Translations under genes and position numbers: made by a program
From: Phyllobacterium sp. 21LDTY02-6
GTDB taxonomy: Bacteria > Pseudomonadota > Alphaproteobacteria > Rhizobiales > Rhizobiaceae
NCBI RefSeq assembly: GCF_023554255.2
Contig: NZ_JAMJWD020000002.1
Coordinates: 923,435-987,434 of the forward strand
DNA length: 64,000 nt
Reading direction: 5' to 3'
Notes under the pieces: model-generated
The model's database searches: none
What the model was told of the DNA's origin: nothing
Seen by the model: only the letters and a program-made list of their open reading frames with translations
Shown here: in pieces, positions 1-64,000 of the stretch
Numbering within the stretch: position 1 is the stretch's first letter
Layout of the letters: every line of letters starts with the position of its first letter

Positions 1-467
1 CCTTCCTTACCTCCGCCATCTATGGCCTGCTCACCTTCCTCGTGGTCGAAGGTCTCGGTGCCATTCTCGACGCGACCCAGGAGCAGATGGACAGCGTGCA
101 CAAGGGCGGCCTTGGCGCGTTCCTCTATCTCGAAGTGCTCGATGCGAGCTTCTCCTTCGATGGCGTCATCGGCGCCTTCGCGCTTTCGACCAATCTCTTC
201 GTCATCGCCATCGGTCTCGGCATCGGCGCGTTCTATGTGCGCTCGCTGACGATCATGCTGGTGGAGAAACAGACGCTCGGCCAGTACCGCTACCTCGAGC
301 ATGGCGCATTCTACGCGATATTGGTGCTCGCCGTGATCATGTATTGCCAGACGCTGGTGCACATCCCCGAGGTCATCACCGGCCTGATCGGCGCTGCCTT
401 GATCCTGATGTCGCTGTTCTCGTCCATCGTCTATCGGCGGCGGAACGGCGAGGTGGAAGCGGCCTGA
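1..467 (+). CDS. DUF475 (TerC-like) integral membrane protein, C-terminal part
   Basis: The reading frame is open from base 3 and ends at 467, so only the last 154 residues are present and the start lies outside the window. The visible part has several hydrophobic segments and the acidic in-membrane motif LEVLDASFSFD, followed by FALSTNLFVIAIGLGIGA. This is typical of the DUF475 branch of the TerC/Alx superfamily, which is thought to handle metal ions at the inner membrane; the substrate is not established. A strong intrinsic terminator follows about 30 bases after the stop, so it is not co-transcribed with the next gene. Confidence 0.8.
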   Translation, partial: FLTSAIYGLLTFLVVEGLGAILDATQEQMDSVHKGGLGAFLYLEVLDASFSFDGVIGAFALSTNLFVIAIGLGIGAFYVRSLTIMLVEKQTLGQYRYLEHGAFYAILVLAVIMYCQTLVHIPEVITGLIGAALILMSLFSSIVYRRRNGEVEAA

Positions 468-496
468 AGTCCAGGCAGGCTCTTTCGAGGTTTCGC

Positions 497-531
497 AAGG
501 CGCCGGGCGAAAGTCCGGCGCCTTTCCTTTT
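497..531 (+). terminator. Intrinsic terminator after the DUF475 gene
   Basis: A perfect 10-bp stem (AAGGCGCCGG / CCGGCGCCTT) encloses an 8-nt loop and runs into a T-rich tail (TTTCCTTTT). It lies about 30 bases past the stop codon at 467. Confidence 0.8.
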
Positions 532-632
532 GCGCCCTGGAAAATGCCCAGGTGCGCGGACCGGGGAACATTTGCCGTGCCGTCGGGCTTTATGGAGACG
601 TGAAGCTCCGTTCTGCCAAAGGAGGCTTGCTC

Positions 633-1310
633 ATGGGCTGGACCATTGCAGCGTCGAACGGCCCCGCCGCCCGGGCCGGCAACGCCCGACCGCGTGCGTC
701 CAAAGTCGAAACGCTGCCGGGAGGATTGCAAGAGGTCAGGCACGAGGCGGAACATTGCACGCGCTGCCATCTCTACAAATCGGCGACGCAGACCGTATTC
801 GGCGAAGGGCCGCAGGATGCGAGGATCATGTTCGTCGGCGAGCAGCCGGGCGATCAGGAGGATCTTGCCGGCCAGCCCTTCGTCGGCCCGGCGGGCAAGA
901 TGCTCGATGCGGCGCTGAAGGAGGCGGAACTCGACCGGTCGCAGGTCTATGTCACCAATGCCGTCAAGCATTTCAAGTTCACGCCGCGCGGCAAGCGCCG
1001 CATCCATCAGAAGCCGAACATGGGCGAAATCCGGCCATGCCGCTGGTGGCTCGAACATGAGCTCGGCATCGTCAAGCCGAAGCTGGTGGTCGCGCTCGGC
1101 GCAACGGCCTTGACCGCCCTGATGCAAAGAACGGAAAGGCTTGCGGATTTCCGCGGCCGCGCCGTGGCTTTCGGTGACGGCCAGCAGCTCTATACGACCG
1201 TTCATCCTTCCTATCTGCTGCGGATTCCGGATGCCGGTTCGAAGCAGATGGAAACCGCGAAGTTCGTCAGGGATATGCGGCAGATCAGGAAGCTGGCCTA
1301 TCCGGACTAG
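633..1310 (+). CDS. udgX: UdgX-type uracil-DNA glycosylase / covalent uracil-DNA binder
   Basis: A 225-residue member of the family 4/5-like uracil-DNA glycosylase superfamily. The fold is marked by GEQPGDQED (residues 69-77) and VHPSYLLR near the C-terminus. The loop KRRIH at residues 121-125 is the signature of UdgX, where the histidine is known to crosslink covalently to the abasic site after uracil release. Cys42, Cys45 and Cys136 fit an iron-sulfur site. Only three cysteines are present, so a fourth ligand would be another residue. The start at 633 is preceded by a full AAAGGAGG ribosome site 7 nt upstream; in-frame starts further up lack one. No obvious operon partner. Confidence 0.85.
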   Translation: MGWTIAASNGPAARAGNARPRASKVETLPGGLQEVRHEAEHCTRCHLYKSATQTVFGEGPQDARIMFVGEQPGDQEDLAGQPFVGPAGKMLDAALKEAELDRSQVYVTNAVKHFKFTPRGKRRIHQKPNMGEIRPCRWWLEHELGIVKPKLVVALGATALTALMQRTERLADFRGRAVAFGDGQQLYTTVHPSYLLRIPDAGSKQMETAKFVRDMRQIRKLAYPD

Positions 1311-1403
1311 TCCGCCGTGCGGCGCCGATTGGAGATATTACTTGACTGGGCGGGCCAATCGCTGGATTGACTGTGCGACAAAAACTCAAGACCCAATCGC
1401 TCA

Positions 1404-2426
1404 TTGCCGGTGCCAGATTTGCAAACATTGTCAAAGTCCCAGATCGCTTCCTATGTTCTGGCCGCGGCCGCCCTGTTCGGCGTGCTGCAACTCGGTCTGC
1501 TCTCGGCCCTGCTGTCGGGCCTGCTGGTCTACAGTCTCGTCCACATGGCGGCTCCCGTTCTCGGCCGCCTCGGTGTGTCGAACGGATTCACGCGGACGCT
1601 CGCTCTCGCGCTGTTGAGCCTGATCTTCATCGTGCTCATCGTCGTCGGGGTGACGAGCGCCGTTTCGCTGCTCGCCGACAATACGGAAGGCATCGTGTCG
1701 CTGTTTCAGAAGATGGCGGAGATCATCGATACGGCGCAGGTTCACCTGCCGGCCTGGGCGCGCGAATATTTCCCGAGCAATCTCGAAGAACTCGAGAGTC
1801 TCGCAGCCCGCTGGCTCCGCGATCATGCCGGGCAACTGCAGCTCGTCGGCAGGGACATCGGCGTGCTGATCATCCGCGTCGTCCTCGGCATGGTCGTCGG
1901 CGGCCTCATTGCCCTGACCTCCTTTGCTGACAGCAGGTGGCCCGGGCCGCTGGCCGTGGCGCTGACGGAGCGGGCGGAATTCCTCAGCAACGCCTTCCGC
2001 AACATCGTCTTTTCGCAGCTGCGCATTTCAGCGCTCAATACCTTCTTCACCGCGATATTCCTTGCCGGGGTGCTTCCGGCCTTCGGCGTGCATCTGCCTC
2101 TCGTCAAGACGATGATCGCCGTGACATTCCTGGTCGGGCTGCTGCCGGTGATCGGCAACCTCATCTCCAACACGGTGATCGTGATCGTGGCGCTGAGCGT
2201 TTCCTTCGTCGCCGCGGTCGGTTCGCTGGCCTTCCTGGTGATCATCCACAAGCTCGAATATTTCATGAATGCGAAGATCATCGGGTCGCGCATCAAGGCG
2301 CGGGCGTGGGAATTGCTGCTCGCCATGATCGTGCTGGAGGCGTGGTTCGGCATTTCGGGGCTGATAGCGGCGCCGATCTACTACGCCTACGCCAAGGATG
2401 AATTGAAACAGCGCCACCTCATCTGA
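1404..2426 (+). CDS. AI-2E family transporter (UPF0118/PerM-type)
   Basis: About 340 residues with paired N-terminal membrane helices, a soluble segment (about residues 95-150), and a C-terminal block of helices. The FSQLRISALNTFFTAIF and GLLPVIGNLISNT segments are characteristic of the AI-2E/PerM family. Members are inner-membrane proteins, some linked to autoinducer-2 or ion export; the substrate of this copy cannot be read from sequence. The first in-frame start is a TTG at 1404, with a GTG two codons later, so the exact N-terminus is uncertain. It is not visibly coupled to its neighbours. Confidence 0.8.
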   Translation: MPVPDLQTLSKSQIASYVLAAAALFGVLQLGLLSALLSGLLVYSLVHMAAPVLGRLGVSNGFTRTLALALLSLIFIVLIVVGVTSAVSLLADNTEGIVSLFQKMAEIIDTAQVHLPAWAREYFPSNLEELESLAARWLRDHAGQLQLVGRDIGVLIIRVVLGMVVGGLIALTSFADSRWPGPLAVALTERAEFLSNAFRNIVFSQLRISALNTFFTAIFLAGVLPAFGVHLPLVKTMIAVTFLVGLLPVIGNLISNTVIVIVALSVSFVAAVGSLAFLVIIHKLEYFMNAKIIGSRIKARAWELLLAMIVLEAWFGISGLIAAPIYYAYAKDELKQRHLI

Positions 2427-2490
2427 GAATCCTCTGGTCCGGCCAACCGGTTGCGGCTAGACTGGCGGCACAGCAAATCTGGAGTCCACC

Positions 2491-2856
2491 ATGCCGCCAT
2501 TTCCCAATGAGGTCAGATCCATTCTCAACCGGGTCATGGGTTCGTCGCCGGCGGATCTGCGGCTCATGGCGCAGCGGCTTCACGATCATGCGGTGGAAGA
2601 GCGCATGCCGGCCGACGAGGTGAAATCCCATCTCGCCGAACTCGGCTACGGCAATATTTCCGATTTCTGCAAGGATTTGGAGCTGCCGGCGCATGTGGCG
2701 GAGCGCTGGGAGCGCTTCGGCGTGTCGTCGGAGATGAAGCAGGTATTCGGCATGCTGATCAAGCAGCGCAAGAAGTTTGCCGATGCGGCGGCGGAGTTCG
2801 AGGCGATCACGCATATGGGGCTGATGGATTTCCTGCGCAGCCGCGGCGTCCTCTAA
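2491..2856 (+). CDS. Small helical hypothetical protein
   Basis: A 121-residue protein that I do not recognise. It starts at an ATG with GGAG seven bases upstream. It looks almost entirely helical and soluble, with no signal peptide. The central segment around DFCKDLELPAHVAERW resembles a helix-turn-helix in spacing, so a DNA-binding or adaptor role is possible but unproven. The end overlaps the convergent SorC-type regulator gene by four bases. Confidence 0.6.
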   Translation: MPPFPNEVRSILNRVMGSSPADLRLMAQRLHDHAVEERMPADEVKSHLAELGYGNISDFCKDLELPAHVAERWERFGVSSEMKQVFGMLIKQRKKFADAAAEFEAITHMGLMDFLRSRGVL

Positions 2857-3806
2857 TATTTCGCCAGCAGCGCCGCGGCGGTATCGCTGTCGGTGATCAG
2901 CACCTTGGCGGCGACGACCTTCAATGCAGCGCGGATGGCCTCGGTCTTGGCAGTTCCGCCGGCGGCAAGCACCACATTCGGAATGCGCGCCACTGTTGGA
3001 AGGTCGATCGCCATGATCTGCCGGTTCACCTCGTGGTCGATCAGGCGCCCCTCCGCGTCGATGACGTAGCATAATATGTTCGCCACCGCGCCCTTGGCGG
3101 TCAAAGGCCCGATCAGGCTCGCCGACAGGATGTCATGCCTGAATATGGTCGATTCCGGCGTTATGCCCCCGACGGTCAGGAGGGCGATGTCAGCCGCCTC
3201 CGCGCGCTGCTTGACGTCCTTCAGCGACTCCTGCTGCCACAGTGCGTCGCGCAAGGAAGCATTGTCGACCACCACCGGCGCGGTGATCTGGTAACTGTCG
3301 ACCCCATAGGCCTCCGCGACGCGGGCGGCGACGATCGACGGGTTGACCCAGCGGGAATGCGGCAGGCTGCCGACGAGCGCCACGACCGACGCATCCTTCA
3401 GCTGGCGCTTTTCGATGAAGCGCAGGCTGGCATAGAGGGTGGCGCCGCCGCCGATGGCGAGCGTCATGCCGTCCTGCATCGATTCGCCGAGATAGGAGGC
3501 CACCGCATGGCCTATCGCCGTTTCGAGGTGTTCTTCGCTGCTGGGCGTCGGGATGACGATGGCCGAAGACAGGTTCCAGCGTTTTTCGAGTTCCCGCTCC
3601 AGCGCGATCTGCTCTGCCGTCACGCCGTTGATGGTGGTGACGACAATGCCTTCGGACGTGCACGCCGCCAGCGTGCGCATCACCTTTACCCGGCTCACCT
3701 GCAGCTTTTCCGCGATCTGTTCCTGCGTCAGCCCCTCGACATAATAGAGCCAGGCCGTCTTCACCTTCAAATTCGACGAAGTCATCGGAAGTTCCGCCTG
3801 TTCCAT
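2853..3806 (-). CDS. SorC/DeoR-type sugar-binding transcriptional regulator
   Basis: A 317-residue regulator. An N-terminal helix-turn-helix (about residues 15-55, LTQEQIAEKLQVSRVKVMR) is followed by a sugar-phosphate-binding domain of the SorC/CggR type with the loop AIGGGATLYASL, the IVAARVAEAYG segment and a C-terminal LAAGGTAKTEAIRAAL motif. Effectors of this family are usually phosphorylated sugars or related metabolites. The start at 3806 has GGGGGAG just upstream; an upstream in-frame ATG at 3845 lacks such a site. The gene is divergent from the ABC transporter operon at 4017 and is its likely regulator. Confidence 0.85.
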   Translation of the reverse strand: MEQAELPMTSSNLKVKTAWLYYVEGLTQEQIAEKLQVSRVKVMRTLAACTSEGIVVTTINGVTAEQIALERELEKRWNLSSAIVIPTPSSEEHLETAIGHAVASYLGESMQDGMTLAIGGGATLYASLRFIEKRQLKDASVVALVGSLPHSRWVNPSIVAARVAEAYGVDSYQITAPVVVDNASLRDALWQQESLKDVKQRAEAADIALLTVGGITPESTIFRHDILSASLIGPLTAKGAVANILCYVIDAEGRLIDHEVNRQIMAIDLPTVARIPNVVLAAGGTAKTEAIRAALKVVAAKVLITDSDTAAALLAKY

Positions 3807-3864
3807 CCCAATCTCCCCCTTCGGAATATCTGCTAGCATGCCCAAACTGTCATATAAGCTTCAT

Positions 3865-3898
3865 TGTTCAAATGTATTTGACAAGTGACAAATGAACA
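3865..3898. promoter_or_regulatory. Inverted repeat in the SorC/ABC divergent region (candidate operator)
   Basis: The half-sites TGTTCAAATGT (3865-3875) and ACAAATGAACA (3888-3898) form an 11-bp inverted repeat with two mismatches around a 12-bp centre. It sits midway between the divergent genes and overlaps the candidate promoter, as expected for an operator of the adjacent SorC-type regulator. The assignment to that protein is inference. Confidence 0.45.
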
Positions 3899-3906
3899 TG
3901 AACTAT
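3878..3906 (+). promoter_or_regulatory. Candidate sigma70-type promoter of the ABC transporter operon
   Basis: TTGACA at 3878-3883 is followed 17 bp later by AACTAT (TATCAT is also nearby). It reads toward the binding-protein gene at 4017. The -35 box lies between the two half-sites of the candidate operator, which would fit repression. Confidence 0.4.
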
Positions 3907-4016
3907 CATTGCCAGCATGGTCGAAGCTATACAATGGCCGGCCATGCGTGGAGGATGATTTTCGTGGAACCGCAACCTTTCCACCGAACACCAGAATCCC
4001 TGGGAGGAGAAAGAAA

Positions 4017-5003
4017 ATGAAAAAAGTCGCAAGAATGTTGTTGGGCGCGCCGGTACTGCTGGCAGCTTCGCTGGCCCTGGGCAGTGCCTGGGCGGAAAAT
4101 CTTACCCTGTACACGTCGCAACCCGATGCCGATGCCGCCAAGACGGTGGAAGCGTTCAAGAAGGTCAATCCGGATATCGAAGTCCAGGTCTATCGTTCGG
4201 GCACGAGCGAGATCATGAGCAAGCTTGCGGCGGAATTCGCCGCCGGTGCCGCCCAGGCCGACGTCCTGCTCATCGCCGATGCCGTCAGCATGGAAAGCCT
4301 GAAGAAGCAGGACAAGCTCCAGGCTTACGAGAAAGCCAATGTCGAAGGTTTCGCCGCTGATTCCTACGATCCCGGCAAGACCTATTTCGGTAGCAAGCTG
4401 ATCACCACCGGCATCGCCTACAATTCGGCCGCTCCGAGCAAGCCCGCGCATTGGGCCGATCTGGCGAAGCCGGAATATAAGGGCGCGATCGTGATGCCGA
4501 GCCCGCTTTACTCGGGCGCTGCCGCCTATCTCCTGAGCGGCTTCGTCGCCAATCCCGAGTTCGGCTGGGACTATTTCGAGAAGCTGAAGGCCAATGAAAC
4601 GGTCAGCGTCCGTGGCAATGGCGCGGTGTTGAAGTCGGTCGCCAGCGGCGAGAAGCCCTATGGCATTCTCGTCGACTTCATGGCGCTCAACGCCAAGGCC
4701 AAGGGTTCGCCGATCGAGTTCGTGTTCCCGAGCGAAGGCGTTCCTGCGGTCACCGAGCCGGTTGCGATCATGGCCGGCGCCAAGAACGTACCGGCAGCGC
4801 AGAAATTCGTCGACTTCATCCTGTCCGACGAAGGCCAGAAACTGGCGCTCGAACAGGGATATCTGCCGGCGAAGCCCAGCATCGGCCGGCCGGGCTGGCT
4901 GCCGGAAGGCGTCGAGGTCAAGGTCATGCCGATCGAGACGCAGAAGGTTCTGCAGCAGACCGATGCCGACAAGGCGAAGTTCGGCCAAATGTTCGGTGGC
5001 TGA
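4017..5003 (+). CDS. ABC transporter periplasmic binding protein (Fe3+/AfuA-type family)
   Basis: A 328-residue secreted binding protein. A signal peptide (MKKVARMLLGAPVLLAAS, cleavage near AWA-EN) precedes a two-lobed fold starting NLTLYTSQPDADAAKTVEAF. This family includes ferric-iron, thiamine, putrescine and 2-aminoethylphosphonate binders, so the family alone does not give the ligand. The clustered tyrosines of classic FbpA iron sites are not evident. ATG 4017 has a strong GGGAGGAGA site. It is the first gene of an operon with permease, ATPase, hydrolase and SurE genes. Confidence 0.85.
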   Translation: MKKVARMLLGAPVLLAASLALGSAWAENLTLYTSQPDADAAKTVEAFKKVNPDIEVQVYRSGTSEIMSKLAAEFAAGAAQADVLLIADAVSMESLKKQDKLQAYEKANVEGFAADSYDPGKTYFGSKLITTGIAYNSAAPSKPAHWADLAKPEYKGAIVMPSPLYSGAAAYLLSGFVANPEFGWDYFEKLKANETVSVRGNGAVLKSVASGEKPYGILVDFMALNAKAKGSPIEFVFPSEGVPAVTEPVAIMAGAKNVPAAQKFVDFILSDEGQKLALEQGYLPAKPSIGRPGWLPEGVEVKVMPIETQKVLQQTDADKAKFGQMFGG

Positions 5004-6711
5004 TTTGCCATTGACTGGCGCAAGGAAATATCAGGGCTCGGATGGAGCCCTGATTGCCGGCGTGGCGATCATCGTGGCGATGCTGTCCATCGTGCCGATG
5101 TTTCGTCTCGCATTCGAAATTGTCATGCCTCAGGGCAGCCTCTCGGCGGCCCCCACCATCGCCGCGCTCTCGGGTTCGGCCACCTGGACGGCGACGCTGC
5201 ATTCGCTTCAGGTCGGCATTGGCGGCACCCTGCTTGCCGTCGTGCTCGGCACGGCGGTTGCGCTTCTCGTCAGCCTGACCGATGTGCGCGGCCGTGGCCC
5301 CTTCGTGCTTTTCTACGTCGTGCCGCTGCTGATCGCGCCGCAGGTGACCGCCCTTGCATGGCTGCAGCTTTTCGGCCCGGCGAGCCCCTTCCTGAAGCTT
5401 ATCGGCATGGCGCCGCCGCTCGGCACCCGCAATCCGCTTTATTCGACCGGCGGCATCATCGCGCTGCTCGGCGTGCAATATGCGCCGCTGGTGTTCCTGA
5501 TGGTGCGGGCAGGGCTGCGCAAGCTGCCGCGCGAACTGGTCGAGGCGGGCTTGAGCAGCGGCGCCGGGCGGTGGACGGTGGTCGGCACGATCATCCTGCC
5601 ATTGATGACGCCTTCCATCATCGGGGCGACCGCCCTTGCCTTCGTCTCCTGCGTCGGGAATTTCGGCATTCCCGCCTTTCTCGGCATTCCCGCCGGCTAT
5701 CTCGTCCTGCCGACATTGATCTATCAGCGGCTTGCAAGCGGCGGGCCCGCAGTATTGTCGGAGGTCGCCGTCCTCTCCATGCTGATCGGGCTGATCGCGA
5801 TGGCGGGGATACTGGCGCAGGATTTCGCCGCCAGGCGGCGCGACTATCGTATCACATCCGCCTCTCTCACCGCCGCGCCATTCACGCTTGGAAAGTGGCG
5901 GCCGCTCGCCGAATTGCTGATGTGGCTGGTGGTCATCGTGGTGCTGGTCCTGCCGATCCTCGGACTGCTGCTGACCTCGCTCGTCGCGGCCTATGGCGTG
6001 CCGCTCACCATGAAGACGGTCACCCTCGCCAATTACGAGTTCGTCCTGTTCGAGCACGCGGCCGCCAGGCGCGCCTTCTTCAACAGCTTCGGCCTGTCAT
6101 TGGCCGCCGCGGCCTTCGCCGTGGTGATCGCGGTGCCGCTCGCCTATCTCATCACCTGGCGCAAGCGCTGGTGGACACGTTTCCTCAATCTTTCCGCCGA
6201 GCTTCCCTATGCGCTGCCGGGCGTGGTGCTGGCCATCGCCTCGCTGCTGCTGTTTCTCAAGCCGCTGCCGGTGATCGGGCTCCACATCTACAATACGATC
6301 TGGATCATCCTCTATGCCTATCTTGCCCGCTTCCTGGTGCTTGCGCTGCGGCCGACCATCAGCGGGCTGCATCAGATCGACAGGTCGCTCGAAGAGGCGG
6401 CGCAGGTCGCCGGCGCCGGTCTGTATCGCCGCTTGCGGACCATCGTATTCCCGCTTGTCGCACCGGCGACGCTGGCGGGCGGCGTGCTGATATTCATGAC
6501 CGCTTTCAGCGAATTGACGGTTTCGGCGCTGCTCTGGGCCTCCGGCTCGGAGACGATCGGCGTCGTCATCTTCTCGTTCGAACAGGGCGGCGATTCCAAT
6601 TATGCCGCCGCGGTCTCGACCCTGACCGTGCTGGTCACCTTCGTGCTGATGCTCTTCACCAACCTCTTTGCACGGCATCTACCATCCGGAGTACTCCCAT
6701 GGCGGGATTGA
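4996..6711 (+). CDS. ABC transporter permease, two fused permease domains
   Basis: A 571-residue inner-membrane protein with two tandem binding-protein-dependent permease modules of about six helices each, as in FbpB/AfuB-type importers. EAA-loop motifs are seen as LVEAGLSSGAGRWTV in the first half and LEEAAQVAGAGLYRR in the second. The proposed GTG start at 4996 overlaps the end of the binding-protein gene by 8 bases, which fits translational coupling. A TTG at 5005 is an alternative. The 3' end overlaps the ATPase gene by 13 bases. Confidence 0.85.
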   Translation: MADLPLTGARKYQGSDGALIAGVAIIVAMLSIVPMFRLAFEIVMPQGSLSAAPTIAALSGSATWTATLHSLQVGIGGTLLAVVLGTAVALLVSLTDVRGRGPFVLFYVVPLLIAPQVTALAWLQLFGPASPFLKLIGMAPPLGTRNPLYSTGGIIALLGVQYAPLVFLMVRAGLRKLPRELVEAGLSSGAGRWTVVGTIILPLMTPSIIGATALAFVSCVGNFGIPAFLGIPAGYLVLPTLIYQRLASGGPAVLSEVAVLSMLIGLIAMAGILAQDFAARRRDYRITSASLTAAPFTLGKWRPLAELLMWLVVIVVLVLPILGLLLTSLVAAYGVPLTMKTVTLANYEFVLFEHAAARRAFFNSFGLSLAAAAFAVVIAVPLAYLITWRKRWWTRFLNLSAELPYALPGVVLAIASLLLFLKPLPVIGLHIYNTIWIILYAYLARFLVLALRPTISGLHQIDRSLEEAAQVAGAGLYRRLRTIVFPLVAPATLAGGVLIFMTAFSELTVSALLWASGSETIGVVIFSFEQGGDSNYAAAVSTLTVLVTFVLMLFTNLFARHLPSGVLPWRD

Positions 6712-7772
6712 AGCTTGAAAACGTCACCAAGACATTCGGCGATCATGACGCCGTCTCGAATGTCTCCATGAATGTCGCCAATGGCGAGTTCGTTGCCGTG
6801 CTCGGCCCTTCGGGCTGCGGCAAGACCACGCTGCTGCGGCTGGTGGCGGGCTTCGAGCAATTGAACGCCGGGCAGATCATCGTCGGCGGCGAGGTGATGT
6901 CCGCGCCCGGGCAGAGCGTGCCGCCGGAACTGCGGCGCGTCGGCATCGTCTTCCAGAACTACGCGCTGTGGCCGCACATGACCGTGGCGGAAAATGTCGG
7001 CTACAGCCTGAAAGTCGCCAAGGTCGACAGGGCGACGCGGGAGAAGCGGGTGGCCGATGCGCTGGCACTGGTCGATCTGCAGGGTTATGGCGACCGCCGG
7101 CCGGCCAATCTTTCCGGCGGCCAACGCCAGCGCGTGGCGCTTGCGCGCTGCCTCGTATCCGCGCCGTCGCTGGTGCTATTCGATGAGCCGCTTGCCAATC
7201 TCGACGTGCATCTCCGCGCCGCGATGGAGGATGAATTCGCCGCCTTTCACAAGCGCACCGGCACGACGATCATCTACATCACCCACGACCAGGCGGAAGC
7301 CATGGCCCTCGCGGACCGGATTGCGGTGATGGATCGCGGCCGCCTGATCCAGTTCGCGACGCCGCGCGAACTCTACGAGGAGCCCGCAACGGAAATGGTC
7401 GCTTCCTTCATCGCGCAGGGCATGGTCGTACCGTGCGAAGTTCTCTCCAACGAGACGAACGGTCGCTGCCGGGTGCGGGTGCTGGGACAGGAGGCGGAAT
7501 TCCGCTGCCGCAAAGGCCAAGGCGTGACCGCTGATGCAAAGGTGTGCATACGCTCGGCCGATATCAGCGCCGGCGGCGATGGCCCCATCGGCGTCATCGT
7601 CAGGCGCAGCGTCTACAAGGGCGGCGGCTCGCGCATCGAGGCAGTCGCCAAGGCGGATGAATCCGTCGACCTGCATTTCGAGCTCGCCGATCCGCACCGG
7701 CTGGAGGAGGGCGCCACCGCGCGCATTTCCATCGGGTCGGGCTGGGTCATACCCGCCGAGGGGGCAGCTTGA
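6699..7772 (+). CDS. ABC transporter ATP-binding protein
   Basis: A 357-residue ATPase of the polyamine/iron (PotA/FbpC) type. The Walker A motif is GPSGCGKTT, the signature LSGGQRQRVALAR, the Walker B VLFDEPLANLD, and the H-loop YITHDQAEAMALAD. A C-terminal TOBE-like domain (about residues 240-357) may sense substrate or help regulate transport. It overlaps the permease gene upstream, and its stop codon overlaps the next ATG by one base, so the five genes form a tight operon. Confidence 0.9.
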   Translation: MAGLKLENVTKTFGDHDAVSNVSMNVANGEFVAVLGPSGCGKTTLLRLVAGFEQLNAGQIIVGGEVMSAPGQSVPPELRRVGIVFQNYALWPHMTVAENVGYSLKVAKVDRATREKRVADALALVDLQGYGDRRPANLSGGQRQRVALARCLVSAPSLVLFDEPLANLDVHLRAAMEDEFAAFHKRTGTTIIYITHDQAEAMALADRIAVMDRGRLIQFATPRELYEEPATEMVASFIAQGMVVPCEVLSNETNGRCRVRVLGQEAEFRCRKGQGVTADAKVCIRSADISAGGDGPIGVIVRRSVYKGGGSRIEAVAKADESVDLHFELADPHRLEEGATARISIGSGWVIPAEGAA

Positions 7773-8923
7773 TGCGCGTGGACTTCCATGGCGGCTTTGG
7801 TGAAAAGGGCCGCACCAGCCTCGGCATATCCGAGGGCAATTCAAACCTGCTTTTCGATGCCGGCATCAAGGTCGGCGCGAAGGGGCGCGACTACTACCCC
7901 ATGATCGAGGCCGACGCCGCGGCGGCACTCGACGCGGTGTTCATCTCCCATGCGCATGAGGATCATATTGGCGGCCTGGCCTGGCTCTGGGCGCAGGGCT
8001 TTCGCGGCCGCATCGCCATGACGGCGGAAACTCTGGCCGAGATGCCGGCCATGCTCGCACAATATGGCGAGGCCGAGCATCTCGGCGCGCTGCCGGAGCT
8101 TGCGGCGCATGTCGAACTGTTCGAACCCGGCGACGATATCACCATAGGCGGCATCGAGGTCGGCACCGGCCGCTCCGGCCATGTCGCCGGCGGGGTCTGG
8201 TATGCGGCGAGGCTGGAGGGCAGGCGCATCGTCTACACCGCCGACATCGTTCCCGACAGCGCTGTCTTCGCCATGGACCCGATACCGGCCTGCGACCTGC
8301 TGGTCTTCGACGCCTCCTATGGCGATGACGCCATTTCAGGGGCGGATCGCGCCCATGCCATAAAGGCCTGGATAGAAGAACAGTCCAGCGGCTGCCTCCT
8401 GCCGGTACCGCTATCGGGCAAGCCATTGGAATTGATCGCCATCCTGCCGGAGCGCTTCGCCGTCCATGCGTCGATGCGCGACGCCATTGCGGCGCAGGTC
8501 TCCGCCGGCAATGCGCTGAAGCATGGCGCCCGCGCGCTGCTTGAGCGCAAGCTGCAACGGGCGGTGGACTGGTCGGACGGCGATGCGCTGCCCGATTGCC
8601 CCTTGCTGACCTTTGACGGCATGGGCAGCGCCGGCCCCTCGGTTGAAGCCATCGCCGCCGCCGCCGCGCAGGACTATCCCGTTCTGCTGACCGGCCATAT
8701 TCCGGCCAATACGCCGGCAAGTTCGCTGCACGGGGCGGGCCGCGCGGCGTGGATCCGCCTGCCGACGCACCCGACGAGGCCGGCAAACGTGAAAATCTGG
8801 CACGAGGCCGGTCAGCCACTGGCGGTCGGCCATTCCTGCGAGCGTGGCGCGTTGCAAGCCCTGAAAGCGCATATGCCGAGGCTCGACGACGCCATTATAT
8901 CCGGCGACCATCTGTTTCTGTGA
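7772..8923 (+). CDS. Metallo-beta-lactamase fold hydrolase, beta-CASP-like
   Basis: About 383 residues. The zinc motif SHAHEDH lies near residue 60, with further ligands suggested by GRSGHVAG and YTADIV. The second half contains LLPVPLSGKPLEL, LLTGHIPANTP and a late AVGHS histidine, which resemble the beta-CASP region of RNase J and CPSF-type nucleases. The protein has no signal peptide, so it is cytoplasmic. ATG 7772 overlaps the ATPase stop (TGATG). Its place in a transporter operon suggests it acts on the imported compound; whether it cuts nucleic acid or a small phosphoester is unknown. Confidence 0.75.
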   Translation: MRVDFHGGFGEKGRTSLGISEGNSNLLFDAGIKVGAKGRDYYPMIEADAAAALDAVFISHAHEDHIGGLAWLWAQGFRGRIAMTAETLAEMPAMLAQYGEAEHLGALPELAAHVELFEPGDDITIGGIEVGTGRSGHVAGGVWYAARLEGRRIVYTADIVPDSAVFAMDPIPACDLLVFDASYGDDAISGADRAHAIKAWIEEQSSGCLLPVPLSGKPLELIAILPERFAVHASMRDAIAAQVSAGNALKHGARALLERKLQRAVDWSDGDALPDCPLLTFDGMGSAGPSVEAIAAAAAQDYPVLLTGHIPANTPASSLHGAGRAAWIRLPTHPTRPANVKIWHEAGQPLAVGHSCERGALQALKAHMPRLDDAIISGDHLFL

Positions 8924-8926
8924 GGC

Positions 8927-9676
8927 ATGCGCATGCGAATACTCGTTTGTAACGACGATGGAATAGAGGCGCCGGGTCTCGGCGTGCTTGCCGAAGCTGC
9001 CGCCAGGATCAGCGACGATGTCTGGATCGTGGCGCCGGACGGCAAGCGCACTGCGGCAAGCGCATCCATAACGGTGGGCCGGCCGCTGGTGATGCGCGAG
9101 ATCGAGCCGCGCCGCTTTTCCTGTTCGGGAACGCCGGCGGATTGCGTCGTGACCGCGATGACCTGGCTGTTCAAGGATCGGCAACGGCCCGACATCGTTC
9201 TGTCGGGCATCAATGATGGCCGGAATGTCGCCGAGGATATCGTCTATTCCGGCACGCTGGGCATTGCCCGCGAGGCATCGTTCTGGGGCGTGCCGGCGAT
9301 CGGCTTTTCCCGCGTGAAGAATTTCGAACCCGGCGACGGCGATGTCGAATGGCTCGCCGCTTTCATCCGGGCCGCCTGGCAGCAGCGGCAGGACTGGGTG
9401 CTGGAGGGCCACTGGCTGGGCGTCAATCTCCCGCATTCATTGCCCGCTCCGATCCGGCAGCCGCGCATCGGCCGCGACAAGATCGCGACCCGCTCTGAAG
9501 TCACGGCCAGCGATGGCGACTTGACCACGCTCATCGTGCCGCGCGGCCGGGCGCACAGCACCGAAGCCGGCGACGAGAACGACCTTATAGATAGCGGCAA
9601 TGTCTGTATCAACCGGCTGAACTGGTTCGGCCAGGCCGGGCTAGATCAGGCGTTCCTGGCGCGGCTTTCGGCCTGA
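8927..9676 (+). CDS. surE: SurE-type 5'/3'-nucleotidase
   Basis: A 249-residue metal-dependent phosphatase of the SurE family. The N-terminal metal site RILVCNDDGIEAPG and the SGINDGRNVAEDIVYSGT loop are both intact. Family members release phosphate from nucleoside monophosphates and short polyphosphate. In Rhizobiales the housekeeping surE usually sits beside pcm/serS; this copy is the last gene of an ABC importer operon, so it may be a specialised paralogue. It begins three bases after the MBL gene and its stop abuts the stop of the convergent transporter gene. Confidence 0.85.
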   Translation: MRMRILVCNDDGIEAPGLGVLAEAAARISDDVWIVAPDGKRTAASASITVGRPLVMREIEPRRFSCSGTPADCVVTAMTWLFKDRQRPDIVLSGINDGRNVAEDIVYSGTLGIAREASFWGVPAIGFSRVKNFEPGDGDVEWLAAFIRAAWQQRQDWVLEGHWLGVNLPHSLPAPIRQPRIGRDKIATRSEVTASDGDLTTLIVPRGRAHSTEAGDENDLIDSGNVCINRLNWFGQAGLDQAFLARLSA

Positions 9677-10570
9677 TCATCCGCGCCGGGCGACAAGGAT
9701 GCCGCAGATGACGATGACGCCGCCGATCGCCTGAACGAGACCGATCGGCTCGCTGAGCAGGACCCAGGCGAGGATCGCTGCGACGACAGGCTGGAGCAGC
9801 AGCGTCAGCGAGGAGAAGGCCGGGGGAAGAAATGCCAGCGCGAAGGTGATCATGCCTTGCCCGCCCGCATGGGAGACGAAGGCGAGGCCGACCAGCATCG
9901 CCCAGCCGAACATTGTCAGCGGCAGGAGATCGGTTTCGAAGATCAGCGCGATCGGCAGCATGCACACCGCAGCCGTCGCCGTACTCCACAGCATGATCGT
10001 CCGCGTGGAAAAGCGCGAGCGCAGGCGGCCGATGACCAGAATATAGCCCGCATAGAACACCGCTGCGAAAGCGGCCGTCGCATCGCCGGCGAGGTGGCCG
10101 TCGCCAAGCGCGGCCGGCCCGCCCTTGAGCACGATGACGCCGACGACGGCAAGGGCGAGGCCCATCAGAAAGACGCCGCTGACCCTGGACCTGAACAGGA
10201 GCCAGCTGCCGAGCGTGACGAAGATCGGGGCCAGATTTGCCAGAAGGGTAGCGTTCGCGACAGACGTCATGTGGAGCGCGAGATGCCAGGCCGCGAGATC
10301 GGCGGCAAGGAAGACACCCGGGGCCGCCAGCCAGAAATAATCGGACAGGCCCTGCGGGCGGGCATTCCTGACAATGGCTCCCGCCGGATTGGGCCAAAGC
10401 AGCAGCGGCAGGAACGCGATCGCCACGCGCCAGAAGGCCGTGCCCATGGGCCCGACTTCCGACAGGCGAACGAAAATCGGCGAACCGCCGATGGCCATGC
10501 CGCCGAGCAGCAATGCTGCCAGGGCGAGATGATTGGTGGCTGGGGCAGCGTCGGACGAGGAAGTGGCCAT
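9677..10570 (-). CDS. EamA/DMT family transporter
   Basis: A 297-residue integral membrane protein with ten predicted helices in two EamA repeats (about residues 15-145 and 165-295). The first repeat has SPIFVRLSEVGPMGTAFWRV and the second ends in LLSEPIGLVQAIGGVIVICG, both standard for drug/metabolite exporters. The substrate is unknown. It is convergent with surE, with stop codons directly adjacent and no visible terminator between them. Confidence 0.85.
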   Translation of the reverse strand: MATSSSDAAPATNHLALAALLLGGMAIGGSPIFVRLSEVGPMGTAFWRVAIAFLPLLLWPNPAGAIVRNARPQGLSDYFWLAAPGVFLAADLAAWHLALHMTSVANATLLANLAPIFVTLGSWLLFRSRVSGVFLMGLALAVVGVIVLKGGPAALGDGHLAGDATAAFAAVFYAGYILVIGRLRSRFSTRTIMLWSTATAAVCMLPIALIFETDLLPLTMFGWAMLVGLAFVSHAGGQGMITFALAFLPPAFSSLTLLLQPVVAAILAWVLLSEPIGLVQAIGGVIVICGILVARRG

Positions 10571-10722
10571 GTCATGTTTCCGGATTGACCTCTCCTCTAC
10601 AGCAATTGGCAGAGCGTGAATATTCAGATGATTTCAGCCATTCATTCATAAAATTGAAGAGCCGCCGCGTCTGGACCAGCGCTCCCGCCTGCCATGGTGG
10701 AACCAAAGCCGCTTCCGGAGGG

Positions 10723-10757
10723 TTTTTGAGCAGTCCCCACGAAGGAAAAACGCCATG
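10723..10757 (+). promoter_or_regulatory. Leader element (TTTGAGCA...ACGAAGGA...ACGCCATG), copy 1
   Basis: TTTTTGAGCA (10723-10732), a 6-nt spacer, then ACGAAGGAAAAACGCC leading into an ATG. The same core occurs at 30130-30161 before the glutathione S-transferase gene. ACGAAGGA contains the ribosome site of the tiny ORF at 10755. GTTTTT (10722-10727) could pair with AAAAAC (10747-10752) around that site. Function unknown; described from sequence only. Confidence 0.45.
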
Positions 10758-10808
10758 GAAACCCTCACTGCCACCGTAAAGCCAGGCGATGCCGCGGGGG
10801 CGCCTTGA
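10755..10808 (+). CDS. Possible 17-residue leader peptide upstream of the antiporter
   Basis: A short frame encoding METLTATVKPGDAAGAP, preceded by GAAGGA at a good ribosome-site distance. It ends 41 bases before the antiporter start. The size and position fit an upstream ORF controlling the next gene. It has no family, and translation is inferred from the ribosome site and from the matching arrangement at 30159. Confidence 0.35.
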   Translation: METLTATVKPGDAAGAP

Positions 10809-10849
10809 CCTGTCGCCGGTCTTTTTCCGCGGCCCGGGCGTAACCGGCC

Positions 10850-12085
10850 ATGCCGCCGCTGGACACCCACATTCTCCTCCTGGCGCTGTTTGGACTGGTC
10901 GTGCTGTTGACGGCGTGGCTGCCGATGGTGCTGAAGGATTATCCGCTTTCCCTGCCCATCATCTGCATCGCCTTCGGCACGATCTTCGTTTGGCCGCCAT
11001 TATCCGGCGTTCTCGGAGAAAATCCGCTCGATAGCCGCTATATTACCGAGAAAGTCACGGAATTTGCGGTCATCATCTCGTTGATGGGCGCCGGGCTCAA
11101 GATCGACAGGATCTTCGGCTGGCGCAGCTGGCAGACGACGTGGCGGCTGCTGGCGATCTCCATGCCGCTGACGATCCTTGCGATCGCGGTGCTCGGCTGG
11201 AGCTATCTCGGGCTTGGCGTCGCCTCGGCATTGCTGCTGGGCGCCGCGCTCGCTCCGACCGATCCGGTGCTGGCCAGCGACGTTCAGGTCGGTCCGCCCC
11301 AGTCCGGCGAGGAGAAGGAGGTTCGCTTTGCGCTCACATCCGAGGCGGGGCTGAATGACGGGCTGAGCTTTCCCTTCGTGCATCTCGCCATAGCGATTGC
11401 CGGCATATCGGCCCATGACGGCGCGTGGTTCGGCCATTGGATGCTCTATGACGTCATCTGGCGGATCGGCGCAGGCGCGGGCATCGGCTGGGGCGTCGGC
11501 AAGATTCTCGGCTATCTGACATTCCGCCTGCCGCAACCGGCAAAGCTGGCGCGAACCGGCGACGGCTTCGTGGCGCTCGGCATAACCTGCCTCAGCTATG
11601 GGCTCGTCGAGATCGCGCATGGCTATGGCTTTATCGGCGTCTTCGTCGCCGCGCTGACGCTGCGCAATGCCGAGCGGGACAGCGGCTATCACGAAGACCT
11701 GCATGATTTCGCCGAGCAGATCGAGCGGCTGCTGATGATGGTCGTCCTCGTCTGCTTCGGCGCGGCCATCGCCGAGGGGACGGTGTTTGCGGCGCTCGAC
11801 TGGCGCATCTTCGCCACGGCGCTCGCGATCATCTTTCTGGTGCGGCCGATCTGCGGCTGGATCGGGCTGATCGGCAGCCGCATACCGCCGCATGAGGCCG
11901 CCGCGATTTCGTTCTTCGGCATTCGCGGCCTCGGCTCCTTCTATTACCTCGCCTATGCGCTCGGCCATGCCGGCTTCGCCCGAGCGGATGTTCTCTGGGT
12001 GACGGTTTCGCTCGTAGTGCTGATCTCCATCATCCTGCACGGAATTGCGGTGACGCCGGTGATGCGTTATCTGGAACGCGGTTGA
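10850..12085 (+). CDS. Cation/proton antiporter (CPA1/NhaP-type)
   Basis: A 411-residue membrane protein with about 12 helices. Diagnostic segments are GAALAPTDPVLASDVQVGPP (the acidic transport region), LTSEAGLNDGLSFPFVHLA (the conserved ND pair) and FFGIRGLGSFYYLAYAL near the end. It should exchange Na+ or K+ for protons across the inner membrane. There is no C-terminal RCK/TrkA-N nucleotide-binding domain, so gating by glutathione as in KefC is not indicated. The gene follows the leader element and tiny ORF at 10723-10808. Confidence 0.85.
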   Translation: MPPLDTHILLLALFGLVVLLTAWLPMVLKDYPLSLPIICIAFGTIFVWPPLSGVLGENPLDSRYITEKVTEFAVIISLMGAGLKIDRIFGWRSWQTTWRLLAISMPLTILAIAVLGWSYLGLGVASALLLGAALAPTDPVLASDVQVGPPQSGEEKEVRFALTSEAGLNDGLSFPFVHLAIAIAGISAHDGAWFGHWMLYDVIWRIGAGAGIGWGVGKILGYLTFRLPQPAKLARTGDGFVALGITCLSYGLVEIAHGYGFIGVFVAALTLRNAERDSGYHEDLHDFAEQIERLLMMVVLVCFGAAIAEGTVFAALDWRIFATALAIIFLVRPICGWIGLIGSRIPPHEAAAISFFGIRGLGSFYYLAYALGHAGFARADVLWVTVSLVVLISIILHGIAVTPVMRYLERG

Positions 12086-12100
12086 GGAATTCGGGACGCC

Positions 12101-12544
12101 ATGAAAGCGACGGTCTGGCATAGAAGACTGCTCATTGCAGTCACCACTATCCTGTTCGGCGTGTTCGGCTTCTGCGTCATCCAGGAACGCCTCTTCATTC
12201 GCAATGCCGAACAGGCGGAGGGCCGGGTGGTCAGGCTGGAAGAGAAGCCGGGCAAGCGGCAGATGCTCTATTATCCGGTGGTGGAATTCCGCTCCGGTTC
12301 CGGCGAAGTGATCGAATTTTCCTCGGCATGGAGTTCATCGGAACCGACGAACAAAGCCGGCGACATCGTCAAGGTGTTCTATGATCCGGAAGATCCGCAC
12401 TCGGCCCAGGTCGGCGACTGGCTGTCGCTCTGGGGCGGCGCGGCGATCGTCGGCGCACTTGCGCTGGTGTTCGCAGCGCTCACCTGCGGGCTTTATTACA
12501 GGGTCAGCTTCAATCGTCAGCGTCGGGCGCGCGGTTCGCGTTGA
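12101..12544 (+). CDS. DUF3592-type small membrane protein
   Basis: A 147-residue protein with an N-terminal helix (about residues 10-27), an extracytoplasmic beta-rich part with YYPVVEFRSGSGEVIEF and KVFYDPEDPHSAQV, and a second helix near the C-terminus. This layout is typical of DUF3592, whose function is unknown. It starts 16 bases after the antiporter stop and may be co-transcribed. Its 3' end overlaps the convergent ModE-like gene by 35 bases. Confidence 0.65.
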   Translation: MKATVWHRRLLIAVTTILFGVFGFCVIQERLFIRNAEQAEGRVVRLEEKPGKRQMLYYPVVEFRSGSGEVIEFSSAWSSSEPTNKAGDIVKVFYDPEDPHSAQVGDWLSLWGGAAIVGALALVFAALTCGLYYRVSFNRQRRARGSR

Positions 12545-12869
12545 TCCATTCGAAATCGCCCGCCAGCGCCTGATCCACCTTTTCCTGCATGGCGCGATAG
12601 CGCTGCAGCAATTCTTCGCCGAATGGCGTGACCGCGGCGCCTCCGCCCTGCCTGCCGCCGCGCTGGGAATCGACCACGGGCGCGGCGAACATCGCGTTCA
12701 TGGCGCTGACGAGCAGCCAGGCGCGGCGATAGGACATGTCCATTGCCCTGCCGGCAGCGGAGATGGAGCCCGTCAGGCGGATGAGTTCGAGAAGCTGCAT
12801 CTTGCCCGGGCCCAGGCGCTGCCTGTCGGGGAAATCGATGCGAACATGGGTCTTCAGGCCGCCTCGCAC
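12510..12869 (-). CDS. ModE-like winged-helix regulator, N-terminal domain only
   Basis: A 119-residue protein of the ModE N-terminal/LysR-type winged helix class. GPGKMQLLELIRLTGSISAA, GRAMDMSYRRAWLLVSAMN and GGRQGGGAAVTPFGEELL match the ModE DNA-binding domain. The molybdate-binding MOP domains are absent, as in many short alphaproteobacterial ModE-like proteins. The GTG start at 12869 has GAGGGAG upstream. It is divergent from the methionine-sulfoxide reductase gene, with a ModE-like box between them, so it may respond to molybdenum or to another signal. Confidence 0.75.
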   Translation of the reverse strand: MRGGLKTHVRIDFPDRQRLGPGKMQLLELIRLTGSISAAGRAMDMSYRRAWLLVSAMNAMFAAPVVDSQRGGRQGGGAAVTPFGEELLQRYRAMQEKVDQALAGDFEWINANRAPDADD

Positions 12870-12899
12870 TTGCTCCCTCTCTTCATATTGACCGCAATG

Positions 12900-12922
12900 A
12901 TCGAGACCCTATCTATAACGAT
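12900..12922. promoter_or_regulatory. ModE-like palindromic box (candidate)
   Basis: A 23-bp stretch beginning ATCG and ending TATAACGAT lies between the ModE-like gene and the reductase gene. The right half resembles the ModE half-site TATATAACGAT; the left half is weaker. It is placed suitably for autoregulation. Confidence 0.35.
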
Positions 12923-12982
12923 CGAACTGTGATTGTACATGATCCGCGGCAGGGGCCGAAAAGCGAGACAGAGGAGCCAGCG

Positions 12983-13489
12983 ATGTTTGCGGCACAAGAG
13001 ATCGTCCAGGACGACAAATCCGAGTTCTATCGCGAGCTGGCGACACAGCTTGGCGCGCTTCTGGATGGCGAGAGCGACCCGACCGCCAATGCCGCCAATA
13101 CCGCGGCGCTGATCTTCCAGATGGTGCCGGACCTGAACTGGGCCGGGTTCTATTTTCTCCGGCCGGAAGGCGAACTCGTCGTCGGGCCGTTCCAGGGCAA
13201 GCCGGCCTGCGTTCGCATCGCCATCGGCAGCGGCGTTTGCGGCACCGCCATGGAAAAGGGCGAATCCATCATCGTCGAAGACGTGCACGCCTTCCCCGGA
13301 CATATCGCCTGCGATCCCGCCTCGCGCTCCGAACTTGTCGTGCCGCTGATCCATCGGGATCGGGTCTTCGGCGTGCTCGATCTCGACAGTCCCTCGCCGG
13401 GCCGCTTCGACGTCCTCGACCGGGCGGGTTTCGAGCAATTGGCCGCCATCTATGTCGCCGCCTGCAAATGGGAAGAACATGCCGGCTGA
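12983..13489 (+). CDS. Free methionine-(R)-sulfoxide reductase (GAF domain)
   Basis: A 168-residue single GAF-domain enzyme. Three cysteines in the contexts KPACVRI, GVCGTAM and IACDPASRSEL match the catalytic and resolving cysteines of fRMsr (YebR/MsrC). The enzyme reduces free methionine-R-sulfoxide with thioredoxin in the cytoplasm. ATG 12983 follows GAGGAG; an in-frame start at 12929 would add 18 residues but has no such site. The gene overlaps the downstream DUF6314-like gene and is divergent from the ModE-like regulator. Confidence 0.85.
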   Translation: MFAAQEIVQDDKSEFYRELATQLGALLDGESDPTANAANTAALIFQMVPDLNWAGFYFLRPEGELVVGPFQGKPACVRIAIGSGVCGTAMEKGESIIVEDVHAFPGHIACDPASRSELVVPLIHRDRVFGVLDLDSPSPGRFDVLDRAGFEQLAAIYVAACKWEEHAG

Positions 13490-13886
13490 CAACGCCGCGC
13501 CCCGCTATGAAGGCAGGTGGATGGTCCGCCGCCTTGTCATCGACTATCTGGCGAGGTCGAGTTACCGCTTCGCCGGTACGGCGACGATCGACGGCGGCAG
13601 CTTCGCCGAAACCGGAACCGTTTCACTCGGCGCAAACGAGTTTCCTGCGACGAGACAGTATGATCTCGTGGCGAAGGACACGGGCATCGAGGTGTTTTTC
13701 GCCGATGGCCGTCCGTTCATAACGCTTGCCGCGATGCCGGACCAGCGGGTGCATCATCTCTGCGGCGCCGATGATTATCGCGGGCGCTTCTTCTTTCGCG
13801 GCAATGACGAATGGGCGGAGCGCTGGCGCGTGATCGGGCCGAGGAAGAACTATGCGAGCCTCAGCCTCTACCGAAGGATGGCCTAG
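13479..13886 (+). CDS. DUF6314-type protein
   Basis: About 135 residues, no signal peptide. The pattern is beta-rich, with LVIDYLARSSYRFAGTATI, TRQYDLVA and the C-terminal RWRVIGPRKNYASLSLYRR, which I associate with DUF6314, a family of unknown function. The start at 13479 overlaps the fRMsr gene by 11 bases, pointing to co-translation. An upstream in-frame start at 13452 also exists. Confidence 0.6.
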   Translation: MPADNAAPRYEGRWMVRRLVIDYLARSSYRFAGTATIDGGSFAETGTVSLGANEFPATRQYDLVAKDTGIEVFFADGRPFITLAAMPDQRVHHLCGADDYRGRFFFRGNDEWAERWRVIGPRKNYASLSLYRRMA

Positions 13887-13892
13887 GCGCGA

Positions 13893-14780
13893 TCAGCCCC
13901 GCGCCGTGCACAGGTCTTCCAGCATCTTCGACGCCTTGCTGCCGCGCCTTTCCTTGTGCCGCAGCATGCGGAAGCGGCGCGGCGGAAGATCGAACGACGC
14001 TACGCGGATCAAGCCTTGCTGGAGATAGGGCCGGGCGGCGGCGCCGGAAAGCGCGGCCGCGCAGCTGCCCGCCGCCACGGCGGCAAGCACGGCTTCATTG
14101 GAAGGCAGTGTCAGCGCCACCCGGAATTCGCGCGGATCGGCGCCCATTCTCGCTATGGCGGCGAGAAATTCCGAGCGCGTCCCCGAACCCTCCTCGCGAA
14201 AGACCCAGCTCGTCCGCTGCACGAGATCGTCGACGCCGAGCGGCTCGCCCGCCGCCCATGGATGATCCGGGGCGACGATGACGATCAGCCCGTCCTCGGC
14301 GATTTCGCGCGAGGCCAGCACGGGCGCGTCGAAAACCCCTTCGACAAAGCCCAGTTCCGCCTCGCCATTCAATACTGCCTCGGCGACCGAGCGGGTATTG
14401 CCGATCTTGAGGTCGATCTCGATGCCCGGATAGGACCGGTGAAAACGCATCAGGACCGGGGGTAGCCAGTAGCTCGCAATGGTCTGGCTCGCCCATAGCG
14501 CCAGCCGGCCCCGGCTGAGGCCGCCGAGTTCGGACAGCAGCAGTTCCGCCGAGCGCACGCGCGCCAATGTCGCCTTGGCCTCGCCGAGAAAATCGCGGCC
14601 GAGCTCGGTCAGTTCGATGCGGCGGCCGACACGATGGAAAAGCTCGACGCCATGGAAATTCTCGAGGTTCCTGATCGCGCTGCTGACGGCGGACGGCGTG
14701 AGATGGATATCGGCAGCGGCGCGGGTGAGATGCTCGCGCTCGGCGACGGCAACGAAGATGGCCAATTGTTCGAATGTCAT
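13893..14780 (-). CDS. LysR family regulator, YeiE-like
   Basis: A 295-residue LysR protein. The helix-turn-helix is LTRAAADIHLTPSAVSSAI (about residues 18-36), followed by a linker helix and a periplasmic-binding-type effector domain with GNTRSVAEAVLNGEAELGFVEG. It is divergent from a YeiH-type putative sulfate exporter, the same pairing as yeiE-yeiH in enterobacteria, so it probably controls that gene. Effectors of related proteins include sulfite; that is family knowledge, not visible here. Confidence 0.85.
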   Translation of the reverse strand: MTFEQLAIFVAVAEREHLTRAAADIHLTPSAVSSAIRNLENFHGVELFHRVGRRIELTELGRDFLGEAKATLARVRSAELLLSELGGLSRGRLALWASQTIASYWLPPVLMRFHRSYPGIEIDLKIGNTRSVAEAVLNGEAELGFVEGVFDAPVLASREIAEDGLIVIVAPDHPWAAGEPLGVDDLVQRTSWVFREEGSGTRSEFLAAIARMGADPREFRVALTLPSNEAVLAAVAAGSCAAALSGAAARPYLQQGLIRVASFDLPPRRFRMLRHKERRGSKASKMLEDLCTARG

Positions 14781-14828
14781 GATCGTTCGATCCTATCGAA
14801 TGATTTGTAGAATAATATTCGATGGAAG

Positions 14829-14840
14829 TCGATATATCGA
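14829..14840. promoter_or_regulatory. Palindrome TCGATATATCGA in the LysR/YeiH intergenic region
   Basis: A perfect 12-bp palindrome in the 80-bp divergent region. A related imperfect TTCGAT...ATCGAA pair lies nearby at about 14786-14800. A LysR-type box is the natural reading, not proven. Confidence 0.4.
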
Positions 14841-14861
14841 GTGACCTATTCTTCAGGTACG

Positions 14862-15878
14862 ATGCACAATGAAATTCCGTCCTGCAAAAACCTGATCAAC
14901 TGCCTGCCTGGCATGGCCCTTTCCTTCGGCGTCGCCGCGGCCGCCTTTGTCGCGACGAAGGCCGAGTTCGCGCTTGCCGGTGCTGTCTGGCTGGGCGGGC
15001 CGATCCTGGCTATCGCGCTGGGGCTGGTCGTCGCCCAGGCGCTGGCGCCGGGCGGTCGCTTCGAGGCCGGAATAATGTTCAGTTCGAAGACCTTGCTCGA
15101 AGTCGCGATCGTGCTGCTCGGGGCTTCGATCAGCCTGCAGGCATTGCAGGGCGCCGGCCTGGCTCTCGTCGCCGGGATCACGCTGGCCGTGTTCGTCTCG
15201 ATCGGCGTCAGCTATATGATCGGCCGCTGGATGGGCCTTGCGCCGAGGCTTGCCACGCTGATTGCCTGTGGCAATTCCATCTGCGGCAACTCGGCGATCG
15301 TCGCCGTCGCCCCGGTCATCAAGGCCGGGCGCGAGGAAATCGCCGCCGCGCTGGCGTTCACCGCGGTGCTGGGGATCGCCACGGTCTTCCTCCTGCCGCT
15401 GCTTTACGCCTATGCCGGAATGGGCGCATCGAAATACGGCGTTCTCGCGGGCATGACCGTCTATGCCGTGCCGCAGGTGCTGGCGGCCGCCGCTCCCGCG
15501 GGAGCGCTGAGCGTGCAGATCGGCACGCTGGTGAAACTCGTCCGCGTGTTGATGCTTGGTCCGGTCCTGATGGTTCTCGGAACGATCAGCAGGGATGCAG
15601 GCGCGCGGCGGTCGGCACCTGTCCTGCCCTGGTTCATCGTCGGCTTCGGGCTGATGATGGCGATGCAGTCGATGGGGCTCCTGCCGGATGCGGTTCAGAG
15701 GCCCGTCGCCGACGCGGCCGAAGCGCTGACGCTGGTGGCGATGGCGGCGCTTGGCCTGTCGGTGAATATCCGCACTATCGCCCATGCCGGCGGCAGGGTG
15801 ATAGCCGCCGCCACGCTCTCTCTTGGGGCACTTGCCGCTATCGGCTATCTGCTGATCCTGGCGCTGCGGATTTCCTGA
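14862..15878 (+). CDS. YeiH/UPF0324-type putative sulfate exporter
   Basis: About 338 residues, ten or so hydrophobic helices. The motifs LLEVAIVLLGASISL, LIACGNSICGNSAIVAVAPV and MTVYAVPQVLAA are hallmarks of the UPF0324/YeiH family of putative anion (sulfate, sulfite or taurine-related) exporters in the inner membrane. ATG 14862 is preferred; a GTG at 14841 is in frame. It is divergent from its likely LysR regulator. Confidence 0.8.
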   Translation: MHNEIPSCKNLINCLPGMALSFGVAAAAFVATKAEFALAGAVWLGGPILAIALGLVVAQALAPGGRFEAGIMFSSKTLLEVAIVLLGASISLQALQGAGLALVAGITLAVFVSIGVSYMIGRWMGLAPRLATLIACGNSICGNSAIVAVAPVIKAGREEIAAALAFTAVLGIATVFLLPLLYAYAGMGASKYGVLAGMTVYAVPQVLAAAAPAGALSVQIGTLVKLVRVLMLGPVLMVLGTISRDAGARRSAPVLPWFIVGFGLMMAMQSMGLLPDAVQRPVADAAEALTLVAMAALGLSVNIRTIAHAGGRVIAAATLSLGALAAIGYLLILALRIS

Positions 15879-15902
15879 GCCGGCCACACTTACTGTGCGG
15901 GG

Positions 15903-16064
15903 TCACATGTCGCTGCGGTCATGATAGCCCGCGCGGGTCTGGCGATCCCGCGCCGTCTTCTCGGCTGCCGTCAGCCGCCGCCGCCTGGCCATGCCATAGG
16001 CGATGACGATGCCCAGGATGACGGGCCCACCCACGACGACGAAAAACCAGAAATATTCTGTCAT
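15903..16064 (-). CDS. Small single-span membrane protein
   Basis: A 53-residue protein: one hydrophobic segment (FVVVGGPVILGIVIAYGMA) followed by a basic cytoplasmic tail (RRRRLTAAEKTARDRQTR). GGAGAGA lies just upstream of the start. I do not recognise a named family, though the design is common among small stress-associated membrane proteins. It lies between the YeiH gene and the mini-island at tRNA-Arg(CCT). Confidence 0.6.
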   Translation of the reverse strand: MTEYFWFFVVVGGPVILGIVIAYGMARRRRLTAAEKTARDRQTRAGYHDRSDM

Positions 16065-16116
16065 CCACTCTCTCCGTTTGAAAACGAACCACGGAGCGAA
16101 AAGATGGTTCCGATGT

Positions 16117-16144
16117 GGAGCGATGGAGGGTGGTGATCCCGACT
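16117..16144. repeat. Distal copy of the tRNA-Arg(CCT) 3' end (att-like repeat)
   Basis: This stretch matches 17780-17806 except for one extra G in a G-run. It includes GGTGATCCCGACT, the acceptor/T-arm end of the tRNA, plus 12-13 bases of 3' flank. Homology stops after CGACT. Confidence 0.65.
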
Positions 16145-16249
16145 TCGGCGTACGGGCGATCCTACAAGTCATGTCAACCTTGTTGGAAAGCTAACGTGCT
16201 CCAGCATAATGAGCTGTAAGATACCCTCGCAATGCAAGCACAATGCGGA

Positions 16250-16720
16250 CTATGGATTCGTTTCGTCTGGCTTCGAGGAGCCCGCAGAGGGCTTCTTGGG
16301 AGCGAACCGGAACGAACCGATCCTGGCAGTTTCTCCAGCAACCGACAAATCGACCACAATTATATCGCTTGGCTTTGCGAGAACACCTTGGAACTGAAAG
16401 TGCAGCATTGCGGTAACTACTTCCCGTTCTGATCGATCCGGAATTTCAGGAAGTATTTCTGACGCGATTTGCTTTTCCCGTTTATTTTTATCTATTTGGG
16501 TTATCGTTAACGATGGGCTTTCGCCTTTAAACTCAACTGGCATCGCCAGATAACAGGCTAAAGCGAATCTCGAAAGAACAATATCGCCATCGTCATCAAC
16601 CTCGAATGTCCCCCGGTTTCGGGGATACACTCCGATATAACTTACCTGGTCCCCAAGTTCCGATCGAATATCTTCGCAGAAGACTACGTGTCCGGACAGG
16701 TCAGGCATCGTCAAACTCAT
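16250..16720 (-). CDS. Third gene of the island trio, DUF6941-like (tentative)
   Basis: A 156-residue soluble protein starting MSLTMPDLSGHVVFCEDIRS. The opening FCEDIRSELGDQVSYIGVYP followed by SRFALACYLAMP resembles DUF6941 proteins of unknown function; I am not certain of that match. The start overlaps the end of the HTH gene by 20 bases, so it is translated with it. The C-terminus is proline- and serine-rich and probably flexible. It may be an accessory part of the toxin-antitoxin-like module or an unrelated passenger. Confidence 0.5.
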   Translation of the reverse strand: MSLTMPDLSGHVVFCEDIRSELGDQVSYIGVYPRNRGTFEVDDDGDIVLSRFALACYLAMPVEFKGESPSLTITQIDKNKREKQIASEILPEIPDRSEREVVTAMLHFQFQGVLAKPSDIIVVDLSVAGETARIGSFRFAPKKPSAGSSKPDETNP

Positions 16721-17075
16721 AAATCACTTGCGAAAGGCTCTGAGACGGCGGAGTCTTTCCCAATATGGTTCTGAACTCATGTGGTTCGAAAAAGTTACAG
16801 TCACGTTCGTTGGTCTTCGGTTCGATATTGATCGTCACGGTATAGTCGAGTGCATAAACTATCTCGGCCAGCGATCTTAAGGTTAGATTGCTGTGTCCTG
16901 ACAGCATACGATGCACTTGGGCGCGGCCAATGTCCAAGCGGTTGGCAATTTCTTGCAGAGTAAGTTTTCTTTTAGCCCGCTCGCAAAGAACAGCCTCTTG
17001 AAGCTGCGATCCAACATCGGAAATGAGGGCAGATGCTGCTTCCGCCTTCGGGTCTAGTTCAAAGAGATATGACAT
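16701..17075 (-). CDS. HigA/XRE-type helix-turn-helix protein (antitoxin-like)
   Basis: About 124 residues. The helix-turn-helix LTLQEIANRLDIGRAQVHRM is followed by LSGHSNLTLRSLAEIVYALD, typical of XRE/HigA antitoxins. Its order after a RelE/HigB-like gene, with a 17-base overlap, is the usual higBA layout. Such antitoxins neutralise the partner and repress the operon; a palindrome sits over the operon start at 17546-17563. Start chosen at ATG 17075; a GTG at 17084 is possible. Confidence 0.75.
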   Translation of the reverse strand: MSYLFELDPKAEAASALISDVGSQLQEAVLCERAKRKLTLQEIANRLDIGRAQVHRMLSGHSNLTLRSLAEIVYALDYTVTINIEPKTNERDCNFFEPHEFRTILGKTPPSQSLSQVIYEFDDA

Positions 17076-17553
17076 CGCTAACACGCGCTCCCGTCAGGCA
17101 TTTGGGTTCATCCAAGTCTATCGTATCGCGAAAAGCACAAACCTCTCGTATCAAAGCGTCGTATCGCAGGGGACCGCTCTCTGGTTCCTTCAGCACTTCG
17201 ATATGCTCCGCGCATATTGCCAGAAACCTGTCTCGCTGATGAAACCAACCAAAGAAGCGCAGGTCCGGAGTTTTCAGTTCGTAGACGTCGCTTTCCAAGG
17301 GCCGAAGCTGTCTAAACATCCGTGGTGTCGTAAAACTTCCCCCAAGGACAAACTTCTTCAACAGCGCATGAGCTTGTTCGCGCGGTTGACTGTTCAAATT
17401 GTCGATCGGTTTCATTTTGTGCAGCGGTCCCTTGATCCACTCGACAAGACCAGGAGATGCGTATAGCTCCCGAGAAGGAAACTCAAAGCGCGTTAGTTTG
17501 AACTGGATTCTTGCTAACACTCCCTCTCTTTCGAGTTGATGTATTGTTGCCAT
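17059..17553 (-). CDS. RelE/HigB-like putative toxin (tentative)
   Basis: A 164-residue protein, first gene of the trio. The C-terminal half has LRPLESDVYELKTPDLRFFG, then WFHQRDRFLAICAEHIEVLK, the strand pattern of RelE/HigB/Gp49-like mRNA interferases (an Rx-L beta-strand pair followed by a hydrophobic strand). The N-terminal half is longer than in small RelE toxins. Catalytic residues cannot be assigned with confidence. The partner XRE gene overlaps its end. An alternative is a non-toxic fold-related protein. Confidence 0.5.
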   Translation of the reverse strand: MATIHQLEREGVLARIQFKLTRFEFPSRELYASPGLVEWIKGPLHKMKPIDNLNSQPREQAHALLKKFVLGGSFTTPRMFRQLRPLESDVYELKTPDLRFFGWFHQRDRFLAICAEHIEVLKEPESGPLRYDALIREVCAFRDTIDLDEPKCLTGARVSDVISL

Positions 17554-17563
17554 ATAAGTCAAC
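17546..17563. promoter_or_regulatory. Palindrome over the start of the toxin-like gene
   Basis: GTTGCCATATAAGTCAAC is an imperfect palindrome with half-sites TTGCC/TTGAC around an AT centre. It covers the start codon at 17551-17553, a common position for XRE antitoxin operators. Confidence 0.4.
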
Positions 17564-17779
17564 ACACTTTTCTTATCAAGGCGCTAATTTTTCCAGATCG
17601 CGGCATTCAGAGTGCGAGTCGGACCATATACATTATTGAATTAAATTTGAAATATCGAACTGCCAGCGCCGTGGCAGCCCTTCGATGTGCAGGCTTGCGC
17701 TTGCCACCGAGTGTCGCAGAAGATCGATGGAAATCAGCTTCCGCCAGTCGCAACACGATGCAACATGAGTATCGGGCTG

Positions 17780-17806
17780 GGAGCGATGGAGGTGGTGATC
17801 CCGACT
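17780..17806. repeat. Proximal att-like repeat at the tRNA-Arg(CCT) 3' end
   Basis: Matches the distal copy at 16117-16144. The last 14 bases belong to the tRNA and the rest to its 3' flank. Confidence 0.65.
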
Positions 17807-17869
17807 GGATTCGAACCAGTGGCCTACAGATTAGGAATCTGTCGCTCTATCCTACTGAGCTACGGGACC
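17793..17869 (-). tRNA. tRNA-Arg (CCT anticodon)
   Basis: A 77-nt cloverleaf on the minus strand. The acceptor stem GGTCCCG pairs with CGGGATC, the anticodon stem CAGAT/ATCTG carries loop TTCCTAA with anticodon CCT, the T-loop is GGTTCGAATCC, and CCA is encoded. The 3' end is the integration-type boundary of the neighbouring mini-island. Confidence 0.95.
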
Positions 17870-17930
17870 ATCGGCCGAGACATACTGTTTTTCGTCGCAA
17901 AGGCCAAGTCCGAAGATGGCGAAAATGGCG

Positions 17931-19100
17931 TCAGGCGGCGGGCGCCAGTGCATTTTCCGCCAGCTGCACCCAATAGCTTATGCCGTGCGGGATGGCCTCG
18001 TCGTTGAAATCATAGGCGGGGTTGTGCAGCGATGCGCTGACGCCATTGCCGATGAAGATGAAGGCGCCGGGACGCGCTTCCAGCATGTAGGAGAAATCCT
18101 CGCCCGCCATCATCGGTGCGGCTTCATCGTCCACCAGACCGTCGCCGGCGACGGTGCGGGCGATTTTCGTGGCGAATTCCGTCTCGCGCCCGTGATTGAA
18201 GGTCACCGGATAATTGCGCATATATTCGACCTCGATCCTGCCGCCGAATGCCGAAGCCAGGCCCTCCGCCGCCTGCTTGATGCGCCGTTCGGCGAAGTCG
18301 CGCGATTCGGCGCGCAATGTCCGCACCGTTCCGGCCAGCTCGGCCTTTTCGGGGATGATGTTATGGGCGTCGCCCGCGTGGAATTTGGTGACGGACAGGA
18401 CGATCGAATCCAGCGGATCGGTGCCGCGCGAAACGATCGTCTGCAGGGCGCCGACGAGCTGCGCGCCGATGACGACCGGATCGATGGTCGTATGCGGCTG
18501 CGCGGCGTGGCCGCCCTTGCCGTCGATGGTGATGTTGAATTCGTCGGTGGCGGCCATGATCGGGCCCTTGCAGATGGCGAATTCGCCGACGGCAAGGCCC
18601 GGAATATTGTGCATGCCATAGACTTCCGAAATGGCGAAGCGCTCCATCAAGCCGTCCTTGACCATCTCGCGGCCGCCGCCGCCGCCCTCTTCGGCGGGCT
18701 GGAAGATGATTGCGACCGAACCGCTGAAATTGCGCGTCTCCGCAAGGTAGCGCGCCGCCCCGAGCAGCATGGCCATGTGGCCGTCATGGCCGCAGGCGTG
18801 CATTTTTCCCGCTGTCCGCGATGCCCAGGGCTTGCCGGTGATCTCGACGAGCGGCAAGGCGTCCATGTCGGAGCGCAGCCCGATCGTCGCGCCTTCGCCG
18901 CGCGCGCCGCGTATGATGCCGACCACGCCGGTGCGGCCGATGCCGGTGACGATCTCGTCGCAGCCGAATTCCCGCAGCTTTTCCGCGACGAATTGCGCTG
19001 TCTGGTGCACGTCGAACATCAATTCCGGATGCTGGTGCAGATGGCGTCGCCACTGCGCAACTTCTTCCTGCATGTCGATGGCGCGATTGAGCAAGGGCAT
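17931..19100 (-). CDS. M20 family amidohydrolase (hippurate hydrolase/AbgB-type)
   Basis: A 389-residue cytoplasmic metallopeptidase. Zinc-site motifs are seen as RSDMDALP, HACGHDGHMAMLLGAA, FQPAEEGGGGGREM and, near the end, MAGEDFSYML with a final PHG. Members release amino acids from N-acyl or N-aryl conjugates or act on aminoacyl amides. No signal peptide. It is divergent from the DD-carboxypeptidase gene and its 3' end lies close to tRNA-Arg(CCT). The substrate cannot be read from sequence. Confidence 0.85.
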   Translation of the reverse strand: MPLLNRAIDMQEEVAQWRRHLHQHPELMFDVHQTAQFVAEKLREFGCDEIVTGIGRTGVVGIIRGARGEGATIGLRSDMDALPLVEITGKPWASRTAGKMHACGHDGHMAMLLGAARYLAETRNFSGSVAIIFQPAEEGGGGGREMVKDGLMERFAISEVYGMHNIPGLAVGEFAICKGPIMAATDEFNITIDGKGGHAAQPHTTIDPVVIGAQLVGALQTIVSRGTDPLDSIVLSVTKFHAGDAHNIIPEKAELAGTVRTLRAESRDFAERRIKQAAEGLASAFGGRIEVEYMRNYPVTFNHGRETEFATKIARTVAGDGLVDDEAAPMMAGEDFSYMLEARPGAFIFIGNGVSASLHNPAYDFNDEAIPHGISYWVQLAENALAPAA

Positions 19101-19253
19101 TCGGGGATCACTCCAGGTTCATTGCAATTTTTATGGCGATTAAAGGGCTTTGCCTTTTGCCTGCCACATAAGATAGATAAGGCCATTGCCGCCCCACGTG
19201 AAGCGCAGCATCGGCCGCCTTCCACGTTTATACAGACAGGCTGGGTTTCAGGA

Positions 19254-20387
19254 ATGCGGAAAACTGTAGCACTTTTTCTACTTGGCGCGGCGTTGTCAAC
19301 GCTTTCGGCCCCTGGCGCCGTTTCTTCGGCACGCGCCGAGGCGAATATCACCTTCGATGCCGGCACGGGCGAGATCCTGTCGCAAAAGGATGCGTTCCAG
19401 CGCTGGTATCCGGCTTCGCTGACGAAGCTGATGACCGTCTATGTCGCTTTCCGCATGCTGGAATCCGGCCAGGTCAGGCTCGACACGCCCGTGCGCATCA
19501 CCGCGCTCGCCGCCAGGCAGCCGCCAAGCAAGATGGGCTACAAGGTCGGCTCGGAACTGACGCTCGACGACGCGCTGAAGATCATGATGGTGAAATCCGC
19601 CAATGACATCGCCATGGCCGTCGGCGAAACGCTGGGCGGTTCCTCGGAGAAGTTCGCGGCGCTGATGAACGAGGAGGCCCGGCGCATCGGGATGACCGGT
19701 TCGCATTTCGTCAATCCCAACGGGCTGCATTCCGACGATCATTATACGACGGCGCACGACCTTGCGATCATGACATGGCATCTGCGCCGCGATTATCCGC
19801 AATTCGCCCATTATTTCGATATCGAGGCGATCGATTACGGCGGCAAGAAACCGCAGCCCAATCTCAACGCGCTGATCGGCCGGTTCGAGGGCGCCGATGG
19901 CATGAAGACCGGCTTCGTCTGCCCTTCCGGCTATAATCTCATCGGCTCCGCAACGCGCAATGGCAGGACGATCGTCGCCGTGGTCCTCGGCGAATTGAAG
20001 CTTTCCTCGCGGGCGACCAAGGCCGCGGAGCTATTGGCAAAAGGCTTCGAGACGAGCGCCTCCGGGCGCGGCACCGGGCAGACCATCGAGACGCTGCAGC
20101 CCTATGGCGAGGCGACCAGGGATGTCGCGATCAACATGCGGCCCGAGGTCTGCTCCAAGACGTCCGGCTCGGACAGCTGGGACGGCAAGGATCTCGAGGG
20201 CCATATCGTCGCGGGCTCGCCCTATATGAAGCGCATGGACCGCCAGCCCGTGGCGGAGAAGGTGGCGCTGCTCCCGGCCAAGCTCAATGCGCTCGGCATG
20301 GAAATGAACCGCATTCCCGTGCCGAGACAGCGGCCGGAACGCGCCTTGAGCGATGCCGGCAATGCGGCTAGGGCCGCGATCAACTGA
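19254..20387 (+). CDS. D-alanyl-D-alanine carboxypeptidase (DacF/PBP5-type)
   Basis: A 377-residue secreted low-molecular-mass penicillin-binding protein. A signal peptide (MRKTVALFLLGAALSTLS, cleavage near ARA-EA) is followed by the catalytic triad motifs SLTK (in YPASLTKLMTV), SAN (in VKSANDIAMAVG) and KTG (in GMKTGFVCPSG). It trims terminal D-Ala from peptidoglycan peptides in the periplasm. The C-terminal region beyond about residue 270 is long and polar. Its stop overlaps the ATG of the COG0523 GTPase gene (TGATG), so the two are coupled. Confidence 0.9.
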   Translation: MRKTVALFLLGAALSTLSAPGAVSSARAEANITFDAGTGEILSQKDAFQRWYPASLTKLMTVYVAFRMLESGQVRLDTPVRITALAARQPPSKMGYKVGSELTLDDALKIMMVKSANDIAMAVGETLGGSSEKFAALMNEEARRIGMTGSHFVNPNGLHSDDHYTTAHDLAIMTWHLRRDYPQFAHYFDIEAIDYGGKKPQPNLNALIGRFEGADGMKTGFVCPSGYNLIGSATRNGRTIVAVVLGELKLSSRATKAAELLAKGFETSASGRGTGQTIETLQPYGEATRDVAINMRPEVCSKTSGSDSWDGKDLEGHIVAGSPYMKRMDRQPVAEKVALLPAKLNALGMEMNRIPVPRQRPERALSDAGNAARAAIN

Positions 20388-21574
20388 TGGCTGCCGCGCC
20401 GATACCCGTTTCCGTGCTGACCGGCTTCCTCGGCGCCGGCAAGACGACGCTGCTGAACCGGCTGCTGAAGGACCCGGCGCTTTCCGATACCGCCGTGATC
20501 ATCAACGAGTTCGGCGATGTCGGCATCGATCACCTGCTGGTGGAGAAGGCCAGCGAGGGCATTATCGAACTGTCCGATGGCTGCCTCTGCTGCACGGTTC
20601 GCGGCGAGCTCGTCGACACGCTGGCCGACCTGATCGACCGGCTGGAAACCGGAAGGATCAAACGGCTGAAGCGCGTCGTCATCGAGACGACAGGCCTCGC
20701 CGATCCGGCGCCGGTGCTGCATGCGATCATGGGCCACCCCGTATTGCTGCATGCCTACCGCCTCGACGGCGTGATCACCGCCATCGACCAGGTCAATGGC
20801 ATGGCAACGCTGGATGCCCATGAGGAAGCCGTGAAACAGGCCGCCGTGGCCGATCGCATCGTCTTGACCAAGGGCGACCTGCGCCAGGCGGCGGGGCAGG
20901 GCAGGCTCCTGCGCGATCGGCTGGCCGATCTCAATCCCGGCGCCGAGATCATCGACGCGTCGGAACAGCGCGCCGGCTATGCCGGGCTGTTCGAATGCGG
21001 CGTCTACAATCCCGAGACCAAGACCGTCGATGTGCAGCGCTGGCTGAACAGCGAGGCCTATCGCGACAGGGACCGGGAGCGCGCCAGTCTCGATCACAGT
21101 CTCGATCACAGTCTCGATCATCACCACCATGATCATGATCATGATCACGACCATGGTTCGCACGATCATCACCATCATGACGTCACCCGGCACGACGCGT
21201 CGATCCGTTCGTTCTCGCTGACCCATGACCGGCCGATACCGCTGTCGGCGCTCGACATGTTCATCGACCTGCTGCGCTCGGCGCATGGCGAGAAGCTGCT
21301 GCGGGTGAAGGGCATTGTGCAATTGGAAGACGATCCGGAACATCCGCTCGTGCTGCATGGCGTCCAGCAGATATTCCATCCGCCGGCGCGGCTGCCGGCC
21401 TGGCCGGCCGGAAAGCGGGAAACGCGGCTGGTGATGATCGTCAAGGACCTGCCGGAAACCTATGTGCGGCAGCTGTTCGCGGCGTTCCTCAACGAGCCGC
21501 AGATCGACACGCCCGACCGGGCGGCGATGCAGGACAATCCGCTGGCAATTTCAGGCATGAAGCTTTCGCAGTAG
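20387..21574 (+). CDS. COG0523/CobW-type metallochaperone GTPase
   Basis: A 395-residue GTPase. The P-loop is GFLGAGKTTLLNR, the metal motif GCLCC, the switch ETTGLADPAP, and the base-recognition LTKGD. A histidine/aspartate-rich stretch at about residues 235-265 (HHHHDHDHDHDHG) separates it from the C-terminal CobW domain and would bind zinc or a similar metal. Translation is coupled to the upstream carboxypeptidase gene, and since some periplasmic peptidases need zinc the pairing may reflect zinc supply. It is not next to cobalamin genes, so the CobW name is only a family label. Confidence 0.85.
   Translation: MAAAPIPVSVLTGFLGAGKTTLLNRLLKDPALSDTAVIINEFGDVGIDHLLVEKASEGIIELSDGCLCCTVRGELVDTLADLIDRLETGRIKRLKRVVIETTGLADPAPVLHAIMGHPVLLHAYRLDGVITAIDQVNGMATLDAHEEAVKQAAVADRIVLTKGDLRQAAGQGRLLRDRLADLNPGAEIIDASEQRAGYAGLFECGVYNPETKTVDVQRWLNSEAYRDRDRERASLDHSLDHSLDHHHHDHDHDHDHGSHDHHHHDVTRHDASIRSFSLTHDRPIPLSALDMFIDLLRSAHGEKLLRVKGIVQLEDDPEHPLVLHGVQQIFHPPARLPAWPAGKRETRLVMIVKDLPETYVRQLFAAFLNEPQIDTPDRAAMQDNPLAISGMKLSQ
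21086..21120 (+). repeat. 12-bp tandem repeat inside the GTPase gene
   Basis: Three near-perfect copies of AGTCTCGATCAC encode SLDH repeats, followed by an ATGATC-type run (about 21128-21150) encoding HD repeats. These are slippage-prone and could change the length of the metal-binding tract. Confidence 0.75.
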
Positions 21575-21575
21575 G

Positions 21576-21803
21576 TCAGCCGCGCTCGATGTGGAAGCGG
21601 TGCCCGCCATCGACATTGACGGTTTCGATCAGGCGGTGGCCCTCGGTCATGCAGAAATTCGGCATGTCGATGACGGCGAGGGGATCGGTCGTCTCCACCC
21701 AGATACGCGCGCCGGGCGCAAAATCCTGTAATTTCCGCCGGGTCTTGAGCACCGGAAGCGGGCAGTTCAGCCCGCGCAGATCATAGATTTCCTGGTCCGT
21801 CAT
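21576..21803 (-). CDS. TusA/SirA-family sulfurtransferase-like protein
   Basis: A 75-residue protein with the family motif LRGLNCPLPVLKTR, where the cysteine carries persulfide, and the C-terminal MTEGHRLIET. TusA-like proteins pass sulfur to tRNA thiolation or other pathways in the cytoplasm. It starts 4 bases after the stop of the upstream L,D-transpeptidase-type gene, so they share a transcript. Whether it serves tRNA modification or another sulfur relay is open. Confidence 0.85.
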   Translation of the reverse strand: MTDQEIYDLRGLNCPLPVLKTRRKLQDFAPGARIWVETTDPLAVIDMPNFCMTEGHRLIETVNVDGGHRFHIERG

Positions 21804-21807
21804 CGGC

Positions 21808-23061
21808 TTATTCGCCCATGATCTTCCACCAGGCCTTCTTGGCGGGGGCGGGCGTTTGCGTCGGTTGTGCCTGCGTCGGCTGTGCCTGCGTCTGGGCAGG
21901 CTGCGCCGGCGCAATCGACGCCGTGGTCTGCGGCGAAGTGCCCGGCGGCGTTGCCGTGGTCGCTGCGGTCTGGGAGGCTGGCCGGCTCATGCGGGTCCGC
22001 CTTCCTTCCTTTTCCTCTTTCGCCTTGTCGGCTGCGACAGCCGAAGCCAGCCGCACCATGACCTGCGGCTTCGAGGCAGAGCCCTCGTCCTGCGGCGAAA
22101 GCGATGGCGGCTCCATCGTCACCCGTTCGCCGCGGGCGCGGCGTGCGCTCCAGTCGGCGATGATCCGGGCTTCCTCGAGGCCCTTGATCGAGCGGCTCGG
22201 CGGCTGGGTCTTGCCCTTGCCGGCCATGGACGAGAAAGCGGATTCATAGGTGCTCTGATAGGATTGATAGGCCATGCGCAGCGATTCCGGCTGGTTCGCC
22301 GGCGGGCAGATGCTGGTGGCGGCTATCGGAGCATTGGGATCGGTCGTGTGGTTGAAGACATATTTCTTCTCGCACACATCCACCTTCGGCGGCACCTTGG
22401 TGATCTCGAAATGATCATAGCCTTCCTTCAGGTTCTTCCAGAAGGCGTAATTGGGGTCATCCTTGTAGCGCGCCATGTTGGCGGCGGTCATGCGGAACGG
22501 GAATGCCTGCAGCTGGATCGATTGCTGGCCGCCCTTGAAGGCGTCGCGCGCGAAGGCGTAGATCTGCGCCACCTGGGCATCCGTCATCGAGTAGCAGCCG
22601 GATGAAGAGCAGGCGCCGTGCACCATGAGGTTGGCGCCGGTGCGGCCAAGCGCACGGTCGAGCGCATTGGGGAAGCCGGTGTCGAACGAGAGGTAATAGT
22701 TGGATTTCGGATTCATGTGGGCGGGACGGACGGCGTAGAAGCCTTCCGGTGCCTGGCGGTCGCCTTCGATGAACTTGGGACCGAGCTTGCCCGACCATTT
22801 GCAGATCTGGTAGCTGGTCACCATGTCGTAGCGGCCATTGTCCTTCTGCTTCCAGATCTCGAGGACATTCTCTTCCTTGAAGATGCGGACCATGATCGGC
22901 GATGTCGTCGTCATGCCCTTGGTCTTCATCACCTTCACCAGCTTGGGCGGGATGGGCGTGTTCGCGCCATTCGGAACCATGTCGTCGATCGACGATCCCT
23001 GGCAGCCGGCAAGGAAGAGCGTGAGCATCAGGGGCGCAAGGATCTTGGTCGGTATCTTCAT
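21808..23061 (-). CDS. L,D-transpeptidase (YafK/YkuD-type) lipoprotein
   Basis: A 417-residue lipoprotein. The lipobox LAGC lies at the end of the signal segment MKIPTKILAPLMLTLFLAGC. The catalytic motif is HGACSSSGCYSM at about residue 173, the variant seen in YafK-like murein L,D-transpeptidases, so it acts on peptidoglycan cross-links or on attachment to peptidoglycan. The C-terminal 100 residues are Pro/Gln/Ala/Thr-rich with QAQPT repeats and probably span the periplasm. The start at 23061 is chosen for the signal peptide; an in-frame start 25 codons upstream would spoil it. Confidence 0.8.
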   Translation of the reverse strand: MKIPTKILAPLMLTLFLAGCQGSSIDDMVPNGANTPIPPKLVKVMKTKGMTTTSPIMVRIFKEENVLEIWKQKDNGRYDMVTSYQICKWSGKLGPKFIEGDRQAPEGFYAVRPAHMNPKSNYYLSFDTGFPNALDRALGRTGANLMVHGACSSSGCYSMTDAQVAQIYAFARDAFKGGQQSIQLQAFPFRMTAANMARYKDDPNYAFWKNLKEGYDHFEITKVPPKVDVCEKKYVFNHTTDPNAPIAATSICPPANQPESLRMAYQSYQSTYESAFSSMAGKGKTQPPSRSIKGLEEARIIADWSARRARGERVTMEPPSLSPQDEGSASKPQVMVRLASAVAADKAKEEKEGRRTRMSRPASQTAATTATPPGTSPQTTASIAPAQPAQTQAQPTQAQPTQTPAPAKKAWWKIMGE

Positions 23062-23263
23062 CGCTTCAACTGTTGCAGTGGCCACAAAAACGTCCGTCTG
23101 GTCGGTTCGACCGCGGGTCCAATCTACTAAATGCACCCGTTATAGTTGATAAAGACTTACTGCGACCACACAAATTCGCGATCACGCAGATGTCCCCTGT
23201 CATGGAGTGAGGGCGGATTTATGGCGAAGCAGCGGATGATTTTTAACCTAAAGCGGCAAAATT

Positions 23264-23290
23264 AAAAAGGCGGCACAAAGGCCGCCTTGT
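23264..23290 (-). terminator. Intrinsic terminator after the HU gene
   Basis: An 8-bp stem AAGGCGGC / GCCGCCTT with a 6-nt loop, followed on the minus strand by TTTTTAATTTT. It lies about 25 bases past the HU stop. Confidence 0.85.
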
Positions 23291-23314
23291 TAATTTATGC
23301 CATTGATCGCGACA

Positions 23315-23590
23315 TTAGCCGTTGAGCGCATCCTTGAGCGCCTTTGCGGGCTGGAACGCGACCTTCTTGGAAGCTGCAATCTTGATGGTTGCGCCTGTTG
23401 CAGGGTTGCGGCCTTCACGAGCAGCGCGCGCCTGTACCTTGAACTTGCCAAAGCCTGGCAGCGAAACTTCATCGCCAGCTACAACTGAATCGGTGATGTT
23501 TTTAAGAATGCTGTCAACAATCGCCTTTGACTGAACCTTTGTAAGACCCTGATCAGCTACGAGCTTTTCAACGAGATCGGACGTATTCAT
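23315..23590 (-). CDS. HU-family nucleoid DNA-binding protein
   Basis: A 91-residue HU subunit. The arm motif GRNPATGATIKIAASKK and the SLPGFGKFKV core are diagnostic. HU dimers bend and compact DNA. It is a single gene with its own terminator downstream. Alphaproteobacteria commonly have one homodimeric HU, and this is a good candidate for it. Confidence 0.95.
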   Translation of the reverse strand: MNTSDLVEKLVADQGLTKVQSKAIVDSILKNITDSVVAGDEVSLPGFGKFKVQARAAREGRNPATGATIKIAASKKVAFQPAKALKDALNG

Positions 23591-23794
23591 TTGGCGGTTT
23601 CCTCAGTATATTCGTTGATCGGAGGGGTCTGTATGGCATGGGGCGGCCGGTCTGTCATCAGCAGCACAACCCAAAATGCACGTTTATACCCAGTGTTTAC
23701 GGGGTTTTTTCGCAAAGTGACGCCAAAAACCGCTCCATGCGCGCGTCGGTCGCCGCCGGGCAGGGTCAAGTGATTCGGCTTGCCTGTATCGCAT

Positions 23795-24736
23795 TCAGCT
23801 GCCGGAAGCCGGTGACTGCGCGCTGAGGCGCCAGATCGGCGGGTTGCCGATATGGCGGACCACATGGTCGATGAAGGCGCGAACTTTCGGCGGAACGTGG
23901 CGTGTCGGCGGGTACACCGCATGGATCGCATAGGGTATCGGCGTGGCGCCCGGCAGGGCGGGGATCAACGTTCCGTTGCGCAGGGACTCGGCGGCGATGA
24001 ACATGGGCAGCAGCGCCAGGCCAAGCCCCGCAACGGCCATGTCGCGCATCACCTCGCCATTATTGGTGACGATCCTGCCGCGCATCGCAACCGCGATCGG
24101 TTCGTGCGGATCTGCCGGATTCTCGAATTGCCAGAGCTGGCTCGTATTGACGTTGGAATAATCGATGCAGCTATAATCGCCGAGCGCCTCGATCGATTGC
24201 GGCAGGCCGTGTTCGCGCGCGAAGGACGGGCTGCAACAGACGATCCGCGGGTCCTCGCAGAGCTTGCGGGCGACGAGGCTGGAATCCTTCAGCACCCCGA
24301 TGCGGATGCCGACATCATAGCCGCCGCGGACGAGGTCGGTCATGCGGTCGTCGAACTCCACGGCCAGTTCCAGCTCGCCGTACTGGCGGGCGAAGTCGGC
24401 GATCATCCTGCCGAGATAGAGCGTGCCGAAGGTCATCGGCGCGGTGATGCGCAGCGTGCCCCGCACGGCGCCGCTGCGCCGGCCGGCGGTCTCGGCAGCG
24501 TCCATGATGTCCTTCACCAGCGGGCGAACCTGCTCCATGAAATCCACCGCATGCGCCGAAGGCAGCAGCTTGCGCGGCGATCGCTGGAAGAATTCGACGC
24601 CAAGCGCGGCCTCGAGATCGGCTATCCGCTTGCTGACCACGGATTTCGACAGGTTGAGCCGTGCCGCGGAAGCCGTGATGCTGCCGGTTTCCATCACGTC
24701 GAGAAAAGTGAGAAGATCGTCAAAACGCCAGTTCAT
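23795..24736 (-). CDS. LysR family regulator beside the ring-cleaving dioxygenase
   Basis: A 313-residue LysR protein of the CrgA/YhjC subgroup. The helix-turn-helix is [20 protein letters not shown] (about residues 20-40), with an effector domain having [15 protein letters not shown] and GYDVGIRIG. The start [14 protein letters not shown] at 24736 fits the family; an ATG six codons upstream is possible. It is divergent from the dioxygenase gene, with two perfect inverted repeats between them, so it likely controls that gene and itself, perhaps in response to quinones or other electrophiles. Confidence 0.85.
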
Positions 24737-24737
24737 G

Positions 24738-24754
24738 GTGCGACTGTATCGCAC
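24738..24754. promoter_or_regulatory. Perfect inverted repeat GTGCGA-N5-TCGCAC
   Basis: A 17-bp perfect inverted repeat directly upstream of the LysR start; a T-N11-A LysR box can be read within it. A candidate autoregulatory site. Confidence 0.45.
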
Positions 24755-24788
24755 AAGATCGACCGGGAACAGCGCAAACAGCGCTTAT

Positions 24789-24807
24789 GGTTCGATGCTG
24801 TCGAACC
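24789..24807. promoter_or_regulatory. Perfect inverted repeat GGTTCGA-N5-TCGAACC
   Basis: A 19-bp perfect inverted repeat in the middle of the LysR/dioxygenase divergent region, a second candidate regulator site. Confidence 0.45.
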
Positions 24808-24904
24808 CGGATACGGAATTTGCGGGCTTTATGCGGCGCCCGGAAGCCTCGATATTGCAGCCAACGGCAATATTGCCCGGCCCAATCGAACCAAGGAGGC
24901 TCTC

Positions 24905-25855
24905 ATGAGCTTGCAACTGACGGGAATTCATCATCTGACCGCGATCACGGCCAATGCGCCGGAGAATGTGCGGTTCTACACGCAGACCCTCGGCCTGCGG
25001 CTGGTCAAGAAGACGGTCAACCAGGACGATACGAGCGCCTATCATCTGTTCTATGCGGATGGAAAGGCGACGCCCGGCACCGATCTTACGTTCTTCGACT
25101 GGCCGGCGACGCCTGAACGCCGGGGCACGCACAGCATCGCCCGCACGGGCCTGAGGGTCGGCAGCCGCGCCAGCCTCGACTGGTGGAAGGCACGGTTCGC
25201 GCAGCTCGGCGTGACATCGGGCGAGGTCACCGAAACCGGCGGCCACGCATCGCTCGATTTCGAGGATGCGGAAGGCCAGAGGTTCCGCCTCGTCGATGAT
25301 GGCGGCAGCGGCGAAGCCTATCCCTGGGACAGGAGCCCGGTGCCGGCGGAGCATCAGATCAGGGGGTTGGGACCCATCGTGATCAGCGTGCCGGACATAA
25401 CCAATACGGAAGCCATCCTCGTGCACATCATGAACATGAGCAAGGTGCGGGAATATCCGTCGCCGGACGGCGAAGGGGATGTGCATGTGTTCGCCATGGG
25501 CGAGGGCGGCCCGGCGGCCGAACTTCACGTGGCGGTCCAACCCAAGCTTCCCGCCGCGCGGCAGGGCGCCGGAGCGGTGCATCACGTGGCCTTCCGCGCG
25601 CCCGACATCGCCCAGCTGCATGAATGGACCGAGCGGCTGAAGAGCTTCCGCGTGCCTTCCAGCGGCGAGGTGGAGCGCTATTACTTCCGCTCGCTCTATT
25701 TCAGGGAGCCGAACGGCATCCTGTTCGAGATCGCAACGGATGGACCCGGCTTTACCGTCGACGAGCCATTGGAGACGCTGGGCGAGGCTCTGTCGCTGCC
25801 GCCATTCCTGGAGCCGAAGCGCGAAGCCATCGAAGCCGGCCTCAAGCCGCTCTGA
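24905..25855 (+). CDS. Ring-cleaving dioxygenase (VOC family, MhqO/LinE-like)
   Basis: A 316-residue tandem glyoxalase-fold enzyme. The N-terminal half starts [20 protein letters not shown], and the second half has [12 protein letters not shown] and [17 protein letters not shown], including the His and Glu metal ligands of the iron-dependent hydroquinone dioxygenases. The reaction would be ring opening of hydroquinones or catechols. ATG 24905 follows AAGGAGG. It is divergent from its LysR regulator and its end overlaps the convergent fusion gene by 14 bases. Confidence 0.85.
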
Positions 25856-27398
25856 AGCCCGCCAGCCACGACCGGACCGCCTCGATATCGAGCGGTCCGG
25901 TCTCGTGCCCCGCATCGATCCTCAATGTGTCGATCTCTGCGCCTGCGGCCCGCAAATCCGCCTCTAGGCCGGCGGCGTGGGCGCCGAAGACGTCATGTTC
26001 GCCGACCACCATCAGGATTTTCGCGCCCGACAGATCCGCCCCGGGCGTCTCCTTAAGCACCTTCCCCGCACGAAGCAGCACGGCGTTGTTCACGAGGCCG
26101 GGGTGAAGCTGCATCATCGCCGCGAGCAGGTTTGCGCCATTCGAATAGCCGATGAAAACGGTGCGGTCGAGATCGAGCCCATAGGCCTCCACCGCGCCTT
26201 CGACGAAGGCATTGAATGCCTCGGCTTCGGAGCGGATGTCGGCCTGGTCGAAGCTCAGCGGGCCATAGCGGCGGAACCAGCGGGCGATGCCCTCCTCGGT
26301 GCTGCGGCCGCGCAGGCCGATCAGCCTTGCCCCGGGTGCGGCGGCTGCCGCCAGCGGCATGAGGCTGGTCTCGCTTCCCGCCGAGCCATGCAGCAGCACG
26401 AGCGTCAGATCCTCGGCCTCCTCCGGCAGATGGACACGGTGGATGAACGGCAGGTCGCGGTAGATGAATCTTTTCTCGCCGGGCATCCCGAACTGGGGCA
26501 GGACGATGCGGAAATTCTCCGCCTCGGCCTCGAAATGCGGCGGGATGAACAGCTTCGTTCCGAGCGTTTCATAGGGCTCGTCCAGCAGCATGCCCGGCCC
26601 GTCCGAGGCGAGCTCGAGCAGGCTGCCGCCCGGTTCGCGCACATAGATCGAATGGAAATATTTGCGGTCATGTATGGCGGTGGCATCGGCCCCATCCGCG
26701 ATCAACCTGTCGAAGACGGTCGAGACCGCCGCAATGTCGTCGGCGCGAAAGGCGATGTGGTCGATCGTACCGGTGCCCGGCGCCGAGCTCCAGAAGCCGG
26801 AGGCATCGCGCACGTCGACATGGTCTCCGGCCGGCGAGGTCAGGCGGGTGATGGTGCCGCTCTGCTCCCGTGCATCGCAACCGAAATAATGCTGGAGGAA
26901 TTGCGCGGTCGCTTCCGGCTGCTCCGTCAGCACCGTTGCGGCATGGATGGAGCGGATCGCGCTTTCGGCGGGGATGCCGCTGCCCGTCCATGGCTCCGTG
27001 GCTCGTGCCTGCCGCACGCCGACGAGCTTGACGATGACGCCGTCGGGATCGTGAAAGCGCAGGACGGGTTCGCCGAATTCCTGCGCGGGACCGGTGACGG
27101 CGACATTATGGGTCATCGCCCGTGTCAGCCAGTAGCCGATGCTTTCCAGCGGTACCGCCAGCGCGATCTCGCTGGGCTGGCCGTAACCGACGCGGCCGGG
27201 CGAGCCGTCTTCCCAGACGAGGAAGGTGACCAGCGTGCCGGGCGAGCCGATCGCATCGCCATAAATCAGGTGCAGCTGCGCCGCATCCTCGAAGCCGCCG
27301 GTGCGCTTGACGAGCCGCAGCCCGAGAAACCCGGCATAGAAATCGACATTGGCCTGAACCTTGCGCGCGATCAGCGTGATGTGGTGAATGCCGGCCAT
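25842..27398 (-). CDS. Fusion of ring-cleaving dioxygenase and alpha/beta-hydrolase esterase
   Basis: A 518-residue fusion. Residues 1-300 form a two-module VOC dioxygenase ([50 protein letters not shown]). Residues 320-518 form a carboxylesterase with the nucleophile elbow GYSNGAN, acid segment VVGEHDVFG and histidine DAGHETGP. In Bacillus the equivalents MhqO and MhqD are separate proteins for quinone resistance; here they are one chain. The start at 27398 fits the family; an upstream in-frame extension to 27521 runs through the small-RNA region and is rejected. Confidence 0.85.
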
Positions 27399-27472
27399 GG
27401 AAGCGTCCTCGTTGCTGGCCGGAGTGATAGGGAGAATGTCCCCGGCGCGCAACTCGCAAGGTCTGGGCGGAA

Positions 27473-27590
27473 GGCAAAAAAGAAACACCCACCGCTGGGA
27501 GGAGCGATGGGTGTTGCACAAAGAACGGTTCTGGGAGGAAAACCGTCTTGGGTAATCGCGGCCTTGGGAGGAGGAGGTCGCCGCGATCGG
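27473..27590 (-). ncRNA. Cluster of three CcsR/Cuckoo-type small RNA hairpins
   Basis: Three successive stem-loops lie just downstream of the DUF1127 gene on the same strand, each showing UCCUCCC in the loop. They are 27555-27587 (stem ATCGCGG/CCGCGAT), 27525-27546 (ACGGTT/AACCGT) and 27484-27515 (AACACCCA/TGGGTGTT). The last is followed on the minus strand by TTTCTTTTTTGCC, an intrinsic terminator. The layout matches the CcsR (Cuckoo) RNAs co-transcribed with the DUF1127 gene ccaF1 in Rhodobacter, which carry an anti-Shine-Dalgarno-like CCUCCUCCC motif and act in stress and C1/pyruvate metabolism. Confidence 0.75.
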
Positions 27591-27598
27591 GGTATTTC

Positions 27599-27748
27599 TT
27601 AGAACGCCGAAGCGGCCTTCTTTGCCACGAAGGAAATGTCGCCGCGGGAGATGCCGAGGTCGTTCAGTTCACGTGCGGAAAGGCGGCTCAGTTCGTTGAC
27701 AGTGTCGCGGTAACGGCGCCAGTTATTGTAAGAGCGGATCAGGTTCAT
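27599..27748 (-). CDS. DUF1127 small protein (CcaF1-like)
   Basis: A 49-residue basic protein, MNLIRSYNNWRRYRDTVNEL followed by SRLSARELNDLGISRGDI, the standard DUF1127 pattern. DUF1127 proteins are arginine-rich and several bind RNA; CcaF1 of Rhodobacter affects processing of the small RNAs from the same transcript. AAGGTGAG stands upstream of the ATG. The three-hairpin RNA cluster begins about 10 bases past its stop. Confidence 0.9.
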   Translation of the reverse strand: MNLIRSYNNWRRYRDTVNELSRLSARELNDLGISRGDISFVAKKAASAF

Positions 27749-27957
27749 TTCACTCACCTTGCGATTTAAATTTTGTGGATCATTCTGTTGAGCTGCATAT
27801 AGGCGAGTGCCGGCGAGACTTGCAGTGACAAGTTTGCATAGCTGGTTTGCAAGAAATATGGGCTGAATGCCTTCGTTTGCGGCGGATTATGCCTTCAAAT
27901 TGACCATATTCGGCTTTGGCGGCATGAATCCCGCATCATCGCGCTGCCGGAGCAGGC

Positions 27958-28482
27958 TCAAACGGTGCTTTTGGCCGCCTGGCTGCCCGATTTTTGGCCT
28001 CTCGCCCTGGCATTTGCCTTGGTGCCCGTCTGGGCATTCGCCGATTTTGCAGGGCCGGTGCGCTTGCTCGCGCGTTTGCGGGAGCGGCGTTCCATTTCGG
28101 CATCGGCTTTCTTCGCCGCCGCTTCCGACTGTTCGCGATAGGCCTCCACTTCCTCCTCCGTGAGATGCTCGATGCCGATGAAGGAATTCTTGGCCTTGCT
28201 GACCCGCAGCAATTCGTCGAGCTTGGTCTGCAGCGCCACGCTGTCGCGGTTCTGTGTATTCTGGATGAGGAACACCATGAGGAACGTGATGATCGTCGTG
28301 CCGGTATTGATGATGAGCTGCCACGTATCGCTGAAACCGAAGATCGGCCCGCTTACGGCCCAGACGATGACGATGGTCACGCACAGGATGAAGGTCAGCG
28401 GCCGCCCGGCCAGCATCGCGACGTAATTGGCGATATTGGTGAAGAACTGGTTCAATGTGGCGACTCCCCGAAGACCGTGCAT
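27958..28482 (-). CDS. Low-affinity iron permease family protein
   Basis: About 174 residues with two membrane helices (LTFILCVTIVIVWAVSGPIF and TGTTIITFLMVFLIQNTQNR), then LDELLRVSKAKNSFIGIEHL, typical of this family. The C-terminal 50 residues are rich in Lys, Arg and Ala. The family name comes from a yeast iron transporter; a direct iron role in bacteria is not established. The start is uncertain: ATG 28482, or a TTG 8 codons in (before NQFF) that has GGGGAG upstream. Confidence 0.75.
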   Translation of the reverse strand: MHGLRGVATLNQFFTNIANYVAMLAGRPLTFILCVTIVIVWAVSGPIFGFSDTWQLIINTGTTIITFLMVFLIQNTQNRDSVALQTKLDELLRVSKAKNSFIGIEHLTEEEVEAYREQSEAAAKKADAEMERRSRKRASKRTGPAKSANAQTGTKANARARGQKSGSQAAKSTV

Positions 28483-28694
28483 CAGCGTGCAGTGGCACTT
28501 AAACGGGAATGCGACTGCAATGGTTCCGGTTGCGGTTCCAGTTGCGGTTGCGGCAGTCCGGGTGCGGCTCGCGCCGACATAATCCTTTAAAAACGTCGGC
28601 GGGAGGCGTATGCTTGGCGATGATGCTGAGGGTCCCTGTGGGCCAGGCACGGCCACATGGACTGTCCGGTTCTATGAATCAGGGAGGTACCATC

Positions 28695-29510
28695 ATGGCA
28701 CATTTTCACGTCATAGCCGGCGATGGCGAGACCATCATTCATCCCGAGGTGCGGGAGATCGGCTTTAGCGACATATTCACGGCGCTGCGCTGCGGCCTGG
28801 GCGATTTCTGGGCCAAGCCTTCGCATTACGTCTTCCTCTGCCTTATCTATCCCGTGGCCGGGCTGGTGCTGCTGCGCCTGTCGGCCGGGGCCAATGCGCT
28901 GCCGCTGGTTTTTCCGCTGATGTCGGGATTTGCGCTGATCGGTCCGGTTGCGGCGCTCGGCCTCTATGAAATCAGCCGGCGGCGCGAGCTGGACATGGAC
29001 GCCTCCTGGCGCCATGCGACGAACGTGGTGCGCTCTCCCGCGCTCCCCTCGATCATCGCCGTCGGCGTCATGCTCTTCGCGACGTTTCTGGCATGGCTGC
29101 TCACGGCGCAGGCCGTCTATACGAGCCATTTCGGCGACAGCGCGCCCGCATCGCTGGCGGTCTTCCTCGACCAGTTGTTCACGACGCCCGAGGGCTGGAA
29201 CATGATGCTCGTCGGCAATGCGATCGGCTTCGTCTTCGCGCTCTTCGTGCTGTGCACCACGGTCGTCGCGTTCCCGCTGCTGCTCGACCGGGACGTCGGC
29301 GCCTATGCCGCGGTGGCGACATCGGCCAGGGCCGTGTTCACCAATCCGCTGCCCATGCTGCTGTGGGGGCTGATCGTCGCGGTCCTGCTGGCGGTGGGGT
29401 TCCTGACGCTGTTCGTCGGCCTCGCCATCATCATTCCGGTCCTCGGCCATGCAACATGGCATCTCTATCGTGCGGTGGTTGTCTCGCCGCACGATGAAAC
29501 CCGGCGCTGA
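28695..29510 (+). CDS. DUF2189 integral membrane protein
   Basis: A 271-residue inner-membrane protein with about six helices. EVREIGFSDIFTALRCGLGD, PLMSGFALIGPVAALGLYEI and the closing IPVLGHATWHLYRAVV match DUF2189, a family of unknown function widespread in alphaproteobacteria. ATG 28695 has AGGGAGGT seven bases upstream. It is divergent from the iron-permease-like gene and followed by a long non-coding stretch. Confidence 0.8.
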   Translation: MAHFHVIAGDGETIIHPEVREIGFSDIFTALRCGLGDFWAKPSHYVFLCLIYPVAGLVLLRLSAGANALPLVFPLMSGFALIGPVAALGLYEISRRRELDMDASWRHATNVVRSPALPSIIAVGVMLFATFLAWLLTAQAVYTSHFGDSAPASLAVFLDQLFTTPEGWNMMLVGNAIGFVFALFVLCTTVVAFPLLLDRDVGAYAAVATSARAVFTNPLPMLLWGLIVAVLLAVGFLTLFVGLAIIIPVLGHATWHLYRAVVVSPHDETRR

Positions 29511-29549
29511 GGTTCAAGCTGGCGAATTACCACCCTGCAATCAAACCCA

Positions 29550-29578
29550 ACCCCTCATCCTGAGCCTGTCGAAGGACG
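29550..29578. repeat. Dispersed REP-like repeat (CCTCATCCTGAGCCTGTCGA type)
   Basis: The sequence CCTCATCCTGAGCCTGTCGA followed by AGGACG is a repeat I recognise as dispersed in intergenic DNA of many proteobacterial genomes. Only one copy is in this window. Confidence 0.55.
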
Positions 29579-29666
29579 CAGCAACGGTGGTGCAACACCT
29601 GTTAAATACGGAAAATCCTCACCACGCCCGCGAAAATCGCGTCTGGTCATTGAAATGGGGGGAGAC

Positions 29667-29721
29667 GGGCGGTCTTCAGCGCGTCAGTAGTGGTATCAGG
29701 GTCGAGGTCCGAAGACCGCCC
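29667..29721. repeat. Inverted repeat GGGCGGTCTTC / GAAGACCGCCC
   Basis: A perfect 11-bp inverted repeat with a 33-nt centre inside the non-coding stretch. No T-run follows, so it is not a simple terminator. Confidence 0.6.
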
Positions 29722-30119
29722 GCGACGTCTTTGCCTGCTATCATTGCGCTTGTCAGACGCAACAACCCGGAAAACGAAGCGCCACCTCCGTTTCCTTCTG
29801 CAGTTTGCTGGTCAATCGGGGTTGTCACTTCCGACTATTCAGCAACGCCACCCTTTCCCAGCAATCGAAACAGCTCCGGAAGCTGCTCCCCCACTGGAAA
29901 GGATTTGTGCAGAATACCCCGGCTTCAAACAGGGGGGATAAGTTTTTTTGCGTGCCGGAAGGAAGAATGAGCGAAATCATTGGCTTGCAGGGCAAAATAT
30001 TTTTTTAGGCCGAGAATCTATCCCACCGCATGGGCCAGTTTGCCCCCGTTCAGGGCCCGGAGAACGAGAGATGGCAGTCCCCGGTTTAATTGGCGGCCGG
30101 ATGTCGGGATCTCGCCTTG

Positions 30120-30161
30120 TCCTTCGTCCTTTGAGCAATGGAACGAAGGAGAAACGCCATG
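30120..30161 (+). promoter_or_regulatory. Leader element copy 2 with ribosome-site hairpin
   Basis: TTTGAGCA (30130-30137), a 5-nt spacer, then ACGAAGGAGAAACGCCATG, matching the element at 10723. TCCTTCGT at 30120-30127 is perfectly complementary to ACGAAGGA at 30143-30150, so the ribosome site of the tiny ORF can be sequestered in an 8-bp stem. Confidence 0.5.
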
Positions 30162-30188
30162 AGATCAACCGTAGGAGGTCGCCGATGA
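30159..30188 (+). CDS. Possible 9-residue leader peptide overlapping the GST start
   Basis: A tiny frame encoding MRSTVGGRR whose stop overlaps the ATG of the GST gene (ATGA). It has its own GAAGGA ribosome site, while the GST ribosome site TAGGAGG lies within this frame. Translation of one would affect the other. Inference from arrangement only. Confidence 0.35.
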   Translation: MRSTVGGRR

Positions 30189-30826
30189 CCGCCATTATCA
30201 CCGCATTCGAACGGTCGCCGGACCGAGGCAAGGGCCTGGCGCGCGATACGCGCGTCCGCTGGGCGCTGGAAGAAGTGGGCCAGCCCTATGATGTCAGGCT
30301 TCTGTCGTTCCAGGCGTTGAAGCAGCCGGCGCATCTCGCGCTCCAGCCATTCGGGCAGATCCCGACCTATGAGGATGGCGATCTCGCTCTGTTCGAATCC
30401 GGGTCTATCATATTGCATGTCGCGGAGCGCCATGGCGGTCTGCTGCCGCACGATGCGAAGGGGCGGGCGCGCGCCATCACCTGGATGTTCGCGGCGCTCA
30501 ACACGGTGGAGCCGCCCATTATCGACCGGTCGACGACCGTGTTGCTGGAGCGCGGTGAGCCCTGGTACGAACAGCGCCTGTCCGTCGTCGAGGAGCACGT
30601 GCGCAAACGGCTCGGCGAGCTTTCCCGCTGGCTTGGCGACAAGGAATGGCTCGAGGGCACCTTCACCGCCGGCGACCTGCTGATGATCTCGGTGCTGCAA
30701 CGGCTGGGCGGGTCCGGTATCGTGGAAGACCATGCCAATCTGTCGGCCTATGTCGCCCGCGGCGAAGCACGCCCGGCCTATGCACGCGCCTTTGCGGCAC
30801 AATTGGCAGTATTCACGGGTCAGTAA
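30185..30826 (+). CDS. Glutathione S-transferase family protein
   Basis: A 213-residue cytoplasmic GST. The N-terminal thioredoxin-like domain has RVRWALEEVGQPYDVRLLSF, QPFGQIPTYEDGDLALFESG and SIILHVAERHG (the cis-Pro and Glu-Ser glutathione contacts). The C-terminal helical domain includes FTAGDLLMISVLQRL. GSTs conjugate or reduce electrophiles with glutathione. ATG 30185 has TAGGAGG upstream. The leader with a hairpin-masked ribosome site and tiny ORF suggests post-transcriptional control. Confidence 0.85.
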   Translation: MTAIITAFERSPDRGKGLARDTRVRWALEEVGQPYDVRLLSFQALKQPAHLALQPFGQIPTYEDGDLALFESGSIILHVAERHGGLLPHDAKGRARAITWMFAALNTVEPPIIDRSTTVLLERGEPWYEQRLSVVEEHVRKRLGELSRWLGDKEWLEGTFTAGDLLMISVLQRLGGSGIVEDHANLSAYVARGEARPAYARAFAAQLAVFTGQ

Positions 30827-30850
30827 CGATCGAGCCCTGGAAAGCCCGCC

Positions 30851-31774
30851 TCAACGGTCGTGCAGGACATGCGCCGCCTTGACCGCTGCCGTGGCGCGGT
30901 TCTCGACGCCCATTTTCACATAGATCTGTTCCAGGTGCTTGTTGACGGTTCGGGCGCTGAGATTGAGGATCTCGCCGATATCGCGGTTGGATTTGCCCTT
31001 GGCTATCCACAGCAGCACCTCCGATTCGCGCTGGGTGAGGCCGAAGCTCTGGCGCAGCAATTCATCGCCGCTGGCCTGGTTCGCCAGCGTCAGGCGGAAC
31101 AGATATTCGTCGGCGGTCAGCGCCCCGAGATAGGTGAGGTGCAGCCCGCCCATGGCGCCGTCGATCTCGACGGTTTCGTCGCGGGCGCCGGCGCGTTCGG
31201 CCGCGCGCTCCCGCAGCCATGCCGCCACCTTGTCGCTGATGAGCCGATGCGCCTCCTCGGCCCTGCCCAGCGTCTGCTCCATCAGATGCGTCGCCTGCGG
31301 TGTCGTCCAGCGCGGCCTGCCGTCGCGGCCGATCGCCAGCAGATGCCGCCCCGCCGCATCAAGCGCCACGCGGGCGTTCTGGGCGGAGCGGGCATTGCCG
31401 AGGTGGACGCGGATGCGCGCCCGCAGCTCGTCGATATTGATGGGCTTGGTCAGGTAGTCGACGCCGCCGGATTCCAGCGCATGAACGATGTGCTCCGTCT
31501 CGGAAAGGCCGGTCATGAAGATCACCGGCACCTGCGCCACCGAGGCGGTACTCTTGATCTTGCGGCAGGTCTCGAAGCCGTCCATGTCGGGCATGACCGC
31601 ATCCATGAGGATGAGGTCGGGCGTGATGCGCTCGACGACCTTCAGCGCGGCCGCGCCGGAGGTGGCGATGAGCACGGACGATCCCGCCTGCTCCAGCGCG
31701 TCGGTCAGGAAGCCCAGCGTCTGGGGCGAGTCGTCGACGATCAGCACGATATCGCGCGGGGTGGCTTCAGTCAC
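30851..31774 (-). CDS. Response regulator, REC plus LuxR-type DNA-binding domain
   Basis: About 307 residues. The receiver domain has VDDSPQTLG and the phosphoacceptor in LILMDAVMPDMDGFE, and a C-terminal LuxR-type helix-turn-helix has LTQRESEVLLWIAKGKSNRD and LSARTVNKHLEQIYVKMGV. A middle region of about 100 residues joins them. The GTG start at 31774 overlaps the hybrid kinase stop by 8 bases (GTGACTGA), so the two are translated together. It is the likely output protein of that kinase and probably controls the divergent urtA-ureG operon. Confidence 0.9.
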   Translation of the reverse strand: MTEATPRDIVLIVDDSPQTLGFLTDALEQAGSSVLIATSGAAALKVVERITPDLILMDAVMPDMDGFETCRKIKSTASVAQVPVIFMTGLSETEHIVHALESGGVDYLTKPINIDELRARIRVHLGNARSAQNARVALDAAGRHLLAIGRDGRPRWTTPQATHLMEQTLGRAEEAHRLISDKVAAWLRERAAERAGARDETVEIDGAMGGLHLTYLGALTADEYLFRLTLANQASGDELLRQSFGLTQRESEVLLWIAKGKSNRDIGEILNLSARTVNKHLEQIYVKMGVENRATAAVKAAHVLHDR

Positions 31775-34700
31775 GGTGGCCGCTTTCCTTGTTGTGCACC
31801 AGGTCGAGCAGGAAACGTTCATAGCCGGCCATGTCGAATGCCTGGACATAATGCCTCACTTCGTCGGCAAAGGGGCGATGTTCTTCCAGCCTGGCAAGTT
31901 CCGTCAGCTTCATCTCGATACCGCGGACATAGCCTATCTCGCCGAGGCGGATCAATTCGCGCAGGTGGGTTTCGCCGGGGCTGACGAGCGGGCGGTCTTC
32001 CGGTGCCGGCGGCTGGGGCGAGGCGTCTTCATAGACCCATTCCAGCCCCAGCAGGCGGGCGATCCGGTCCTGCAGCTGCCGCACGTCGAAGGGCTTGGCC
32101 AGCGTGTCGTTGTGCTGGTCGGATTGCTCGGAGGAAGGGCCATCGCCGATATTGGCCGAAAGCATGATGATGGGCGATTTATCTCCCGCCTCGCGCAGGC
32201 GGGAGACGAGCTGCCAGCCATTCATCTGCGGCATCGATATGTCGATGATGAAGAGATCCGCCTTCACCCCTTCGATGAGCGTCAGGCATTCCGGCCCGCT
32301 GGCGGCGGTGAGGACGACGAAATCCAGCGGCGCAAGGATTTCGCGCACCATTTCGCGATGATCCTCATTGTCGTCGACGACGACGATGGTGCGGCGCTGG
32401 CCGGAATAGGTGCGGATCCTGCGCAACGGCGATGCCGGGATCTGCGGCCGCAGGACGGCGGACAGCATGAGCCGGACACGGACGGTCGAACCCTTGCCAT
32501 GGGTGCTGTCGACGAGGATCTCGCCGCCGAGCGTCTGGGTCAGCAGCCGCGTGATGGTGAGGCCGAGGCCGAGGCCCGGCATGGGCCGAATGTTCTCGGC
32601 CTCGCCGCGGTGAAACGGTTCGAAGATCCTCGGCAATTCGCTTTCGGGGATGCCGCGCCCCGTATCGCTGATGGTGAAGGTCGCGACCTGGCTGCGGTAG
32701 GAGACGTCGAACGTGACGGTGCCGCCATCGGTGAACTTGATCGCATTCGACAGGAGATTGACCAGTATCTGGCGCAGGCGCTTCTCGTCGGTGCGCACGA
32801 AGACCGGCATTCCGGCGGAGCGGCTGTGCTTGAAGATGAGCTTCTTCGCATCCGCCTGCGGCTGGAACATCTGGACGATCTGGTCGAGGAAATCGCCAAG
32901 ATTGATCTCGTTGGAGAACACTTTCAGGCGGCCGGCCTCGATCCGCGAAATGTCGAGCAATCCGTCGATCAGCCCGGAGAGATGGTCGGCGCTGCGCTTG
33001 ATGACGCGGATCGCGGCCTGGCGCGGCGCGGGTATCGTCTCGTCGCGCTCCAATATCTGCGCATAGCCCAGCACCGCATTGAGCGGCGTGCGCAGTTCAT
33101 GGCTCAGCCCGACGACATAACGGCTCTTGGCGCGGTTTGCGGCCTCGGCGGCCTCCTTCGCCTCCTGCAGCGCGGCATCCGTCTTCTCATGCGCGGCGAT
33201 TTCCTTGAGCAGCAGCGTGTTCTGGCGCGAGGATTCCTCCTCGGCGAAGACCCTGCTGTCATGGGCGAGCACGTAGAACCAGCAGGCAATGGCATTCACC
33301 ACCGCGAAAACGAAGAACACGATCAGCAGCGTCCGGTGCACCACGGCGGATGCGTCGGCCGGGCCGCTGGTCTGGTAGGCGATCATCGCCAGCACCGCCG
33401 CTATGCCGGTGAGCGAGACCGATACGGTGAGGGCGTAGCGCCCCAGCCGCGAGCCGAGGGCGCGGATCGCCCTTTCCGGCAACAGCGACGCGGCAACGGC
33501 GCTGACCTGGGCATTGGTGGAAGCCGTCGGCTTGCACAGATCATGGCAGCGGCTGTCGAGCGAGCAGCAGAGGGAGCAGATCGGCGCCGCATAGGCCGGG
33601 CACCAGGCCATGTCCTCCGTCTCGAACGGATGCTCGCAAATGGAACATTGCAGCGTCTGCACCTTCCGCCATTGGGATGGGGCGGTGCGGGCGAGGTAAT
33701 ATCTGCCCTTCGTCCACCAGGCTATCAGCGGCGAGACCAGGAAGGACACGGCAAGGGCGATGAAGGGCGCCAGCGCCGCTGCCATGGCGCCGAACAGGCC
33801 GAAATGCGCGGCAAGCGACGTGGCGGTGGCGGCGCCCATCGCGCCGAGGCCGACCGGGTTGAGATCGTAGAGATGCGCGCGCTTGAATTCTATGCCGGGC
33901 GGCGCCAGCCCCAGCGGCTTGTTGACGAAGAGATCGGCGGAAATGGTGCAGAGCCATGCCATCGCCACCAGCGAGAAGATGCCGAGCGTCTCCTCCAGCA
34001 GCCGGTAGATGCCGAGTTCCATCAACAGCAGCGCGATCATGACGTTGAACATCAGCCACACCACCCGTCCGGGATGGCTGTGGGTCAGGCGCGAGAAGAA
34101 GTTCGACCAGGCGAGCGATCCCGCATAGGCGTTCATCACATTGATCTTCAATTGCGAGACCACGACGAGGACGACCATGAGGACGAGCGCGAGGGTGGTG
34201 GAAGGGGTCATGTAGCCGAATGCCGTCAGGTACATCCATGAGGGATCTGCGGCCTTTTCGAGGGGGACGCCGCTGCTCAGCGTCAGCACCACGAGGAAGG
34301 AGCCGGCGAGGAGCTTGGGCGCGCCCATGATCACCCAGCCGGGGCCGGCGAGGAAGATCGCGATGCGCTGGCGCCAGTTGCGGTGGCCGTCGGGCGGCAG
34401 GAAGCGCAGGAAATCCACCTGTTCGCCGATCTGCGCCATCAGGGCCAGTATCACCGCGCTCGCCGCGCCGAACTGCGCCAGGACGAAGGGCGCGATCATC
34501 CGCTGTTCTTCCCCGGTTCCGGACGATGCCATGGACGATGCCATGGGCGATGCTATGCCGCCAAATGCCCGCCAGAGGTCGAACTTTTCCCAGTCGACCA
34601 GCGCAATGACGATGAAGGGCGCGACGTTCAGGATGATCCAGAACGGCTGCGTCGCCAGCTGGAACTTGCTGATCATCCGCACGCCATAGGTGACGAGGGG

Positions 34701-35183
34701 AATGACCGCGACCGAGCTTATGATGTAGCCGGCCCACAGCGGAATGCCGAATGCCAGTTCGAGCGCGCCCGACATGATCGACGCCTCGATGGCGAAGAGC
34801 AGGAAGGTGAAGCTCGCATAGATCAGCGAGGTGATGGTCGAGCCGATATAGCCGAAGCTCGCGCCGCGCGTCAGGAGATCGATATCGACGCCGTGGCGAA
34901 CCGCATAGCGGCATATGGGCAGGCCGATCGCGAGCATCAGCGCGCAGGCGACGAGAATTGCGGCAATGGCATTGGTCGTGCCGTAGGAAAGGGTGATCGT
35001 CGCGCCGATCGCCTCAAGCGCGAGAAACGATATCGCCCCGATCGCCGTCTGCGCGATGCGCTGCGAGGAATAGCGCCGGGCGCTCTTGGCGGTGAAGCGC
35101 AGCGCGTAGTCTTCCAGCGTCTGATCCGCAACCCAGCGATTGTACTCGCGTCTTACGGGAATGATGCGTTGACGCGCAACCAT
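31767..35183 (-). CDS. Hybrid histidine kinase with NCS1/permease-like sensor domain
   Basis: A 1138-residue protein. Residues 1-490 look like an NCS1 nucleobase/cation symporter (VADQTLEDYALRFTAKSARR, then about 12 helices). A cysteine-rich insert at about 510-550 (CSICEHPF, CPAYAAPICSLCC, CHDLC) should bind zinc. Two more helices lie at 570-640, then a coiled coil, HisKA with LSHELRTPLNAVLG near residue 695, HATPase with NLLSNAIKFT, DTGRGIPE and GLGLGLT, and a receiver with IDISMPQMNGW. It couples a transporter-like domain to signalling, as CbrA does with an SLC5 domain. Divergent from urtA, so a urea or nitrogen-compound sensor is likely by context. Confidence 0.85.
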   Translation of the reverse strand: MVARQRIIPVRREYNRWVADQTLEDYALRFTAKSARRYSSQRIAQTAIGAISFLALEAIGATITLSYGTTNAIAAILVACALMLAIGLPICRYAVRHGVDIDLLTRGASFGYIGSTITSLIYASFTFLLFAIEASIMSGALELAFGIPLWAGYIISSVAVIPLVTYGVRMISKFQLATQPFWIILNVAPFIVIALVDWEKFDLWRAFGGIASPMASSMASSGTGEEQRMIAPFVLAQFGAASAVILALMAQIGEQVDFLRFLPPDGHRNWRQRIAIFLAGPGWVIMGAPKLLAGSFLVVLTLSSGVPLEKAADPSWMYLTAFGYMTPSTTLALVLMVVLVVVSQLKINVMNAYAGSLAWSNFFSRLTHSHPGRVVWLMFNVMIALLLMELGIYRLLEETLGIFSLVAMAWLCTISADLFVNKPLGLAPPGIEFKRAHLYDLNPVGLGAMGAATATSLAAHFGLFGAMAAALAPFIALAVSFLVSPLIAWWTKGRYYLARTAPSQWRKVQTLQCSICEHPFETEDMAWCPAYAAPICSLCCSLDSRCHDLCKPTASTNAQVSAVAASLLPERAIRALGSRLGRYALTVSVSLTGIAAVLAMIAYQTSGPADASAVVHRTLLIVFFVFAVVNAIACWFYVLAHDSRVFAEEESSRQNTLLLKEIAAHEKTDAALQEAKEAAEAANRAKSRYVVGLSHELRTPLNAVLGYAQILERDETIPAPRQAAIRVIKRSADHLSGLIDGLLDISRIEAGRLKVFSNEINLGDFLDQIVQMFQPQADAKKLIFKHSRSAGMPVFVRTDEKRLRQILVNLLSNAIKFTDGGTVTFDVSYRSQVATFTISDTGRGIPESELPRIFEPFHRGEAENIRPMPGLGLGLTITRLLTQTLGGEILVDSTHGKGSTVRVRLMLSAVLRPQIPASPLRRIRTYSGQRRTIVVVDDNEDHREMVREILAPLDFVVLTAASGPECLTLIEGVKADLFIIDISMPQMNGWQLVSRLREAGDKSPIIMLSANIGDGPSSEQSDQHNDTLAKPFDVRQLQDRIARLLGLEWVYEDASPQPPAPEDRPLVSPGETHLRELIRLGEIGYVRGIEMKLTELARLEEHRPFADEVRHYVQAFDMAGYERFLLDLVHNKESGHRD

Positions 35184-35276
35184 ACACCCTGGCTTCCCCT
35201 GATTTCATCCGGGCCACTTAAGCACGGCTTTGCCGCGGGAAGGAAGCGCCGACATGCAATGTTCGGTCATGCCGGC

Positions 35277-35292
35277 TACGTCGTTTAACGTA
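35277..35292. promoter_or_regulatory. Inverted repeat TACGT-N6-ACGTA upstream of urtA
   Basis: A short inverted repeat in the 210-bp region between the kinase and urtA, about 100 bases upstream of urtA. It is a candidate site for the LuxR-type regulator; weak alone. Confidence 0.3.
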
Positions 35293-35393
35293 TGTGGCTT
35301 CGATCCCGCCTGTCCGATAGTGGCCGGTAGCACGCCCGAACGGCTGAAGCCACAGCCCTCCGGCGCCAGACAAAGCAAAAAAGGGGATCAGAC

Positions 35394-36686
35394 ATGAAAA
35401 TCAGGACAAGCATCCATGCGGCGGCCTTGGCCGGCATGCTGGCCGCGACGGCGTTTCAAGGCGCCTTCGCCCAGGAAGACACGATCAAGATCGGCATCCT
35501 CCATTCGCTTTCGGGAACGATGGCGATTTCCGAGACGACGCTCAAGGATGCGATGCTAATGCTCATCGACGAGCAGAACAAGAAGGGCGGCGTGCTCGGC
35601 AAGAAGCTCGAGGCCGTCGTCGTCGATCCGGCGTCCGACTGGCCGCTTTTTGCCGAAAAGGCCCGCGACCTGATCGAAAAGGACAAGGTGGCGGCGGTTT
35701 TCGGCTGCTGGACCTCCGTTTCGCGCAAATCGGTCCTCCCCGTCTTCGAGGAACTCGACAATATCCTGTTCTATCCGGTGCAATATGAGGGCGAGGAGAG
35801 CCAGCGCAACGTATTCTACACCGGCGCCGCTCCGAACCAGCAGGCCATTCCCGCCGTCGACTACCTTGCCGAGAACGAAGGCGTCGAGCGCTGGGTTCTG
35901 GCCGGCACCGACTATGTCTATCCCCGCACCACGAACAAGATCCTCGAAGCCTATCTCAAGGCCAAGGGCGTCGCGGCCGAGGACATCATGATCAACTACA
36001 CGCCGTTCGGCCACAAGGACTGGCAGACGATCGTGTCCGACATCAAGAAGTTCGGCTCTGCCGGCAAGAAGACCGCCGTCGTCTCGACCATCAATGGCGA
36101 TGCCAACGTGCCCTTCTACAAGGAGCTCGGCAATCAGGGCGTCAAGGCCGAGGACATTCCCGTCGTCGCCTTCTCGGTGGGCGAGGAAGAGCTCGCCGGC
36201 CTCGACACGTCGCCGCTGGTCGGGCATCTCGCGGCCTGGAACTATTTCCAGTCGGTCGACACGCCCGCCAATGCGGAGTTCATCAAGACCTGGAAGGCCT
36301 TCACCAAGAACGACAAGCGGGTGACCAACGACCCGATGGAAGCGCATTATATCGGCTTCAACATGTGGGTTAAGGCCGTCGAGGCCGCCGGCACCACGGA
36401 GCCCGACAAGGTGATCGATTCGATCGTCGGCGTCTCGGTGCCGAACCTTTCCGGCGGCTATTCCACGATGATGCCCAACCACCACATCACCAAGCCGGTG
36501 CTCATCGGCGAAATCCAGACCGATGGCCAGTTCGAGACCGTGTTCGAAACGCCCGGCCTCGTGGTCGGCGACGAATGGTCCGACTATCTGCCGGACTCGA
36601 AGGATCTCATCTCCGACTGGCGCAAGCCGATGTCGTGCGGAAACTTCAACGTCGTCAGCGGCAAGTGCGGCGGCAAGGGTTCCTGA
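35394..36686 (+). CDS. urtA: Urea ABC transporter periplasmic binding protein UrtA
   Basis: A 430-residue secreted binding protein with signal peptide MKIRTSIHAAALAGMLAATA (cleavage near FA-QE), then DTIKIGILHSLSGTMAISET, the classic opening of the UrtA/AmiC branch. FGCWTSVSRKSVLPVFEELD and LFYPVQYEGEESQRNVFYTG are strongly conserved in UrtA. It delivers urea, or short amides, to UrtBC in the inner membrane. First gene of the urt-ure operon. A GC-rich stem-loop follows the gene, as often seen after highly expressed binding-protein genes. Confidence 0.95.
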   Translation: MKIRTSIHAAALAGMLAATAFQGAFAQEDTIKIGILHSLSGTMAISETTLKDAMLMLIDEQNKKGGVLGKKLEAVVVDPASDWPLFAEKARDLIEKDKVAAVFGCWTSVSRKSVLPVFEELDNILFYPVQYEGEESQRNVFYTGAAPNQQAIPAVDYLAENEGVERWVLAGTDYVYPRTTNKILEAYLKAKGVAAEDIMINYTPFGHKDWQTIVSDIKKFGSAGKKTAVVSTINGDANVPFYKELGNQGVKAEDIPVVAFSVGEEELAGLDTSPLVGHLAAWNYFQSVDTPANAEFIKTWKAFTKNDKRVTNDPMEAHYIGFNMWVKAVEAAGTTEPDKVIDSIVGVSVPNLSGGYSTMMPNHHITKPVLIGEIQTDGQFETVFETPGLVVGDEWSDYLPDSKDLISDWRKPMSCGNFNVVSGKCGGKGS

Positions 36687-36698
36687 CACGCTTCCAGC

Positions 36699-36724
36699 GG
36701 GGTCGCGGGATCAGCCGCGGCCCC
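36699..36724 (+). other. Intergenic stem-loop between urtA and urtB
   Basis: GGGGTCGCGG pairs with CCGCGGCCCC (one G-U) around a 6-nt loop, with no T-run. It probably stabilises the urtA message or limits read-through so that the binding protein is made in excess of the membrane subunits. Confidence 0.5.
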
Positions 36725-36768
36725 CACTTCAATCTCACAGAGGACAGGGCCCGTCGCCCTCGTTAGCC

Positions 36769-38376
36769 ATGCAGATCGCAATCAGAATCGTCCTGATGCT
36801 CCTTCTCGCCGTCGCTGCCGCAGCAGGCGCGCGGGCTGACGACCTGCGCGCGGGCATAGACGGTCTCGGCAAGGGCAATTTCGCGCAGGTCGCGAAAGGG
36901 GTGCAGCAACTCGCGCGCAGCGGCGATCTGCGTCTGGTGCCGGTTTTCGAAGCGCTTGGCGATGGCGCGCTCTATGCGCGCAAGTCGGACGGCACGGTGT
37001 TCATCGCCAGCGAAAAGGGTTCCGGCCTGGCACTGACCGATGCGCTGACGGGAGCGGCGGCGGGCGATGCGCCGAAAGCCGGGTTCGAGCGCATCCGCGT
37101 CAATAACAATCTTCGCCGCGCGGTGCGGACCGCCATCGGCGCGCTGAGCCTCATGAGCCCGGACAGGGCCGCCCGGCTGCAGGCGGCGAAAGCGGTGTTC
37201 GCGGCGCCGGCGGACGATTCCCTCGAGCTGGTGGAGACGGCGCTGGCAAGCGAGACGGATGCGGAAATCCGCAGCGCCCTCGAAGATGCGAAAGCGGCGG
37301 CACTGCTGAAGTCGGACCGGTCCATAGCGGAAAAGCAGGGCGCGATAGAGCGGATAGCCGCGCGCGGCGACAGGGACGCCATGTCGATTCTGTCGTCCTT
37401 CCGCGCCGGCGCGGATGGCGATCTGCGCCTCGGCATCGACCGCGCCATCGGCGATCTTCAGGCGCGGCAGGCATGGTGGGACATGGGGCAGAATGTCTGG
37501 TATGGCGTCTCGCTCGGCTCGGTGCTGCTGCTCGCGGCGATCGGCCTCGCCATCACCTTCGGCGTGATGGGCATCATCAACATGGCCCATGGCGAGATGG
37601 TGATGATCGGCGCCTATACGACCTATGTCGTGCAGGACGTCATCCGCGCCTCCTTTCCGCAATGGTTCGACTGGTCGCTGGCATTGGCGCTGCCGGCCGC
37701 CTTCCTTGTCGCTGGCTTTGCCGGGTTCCTGCTGGAGCGCGGTGTCATCCGGTTTCTCTATGGCCGGCCGCTGGAGACGCTGCTGGCGACCTGGGGCGTA
37801 TCGCTGATCCTGCAACAGGCCATCCGCTCGATCTTCGGGCCGAGCAATCGCGAGGTCGGCAATCCGACATGGATGTCTGGCGGCTTCGATTTCGGCGGCC
37901 TGACGCTGACCTATAATCGCCTGTGGATCGTGGTCTTCTCGCTCGCCGTCTTCGTGACGCTGCTCGTGCTGCTCAAGCATTCGCGGTTCGGGTTGCAGAT
38001 GCGGGCGGTGACGCAGAACCGGCGCATGGCTTCCTCGATGGGCATAAGGACGCCGTGGGTCGATGCGCTGACCTTCGCGCTCGGCTCGGGCATTGCCGGC
38101 ATGGCGGGCGTGGCGCTGTCGCAGATCGACAATGTGTCGCCCAATCTCGGCCAGAGCTACATCATCGACAGTTTCATGGTGGTGGTCTTCGGCGGCGTCG
38201 GCAATCTCTGGGGCACGCTCGTCGGCGCGTTCTCGCTCGGCATCGTCAACAAGCTGCTGGAGCCCTATGCGGGCGCCGTGCTCGGCAAGATACTGGTGCT
38301 GGTGCTGATCATTCTTTTCATCCAGAGGCGGCCGCGCGGCCTGTTCGCACTCAAGGGCAGGGCGGTCGAAGCATGA
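36769..38376 (+). CDS. urtB: Urea ABC transporter permease UrtB
   Basis: A 535-residue permease. A signal-like N-terminus (MQIAIRIVLMLLLAVAAAAG) leads a soluble region of about 230 residues that is specific to UrtB and absent from LivH. The membrane domain then follows, with GVMGIINMAHGEMVMIGAYT and FMVVVFGGVGNLWGTLVGAF. With UrtC it forms the urea channel. The stop overlaps the urtC start (ATGA). Confidence 0.93.
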   Translation: MQIAIRIVLMLLLAVAAAAGARADDLRAGIDGLGKGNFAQVAKGVQQLARSGDLRLVPVFEALGDGALYARKSDGTVFIASEKGSGLALTDALTGAAAGDAPKAGFERIRVNNNLRRAVRTAIGALSLMSPDRAARLQAAKAVFAAPADDSLELVETALASETDAEIRSALEDAKAAALLKSDRSIAEKQGAIERIAARGDRDAMSILSSFRAGADGDLRLGIDRAIGDLQARQAWWDMGQNVWYGVSLGSVLLLAAIGLAITFGVMGIINMAHGEMVMIGAYTTYVVQDVIRASFPQWFDWSLALALPAAFLVAGFAGFLLERGVIRFLYGRPLETLLATWGVSLILQQAIRSIFGPSNREVGNPTWMSGGFDFGGLTLTYNRLWIVVFSLAVFVTLLVLLKHSRFGLQMRAVTQNRRMASSMGIRTPWVDALTFALGSGIAGMAGVALSQIDNVSPNLGQSYIIDSFMVVVFGGVGNLWGTLVGAFSLGIVNKLLEPYAGAVLGKILVLVLIILFIQRRPRGLFALKGRAVEA

Positions 38377-39533
38377 TTTCAGCATCCATAAGACGTTCGT
38401 CGCACCGAAACATCGTGCTCTTTGCCGGCGCCATCATGGCGGTTGCAATTCTGGTGCTGGCGCTCAACCTGCTGGTGCCGGCGCAGAGCGCCTTCCACGT
38501 GCCGACCTATGCGGTATCGCTGTTCGGCAAATACCTGACCTATGCCCTGCTGGCGCTGGCGCTCGACCTGGTCTGGGGCTTCTGCGGTATCCTGTCGCTC
38601 GGCCATGCGGCGTTCTTCGGCCTCGGCGGCTATGCGATGGGCATGTATCTCGTGCGCCAGATCGGCTCCCGGGGCGTCTATGGCAATCCGCTGCTGCCTG
38701 ATTTCATGGTCTTCCTCAACTGGCAGGAAATGCCGTGGTACTGGTATGGTTTCGACCATTTCTGGTTCGCGGCGCTGATGGTCCTCCTCGTCCCGGGAAC
38801 GCTTGCCTTCGTCTTCGGCTGGCTCGCCTTCCGCTCGCGGGTGACCGGCGTCTACCTGTCGATCATCACCCAGGCCATGACCTATGCGCTGCTCCTGTCC
38901 TTCTTCCGCAACGAGATGGGCTTTGGCGGCAATAATGGCCTGACCGATTTCAAGGAGCTGCTCGGCTTCAACCTCCAGGCGCAGGGCACGCGGCTCGGCC
39001 TCTTCGTCGCCTCGGCATTGGCGCTGTCGCTGGCGCTGCTGGTGAGTTCGCTGCTGGTGCGGTCCAAGTTCGGCAAGGTCCTCGTCGGCATCCGCGATGC
39101 GGAAAGCCGCACCCGGTTCCTCGGCTACAGGCCCGAGAACTACAAGCTGCTGATGTTCACCGTCTCGGCCATGATGGCCGGGGTCGCCGGCGCGCTCTAC
39201 GTGCCGCAGGTGGGCATCATCAATCCCGGCGAGTTCGCCCCGGCCAATTCGATCGAGGTGGTCATCTGGACGGCGGTCGGCGGCCGCGGGACGCTCATCG
39301 GCCCCGTGCTCGGCGCGGTGCTGGTCAATCTCGGCAAGAGCGTATTCACCGCCGAGTTCCCCGAATTCTGGCTATTCGCGCTGGGCGGCCTGTTCGTCGC
39401 GACGACGCTGTTCCTGCCGAAGGGCATCGTCGGCACCCTGCGGGACAAGATGACGCCGCGAAAGAAGGCCGAACCGGCGGCTGAACGGCCGAAGCCGGCC
39501 GTGGCCGATGCCGAACCTCTGGCGGCGGAATAG
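38373..39533 (+). CDS. urtC: Urea ABC transporter permease UrtC
   Basis: A 386-residue LivM-type permease with the motif CGILSLGHAAFFGLGGYAMG early and GIRDAESRTRFLGYRPENYK in the EAA-like loop region. AVGGRGTLIGPVLGAVLVN lies near the end. The C-terminal tail is Lys/Pro/Ala-rich. It partners UrtB, overlaps it by 4 bases and precedes the two ATPases. Confidence 0.93.
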   Translation: MISASIRRSSHRNIVLFAGAIMAVAILVLALNLLVPAQSAFHVPTYAVSLFGKYLTYALLALALDLVWGFCGILSLGHAAFFGLGGYAMGMYLVRQIGSRGVYGNPLLPDFMVFLNWQEMPWYWYGFDHFWFAALMVLLVPGTLAFVFGWLAFRSRVTGVYLSIITQAMTYALLLSFFRNEMGFGGNNGLTDFKELLGFNLQAQGTRLGLFVASALALSLALLVSSLLVRSKFGKVLVGIRDAESRTRFLGYRPENYKLLMFTVSAMMAGVAGALYVPQVGIINPGEFAPANSIEVVIWTAVGGRGTLIGPVLGAVLVNLGKSVFTAEFPEFWLFALGGLFVATTLFLPKGIVGTLRDKMTPRKKAEPAAERPKPAVADAEPLAAE

Positions 39534-39542
39534 GAGCCCATC

Positions 39543-40292
39543 ATGGACACAAGCCCGAGAAGCCTGCTCTATCTCGACAATGTTTCGGTTTCCTTCGATG
39601 GTTTCAAGGCGCTGAATGCGCTGTCCTTCGTGGTTGCGCCGGGCGAACTGCGCGCCATCATCGGGCCGAACGGCGCCGGCAAGACCACGATGATGGATAT
39701 CATCACCGGCAAGACGCGGCCCGATAGCGGCCAGGTGTTCTTCGAGGATACGATCGACCTTACCACCCGGGACGAGGCCGGCATCGCGCGGCTGGGCATA
39801 GGGCGGAAGTTCCAGAAGCCGACCGTGTTCGAGAGCCATACGGTCTGGGACAATCTCGAGCTGGCGCTGAACCGTGGCCGCAGCCCGTTTGCGACGCTGT
39901 TCTACAAGCTGACCGCGCGCGACAGCGACCGGATCGACGAGATACTGGCGACCATCCGGCTGACCGGCCGGAGAGACGAGCTTGCCGCCAATCTGAGCCA
40001 CGGCCAGAAGCAATGGCTGGAAATCGGCATGCTGCTGGCGCAGGAGCCGAAGCTTCTCCTCGTCGACGAGCCGGTGGCCGGCATGACCGATGCCGAAACG
40101 GCGGAAACGGCCGTTCTGCTGAAGGAGATCGCCAGGACGCGGGCGGTCGTCGTCGTCGAGCACGACATGGGCTTCATCCGCGATCTCGATGTGCGGGTGA
40201 CCTGCCTGGCGGAAGGATCGGTGCTCGCCGAAGGCTCGATCGATTTCGTCAGCAACGATCCCAACGTCATTGAAAACTATCTGGGCAGGTGA
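39543..40292 (+). CDS. urtD: Urea ABC transporter ATP-binding protein UrtD
   Basis: A 249-residue LivG-type ATPase. Walker A GPNGAGKTTMMD, the UrtD-style signature LSHGQKQWLEIGM, and Walker B LLLVDEPVAGMTDAET are present. It powers urea import with UrtE. Start 39543 lies nine bases after the urtC stop, with AGGAG between. Confidence 0.93.
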   Translation: MDTSPRSLLYLDNVSVSFDGFKALNALSFVVAPGELRAIIGPNGAGKTTMMDIITGKTRPDSGQVFFEDTIDLTTRDEAGIARLGIGRKFQKPTVFESHTVWDNLELALNRGRSPFATLFYKLTARDSDRIDEILATIRLTGRRDELAANLSHGQKQWLEIGMLLAQEPKLLLVDEPVAGMTDAETAETAVLLKEIARTRAVVVVEHDMGFIRDLDVRVTCLAEGSVLAEGSIDFVSNDPNVIENYLGR

Positions 40293-40295
40293 AAC

Positions 40296-40991
40296 ATGCT
40301 TGCGGTCGACAATATCGGTTTGCATTATGGCGCGGCGCAGGCGCTGCGCGGGGTCTCGCTGACGGCGGCGCCCGGCCGCATCACCTGCGTGCTCGGCCGC
40401 AACGGCGTCGGCAAGACCAGCCTGTTGCGCGCCATCACCGGCCAGCACACGACCAGCTCCGGCAGCATATCCCTCGACGGCCGGCCGATCGATGGCCTCG
40501 CGCCCTATTCGAGGGCCAGGCGCGGCATCGGCTATGTGCCGCAGGGCAGGGAGATATTCCCGCTCCTGTCGGTGAAGGAGAACCTCGAAACCGGCTTTGC
40601 GCAGCTGGCGCGGCGGGACAGAACCATTCCGGACGATGTCTTCAGCCTGTTTCCGGTGCTACACAGCATGATGGCGCGGCGCGGCGGCGATCTATCGGGC
40701 GGGCAGCAACAACAGCTGGCGATTGGCCGCGCGCTGGTGATGCGTCCGAAAGTGCTCGTTCTGGATGAGCCGACGGAAGGAATACAACCTTCAATCATCA
40801 AGGATATCGGCCGGGCCATCGTTTATCTGCGCGATTCCATGGGCATGGCCGTTCTTCTGGTCGAACAATATCTCGACTTTTGCCGCGAACTCGCCGACCA
40901 TGTCCTCATCATGGATCGTGGCGAGATCGTGCTGGAAGGCGCTGCCGATATTCTGGATACGGCAGCGGCGCGGCGGCACTTGACCGTCTAG
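40296..40991 (+). CDS. urtE: Urea ABC transporter ATP-binding protein UrtE
   Basis: A 231-residue LivF-type ATPase with Walker A GRNGVGKTSLLRA, signature LSGGQQQQLAIGRALVM and Walker B VLVLDEPTEGIQPSI. The EPTEGIQPSIIKDI sequence is typical of UrtE. It begins four bases after urtD and leads directly into the urease genes, tying transport and hydrolysis into one unit. Confidence 0.93.
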   Translation: MLAVDNIGLHYGAAQALRGVSLTAAPGRITCVLGRNGVGKTSLLRAITGQHTTSSGSISLDGRPIDGLAPYSRARRGIGYVPQGREIFPLLSVKENLETGFAQLARRDRTIPDDVFSLFPVLHSMMARRGGDLSGGQQQQLAIGRALVMRPKVLVLDEPTEGIQPSIIKDIGRAIVYLRDSMGMAVLLVEQYLDFCRELADHVLIMDRGEIVLEGAADILDTAAARRHLTV

Positions 40992-41007
40992 GCTTTTGGG
41001 GGCTCGG

Positions 41008-41856
41008 TTGGACATTCATCACCTTGCAACGACTGAAGAGCGGCCGCTGCTCCGCCCGTCGGCGCAGCGTGCGTCGGGCGAGGGCTCCCTGTCGTTGAAG
41101 CAGGCGAACGGCAGGACGCGCATAGCCGGCCTCTATCAGGAAGGCTGTGCGAAACTGCGGTTCCCGCAGTCCGAAACCGGCGCGATGGAGGCCGTGATGA
41201 TCAATACCGCCGGTGGCCTGACCGGCGGCGACAGGCTCGGATGGTCTTTCGACCTCGCGGATCATTGTTCCGCGCAGCTCACGACCCAGGCCTGCGAGAA
41301 GATCTACCGGGCTTCGGACGGGATGGTTGCAAATGTAACCACCTCGATAAGGGCCGGGCGCGGCGCCTATGCCGCATGGTTGCCGCAGGAGGCTATCCTC
41401 TTCGACAATTCCGCGCTGCAGCGCCGGCTCGAGGTCGATCTTGCGGAAAATGCGGAGGCGCTGCTGGTCGAATCGACCATATTCGGCCGCCGGGCCATGG
41501 GGGAGGTCGTGAACGATGTGCGCTTTTCCGATCAATGGCGCATCCGCCGCAACGGCCGGCTGATCCATGCGGAGAATTTTGTGCTGAACGCCAGCAACGG
41601 CGAATCGATGCAGCGGCCCGCCCTCATCGGCGGCAATGGCGCGGTGGCGACGATCCTGCTGGTTTCGGACGCTGCCGAGAAGCTGCTGGAGCCGGTGCGC
41701 TCGATCGTCGGCGCGCTTGGCGGCGCTTCCTTCTGGATGGGCAAGCTGCTCGCCCGACTGGTGGATGTCGATGCCTACCAGCTGCGCAAGCGGCTGCTGC
41801 CGCTGCTGGCATTGCTTAACCGGGGGCGGCCATTGCCCAGAGTCTGGTCGATATAG
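41008..41856 (+). CDS. ureD: Urease accessory protein UreD
   Basis: About 282 residues, the UreD/UreH maturation factor. INTAGGLTGGDRLGWSFDLA, LTTQACEKIYRASDG and WLPQEAILFDNSALQRRLEV are family hallmarks. UreD binds apo-urease with UreF and UreG for nickel insertion. The start is uncertain: TTG 41008 has GGGGG upstream, and a TTG at 40996 is also in frame. The use of TTG may keep expression low. Confidence 0.9.
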   Translation: MDIHHLATTEERPLLRPSAQRASGEGSLSLKQANGRTRIAGLYQEGCAKLRFPQSETGAMEAVMINTAGGLTGGDRLGWSFDLADHCSAQLTTQACEKIYRASDGMVANVTTSIRAGRGAYAAWLPQEAILFDNSALQRRLEVDLAENAEALLVESTIFGRRAMGEVVNDVRFSDQWRIRRNGRLIHAENFVLNASNGESMQRPALIGGNGAVATILLVSDAAEKLLEPVRSIVGALGGASFWMGKLLARLVDVDAYQLRKRLLPLLALLNRGRPLPRVWSI

Positions 41857-41867
41857 AGGAATAACGA

Positions 41868-42170
41868 ATGAACCTTACGCCGCGCGAGAAAGACAAGCTG
41901 CTGATATCCATGGCTGCGATGGTGGCACGCCGCCGCCTCGAAAGGGGGGTGAAGCTCAATCATCCGGAGGCGATAGCGCTGATCACCGATTTCGTCGTCG
42001 AGGGTGCGAGGGACGGCCGCCCGGTCGCCGAGCTCATGGAGGCCGGCGCCCATGTGATCACGCGCGACCAGGTGATGGAAGGCATCGCCGAAATGATCCA
42101 TGACGTGCAGGTCGAGGCGACGTTTCCCGATGGGACCAAGCTCGTCACCGTTCACGAACCGATCCGATAA
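41868..42170 (+). CDS. ureA: Urease gamma subunit
   Basis: A 100-residue subunit beginning [20 protein letters not shown], with [20 protein letters not shown] and [20 protein letters not shown]. It is near-canonical in length and sequence. It forms the urease trimer of trimers with UreB and UreC. AGAGGAAT precedes the ATG. Confidence 0.97.
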
Positions 42171-42197
42171 TCTGCGAGACCAGAAGGGATACCCGAC

Positions 42198-42767
42198 ATG
42201 AGAAAAACTGCGTTCATCCTCCTGCCAATGCTGTTTCTGGCGACGCCGGCGCTCGCCCATCTCGATCCGGTGGAGCACGGCTCGTTTGCCGCCGGCTTCA
42301 CCCATCCGGTCTCCGGCCTCGATCATATATTGGCGATGGTCGCCGTCGGCCTGTGGGCAGCACTGCTTCCGCCGCGCGGTCGCTTCCTCGTGCCGGCGGC
42401 CTTCGTGGTCGCCATGATGGCCGGCTTCCTCCTCGCGCTTCTCGGCGGCAGCCTGCCCTTCGTGGAACCGGCGATCCTCGCCTCCGGCGTGGTCATCGGC
42501 CTGCTCGCGGCAGTCGCGCTGAAGGTGGACATTGCCGTCGGCGCCGCGCTCGTCGGCTTCTTCGCGCTGTTCCATGGCTATGCCCATGGCGGCGAGATGG
42601 GATCGGCCGGAGCGCTTGCCTATGCCGGCGGCTTCGCCCTCGCCACGGCAGTGCTGCACGGCGTCGGCATCGCCTTCGGCGACGGCCTCGGCAGGATCGC
42701 CATTCGCACCGCGGGCGCCGCTACCGCGCTCGCCAGCCTGTGCCTGGCAGCCGGTATCGGAGGCTGA
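42198..42767 (+). CDS. ureJ: HupE/UreJ-type nickel transporter
   Basis: A 189-residue membrane protein with a cleavable-looking N-terminus (ATPALA-HLDP) and about six helices. The family histidines are HLDPVEHGSF, HPVSGLDHILAM and FFALFHGYAHGGEM. HupE/UreJ proteins import nickel for hydrogenase or urease. Its location between ureA and ureB ties it to supplying nickel for this urease. Confidence 0.88.
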   Translation: MRKTAFILLPMLFLATPALAHLDPVEHGSFAAGFTHPVSGLDHILAMVAVGLWAALLPPRGRFLVPAAFVVAMMAGFLLALLGGSLPFVEPAILASGVVIGLLAAVALKVDIAVGAALVGFFALFHGYAHGGEMGSAGALAYAGGFALATAVLHGVGIAFGDGLGRIAIRTAGAATALASLCLAAGIGG

Positions 42768-42770
42768 GCG

Positions 42771-43076
42771 ATGATACCGGGAGAAATCATCACCGCCGCC
42801 GGCGACATCGAGCTCAATGCCGGTGCGGAAACCACTGTCCTGAAGGTCGCCAATAGCGGCGACCGCCCGATACAGGTCGGCTCGCATTATCATTTCTACG
42901 AGACGAATGCGGGGCTTGTCTTCGACCGGGAACGGGCGCGGGGCAAGCGGCTGGACATCGCCGCCGGCACCGCGGTCCGGTTCGAACCGGGCCAGGAGCG
43001 CGACGTCGTACTGATCCCCATCGGCGGCAACCGGACGATCTATGGTTTTCAGCAGAAGATCATGGGAAAGCTCTGA
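42771..43076 (+). CDS. ureB: Urease beta subunit
   Basis: A 101-residue subunit starting [40 protein letters not shown] and [18 protein letters not shown] are typical. The length matches stand-alone beta subunits. It starts three bases after ureJ and is followed 16 bases later by ureC. Confidence 0.97.
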
Positions 43077-43092
43077 ACAGGAAGAAATTACC

Positions 43093-44805
43093 ATGCCCTT
43101 GAATATCTCCCGGTCCGATTATGCGCGAATGTTCGGCCCCACCACCGGCGACAAGGTGAGGCTTGCCGATACGGAGCTTTTCGTCGAGGTCGAAAAGGAT
43201 CTCACGCTCTATGGCGAGGAGGTGAAGTTCGGCGGCGGCAAGGTGATCCGCGACGGGATGGGGCAGAGCCAGGTGACCCGTGCCGAAGGCGCTGCCGATA
43301 CCGTCATCACCAATGCGCTGATCGTCGATGCGACCGGCATATACAAGGCCGATGTCGGCCTGCGCGACGGGCGGATCGCCGCCATCGGCAAGGCCGGCAA
43401 CCCGGATACGCAGTCCGGCGTGACCATCGTCATCGGGCCGGGAACGGAGATCATCGCCGGCGAAGGCAGGATATTGACGGCGGGCGGAATGGACGCCCAT
43501 ATCCATTTCATCTGCCCGCAGCAGATCGACGAGGCGCTGATGTCGGGCGTGACGACGATGCTCGGCGGAGGCACTGGCCCGGCCCATGGCACGCTGGCGA
43601 CGACATGCACGCCGGGGCCATGGCATCTCGGCCGCATGATCCAGGCCTTTGACGGCGTTCCGATGAATCTCGGCCTGTCGGGCAAGGGCAATGCCTCGCG
43701 TCCGCAGGCGCTGGAGGAGATGATCCTCGGCGGCGCCTGTTCCCTGAAGCTGCATGAGGATTGGGGCACGACGCCGGCGGCGATCGACAATTGCCTCGCG
43801 GTCGCCGATGCCTTCGACGTGCAGGTGATGATCCACACCGACACGCTGAACGAGTCCGGCTTCGTCGAGGATACTGTCGCGGCGTTCAAGGGCCGGACCA
43901 TCCATGCCTTTCACACCGAGGGCGCGGGCGGCGGGCATGCGCCGGACATCATCAAGATCTGCGGCCTGCCCAATGTCATTCCCTCGTCGACCAACCCGAC
44001 CCGGCCCTATACGCACAATACGATTGCGGAACATCTCGACATGCTGATGGTCTGCCATCACCTGTCGGCCTCCATACCGGAGGATGTCGCCTTCGCCGAA
44101 AGCCGCATCCGCAAGGAAACGATCGCCGCCGAGGACATCCTGCACGATATCGGCGCCTTTTCGATCATATCGTCGGACAGCCAGGCCATGGGCCGGGTCG
44201 GGGAAGTCCTGATCCGCACATGGCAGACGGCCGACAAGATGAAGCGCCAGCGCGGCGCGCTGCCGCAGGAAACCGGCGACAACGACAATTACCGGGTGAA
44301 GCGCTATATCGCCAAATATACGATCAATCCCGCCATCGCCCATGGCGTTTCCGCCCATATCGGCTCCGTCGAGGTTGGAAAGCGCGCCGATCTGGTGCTG
44401 TGGAACCCTGCCTTCTTTGCCGTCAAGCCGGATATGGTGCTGCTCGGCGGTTCCATCGTCGCCGCGCCCATGGGCGATCCGAATGCCTCGATACCGACGC
44501 CGCAGCCGGTGCACTACCGGCTGATGTTCGGCGCGTTGGGCAGGAATCTTACTGCCTCGTCGGTGACTTTCGTCAGCAAGGCCTCCATCGAGGCGGGTCT
44601 TGCCGAGCGGCTCGGCGTGGAAAAGCAGCTCGTCGCCGTCGAAAATACCCGTGGCGGCATATCCAAGGCGTCGATGGTCCACAACAGCGCCACGCCGCAT
44701 GTGGAGGTGGACCCTGAAACCTATGAAGTGCGTGCCGATGGTGAACTGCTCACCTGCGAGCCCGCGACCCAATTGCCGATGGCGCAGCGCTATTTCCTGT
44801 TCTAG
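43093..44805 (+). CDS. ureC: Urease alpha subunit
   Basis: A 570-residue catalytic subunit. The nickel site is formed by [10 protein letters not shown] (His136/138), the carbamylated lysine in [12 protein letters not shown] (Lys219), HTDTLNESG and [15 protein letters not shown]. The active-site flap has [20 protein letters not shown]. All expected catalytic residues are present, so the enzyme should be active. Urea is hydrolysed to ammonia and carbamate in the cytoplasm. ATG 43093 follows GGAAG. Confidence 0.98.
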
Positions 44806-44840
44806 GCGCCGCCGGAAGCCCAACCGTGGAGGAATATGAA

Positions 44841-45314
44841 ATGAAACGTGTCATCGACCATCATCACGGCCAATATCACGGCATTCCCTTCGATCGCGTC
44901 GTGCTTGCCCATGATGAACGTCACCTGCGGCGCAAGGTGATCAGCCTGCAGCAGGGCGAAAGGATATTGATCGACCTGCCGGAGCCGGTGGCCTTTGCCC
45001 ATGGCGACGTTCTCGTCCTTGAAGACGGCCGCATGGCGGAGATCGTCGCGGCAGAGGAAGCGCTGTTCGAAGTCCTGCCGCGCAACCGGCAGCATCTCGT
45101 CGAACTGGCCTGGCATCTCGGCAACCGGCATTTGCCGGCGCAGCTGGAGGACGACCATATCCTGATCCTCCGCGACCATGTCATCAAGCAGATGCTCGAG
45201 GGACTGGGCGCGCAGGTAAAGGAAGTCGTCGGGACGTTCCAGCCCTTGCGCGGCGCCTATCACGGGCATGGTCATGGGCATGGGCATGATGGGCACGACC
45301 ACCATCATGATTGA
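44841..45314 (+). CDS. ureE: Urease accessory nickel chaperone UreE
   Basis: A 157-residue protein with the [20 protein letters not shown] opening, the central [15 protein letters not shown] nickel region and a C-terminal histidine-rich tail ([17 protein letters not shown]). It carries nickel to UreG. GGAGGA lies upstream of ATG 44841. The tail overlaps the ureF start by 8 bases. Confidence 0.93.
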
Positions 45315-45987
45315 TAATGTCGCCCTGCTGCGGTTGATGACATGGCTGTCCCCGGCGTTCCCGGTCGGGGCCTTCTCCTATAGCCATGGCATCGAGCGGG
45401 CGGTGCATGACGGGCTGGTCGTCGATCGCGGTTCATTGCATGAATGGCTGGTCGATCTCCTCGGCCATGGCTCGGCCTGGAACGATGCGGTGCTGTTTGC
45501 CGGGAGCTACCGGCTGGCCAACCGCGAGCAGGGGGCTCGGGAACAGTCCGACTGGGTGGATATCTGCGAACTTGCCGAAGCGATGGCCGGTTCAAGCGAG
45601 CGCCATATGGAGACGATGCTGCAGGGCGAGGCTTTTCTCGCTGCCGCCCGCGCCTGGCCGCATCCGATCCTGCAGAGCCTGCCGAGCCAAGCGGCAATGC
45701 CGGTCGCGGTCGGCGCGCTGGCCGGCGCGCATCGCATCGACATGAAGGCTTCGCTTTCGGCCTATCTGCACAGTTTCGTCGCCAATCTGGTGCAGGGCGC
45801 CATCCGGCTCGTTCCCCTTGGCCAGAAGGACGGCGTGGCCATATTGGCCGGCCTGGAGCATCGCCTGGTGGGCGTTGCGGAGCGGGGCTGCCGCTCGTCG
45901 CTCGCCGATCTCGGCAGCGCCGCCATCATGTCCGAAATCATGGCCATGCGGCATGAAACGCAATATTCGAGGATTTTCAGATCATGA
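45307..45987 (+). CDS. ureF: Urease accessory protein UreF
   Basis: A 226-residue helical protein: [20 protein letters not shown] near the N-terminus and [20 protein letters not shown] near the C-terminus are characteristic. UreF bridges UreD and UreG and checks the GTPase step. ATG 45307 lies within the end of ureE, and its stop overlaps the ureG start (ATGA). Confidence 0.93.
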
Positions 45988-46625
45988 GCTTCAACAATGG
46001 ACCCTTGCGCGTCGGCATAGGCGGACCCGTGGGATCGGGCAAGACCACCGTGACGGAGATGCTGTGCAAGGCGATGCGCGCGCATTATTCGCTCGCCGTG
46101 GTGACGAACGATATCTACACCAAGGAAGACGCGCTCATCCTCAATCGCCTGCAGGCCCTGCCGGAAGACCGGATCATGGGCGTGGAGACAGGCGGCTGTC
46201 CCCACACCGCCATACGCGAGGATGCGACGATCAATCTTCAGGCGATAGCGGCGATGAACCGCCGCCACCCGGATCTCGACATCGTGTTCATCGAGTCCGG
46301 CGGCGACAATCTGGCCGCGACCTTCTCCCCGGATCTGGCTGATATCACCATCTATGTCATTTCGGTGTGCCAGGGCGAAAAGATCCCGCGCAAGGGCGGC
46401 CCCGGAATTACGCGCTCCGACCTGCTGATCATCAACAAGAAGGACCTCGCGCCCTATGTCGGCGCCGATCTCGATGTGATGAACCGCGATGCGCAGGTCC
46501 AGCGCGGAGCGAAACCGTTCGTCTTCACCGACATGCTGCGCCGGCAAGGGCTGGACGAAGTCATCGGCTTCATCGAATCGGCAGGCGGCCTTGTACGAGG
46601 CGCGCCGGCCGCTTTGGCCGGGTAG
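45984..46625 (+). CDS. ureG: Urease accessory GTPase UreG
   Basis: A 213-residue SIMIBI GTPase with P-loop [26 protein letters not shown], the nickel-binding [16 protein letters not shown] (Cys-Pro-His), [15 protein letters not shown] and NKKDLAP. It delivers nickel to the urease active site using GTP. Last gene of the urea operon; no clear terminator follows. Confidence 0.96.
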
Positions 46626-46650
46626 TCCCGGCCGGGGAAAACGGGCGAGA

Positions 46651-47160
46651 TTACTGCGACCGTGGCGAATTGTTGTCGAGCACGTCCTGATAGGCGACGA
46701 GGTCGAGGAATGCCTCGGCTTCCGTCACCTCGCCATCCTTCATCGTGAAGATCCAGACGAAGCTGTTGCTGTAGGTGGCGCCCGAGGATGTCGGCGCACT
46801 GGCGTCGAACCTGATGATCACCTTGTCTCCCGAAGCCCAGACATGATGCAGGACGGGCTTCAATGGGCCGGCGAGGCGGCTCACCAGCGGCCCGGCGCCG
46901 CGACCGACGAGATCGTCCCGGCTGTTATAGACGCCCGCTATCGGGCCTGATCCCATGATGGTCCACTTCACCTGCGGCGACAGGATCCTGAAGACGTTCT
47001 CGCCCTTGCTCCAGCCGTCGAATGCCTCGCGAACGATCGCCTCGTTGCGGCTTTCGGCCGTGTCGGCGGCGGTATTGGAACTGGCCGGGGCCGCGGCAAG
47101 CGTGAATGCGAGCAGGATGACGGCCATCAGCCAATTGGTGGACTTGAAATGGTTGCCCAT
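46651..47160 (-). CDS. Secreted SnoaL/NTF2-like protein
   Basis: A 169-residue protein with a signal peptide (WLMAVILLAFTLAAAPASS) and an NTF2-like fold: REAFDGWSKGENVFRILSPQ, KWTIMGSGPIAGVYNSRDDL and IFTMKDGEVTEAEAFLDLV. Such folds bind small molecules or act as ketosteroid-isomerase-like enzymes. The function is unknown. It is divergent from an AraC regulator at 47301 that may control it, and convergent with ureG. Confidence 0.7.
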   Translation of the reverse strand: MGNHFKSTNWLMAVILLAFTLAAAPASSNTAADTAESRNEAIVREAFDGWSKGENVFRILSPQVKWTIMGSGPIAGVYNSRDDLVGRGAGPLVSRLAGPLKPVLHHVWASGDKVIIRFDASAPTSSGATYSNSFVWIFTMKDGEVTEAEAFLDLVAYQDVLDNNSPRSQ

Positions 47161-47300
47161 GTTTGCCTCCTTCAGAAGTTGCGATGCCTCCAGCCTCGCA
47201 ATTGCCGCCTCCGATGGGGTAGCTTGATTGTCTGGAAAACTTGCCGGATCATCCGATTGGTGTAAAAAACCTCTGTCCAGATCAAGGAACGCGCAAGAAG

Positions 47301-48221
47301 ATGACCATCGGGAAGCTCGATATCCTTGCCGCCGCGATAGCCCGCCACGCGCCCGCGGACGGTACCCATGAATGTGGCCTCAAGGGCGTCAAGCTGATCC
47401 GGGCATCCCAGCCGACCACGCCGATGCCGGTCATCTACGAACCGACGGTCTGCCTCGTCGCGCAGGGACGGAAACAGGCGGCACTGGGCACGAAATCCTT
47501 CGTCTACGACCCCGCCCACTTCCTGGTCGCCTCGGTGGACCTGCCGGTCATGGGCTCGGTCGTCGAGGCAAGCGAGGATCGCCCCTATCTTTGCCTGCAG
47601 CTCGACCTCGACATGGCGGAGCTCGGCGAATTGGCGATCCGCTATCCCGACGAACAGGCCGAACCGAAGATCTCGCCGGCCGGGCTGACCTTGAATGCAA
47701 CCTCGCCGGAGCTGCTGGATGCGGCTGTCCGGCTGACCGCATTGCTCGACGCGCCGCGGGATCTGGAGGCGCTGGGGCCGCTGACAATCCGCGAGATGCT
47801 CTACCGCCTGCTCACGGGTAGCAGCCGGAACGTCATTCGCCACATGGCGCGCCGCGACAGCCGGTTGAACCAGATATCGCGGGCGATATTGTGGATACGC
47901 GCCAATTTCCGCGATGCCTGCCCGATCGACCAGGCGGCAGATGTCGCGGGGATGAGCCGTTCGACTTTTCATCTGCACTTCAAGGCCATCACCACGATGA
48001 GCCCGCTCGAATTCCGCACGCATCTTCGCATGCAGGAGGCTCGCCGTCTCATGGTCACCGGATCGAGCGACGCGGCGAGTGCCGGCTTTCTCGTCGGCTA
48101 TGAAAGCCCCTCGCAATTCAGCCGGGATTATTCCCGGCTTTTCGGCATGCCTCCGGCCAGGCACGCAAGCAAGCTGCGCAGCACGCTGGGCGGGCCGGGA
48201 CTGTCGGAAACTGTCGTCTAG
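47301..48221 (+). CDS. AraC family regulator (AraC_N type)
   Basis: About 306 residues. The N-terminal AraC_N ligand domain has VIYEPTVCLVAQGRKQAALG and the C-terminus holds two helix-turn-helix motifs (QAADVAGMSRSTFHLHFKAI and SAGFLVGYESPSQFSRDYSR). ATG 47301 with AGAAG upstream is chosen over a start at 47241. It is divergent from the secreted NTF2-like gene, which it probably regulates. Confidence 0.85.
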   Translation: MTIGKLDILAAAIARHAPADGTHECGLKGVKLIRASQPTTPMPVIYEPTVCLVAQGRKQAALGTKSFVYDPAHFLVASVDLPVMGSVVEASEDRPYLCLQLDLDMAELGELAIRYPDEQAEPKISPAGLTLNATSPELLDAAVRLTALLDAPRDLEALGPLTIREMLYRLLTGSSRNVIRHMARRDSRLNQISRAILWIRANFRDACPIDQAADVAGMSRSTFHLHFKAITTMSPLEFRTHLRMQEARRLMVTGSSDAASAGFLVGYESPSQFSRDYSRLFGMPPARHASKLRSTLGGPGLSETVV

Positions 48222-48227
48222 GACGGC

Positions 48228-48767
48228 TCAGCGGTTTTCAAGGCCGTTCTCCAGGCGCTGCTGGCGGATCTCGGCCGCCTGTGCACGAACATTGGCGCGC
48301 AGTTTGGCAAGGCCGGCGCGCTGTTGCAACCATTGTTCAGCATAGGCCGACTTGGATGTGAAGCCGTTGTCGTGCTGCTCGTCCCAATCAAGCGCGCCCT
48401 GCATGGCGCTTGCCCATTCCTCGACGTTGCCGGCCGCATATTCATTGATCGGACGGCCGACTACCTCGGACAGCGAAGCGAGAAGCGCCCGGTCGCCATC
48501 TGCCGGCAGGTCGGGATGGGCGGCGAGATGAAAACGATAGCGCAGCTGGCCGGCATAGAACCAGACGACGGCTTCGTCGCGCGTGCCGCCACTGAACAGC
48601 TTCGACGCGAGAACATAGTAGGCTGCCGGATGACTGGCCTCGATATTGCTCTTGAGCTCGGCCGGCGTCATCGCTGCGAAATCATCCTGCGACCTGCTTT
48701 CGCGCGTACCGGCCGGGACAAGCAGGATAGCGCCGAGCAGTAGCCAGGCCCCGGCGATCAGCCGCAT
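48228..48767 (-). CDS. Secreted hypothetical protein
   Basis: A 179-residue protein with a signal peptide (MRLIAGAWLLLGAILLVPAG). The mature part is helical and carries ASHPAAYYVLASKLFSGGTR and YAGQLRYRFHLAAHPDLPAD, reminiscent of repeat-type helical pairs. I do not recognise a family. The start overlaps the end of the I78-inhibitor-like lipoprotein gene by 10 bases, so they are produced together. Confidence 0.6.
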   Translation of the reverse strand: MRLIAGAWLLLGAILLVPAGTRESRSQDDFAAMTPAELKSNIEASHPAAYYVLASKLFSGGTRDEAVVWFYAGQLRYRFHLAAHPDLPADGDRALLASLSEVVGRPINEYAAGNVEEWASAMQGALDWDEQHDNGFTSKSAYAEQWLQQRAGLAKLRANVRAQAAEIRQQRLENGLENR

Positions 48768-49057
48768 CTTGCAGCGACGACGCGGCCGGTGGCAGGGTCC
48801 GTTTCGATCGTGACGCGGTCTTCGCGGAAATCCTGCGTGACCATCTGGCCGGGCGTAATCTGGCGCACCGTCTTCGCATTTGTCAGGCGCATCGCCTCGT
48901 CGTCGGTCGGCTTCGGCTTGCCGACCAATGCCTGCGCCGCTTCGGCCTTGCAGGGGCCGCCAGATGGCTGTGTCGCGGCAACGTCGTTCTGGCATGACGC
49001 CAGGGCCGGCAGCAGGCCGATGAGCAGGAGGGGCAAAAGGCGGCAGGTTCTGGGCAT
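48758..49057 (-). CDS. Lipoprotein with I78-type peptidase-inhibitor domain
   Basis: A 99-residue lipoprotein: signal segment with lipobox-like ALASC, then GGPCKAEAAQALVGKPKPTD, RQITPGQMVTQDFREDRVTI and the closing GRVVAARCG. This is the pattern of the I78 (elafin-like) inhibitor family, with the paired cysteines in place. It would sit in the periplasm or on the outer membrane and may block serine proteases. Coupled to the downstream secreted protein. Confidence 0.75.
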   Translation of the reverse strand: MPRTCRLLPLLLIGLLPALASCQNDVAATQPSGGPCKAEAAQALVGKPKPTDDEAMRLTNAKTVRQITPGQMVTQDFREDRVTIETDPATGRVVAARCG

Positions 49058-49252
49058 GGGAGACAGCATGGGAGACATCCTCGGGATCGTTGCAACGCCA
49101 AGGGTAGCTCACCCTGGCGAAAAGCGTAAGCATCGGATCGATTGGCGGCGCTTGCCGGCGCCGTCGAACGCAGGCTACACTATCAGCCGCTGGCGAGTGG
49201 TTCAGTGCAGACCCGACTCAAGTTCCGCGTGGAAGGTAACGCAGGGATATCT

Positions 49253-49633
49253 ATGCGTAAATTCATTACCGCTGCAATTTTCGTGCAACTCGTATGCGGA
49301 TCGGCCTTTGGCGCCAGCGGCAAAAGCGTCACGATCGACAACCAGCTGGCGGCCTGCGTGAAAGTCGACGCGGGAAAGCCGGTTGTGACCGTCAATCTCC
49401 TGCGCGTCGATGCCGATTTTCAATTGAACAGCTCGATTGCGGAGTGCGGCTGCAAGTCGGCGCTGGCGGCCTATGTCAGCAGCGTCGAGCAGGGCGGCCG
49501 TCAACTGATCGTGCAGCAGGGAACCTTTGGCCTCACAGCCGGCGGACGGCGAGAGCTGGTGCTTGCGACCGATGCAGCCTCGTTTACCGACGGACAATTC
49601 ACGATCCAGCTCGCTTGCGCGCCGCCGGCCTGA
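49253..49633 (+). CDS. Small secreted protein, possibly DUF2195
   Basis: A 126-residue protein with a signal peptide (RKFITAAIFVQLVCGSAFGA). The mature part is beta-rich with DADFQLNSSIAECGCKSALA and a late cysteine (LACAPPA). It resembles DUF2195 proteins, function unknown; that match is from memory. It stands alone between the lipoprotein pair and the SDR gene. Confidence 0.55.
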   Translation: MRKFITAAIFVQLVCGSAFGASGKSVTIDNQLAACVKVDAGKPVVTVNLLRVDADFQLNSSIAECGCKSALAAYVSSVEQGGRQLIVQQGTFGLTAGGRRELVLATDAASFTDGQFTIQLACAPPA

Positions 49634-49682
49634 TTGGCAAGTTGCGGCAAGGACGCGCTTGCCGCTATGGTTGCATTGTCCA

Positions 49683-50510
49683 TCAGCCGTCGGTCGACAC
49701 AGTGACGGATTTCCAGCTTTCGATCTCCTGCTGCAAGCGCGCGATCCTGTCGGAGACGAGTTCGAGCGCATCGCTGCCAAGCAGCAGTTGCGGCGGCGGC
49801 GCGTCGGATGCGATCAGCCGCAACACGGCCATTGCGAGTTTGGCCGGATCGCCGAGCTGCCTGCCGCTCTTTTCCTGGCGCGCTTGCCTGATCGGATCGA
49901 ACAGCGCATCGTAGTCGGCAACAGACCTCTCCGTGCGGGTCATCGAACGCCCGGCCCAGTCGGTTCGGAACGAGCCGGGGCACAGCGCGGTGACATGCAC
50001 GCCGAACGGCGCCATTTCGGCGCGCATGACCTCGGAGATACCCTGGAGGGCGAACTTGCTGCCGCAATAATAGGCAATGCCGGGCATGGTGATCATGCCG
50101 CCCATCGAGGTGACGTTGACGATGAAACCGCGACGTCTTTGCCGGAAACGCGGCAGGAAGGCCTTTGCGACCGCGACGGCGCCGAAAACATTCACATCGA
50201 ACTGGCGTTGCATCTCTTCGAGCGGCGATTCTTCGAGAATGCCTTCGTGGCCATAGCCGGCATTGTTGATGAGGACGTCCACCGCCCCGTGGTCTGTCTC
50301 CACCTGTTCGACGATTTCGGCTATCCGGTCGAATTCGGTGACGTCGCACAGGACGGTGCGGACCGCCGGCAGGCTCTCCGCAAGGCTTGCCCGCGATGTC
50401 TCGGAGCGGACGGTGCCGACAACCGTGTGGCCGAGATTGCTGGCCGCCGTGGCGATGGCAAGGCCGAAGCCCGAATTGGCTCCGGTGATGAAGAAGGTCT
50501 TCCTGGACAT
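49683..50510 (-). CDS. Short-chain dehydrogenase/reductase
   Basis: A 275-residue oxidoreductase. The cofactor motif is ITGANSGFGLAIATAA (TGxxxGxG), NNAG appears in LINNAGYGHEG, and the catalytic triad is Ser in VNVTSMGG with YYCGSK. Members of this subgroup are NADP-dependent reductases for ketones or aldehydes. It is divergent from an AraC regulator at 50588, likely its regulator. Substrate not readable. Confidence 0.85.
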   Translation of the reverse strand: MSRKTFFITGANSGFGLAIATAASNLGHTVVGTVRSETSRASLAESLPAVRTVLCDVTEFDRIAEIVEQVETDHGAVDVLINNAGYGHEGILEESPLEEMQRQFDVNVFGAVAVAKAFLPRFRQRRRGFIVNVTSMGGMITMPGIAYYCGSKFALQGISEVMRAEMAPFGVHVTALCPGSFRTDWAGRSMTRTERSVADYDALFDPIRQARQEKSGRQLGDPAKLAMAVLRLIASDAPPPQLLLGSDALELVSDRIARLQQEIESWKSVTVSTDG

Positions 50511-50587
50511 GTTTCCACTTTCCGGTCTTGTTTGATGGTGCTATTGACTGATAGTCTTCAATATTCAATGTGCCGAGGGCAAAATCT

Positions 50588-51532
50588 ATGAATATCTTGC
50601 CAAATCCTATGAGTCTGGAGTGCGCGCAGGCGACGCGCCAGGCGCTGGTGCAATTGGCCGGAAATATCGCCACTGGCGAGGGATACAACCCGACGGGGCT
50701 TGCCAATGTCCGCATTCTCAGGACCGAGGCGGTCCTTCACGATGTTCCCGTGCTCTACAGGCCGGGAGCCGTTTTCGTGCTGCAGGGGCGCAAGCAGGGC
50801 ATGCTTGAAGGCGATGTGTATCGCTATGACGAGGAGCACTATCTGGCGGTTTCAGTGCCCGTTCCATTCCGGATGGAATCCGTCGCCAGCGCGGAACGGC
50901 CGCTGCTTGCGATCTATGTGGAATTCGACATGCCGCTGGCCGCCGAGATTGCCTCGGAAATCGAGAAGCGATCTTCGGCACCGTCGGCCGCCAGGGCGAA
51001 AAGCCTCGTTTCCAGCAGGATGGAACCCGATATCGAGGATGTGCTGCTGCGTCTGTTGAAGGTGCTGGCCGATCCCATGGAAACGGCGGTGCTGGGCCCA
51101 GGCATCCTGCGCGAACTGCACTATCGGGTTCTCGTCGGTCCCCAGGGCGCGGCGATGATAGCGGCGCTGCAGCAGAGAGGTACGGCCGGGAAAATCGTGC
51201 AAAGCCTTGCCCGGCTGCGCGAGACCTGCTGCTCGGAGGTTTCCGTTGCTGCGCTGGCCAGCGACGCCGGCATGAGCGTTCCGTCCTATCACGCGCATTT
51301 CAAGGCGCTGACGGGCAGCAGCCCGATGCAATATGTCAAGGCCATGCGGCTTCACGAGGCCAGACTGATGCTGGCGCGCCAAGACAGGACGATCGCGGAA
51401 GTCGCTCTCTCGGTCGGCTATGTCAGCCCCGCCCAGTTCAGCCGCGACTTCAAACGACACTTCCGCCGTACCGCTTCGGAAGAGGCGAAATGGGTCCGCC
51501 AGCATCTCGGCGCATTTGCCCTGGGACTATAG
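50588..51532 (+). CDS. AraC family regulator (AraC_N type)
   Basis: About 314 residues with AraC_N domain (VLYRPGAVFVLQGRKQGMLE) and C-terminal helix-turn-helix pair (VAALASDAGMSVPSYHAHFK and VALSVGYVSPAQFSRDFKR). GAGGG stands before ATG 50588; a GTG at 50570 is also in frame. It is a paralogue of the AraC gene at 47301 and is divergent from the SDR gene, so the two regulator/target pairs share a design. Confidence 0.85.
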   Translation: MNILPNPMSLECAQATRQALVQLAGNIATGEGYNPTGLANVRILRTEAVLHDVPVLYRPGAVFVLQGRKQGMLEGDVYRYDEEHYLAVSVPVPFRMESVASAERPLLAIYVEFDMPLAAEIASEIEKRSSAPSAARAKSLVSSRMEPDIEDVLLRLLKVLADPMETAVLGPGILRELHYRVLVGPQGAAMIAALQQRGTAGKIVQSLARLRETCCSEVSVAALASDAGMSVPSYHAHFKALTGSSPMQYVKAMRLHEARLMLARQDRTIAEVALSVGYVSPAQFSRDFKRHFRRTASEEAKWVRQHLGAFALGL

Positions 51533-51584
51533 GCGAACGCAATTTAGCATTGCATTCGACACAAATCGTGTGGAACGACACTCG

Positions 51585-51603
51585 ACCGATATTCGATATC
51601 GGT
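51585..51603. promoter_or_regulatory. Perfect inverted repeat ACCGATAT-TCG-ATATCGGT
   Basis: A 19-bp perfect inverted repeat about 65 bases upstream of the DUF805 gene. No T-run, so a protein-binding site is likelier than a terminator. Confidence 0.5.
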
Positions 51604-51668
51604 TCCTTGCGAAGCCAAGTGTCTGACGGTATTTCCGGCTTGTGGGGTAAAAAGGAGATTCCGGATTA

Positions 51669-52094
51669 ATGCATTGGGTTTTCGCGTTCGGCATATTGGT
51701 TTCGCTGCTTTTTGTGTTTGTGGTGTCCTACAAGAACAAACCACCGCAAGGCCCCAACCGCTTCGGCATGGCGGCTTCGCCCGTCAATTTTCAAACCGCG
51801 GTGCGGAGATTTTTTACCGGATACTTCGATTTCAAGGGCCGGGCGAGCCGTACGGAATTCTGGTATGCCATGCTTTTCTATGTGTTGCTGCTGTTCGTGC
51901 TGGCCCTGTTCAATCTCCCGGACCTCGTTGTTACGATATTGCTGGTGGTCACGATGGTGCCGTTCTTCTCCGTCACCGCCCGCCGCCTGCACGATACGAA
52001 CAGAAGCGGTTGGTTTCAGCTCGTCACATGGGTTATGCCGCCTATCGGTACGATCGTCGCCCTGTTCTGGCTCAACGAAGAGCCACGCGATTAA
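51669..52094 (+). CDS. DUF805 small membrane protein
   Basis: A 141-residue protein. An N-terminal helix is followed by the DUF805 core: FFTGYFDFKGRASRTEFWYA, three helices, and VTARRLHDTNRSGWFQLVTW. The extra N-terminal helix with SYKNKPP is unusual for the family. The function of DUF805 is unknown. It stands alone, with a perfect inverted repeat upstream. Confidence 0.8.
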   Translation: MHWVFAFGILVSLLFVFVVSYKNKPPQGPNRFGMAASPVNFQTAVRRFFTGYFDFKGRASRTEFWYAMLFYVLLLFVLALFNLPDLVVTILLVVTMVPFFSVTARRLHDTNRSGWFQLVTWVMPPIGTIVALFWLNEEPRD

Positions 52095-52116
52095 ACTCAT
52101 TCCCGCACGGCCTTGC

Positions 52117-52160
52117 TAAGTGGAGACAGCCTCCATATTATAAGTGGAGCAACCCTCCAT
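52117..52160. promoter_or_regulatory. Tandem palindromic operators (TAAGTGGAG...CCTCCAT) x2
   Basis: TAAGTGGAGACAGCCTCCAT (52117-52136) and TAAGTGGAGCAACCCTCCAT (52141-52160) are near-identical 20-mers, each an inverted repeat (GTGGAG / CTCCAT). Two such sites 24 bp apart upstream of an SDR-type start are typical of a TetR-family operator. No TetR gene is nearby. Confidence 0.6.
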
Positions 52161-52179
52161 TTTCAGCAAAGGTATTCAG

Positions 52180-52281
52180 ATGGCGAAGCGCTTTGAAGAC
52201 AAGGTCGTGGTGATCACCGGCGGAAGCGACGGTATCGGCCTGGCAACGGCTGAAATCACTGGAAAATGTTGGCAATCCTGA
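52180..52281 (+). pseudogene. Truncated short-chain dehydrogenase (5' fragment)
   Basis: The frame encodes MAKRFEDKVVVITGGSDGIG plus LATAEIT, the nucleotide-binding start of an SDR enzyme. It then runs into unrelated residues and stops at 33 codons. A normal member has about 250 residues; the rest is missing. The two intact operators upstream suggest it was a regulated gene until a deletion or insertion removed its body. Confidence 0.75.
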
Positions 52282-52386
52282 CCCAAGGGTGGTGCGGCGG
52301 AGACACGTGCCGTGGCAACCATACTGCCCTGGAAAATCAGCATCGGTGATCTCGCTGCGAAATTTAGGAATTAAGGAAAGAATGCT

Positions 52387-52962
52387 CTATCGAACGGCGG
52401 TGATCGCCGCCCATTCCGTAGGTCGCTGATCGTAAGCACCTCCTGTCCAGCATTCTATATCGAGACTGGTCCAAGGTGCGTTATCGTGCCAACATTTCAT
52501 AAGATCTGCGACCGACAGATAATTGTAATATCGGCCAAGGCCGTCCAGCCCCTCAGCCGTCCCTGTCTTGAAGCTGGCCCAGACAATGCCGCCATCTACA
52601 AGCGCAGAATAGATTTTCTGGATTACAGGGCCCAATTCGTTTCTGGGGGCATGAGTCAGTGAAGCGCAGGCATATACGCCGTCATACTCTTCGATGGCAC
52701 AGAGTTCGTTGAACACCATCGTTCTTACGGGTTGACCTATGCGGGCCGAGGCAATTGCAGCCAGTTCGGCAGACCCATCGGTAGCATCCAGATGGAACCC
52801 TGCATTGAGGATCGCTTGGGCATCGACGCCCCCGCCTGTGCCTAACTCAAGAATCCTGCCACCCGGTTTGCAGCGGTTCAGGAAAGAAAAGAGTCTTGGA
52901 TTATGAGTATTCCAATCGGCTGCATATTCAGCGGCGTTGGAATTGTAAAATTCTATTGTCAT
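52387..52962 (-). CDS. Class I SAM-dependent methyltransferase
   Basis: A 191-residue enzyme with the SAM motif ILELGTGGGVDAQAIL, the acidic loop DATDGSAEL and YDGVYACASLTHAP. The C-terminus has YYNYLSVADLMKCWHDNAPW. No membrane segment. The substrate is unknown. The gene is AT-richer than its surroundings and sits between a truncated SDR and a VOC remnant, in keeping with acquired DNA. Confidence 0.8.
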   Translation of the reverse strand: MTIEFYNSNAAEYAADWNTHNPRLFSFLNRCKPGGRILELGTGGGVDAQAILNAGFHLDATDGSAELAAIASARIGQPVRTMVFNELCAIEEYDGVYACASLTHAPRNELGPVIQKIYSALVDGGIVWASFKTGTAEGLDGLGRYYNYLSVADLMKCWHDNAPWTSLDIECWTGGAYDQRPTEWAAITAVR

Positions 52963-53091
52963 GTACTGCCCACCCTAAGCGCATATCAAGCTATCATAAA
53001 CGGCGATCGCAGTGCGCTGCCTTGGACAAAGATTTGGCTTTAATGCGCGAAGCTCGACGATGAACATCGTAAGCGAAGATTGTCCTTTCGT

Positions 53092-53208
53092 TCACGACTT
53101 CGGAATCAAGCGATGTCGCGTTCCCAGCTCTTCGTAAAAGCGCAATAGGTAGCCATCAGGATCGGCGACAATGAATTGGCGATGTGAGCCTCTGGTGCCG
53201 AGGGGCAT
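53092..53208 (-). pseudogene. C-terminal remnant of a VOC/bleomycin-resistance-like protein
   Basis: A 38-codon frame encodes GSHRQFIVADPDGYLLRFYE, the conserved last strands of a VOC-family protein (DPDGYLLRFYEELG). The first 80-100 residues expected are absent. It begins 12 bases past the stop of the GNAT gene, so it is what is left after a rearrangement. Confidence 0.65.
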
Positions 53209-53220
53209 ACTCAACGGAAA

Positions 53221-53727
53221 TCAACAGGCACGTTTGAATACATCGTTCAAATATGCCTGATCCTGTATGCGAAAGTGCGTGGTGCCAACTTTTTCGAAGC
53301 CTTGCTTCAGATAAAAAGCTATGGCCGAGGTATTCTCGGAATTGGTAGTCAGCCAGACCGACGGGCTTCCACTAGCCCGCACGTAATCCAACCCTTGTTC
53401 TAGGAGAGCCTTTCCAAGTCCTTTCCCATGGTGGCGTGGCCGAACGTAAAGGGTGGATATTTCCATGGTGGGACAATTCGCGACGGGTGCTGCTTTCCCG
53501 TGACTGACGCGAATGAATCCATCAAGGCCATCTTCGTTCTCTGACACGATGACATGTTCATTCCGATCTTCGAGCAACGCTTTGAGCTTATCCGATGTGA
53601 ACTCATTCAGCGCATATTCTGCGAAGAAGGCGTTCACTCCTCGCCGGATATAGGTTCCGAGCCAAACTTCGATTGATATGGCGGCCAGTATTGGAGCGTC
53701 AGATGGTCGGGCGATCCGGAAATTCAT
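53221..53727 (-). CDS. GNAT family N-acetyltransferase
   Basis: A 168-residue acetyltransferase. The acetyl-CoA motif is YVRPRHHGKGLGKALLEQGL, preceded by MEISTLYV and followed by NTSAIAFYLKQGFEKVGTTH. The acceptor is not predictable. AT-richer than the chromosome average here. It lies directly upstream of the VOC remnant, with a G9 tract just before its start region. Confidence 0.85.
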   Translation of the reverse strand: MNFRIARPSDAPILAAISIEVWLGTYIRRGVNAFFAEYALNEFTSDKLKALLEDRNEHVIVSENEDGLDGFIRVSHGKAAPVANCPTMEISTLYVRPRHHGKGLGKALLEQGLDYVRASGSPSVWLTTNSENTSAIAFYLKQGFEKVGTTHFRIQDQAYLNDVFKRAC

Positions 53728-54179
53728 GCGTAAGGTCCAGTGTTCGACGGAGTTCTGGGGGGGGGCTAGGACAGATTACTAGCGGCAGCGGCCCCGAAAG
53801 CAAATGTCGCGAATACATAGCTACAATCCTGGAGGCGTCGGCGACGACTATTTTGAAGGGGCTTTGTGACGCCCGTGATAGGTCAGCCTACCGGTGGACC
53901 CGAACTCCGAGGGTTCGTCTCCGAGGGCCTTATGATCAATCAGGACAAGGGTATTTTCTATCTCCGCCTGGCGTCTGATCTTCGCCACCTACGTAGTGTC
54001 CAGCCGTGAGACCAGGTACTCCCAATCGGGTTCGAAATCGCTGTCGATGGAGCAACCCAGCTCGGACTTCATTGGCCAGATGGGATTTCGACCGGAGAAA
54101 AAGTCAGCAATCCTGACCGAAAGGCAAGATAGTGGCCAAAAGGCCAAATATCGTGTCATTCGACAACAGTGGGAAAAAA
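53728..54179. other. Non-coding stretch between the GNAT gene and tRNA-Arg(ACG)
   Basis: About 450 bases with no convincing gene on either strand; short frames lack ribosome sites and family features. It contains a G9 run at 53757-53765 and the 12-mer GCAATCCTGACC at 54107-54118, which also occurs at 52272-52283. It is probably decayed accessory DNA beside the tRNA. Confidence 0.5.
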
Positions 54180-54256
54180 TGGCGCGCCCGAAAGGATTCG
54201 AACCTCTGACCCCCAGATTCGTAGTCTGGTGCTCTATCCAGCTGAGCTACGGGCGC
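54180..54256 (-). tRNA. tRNA-Arg (ACG anticodon)
   Basis: A 77-nt cloverleaf on the minus strand. Acceptor GCGCCCG pairs with CGGGCGC, the anticodon stem CAGA/TCTG carries loop CTACGAA with anticodon ACG, the T-loop is GGTTCGAATCC, and CCA is encoded. This tRNA is normally modified to ICG and reads CGN codons. The DNA on its 3' side is an AT-richer accessory patch. Confidence 0.95.
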
Positions 54257-54365
54257 GTGCCACATTGCGCATTTGTCTGCGCAGCGCGGTTCCTAATGGG
54301 TCGGTCGATGAATTGCAAGCCGGTTTGACAAAAAACCGCAACAATTTATCGCCGGCCTGTCGTTT

Positions 54366-55319
54366 CTAGAGATTGCGGCCGATCGCGAGATACTTCTCGC
54401 GGCGGTCGCGCTTCAATGTTTCGCCGTCCATGTTGCTCATCGAATTCAATGCGGCATTGATGATGTTGCCGGTTGCTTCGATGGCCGCATCCTTGCCGCG
54501 ATGCGCGCCGCCGACCGGCTCGGGGATGATCCCGTCGATGATCTTCAGTTCATAGAGATCCTGGGCCGTGATGCGCATGGAGGTGGCGGCGTCCTTCGCC
54601 CGGGTCGAATCGTGCCAGAGGATCGAGGCGGCGCCTTCCGGTGAAATCACCGAATAGATCGAATGTTCGAGCATGTAGACCCGGTTCGCCGTGGCGATCG
54701 CGATCGCGCCGCCCGAGCCGCCTTCGCCGATGATGACGGAAACGATCGGCACCTTCACATTGAGGCAGGCGGCCGTGGAGCGGGCGATCGCCTCGGCCTG
54801 TCCCCGTTCCTCGGCGGCGATGCCCGGAAACGCGCCGGCGGTATCGACGAGCGTGAGGACCGGAAGCTGGAAGCGGTCCGCCAGTTCCATGATGCGCACC
54901 GCCTTGCGGTAGCCTTCGGGCATGGCCATGCCGAAATTGTGCTTCAGGCGGGTTTTGGTGTCGCTGCCCTTCTCCTGTCCGATAACGGCGACAGCCTGGC
55001 CGTTGAAGCGGGCAAGGCCAGCCTGGACCGCCTCGTCGTCGGCGTAATTGCGGTCGCCGGCGAGGGGGGTGAAATCCGTGAACAGCCGGCCGATATAGTC
55101 CAGGCAGTGCGGCCGGTCGGGATGACGGGCGATCTGCGCCTTCTGCCATGGCGTCAGCTTGCGATAGAGATCGCGCAGAGCTTCGGCAGAACGTTTCTCC
55201 AGCCGCGCTATCTCGTCGTTCGTGTCGAGCGCACCGCCCTCTTCGGCGAGTTTCTTCAGCTCGAGAATCTTGCCATCGAGATCGGCAACCGGTTTTTCGA
55301 AATCGAGATAGTTGTACAT
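54366..55319 (-). CDS. accA: Acetyl-CoA carboxylase carboxyltransferase subunit alpha
   Basis: A 317-residue subunit. YNYLDFEKPVADLDGKILEL opens it, and GYRKAVRIMELADRFQLPVL, VDTAGAFPGIAAEERGQAEA and IGEGGSGGAIAIATANRVYM are signature segments of AccA. It makes malonyl-CoA for fatty-acid synthesis with AccD, which is elsewhere. The start at 55319 matches the family; an upstream ATG adds seven residues. Confidence 0.97.
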   Translation of the reverse strand: MYNYLDFEKPVADLDGKILELKKLAEEGGALDTNDEIARLEKRSAEALRDLYRKLTPWQKAQIARHPDRPHCLDYIGRLFTDFTPLAGDRNYADDEAVQAGLARFNGQAVAVIGQEKGSDTKTRLKHNFGMAMPEGYRKAVRIMELADRFQLPVLTLVDTAGAFPGIAAEERGQAEAIARSTAACLNVKVPIVSVIIGEGGSGGAIAIATANRVYMLEHSIYSVISPEGAASILWHDSTRAKDAATSMRITAQDLYELKIIDGIIPEPVGGAHRGKDAAIEATGNIINAALNSMSNMDGETLKRDRREKYLAIGRNL

Positions 55320-55454
55320 GGGCGAAATGTCTGCCTGCAAACGGTGAATTTTTTGTTTCTAACTGGCTGCTGCCGGCGCTCATGTCAAGGAAGCATGGTG
55401 GGAAGAAACTCCGGCAGCGGATTTATAGGGCGGATTCGGGCAAAGGTGTGGTGG

Positions 55455-55958
55455 CTAGCCGGCCCGCTTGGTGCGCGTCTGCCGCGGCTTCCTGGCGGGT
55501 GCGGCTTTCTTCCGTCGGCGTTTCGGCCGGCTCCAGGCCAGCCATTCGCCCTCGCCTTCATAATGTTGCGGGCCCCTGGCGGCAGTGGCGAGGCCGGTGC
55601 GCAATTTGCCGAGATCGATATCCGGCATGTTTTCGGCGAGAGCCGCCGGAAGCCGGTCGATATCCAGCCAGGTCACGTCGAAATGGATCTTTTCCGGGCC
55701 GCTGCCGCTCGAAACGATGAAGAACCATTCGCTCTCCATATAGTCGCCGAACCAGGGGTCGGGAAACAATGCCGGCTTGAACGAGAAACCGAAGCCATCG
55801 ATCTCGTCCCAGCTCCATTCCTCGCGCCATCGCATCGATCGCGTCGCCGGAGTGGAGCGATGGAAGCCCTGCGCATCGATGCGGATCATCTCGCGGTCGT
55901 CGGCTGCCGGCGCGGATGCCGCTTCAGATCCGAACAACCTTTTCAACAAGCGCCACAT
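55455..55958 (-). CDS. Conserved hypothetical protein with basic tail
   Basis: A 167-residue soluble protein of unknown function. The core has EEWSWDEIDGFGFSFKPALF and HFDVTWLDIDRLPAALAENM; the last 25 residues are strongly basic (PKRRRKKAAPARKPRQTRTK), perhaps for nucleic-acid contact. It sits between accA and xerD, a position I recall as conserved in Rhizobiales. Confidence 0.65.
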   Translation of the reverse strand: MWRLLKRLFGSEAASAPAADDREMIRIDAQGFHRSTPATRSMRWREEWSWDEIDGFGFSFKPALFPDPWFGDYMESEWFFIVSSGSGPEKIHFDVTWLDIDRLPAALAENMPDIDLGKLRTGLATAARGPQHYEGEGEWLAWSRPKRRRKKAAPARKPRQTRTKRAG

Positions 55959-56001
55959 GGCCGGCTTTGCCTCTGGCGCCGATCATCGGACGCCTCCCTC
56001 A

Positions 56002-56934
56002 TCAGTCTGCCAGAGGGTGATGCTCGGTGACAAGCTGGTGCAGCCGCTCTTCCATCACATGTGTGTATATTTGCGTGGTGGAAATGTCGGAATGGCCGAG
56101 AAGCTGCTGCACGGCACGCAGATCGGCGCCATTCTGCAAGAGATGGCTGGCAAAGGCGTGGCGCAGCACATGTGGCGATATGGCGGTGCTGCGCAGGCCG
56201 GCGCGGGCAGCCAGTCCCTTCAGTTCCCGGGCGAACACCTGCCGGGCGAGGTGCCCGGTCTCCGACAGCGCCGGGAAGAGCCATGGATTGTCGGCGGCGC
56301 TATCGATGGCATCGCGGGCCGCAAGATAGCTGGCCATCGCCGTCCGCGACTTGCCCGAAAGCGGCACCATGCGATCCTTGGCGCCCTTGCCGCGGACCAT
56401 CAGAAAACGGCTGTCCGAACGGGCCACGGTGGCCGGCAATCCGACCAGTTCCGAAACGCGCAGGCCGGATGCGTAGAGTATTTCGAGCAGCGCATGCAGG
56501 CGAAGCGCCTGGAGCCGTCCGCCCGGCGCGGTTTCCGGCGATTGCGCTTCCAGTTCCGCCCGCGCGAGAAGCTTGCCCACATCCGCCTCGCTCAATATTT
56601 TCGGCAGGCTGCGGCCCTTTTTCGGCGCGTCCAGCGTGATGGTCGGATCGTCCGTGCGGATATTCTCGACGTAGAGGAAGCGGAAGAACTGGCGCAGGGC
56701 AGAAAGCCGCCGCGCCTGTGACGTGGCCGCGAAGCCACGCCCGGCAATATCGTCGAGATAGGAGCGGATCAGGTCGGAGCCGGCCACGGTCAGCTGCGTT
56801 CCCTTCGCCGATGTGAATGCGGCGGCATCCTCGAGATCGCGCCGGTAGGAGTCGAGCGTATTCTGGGCGGCGCCGCGCTCGGCGCTCATCATCTCAAGGA
56901 AGGTTTCGATAGCGGCTGCGGCACGCATGGTCAC
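56002..56934 (-). CDS. xerD: Site-specific tyrosine recombinase XerD
   Basis: A 310-residue recombinase. The N-terminal SAM-like domain ([20 protein letters not shown]) is followed by a catalytic domain with Arg in [58 protein letters not shown] (the R-K-H-R-H-Y set intact). It resolves chromosome dimers at dif with XerC. The GTG start at 56934 overlaps the upstream small gene by four bases (GTGA). Confidence 0.93.
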
Positions 56935-57089
56935 GGTTTCTGCGGCTTGGGGTTGAGTTTCTCGCTCGGAACGCGAATCGTCATCTCGGCCTGCCTGGGC
57001 TCCACGAACGCGGCAAGCGCGAGCATGCCCGCATAAATGATGCAGGCCAGAACGGCGAGGACGATGATCAATCTGGTAAGCGTTGGCAT
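56931..57089 (-). CDS. Small single-span membrane protein upstream of xerD
   Basis: A 52-residue protein: one helix ([20 protein letters not shown]) then a polar tail ([18 protein letters not shown]). It overlaps the xerD start by four bases, so they are translationally coupled. It is divergent from aroK. I know of no function. Confidence 0.65.
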
Positions 57090-57205
57090 TGCGAAGCGAT
57101 CATACGGATTTCGGTTCCATAATCCTGCCGAAAAAGCCTTAGCATTTGATGAATCGACGCTACAGTCTGCTTGACGCCGCCCGGGTTTTCCTGTCGAAAC
57201 GCTTT

Positions 57206-57832
57206 ATGAACACGACCGACGATGCAACGCTTCCTGCCGACCTGCCGGAACTCGCCCGATCGATCCGCGAGCAGCTGGGTCATCGGTCGATCGTGCTTGT
57301 CGGCCTGATGGGCGCCGGCAAGTCGACCGTCGGCAAGAAGCTGGCGTCGATGGTCGAATTGCCGTTTTTCGATGCCGATCACGAGATCGAAAAAGTCTCG
57401 ACGATGACCATACCGGAATTGTTCGAGGCCTATGGCGAGGCTGAGTTCCGCGATCTCGAGCGGCGGGTCATCGCCCGCATGCTGGAGGAGGGCCCCATCG
57501 TCCTTGCGACCGGCGGCGGCGCCTATATGAACGAGCAGACGAGGGGCGCCATCGCCAGCGAAGGCATATCGCTGTGGCTGAAGGCGGAGCTCGACATCCT
57601 GATGGCGCGCGTCCAGCGCAAGCAGAACCGCCCGCTGCTGAAGAACAGCGACCCCCGCGGCGTCATGGAGCGCCTGATGGCCGAACGCTATCCGGTCTAT
57701 GCCCAGGCGGATCTGACCATCCATTCGCGGGATGAAAAGAAAGAAATAATCGCGCTGGAAGCCATGCAGGCTCTTGCCGCCCACCTTCTCGACGCCGCCA
57801 ATGATGGAACAGACGCCCATGTCCAAGCATGA
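57206..57832 (+). CDS. aroK: Shikimate kinase
   Basis: A 208-residue kinase with P-loop [37 protein letters not shown] and the lid [11 protein letters not shown]. It phosphorylates shikimate in chorismate synthesis. A longer frame exists with starts at 57146-57149; the ATG at 57206 gives the family-typical N-terminus but has a weak ribosome site. It overlaps aroB by 14 bases. Confidence 0.93.
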
Positions 57833-58943
57833 TGCCCCGACGCTCGTACCCGTGCAGCTCGGGGACCGCTCCTATGACATTCTGATCGGCTCCGGCCTGC
57901 TGGAGCGGGCGGGGCAGGAGATCGCTGCCCGTCTTGGCAAGGTGAAGGCGGCGATCGTCAGCGACGAGACCGTGGCCGCGCTCCATCTCGGACGCCTTGC
58001 GGACAGTCTGGCTGCGGCCGGCATCCAGTCGACGCCGGTGCTCGTCGCGCCCGGCGAGAAATCCAAGAGCTTCGGTACGCTGGAGACGGTCACGAATGCC
58101 ATTCTTTCGGCACGGCTGGAGCGCGGCGATATCGTGATCGCCCTTGGTGGCGGCGTGATCGGCGATCTGGCCGGATTTGCCGCGGGAATTGCGCGGCGCG
58201 GCATGGATTTCGTGCAGATGCCGACATCGCTGCTGGCCCAGGTCGATAGTTCGGTGGGTGGCAAGACCGGTATCAATACCGCCCACGGCAAGAACCTCGT
58301 CGGCCTGTTCTACCAGCCGCAACTGGTGCTGGCGGATATGGACGTGCTCGACACGCTGTCGAAGCGCGAATTCCGGGCGGGCTATGCCGAGGTCGCCAAA
58401 TACGGGTTGATCGACAGGCCGGACTTCTTCGCCTGGCTGGAGCGGAGCTGGCAGGGCATCTTCGATGGCGGCCCCGAAAGAGCCGAAGCCATCGCCGTTT
58501 CCTGCAGGGCAAAGGCCGATGTCGTGGCCCGCGACGAGCGCGAGACGGGTGACCGCGCGCTGCTCAATCTCGGCCACACCTTCGGCCACGCGCTCGAAAC
58601 GGCGACCGGATATGATTCCGCCCGCCTGGTGCATGGCGAAGGCGTGGCGATCGGCATGGTGCTGGCGCATCAGTTCTCCGCCAGGATGAACCTTGCGAGC
58701 CCTGACGATGCCGCCCGCGTCGAGGCGCATTTGAGCGAGGTCGGCCTGCCGGTCTCGATCGACGCGATCGCGGGGGAGATACCGCCGGCGGAAAAGCTGA
58801 TGGATTACATCGCGCAGGACAAGAAGGTTTCGCGCGGTGCGCTGACCTTCATCCTGACGCGGGGAATTGGCCGCTCGTTCATCGCCAGGGACGTGCCCGC
58901 TTCGGCCGTCCTGGGCTTTCTGCAGGAGAAGCGGGGCAAATAG
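57819..58943 (+). CDS. aroB: 3-dehydroquinate synthase
   Basis: A 374-residue NAD-dependent enzyme. [54 protein letters not shown] and [12 protein letters not shown] carry the metal and substrate residues. It cyclises DAHP in the second step of the shikimate pathway. ATG 57819 overlaps aroK, giving the common aroKB operon. Confidence 0.96.
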
Positions 58944-58982
58944 GCCCCAGGCCGCAAAGCCGCAAGCGTGGTCTCGCTCGAC

Positions 58983-59285
58983 CTAGCGCCGTGCCGCCTC
59001 GTCCGGCGCCGATGGCTCCAGCGCCAGCGCATGCACGGTGCCCTTGAGCTCGTCCTCTAGAACCTTGTTGATGGAACGGTGACGCTCGACACGCGACATG
59101 CCTGAAAAGGCTTCCGCGACAATCCGCACACGAAAATGCGTTTCGCCCGAGCCGTCGAATGTGGCATGATGCTCGCCGTCGGAATGGTGGTGGCCAGCGT
59201 GAAGATGGCTTTCATTGATCACGGCCAATGAAATCGGATGAAAAGCCTTCGTCAGTTTGTTTTCGATGGCTGACTGTGTGGACAT
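58983..59285 (-). CDS. BolA family protein
   Basis: A 100-residue protein with AVINESHLHAGHHHSDGEHH and the helix-turn-helix-like SGMSRVERHRSINKVLEDEL. BolA proteins pair with monothiol glutaredoxins to bind iron-sulfur clusters. GGAGAG precedes ATG 59285. It is divergent from the J-domain gene. Confidence 0.92.
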   Translation of the reverse strand: MSTQSAIENKLTKAFHPISLAVINESHLHAGHHHSDGEHHATFDGSGETHFRVRIVAEAFSGMSRVERHRSINKVLEDELKGTVHALALEPSAPDEAARR

Positions 59286-59431
59286 TTCGCTCTCCTGCGC
59301 CCATATGGTAGTTTCACTTGGCAAATCCGAACATGATCACAAATTTACCGCCATTTCAGGCGTTAGGTTGAACCATGGGCAAATGTCAATTGTTGTGTCC
59401 TTAACCAATCAGGCAGCGATCCTCTGAATAG

Positions 59432-60082
59432 ATGACTTCGAACTCGAAATATTTTGACAGTATCCGAATCCGCCCCAAAAAGGCAGAGGAGGAGAAATCA
59501 CACAAGCATATCTGCCAGTGGGACGGCTGCGACAAGCCGGGGCCGCACCGCGCGCCTGTCGGACGCGAAAAGGAGGGCGAGTTCTTCCATTTCTGCATCG
59601 ATCATGTGCGCGAATACAACAAGGGCTATAATTACTTCTCCGGATTGTCGGATGTCGAAGTGGCGCGCTACCAGAAGGAAGCGCTGACCGGCGACCGTCC
59701 GACATGGACCGTTGCGGGCCTGCCGGGGAGCGGCGCCGGACCGAGCGCCCGATCCGCCAGCGCCGGCGGCACCGGCAAGGCATCGCCGGATTTCTCGAAG
59801 ATGCGCTCCGGCCGGGCGGCCTACCAGAACCGCTTCCGCGACCCGAACAGCGTGTTCGGCGGCGTGCGGACTCACGTGCGCAAATTGAAGCCGCTCGAAT
59901 CAAAAGCGCTGGATACGCTCGGGCTCGGTGCAAAAGCTACTGGCGAAGACATAAAGTCGCGCTATAAAGAACTTGTGAAGCGCCATCACCCGGACGCCAA
60001 TGGCGGTGATCGGGCTTCCGAGGACCGTTTCCGTGACGTGATCCAAGCCTATCAATTGCTCAAGACGGCCGGTTTCTGCTAA
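59432..60082 (+). CDS. J-domain protein with N-terminal cysteine motif
   Basis: A 216-residue protein. The C-terminal J domain is ALDTLGLGAKATGEDIKSRY plus KRHHPDANGG (the HPD tripeptide intact), able to stimulate DnaK. The N-terminal region has CQWDGCDKPGPHRAP and FFHFCIDHVREYNKGYNYF, a possible zinc site. It is followed by a UUCG-capped hairpin and then cobST. The family is conserved in Rhizobiales beside cobS, but its client is not known to me. Confidence 0.85.
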   Translation: MTSNSKYFDSIRIRPKKAEEEKSHKHICQWDGCDKPGPHRAPVGREKEGEFFHFCIDHVREYNKGYNYFSGLSDVEVARYQKEALTGDRPTWTVAGLPGSGAGPSARSASAGGTGKASPDFSKMRSGRAAYQNRFRDPNSVFGGVRTHVRKLKPLESKALDTLGLGAKATGEDIKSRYKELVKRHHPDANGGDRASEDRFRDVIQAYQLLKTAGFC

Positions 60083-60102
60083 CCACGCTCGGGCTGAATT
60101 CG

Positions 60103-60119
60103 AAACCCTTCGGGGTTTT
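60103..60119 (+). terminator. UUCG-loop hairpin between the J-domain gene and cobS
   Basis: AAACCC-TTCG-GGGTTT with a short T4 tail, 20 bases past the J-domain stop. Probably a modest terminator, leaving cobS to a promoter of its own in the following 50 bases. Confidence 0.6.
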
Positions 60120-60171
60120 ACGACTGTGACTATCTTTATGCGTCTGCGCCCGCAGTCGCGCAGGAGGCATG

Positions 60172-61158
60172 ATGAACAAGGTTGATCGCGATATTGCGAA
60201 TTTGCCGGATACGACGGTTTCCGTTGCCGAAGTGTTCGGCTTCGATTCTGACATGCGGGTGCCCGCCTACAAGGCCGGCGATGCCTATGTGCCGGAGATC
60301 GATCCCGATTACCTGTTCGACAAGCAGACGACGCTCGCCATTCTCGCCGGCTTCGCCTTCAATCGCCGGGTCATGGTTTCAGGCTATCACGGCACCGGAA
60401 AGTCGACCCATATCGAGCAGGTGGCAGCACGGCTCAACTGGCCCTGTGTCCGCGTCAATCTCGACAGCCATGTCAGCCGTATCGACCTCGTCGGCAAGGA
60501 TGCGATCGTCGTCAAGGAAGGCATGCAGATCACGGAATTCCGCGACGGCATCCTGCCCTGGGCCTATCAGCACAATGTAGCGCTGGTATTCGACGAATAC
60601 GATGCCGGGCGTCCGGACGTCATGTTCGTCATCCAGCGCGTGCTGGAATCGTCGGGCCGCCTGACCCTGCTCGACCAGAGCCGCGTCATTCGGCCTCACC
60701 CGGCTTTCCGCCTGTTCGCCACCGCCAACACGGTCGGCCTTGGGGATACGACCGGCCTTTATCACGGCACCCAGCAGATCAACCAGGCGCAGATGGATCG
60801 CTGGTCGATCGTGACCACGCTGAACTACCTGCCGCATGACAATGAAGCGGCCATCGTTGCGGCCAAGGCGAAGCATTACCAGAACAAGGAAGGCAAGGAG
60901 ATCGTCTCCAAGATGGTGCGTGTCGCCGACATGACCCGCGCCGCCTTCATCAATGGCGATCTTTCGACGGTGATGAGCCCGCGCACGGTCATCACCTGGG
61001 CCGAAAACGCGGACATCTTCAAGGATGTCGGCTTCGCCTTCCGCCTGACCTTCCTCAACAAATGCGATGAGCTGGAGCGGCCGATCGTCGCTGAATTCTA
61101 CCAGCGCGCCTTTGGCAAGGAACTGCCGGAATCCACCGCCAACGTGGTGATGGCGTAG
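60172..61158 (+). CDS. cobS: Cobaltochelatase subunit CobS
   Basis: A 328-residue AAA+ ATPase. Walker A is [13 protein letters not shown], Walker [15 protein letters not shown], sensor-type [20 protein letters not shown]. With CobT it forms the ATP-driven ring that helps CobN insert cobalt in aerobic vitamin B12 synthesis. ATG 60172 has GGAGG 4 nt upstream. cobT follows 18 bases later. Confidence 0.96.
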
Positions 61159-61176
61159 TAGGAATATCGGGATAAC

Positions 61177-63066
61177 ATGGCGGGACCCGGAGACAATTCA
61201 CGAGCGACTGCGAAGGGTTTGGTCGACGCCGAGCCGTTCAAGCGCGCCGTCACGGCCTGTGTTCGCGCCATCGCCGGCGATCATGAAATGGAAGTCGCCT
61301 TCAGCAACGACAAGCCGGCGCTGACGGGTCATCGTGCCCGGCTCCCCGATCTGCCGAAGCGGCCGAGCGCCAATGATATCGCCGTCACGCGCGGCATCGG
61401 CGATTCCATGGCGTTGCGCCGTGCGTGCCATAATGACCGGATTCACGCCACGCTCGCGCCGGAAGGCAAGCAGGCGCGCGCCATTTTCGATGCCGTCGAA
61501 CAGGCGCGGGTAGAGGCGATCGGCTCGCTGCGCATGGATGGCGTGGCCGAGAACATCACCTCGATGCTCAGCGACAAATATGCCCGGGCGAATTTTCCGG
61601 CGATCACCGACAAGGACGAAGCGCCGCTGGAAGAGGCGATTGCGCTTCTGGTGCGGGAGAAGCTGACGGGTCGCAAGGCGCCGGAAACGGCCGGCAACGT
61701 GCTCGATCTCTGGCGCGACTGGATCGAGGAAAAGGCTGCCACCAAGTTCGAGCACCTTTCCGAGAAGATCAACGACCAGAATGCCTTTGCCCGCGTTATC
61801 CGGGAAATGCTCGCATCGATGGAAATGGCCGAGGACCTGGCGCAGGACAGCCAGGAAGACGAGAGCCAGGACAATGATGACGATGCCCCCGAGCCCGAGG
61901 AGAACAATGAGGGCGGCTCGGAAGAGGAGCAGGGCAGCGATTCGTCCGAAAATGACGATTCCGAGAATGCCAGCGACGACAGCCAGGCCGGCGAGACGGA
62001 AGCGGCGGAAGCATCCTCCGACGACATGGATGATGATTCCGATGCGGATGCCGAGATTCCGGGCGAGGCGCGCCGGCCCAATCCACCCTTCTCCAATCTC
62101 GGCGCGGAGAGCGGCTACAAGGTCTTCACCCAGGAATTCGATGAGATGACCGATGCGGAAGAGCTCTGCGACGAGGCGGAGCTCGATCGGCTGCGGGCTT
62201 TTCTCGACAAGCAGCTCGCCAATCTTTCCGGTGTCGTCGGACGGCTCGCCAACCGGCTGCAGCGCCGGCTGATGGCCCAGCAGAACCGTTCCTGGGATTT
62301 CGATCTGGAGGAAGGATATCTCGACTCTGCCCGGCTCGTGCGCATCGTGATCGATCCGACCCAGCCGCTTTCATACAAGCAGGAGCGCGATACGGATTTC
62401 CGCGATACGGTGGTGACGCTCCTCATCGACAATTCGGGCTCCATGCGTGGCCGGCCGATCACCGTCGCTGCGACATGCGCGGACATCCTGGCGCGGACGC
62501 TTGAGCGGTGCGGCGTCAAGGTCGAGATATTGGGCTTCACGACAAAGGCCTGGAAGGGCGGGCAGGCGCGCGAGGCCTGGCTGGAGCGCGGCAAGCCCGC
62601 GACGCCCGGGCGGCTCAACGATCTGCGGCACATCGTCTACAAGCGCGCCGACGCGCCATGGCGGCGGTCGCGGCGCAATCTCGGCCTGATGATGCGCGAG
62701 GGCCTGCTGAAGGAAAACATCGACGGCGAAGCGCTGATCTGGGCTCACCAGAGACTGCTGGCGCGTCCCGAGCAACGGCGCATCCTGATGATGATCTCGG
62801 ATGGCGCGCCGGTCGACGATTCGACGCTGTCGGTCAATCCGGGCAATTACCTGGAGCGGCATTTGCGTGCGGTGATCGAGGAGATCGAGACGCGTTCGCC
62901 GGTCGAACTGATCGCGATCGGCATAGGCCATGACGTGACGCGCTATTACCGCCGCGCCGTCACCATCGTCGATGCCGAAGAACTTGCCGGCGCCATGACC
63001 GAGCAGCTTGCTTCGCTCTTCGAGGAGCAGGAGCAGCGGGCCGCCAGGAAGTATGGCAGCCGGTGA
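61177..63066 (+). CDS. cobT: Cobaltochelatase subunit CobT
   Basis: A 629-residue subunit. A long acidic linker (about residues 225-290, rich in Glu, Asp, Ser and Asn) separates the N-terminal helical region from a C-terminal VWA domain with MIDAS motif [13 protein letters not shown] (near residue 415) and [12 protein letters not shown]. Partner of CobS. Its stop overlaps the GTG start of the downstream secreted protein. Confidence 0.96.
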
Positions 63067-64000
63067 GCCGCAAGCGGCTGCATTTCTCGATCCTGTTGAT
63101 GTGTTCGCTCGCGCTCGATATCAGCGCCTGCGCCAGCGAAACCGATGTCACGGCGCTGGACGTTCGGTCGGCGACGTTCAGCCAGTTCCGCATCGGATCG
63201 GCCGAAACGCGCTTCGGTCCGCTGGAGTTCGTCGGCGGGCTGGAGTTGCGCGCCAGCAATGATGATTTCGGCGGATTTTCCGCCTTCCGCTATCTCGACG
63301 TTGGCCGCAGCTTCGTCGGAGTGACGGATACCGGTTTCTGGTATGCCGGAACAATGCAGCGCGACGGCGATGGCAGGCCTGTTTCAGTCGCGGATTTCCG
63401 GCTGGCACCCATACGCAGCGGCGAGGGCGACGCGGTGCGCGGCAAGCGTAATGGCGATGCGGAAGGGCTCGATGTAAGCGATGGGATCGCTACAATTTCC
63501 TTCGAACGCAATCATCGTATCGCCGAATATGCGCTGGACCTCGATAAATTCGCCTCCACGCCGGTCACATTGCCGCTGCCGATGCCCCGCCACGAGCTGC
63601 GCACCAATCGCGGCATCGAGACAGTGGCGCGATCGCCCGCGGCCAGCCCGCTCGAAGGCGCGCGGATCGCCGTCAGCGAAATGAGCCTCAATGCCGCCGG
63701 CGACATGTTCGGCGCCGTGCTGGAGGGGCCGCGAAAAGGCGTGTTCTACGTGGCTCGCCGCGACGATTTCGACATCAGCGACGGCGATTTCCTTCCGAAC
63801 GGTGATCTTGTGCTGCTGGAGCGCAAGTTCCGCGTCATCAGCGGCGTCTCAATTCGTCTGCGGCGGATCGCGGCGGACGATATCCGGGCGGGTGCTACCT
63901 TGCAGGGCACGACCATGCTGGAAGCCGATCTGCGCTCGCAGATCGACAACATGGAGGGGCTCGACATATGGCAGGCCGAGGATGGAAGCACGCATCTGTC
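63063..64000 (+). CDS. Esterase-like phytase-family secreted protein, N-terminal part
   Basis: The frame is open from the GTG at 63063 (overlapping the cobT stop) to the window edge, about 312 codons. A signal segment with [16 protein letters not shown] suggests export, perhaps lipid-anchored. The mature part ([45 protein letters not shown]) matches the esterase-like activity of phytase family (PF13449), a beta-propeller. Substrate unknown. Confidence 0.75.

Follow-up and report, generated by a model that had tools for sequence, protein, structure and literature searches.

The 64,000-nucleotide stretch of Phyllobacterium sp. 21LDTY02-6 DNA analyzed here (hereafter the window) carries on its minus strand, at 27473–27748, an open reading frame (ORF) for a small DUF1127 protein followed by three hairpins, an arrangement described in a first-pass annotation of the sequence and confirmed by our analysis. 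From upstream to downstream, the features of the locus are as follows:

27958–28656 (−): Iron_permease-family ORF, upstream of the DUF1127 gene and on the same strand
27833–27851 (−): putative VtlR/LsrB-type (LysR-family) operator-like box TGCAAACCAGCTATGCAAA, by consensus match
27797–27825 (−): putative core promoter, with a weak −35 element CTGCAA, a 17-nt spacer and the −10 element CTATAT
27757 (−): in-frame GTG, an alternative start of the DUF1127 gene
27753–27760 (−): AAGGTGAG, probable ribosome binding site for DUF1127, from reading the sequence
27599–27748 (−): DUF1127 small protein gene, ATG start, 49 codons (49 aa), PF06568 match
27480–27594 (−): αr14 (Cuckoo-type) anti-Shine-Dalgarno RNA of three hairpins, RF02344, 58.8 bits, equal to the gathering score
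27554–27588 (−): hairpin 1, loop GACCUCCUCCUCCCAAG, containing the full motif CCUCCUCCC
27521–27549 (−): hairpin 2, shortened motif UUUUCCUCCC, 7 of 9 nt
27484–27515 (−): hairpin 3, the intrinsic terminator, shortened motif GCUCCUCCC, 8 of 9 nt
27476–27483 (−): terminator U-tract TCTTTTTT
Downstream of the hairpins: glyoxalase-family ORF

The small ORF matches Pfam PF06568 with an E-value of 3e-17 (62.5 bits against a cut-off of 23.3), and only 10 nt separate its stop codon from hairpin 1. The order proposed at the outset, a DUF1127 gene and then Cuckoo-type anti-Shine-Dalgarno (anti-SD) hairpins as in ccaF1-ccsR, was thus borne out. In each of 19 further genomes of the genus, the best-matching protein is 92%–98% identical to it; among named relatives (the best 80 of at least 504 confirmed loci), the records at this level of identity belong to Phyllobacterium species and two Rhizobiales isolates.

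The hairpin array exceeds chance, with positions 27476–27600 folding at −46.3 kcal/mol compared with −27.4 kcal/mol (sd 3.3) for 200 dinucleotide shuffles, none of which did as well (z −5.8). The anti-SD core UCCUCCC occurs in the sequence of all three hairpins, as had been noted, although the accompanying statement that each loop presents it needs qualification: in the minimum free energy structure the core is wholly open in hairpin 1, whereas hairpins 2 and 3 open CCUCCC only, one base short, the preceding U being paired to an A. Hairpin 3 comprises 13 pairs followed by TCTTTTTT and is terminator-like, in agreement with the initial reading of it as the terminator. Terminator-like sites numbered three in the scanned 1401-base stretch, which is not above shuffled sequence (1.9 ± 1.3).

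Compared with all Rfam families, the segment at 27480–27594 scored 58.8 bits with αr14 (RF02344), covering the whole model, against a cut-off of 58.8; in a search of the whole genome the match was over the cut-off with an E-value of 7.3e-10. A default Rfam scan of the 64-kb window did not list this copy, and because it sits exactly at the threshold and is missing from that scan, we regard it as a borderline match. Five αr14 genes in the genome exceed the cut-off, of which the window copy is the weakest; the best (108.4 bits) also lies behind a DUF1127 gene. Copies above the cut-off were found in all 20 genus genomes searched and in at least 56 of 61 genomes of the family, and genus orthologs at the same locus score as high as 104.7 bits (G076), with one falling under the cut-off (G061, 57.6 bits). 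Membership of the CcsR family (RF02791), as first suggested, was rejected, the CcsR1 model reaching 13.9 bits against a cut-off of 65.3. Nor do the three hairpins represent a copy-number variant of CcsR1–4, since three is the usual number in αr14 according to passages of PMC10746234; Rhizobiales RNAs with three or four hairpins and CCUCCUCCC loops are likewise described in part of PMC3927594.

At 115 nt, the window RNA is slightly shorter than the 123-nt αr14 model, and like αr14 RNAs it consists of three consecutive hairpins, the last being a Rho-independent terminator. The identical full CCUCCUCCC in every hairpin that belongs to the αr14 description in the cited section of PMC10746234 is present here in hairpin 1 only. 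Two orthologs with the same motif loss (G066 and G073) score 67.9 and 69.5 bits, above the cut-off, so the Rfam model does not need the full motif in every hairpin, and we have filed the window locus as a diverged αr14 member. It resembles αr14/NfeR1 of Sinorhizobium meliloti in its three hairpins with anti-SD loops, the terminal one a terminator, and in the LsrB-type box upstream, but differs in that the RNA lies directly behind a DUF1127 gene, whereas NfeR1 has its own promoter, and in that the 9-nt motif is cut to 7 nt in hairpin 2 and to 8 nt in hairpin 3. A short DUF1127 gene adjoining CcsR-like or Cuckoo RNAs defines the CIN1 locus, a definition that we take from the relevant passages of PMC10253847 (the defining paper is PMC4615179), and this is what the window holds. 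Gene order and close spacing are alike, with no difference in kind, making the window locus one more example. The first-pass annotation had presented the RNA as a fresh family member likely to be missed by gene callers; the association already had a name in PMC10253847 (as excerpted), and Rfam does detect the copy, exactly at threshold.

The cassette recurs widely. At least three CCTCC-type motifs occur within 450 nt downstream of DUF1127 in 27 of 29 loci taken from the family's other genera (30 loci were fetched among the matches, the thirtieth being the window's own). Among named relatives, 77 of the 80 loci (the best 80 of at least 504) have three motifs clustered inside 110 nt in the 700 nt that follow DUF1127, compared with 0/80 in each of three control stretches. 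Within the genus, αr14 follows within 600 nt in 40 of 47 short DUF1127 genes, and 39 of 99 αr14 copies begin 8–21 nt past where the DUF1127 protein match ends, a gap that leaves little space for a separate promoter in these cassettes. Rows set aside before these genus counts numbered three of 102 for αr14 and 24 of 71 for DUF1127 (the weaker ones in both cases) and one of 63 for αr15; four of the 99 retained αr14 lie just under the cut-off. The named, genus and family sets share species and are not independent of one another.

Some family members carry more repeats of the motif, up to 8–10 in 450 nt. DUF1127 genes in seven records (L038, L041, L044, L121, L128, L130 and L148) are followed by 9–10 anti-SD motifs per 450 nt, the last four being Aurantimonas records with nine each. 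Tandem DUF1127 genes precede the hairpin array in four others (L025, L027, L035 and L043). Two family DUF1127 genes have no anti-SD hairpins within 450 nt downstream: one is from a 1.1-Mb genome (L040), and the contig of the other (L042) has αr14 copies upstream of the DUF1127 gene instead, among the matches listed. Rhizobiales-like loci of the DUF1127-αr14 type were also found in contigs titled Bacillus subtilis SK6B4 or Xylophilus (a metagenome-assembled genome; L136, L160 and L111), and these assemblies are therefore probably mislabelled or contaminated.

The stems of the hairpins have drifted while their pairing has been kept. For each hairpin, the 27 family loci compared have 27 distinct stems, and exchanging arms between loci reduced pairing to 0.50, 0.45 and 0.60 for hairpins 1–3, which upholds the earlier expectation that stems would differ and pairing be retained in relatives. 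Corresponding values were 0.63, 0.75 and 0.64 for the genus orthologs of the window locus (window-type) and 0.90, 0.97 and 1.00 for a second DUF1127-αr14 cassette of the genus (sister-type), whose stems are nearly invariant; because native arms pair at 1.00 by construction and swapped values also fall with bulges or differing closing pairs, these figures are informative only in comparison. In two retained loci (L020 and L023), the third motif taken for this comparison is visibly not the terminator hairpin. Shuffling the flanks around the loop in 58 loci raised the mean energies from −17.4, −16.6 and −27.1 to −11.4, −10.3 and −13.8, with 141, 160 and 36 of 2320 shuffled hairpins as stable as the native ones or more so. 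RNAalifold on a 55-row MAFFT alignment recovered, besides hairpin 3, only part of hairpin 1 (16 of 19 pairs with at least one two-sided change); recovery was partial because stems from different loci do not align, and per-hairpin folding and arm swapping were used instead.

Loops have followed a different course. The full 9-mer is found in 22, 26 and 16 of the 27 family loci (hairpins 1–3) and in 14, 9 and 9 of the 20 window-type orthologs (own copy included). Losses of the exact 9-mer at hairpins 2 and 3 among the other orthologs mostly consist of shortening, with a few one-base changes or insertions, and three-base differences in loop length are frequent (CTCCTCCTCCC, CTCCTCCC), for which slippage in the CCT repeat may be the source; some orthologs differ by one-base changes. 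Shortened loops are seen in two or more sets of similar orthologs (L052–L054 with L058–L060, and L016, L048 and L049), possibly independently, and hairpin 3 of L058 is reduced to CTCCC. Computed energies of pairing with GGGAGGAGG are −15.5 and −17.9 kcal/mol for the short loops of the window and −18.6 to −19.9 kcal/mol for the long loops tested, indicating that pairing is weakened, not lost.

These patterns bear on whether the hairpins act only in cis, ending and stabilizing the DUF1127 mRNA, with C-rich loops left over from an ancestral small RNA (sRNA) whose role in trans was lost in this lineage. In favor of this reading, hairpin 3 is a good terminator, and hairpins 2 and 3 both lack the exact 9-mer at the window locus and, for each of the two, in 10 of the 19 remaining orthologs, while the sister-type cassette retains CCTCCTCCC in 33 of 33 hairpins (11 loci). 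We nonetheless consider this explanation unlikely: the TCCTCCC core persists in 20, 20 and 19 of the 20 window-type orthologs (hairpins 1–3; 59 of 60 hairpins) despite the drift of the stems, the two shortened loops still pair with three SD-like strings at computed energies of −8.7 to −17.9 kcal/mol, and a terminator by itself would need no three hairpins with the same loop. A sister cassette with the full motif, set against a window-type cassette that often loses it, constitutes a natural experiment on the length of anti-SD seed that is needed.

Upstream of the gene, the box TGCAAACCAGCTATGCAAA fits, on the strand opposite to the gene, the consensus GCAT-N3-TG-N3-T proposed for VtlR in passages of PMC7486931 and PMC8844928, and 12 positions of the published 15-mer are matched. 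Across the window-type orthologs the box starts 101–109 nt (about 100–110) ahead of the start codon. In the 200 nt upstream, the consensus is present in 19 of 20 window-type loci, 11 of 11 sister-type loci, 18 of 29 family loci and 63 of the 80 named loci (the best 80 of at least 504). Control stretches 800–1000 nt upstream contained it in 1, 0, 2 and 5 loci of these sets, respectively, and locus ends in 0, 0, 0 and 1. The strict consensus is missing in the remaining 11 of the 29 family loci. The published 15-mer itself discriminates weakly, as it was matched at 11 or more of 15 positions in 57 of 60 loci but also in 989 of 6000 shuffles, and 6 of 100 shuffles did as well as the window locus itself.

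Searching the genome with the window box (up to three mismatches) returned four sites, against one for the reversed pattern, located at the two DUF1127-αr14 cassettes (window and sister), at one αr15 (AbcR-type) gene and at a lone αr14. Across the 20 genus genomes there were 143 box sites versus 42 for the reversed pattern, the near-palindrome being counted twice, once on each strand. Sites with at most one mismatch were upstream of DUF1127-αr14 cassettes in 14 of 14 cases and those with two mismatches upstream of αr14 or αr15 in 31 of 38; at three mismatches only 23 of 91 were so placed, and 68 lay near neither. Distances are narrow, at 239–254 nt to the αr14 of a cassette, 35–45 nt to a lone αr14 and 44–47 nt to αr15. 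The matches at cassettes are partly circular because the pattern was derived from the window cassette, whereas those at lone αr14 and αr15 genes are independent. Forty-one of the 99 genus αr14 have no box in the 330 nt upstream, including two of the five in this genome.

Between box and gene, all 20 genus orthologs carry CTATAT 47 nt past the start of the 15-mer match; it forms the −10 element of the putative core promoter. A generic sigma-70 scan did not list this promoter, its sole site being an unlikely one inside the start of the gene. The first-pass annotation had proposed checking for an RpoH-type promoter, which would fit a stress locus as in Rhodobacter sphaeroides, where separate one-hairpin sRNAs are induced by heat and oxidants. 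Gene order is identical to that of ccaF1-ccsR1–4, both loci running from a DUF1127 gene through anti-SD hairpins to a terminator; the window's CCTATAT equals the RpoH1 −10 element quoted in part of PMC8844928, and with 9 of 12 positions matching the RpoH string used for comparison, the window site taken alone is compatible with RpoH. Conservation does not support this assignment, as just two of the 20 orthologs carry CCTATAT, with ACTATAT in the remaining 18, and the −35 is CTGCAA or CTCCAA, not CTTGAA. In place of the RpoHI/RpoHII promoter of ccaF1-ccsR1–4, it is the LsrB-type box that is conserved at the window locus, the proteins differ in size (71 aa for CcaF1 versus 49 aa), and the window RNA lacks a match to the CcsR model, the score of which falls far short of its cut-off as given above. 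An RpoH-driven locus of the CcsR type is accordingly very improbable.

A candidate regulator is encoded elsewhere in the genome. Outside the window (L079:164-2445), a gene for a LysR protein of 298 aa lies between trxB (TIGR01292, 401.5 bits) and an αr15 (AbcR-type) gene, and the protein matches PDB 9hh1 over its length (E 2.5e-144), an entry that represents LsrB of Agrobacterium (PMC11975290, in part). VtlR has similar neighbors, its gene lying between abcR2 and a gene for thioredoxin-disulfide reductase (passages of PMC12595884). By homology and position, the 298-aa protein is an LsrB/VtlR-type regulator. Transcription of NfeR1, the founding αr14, requires LsrB, and NfeR1 silences ntrB via three redundant loops, as reported in sections of PMC10746234. 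For VtlR, binding and activation of atu1667 are reported, along with activation of its Brucella orthologs (passages of PMC7486931), which part of PMC12595884 classes as DUF1127 genes. The window locus shares with atu1667 and its Brucella orthologs a small DUF1127-type gene under VtlR, control being predicted in the window from the box. AbcR/αr15 (RF02345) belongs to a separate Rfam family, but it is alike in its anti-SD seeds (published for AbcR1/2) and in having the same box upstream of one copy in this genome.

Building on the observed gene order, hairpins, terminator, αr14 score, paired stem variation, conserved box and regulator gene, we consider it likely that the locus is a CIN1-type cassette in which LsrB switches a single transcript that yields both a small DUF1127 protein and an anti-SD αr14 RNA. 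A LysR-type regulator of the VtlR/LsrB family would bind the box at 27833–27851, and one transcript, starting just past CTATAT, would span DUF1127 and αr14. The front of this transcript would be translated into the 49-aa protein, and its 3′ part would form the three-hairpin αr14 up to the terminator. This 3′ part may then be cut from the message, probably by RNase E, which processes the ccaF1-CcsR (DUF1127-CcsR) transcript of Rhodobacter (PMC10253847, in the passages cited). The UCCUCCC loops would pair with the Shine-Dalgarno sequences of target mRNAs and block their translation; the DUF1127 protein might additionally affect its own 3′ RNA. That the RNA serves mainly as a binding platform for the DUF1127 protein, for autoregulation or RNA storage and not as an antisense regulator, is most doubtful, for although CcaF1, a DUF1127 protein, binds RNA and helps to mature the CcsR RNAs encoded behind it (part of PMC10253847), conservation at the window locus resides in the anti-SD core, not in stem sequence, and short DUF1127 proteins of Agrobacterium act through PhoR contacts (part of PMC12501420).

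The window locus is ordinary for its group; what it contributes is that LsrB-type box, DUF1127 and αr14 constitute one conserved unit, so that phenotypes of DUF1127 deletions and of VtlR may include the loss of an anti-SD RNA. PMC7486931 leaves open whether the product of atu1667 is a small protein or the gene functions as an sRNA; our results suggest that atu1667-like genes may do both, and the locus makes it testable whether VtlR-activated DUF1127 genes double as sRNAs. More broadly, and tentatively, VtlR/LsrB could be a common switch for much of the anti-SD RNA within this group of Rhizobiales (AbcR-type, lone αr14 and αr14 in DUF1127 tails), with VtlR-activated DUF1127 genes being dual-function. 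If this were true, part of the effects now credited to DUF1127 proteins could stem from RNA of the 3′ region.

Three elements of this account have been published before: the RNA family, the gene order, and VtlR as an activator of DUF1127 genes. In titles, abstract openings and cited passages, we found no paper stating that VtlR-activated DUF1127 genes carry αr14. Eisfeld et al. 2021 reportedly placed numerous sRNAs of Agrobacterium under a LysR regulator and may already state part of the link between VtlR, DUF1127 and αr14. A literature search for DUF1127 together with Phyllobacterium returned no paper, and in the portions available of a paper on attenuation of S. meliloti DUF1127 by a leader uORF (PMC12218461), the terms αr14, NfeR1, CcsR and Cuckoo were not found.

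Elsewhere in the window, Rfam 5_ureB_sRNA (RF02514) matched 43247–43534 (−) at 99.7 bits, antisense to a 587-aa ORF at 43042–44805 (+). This ORF we take, by eye, to be the large urease subunit; conservation of the coding sequence, not a proven RNA, is the probable reason for the match.
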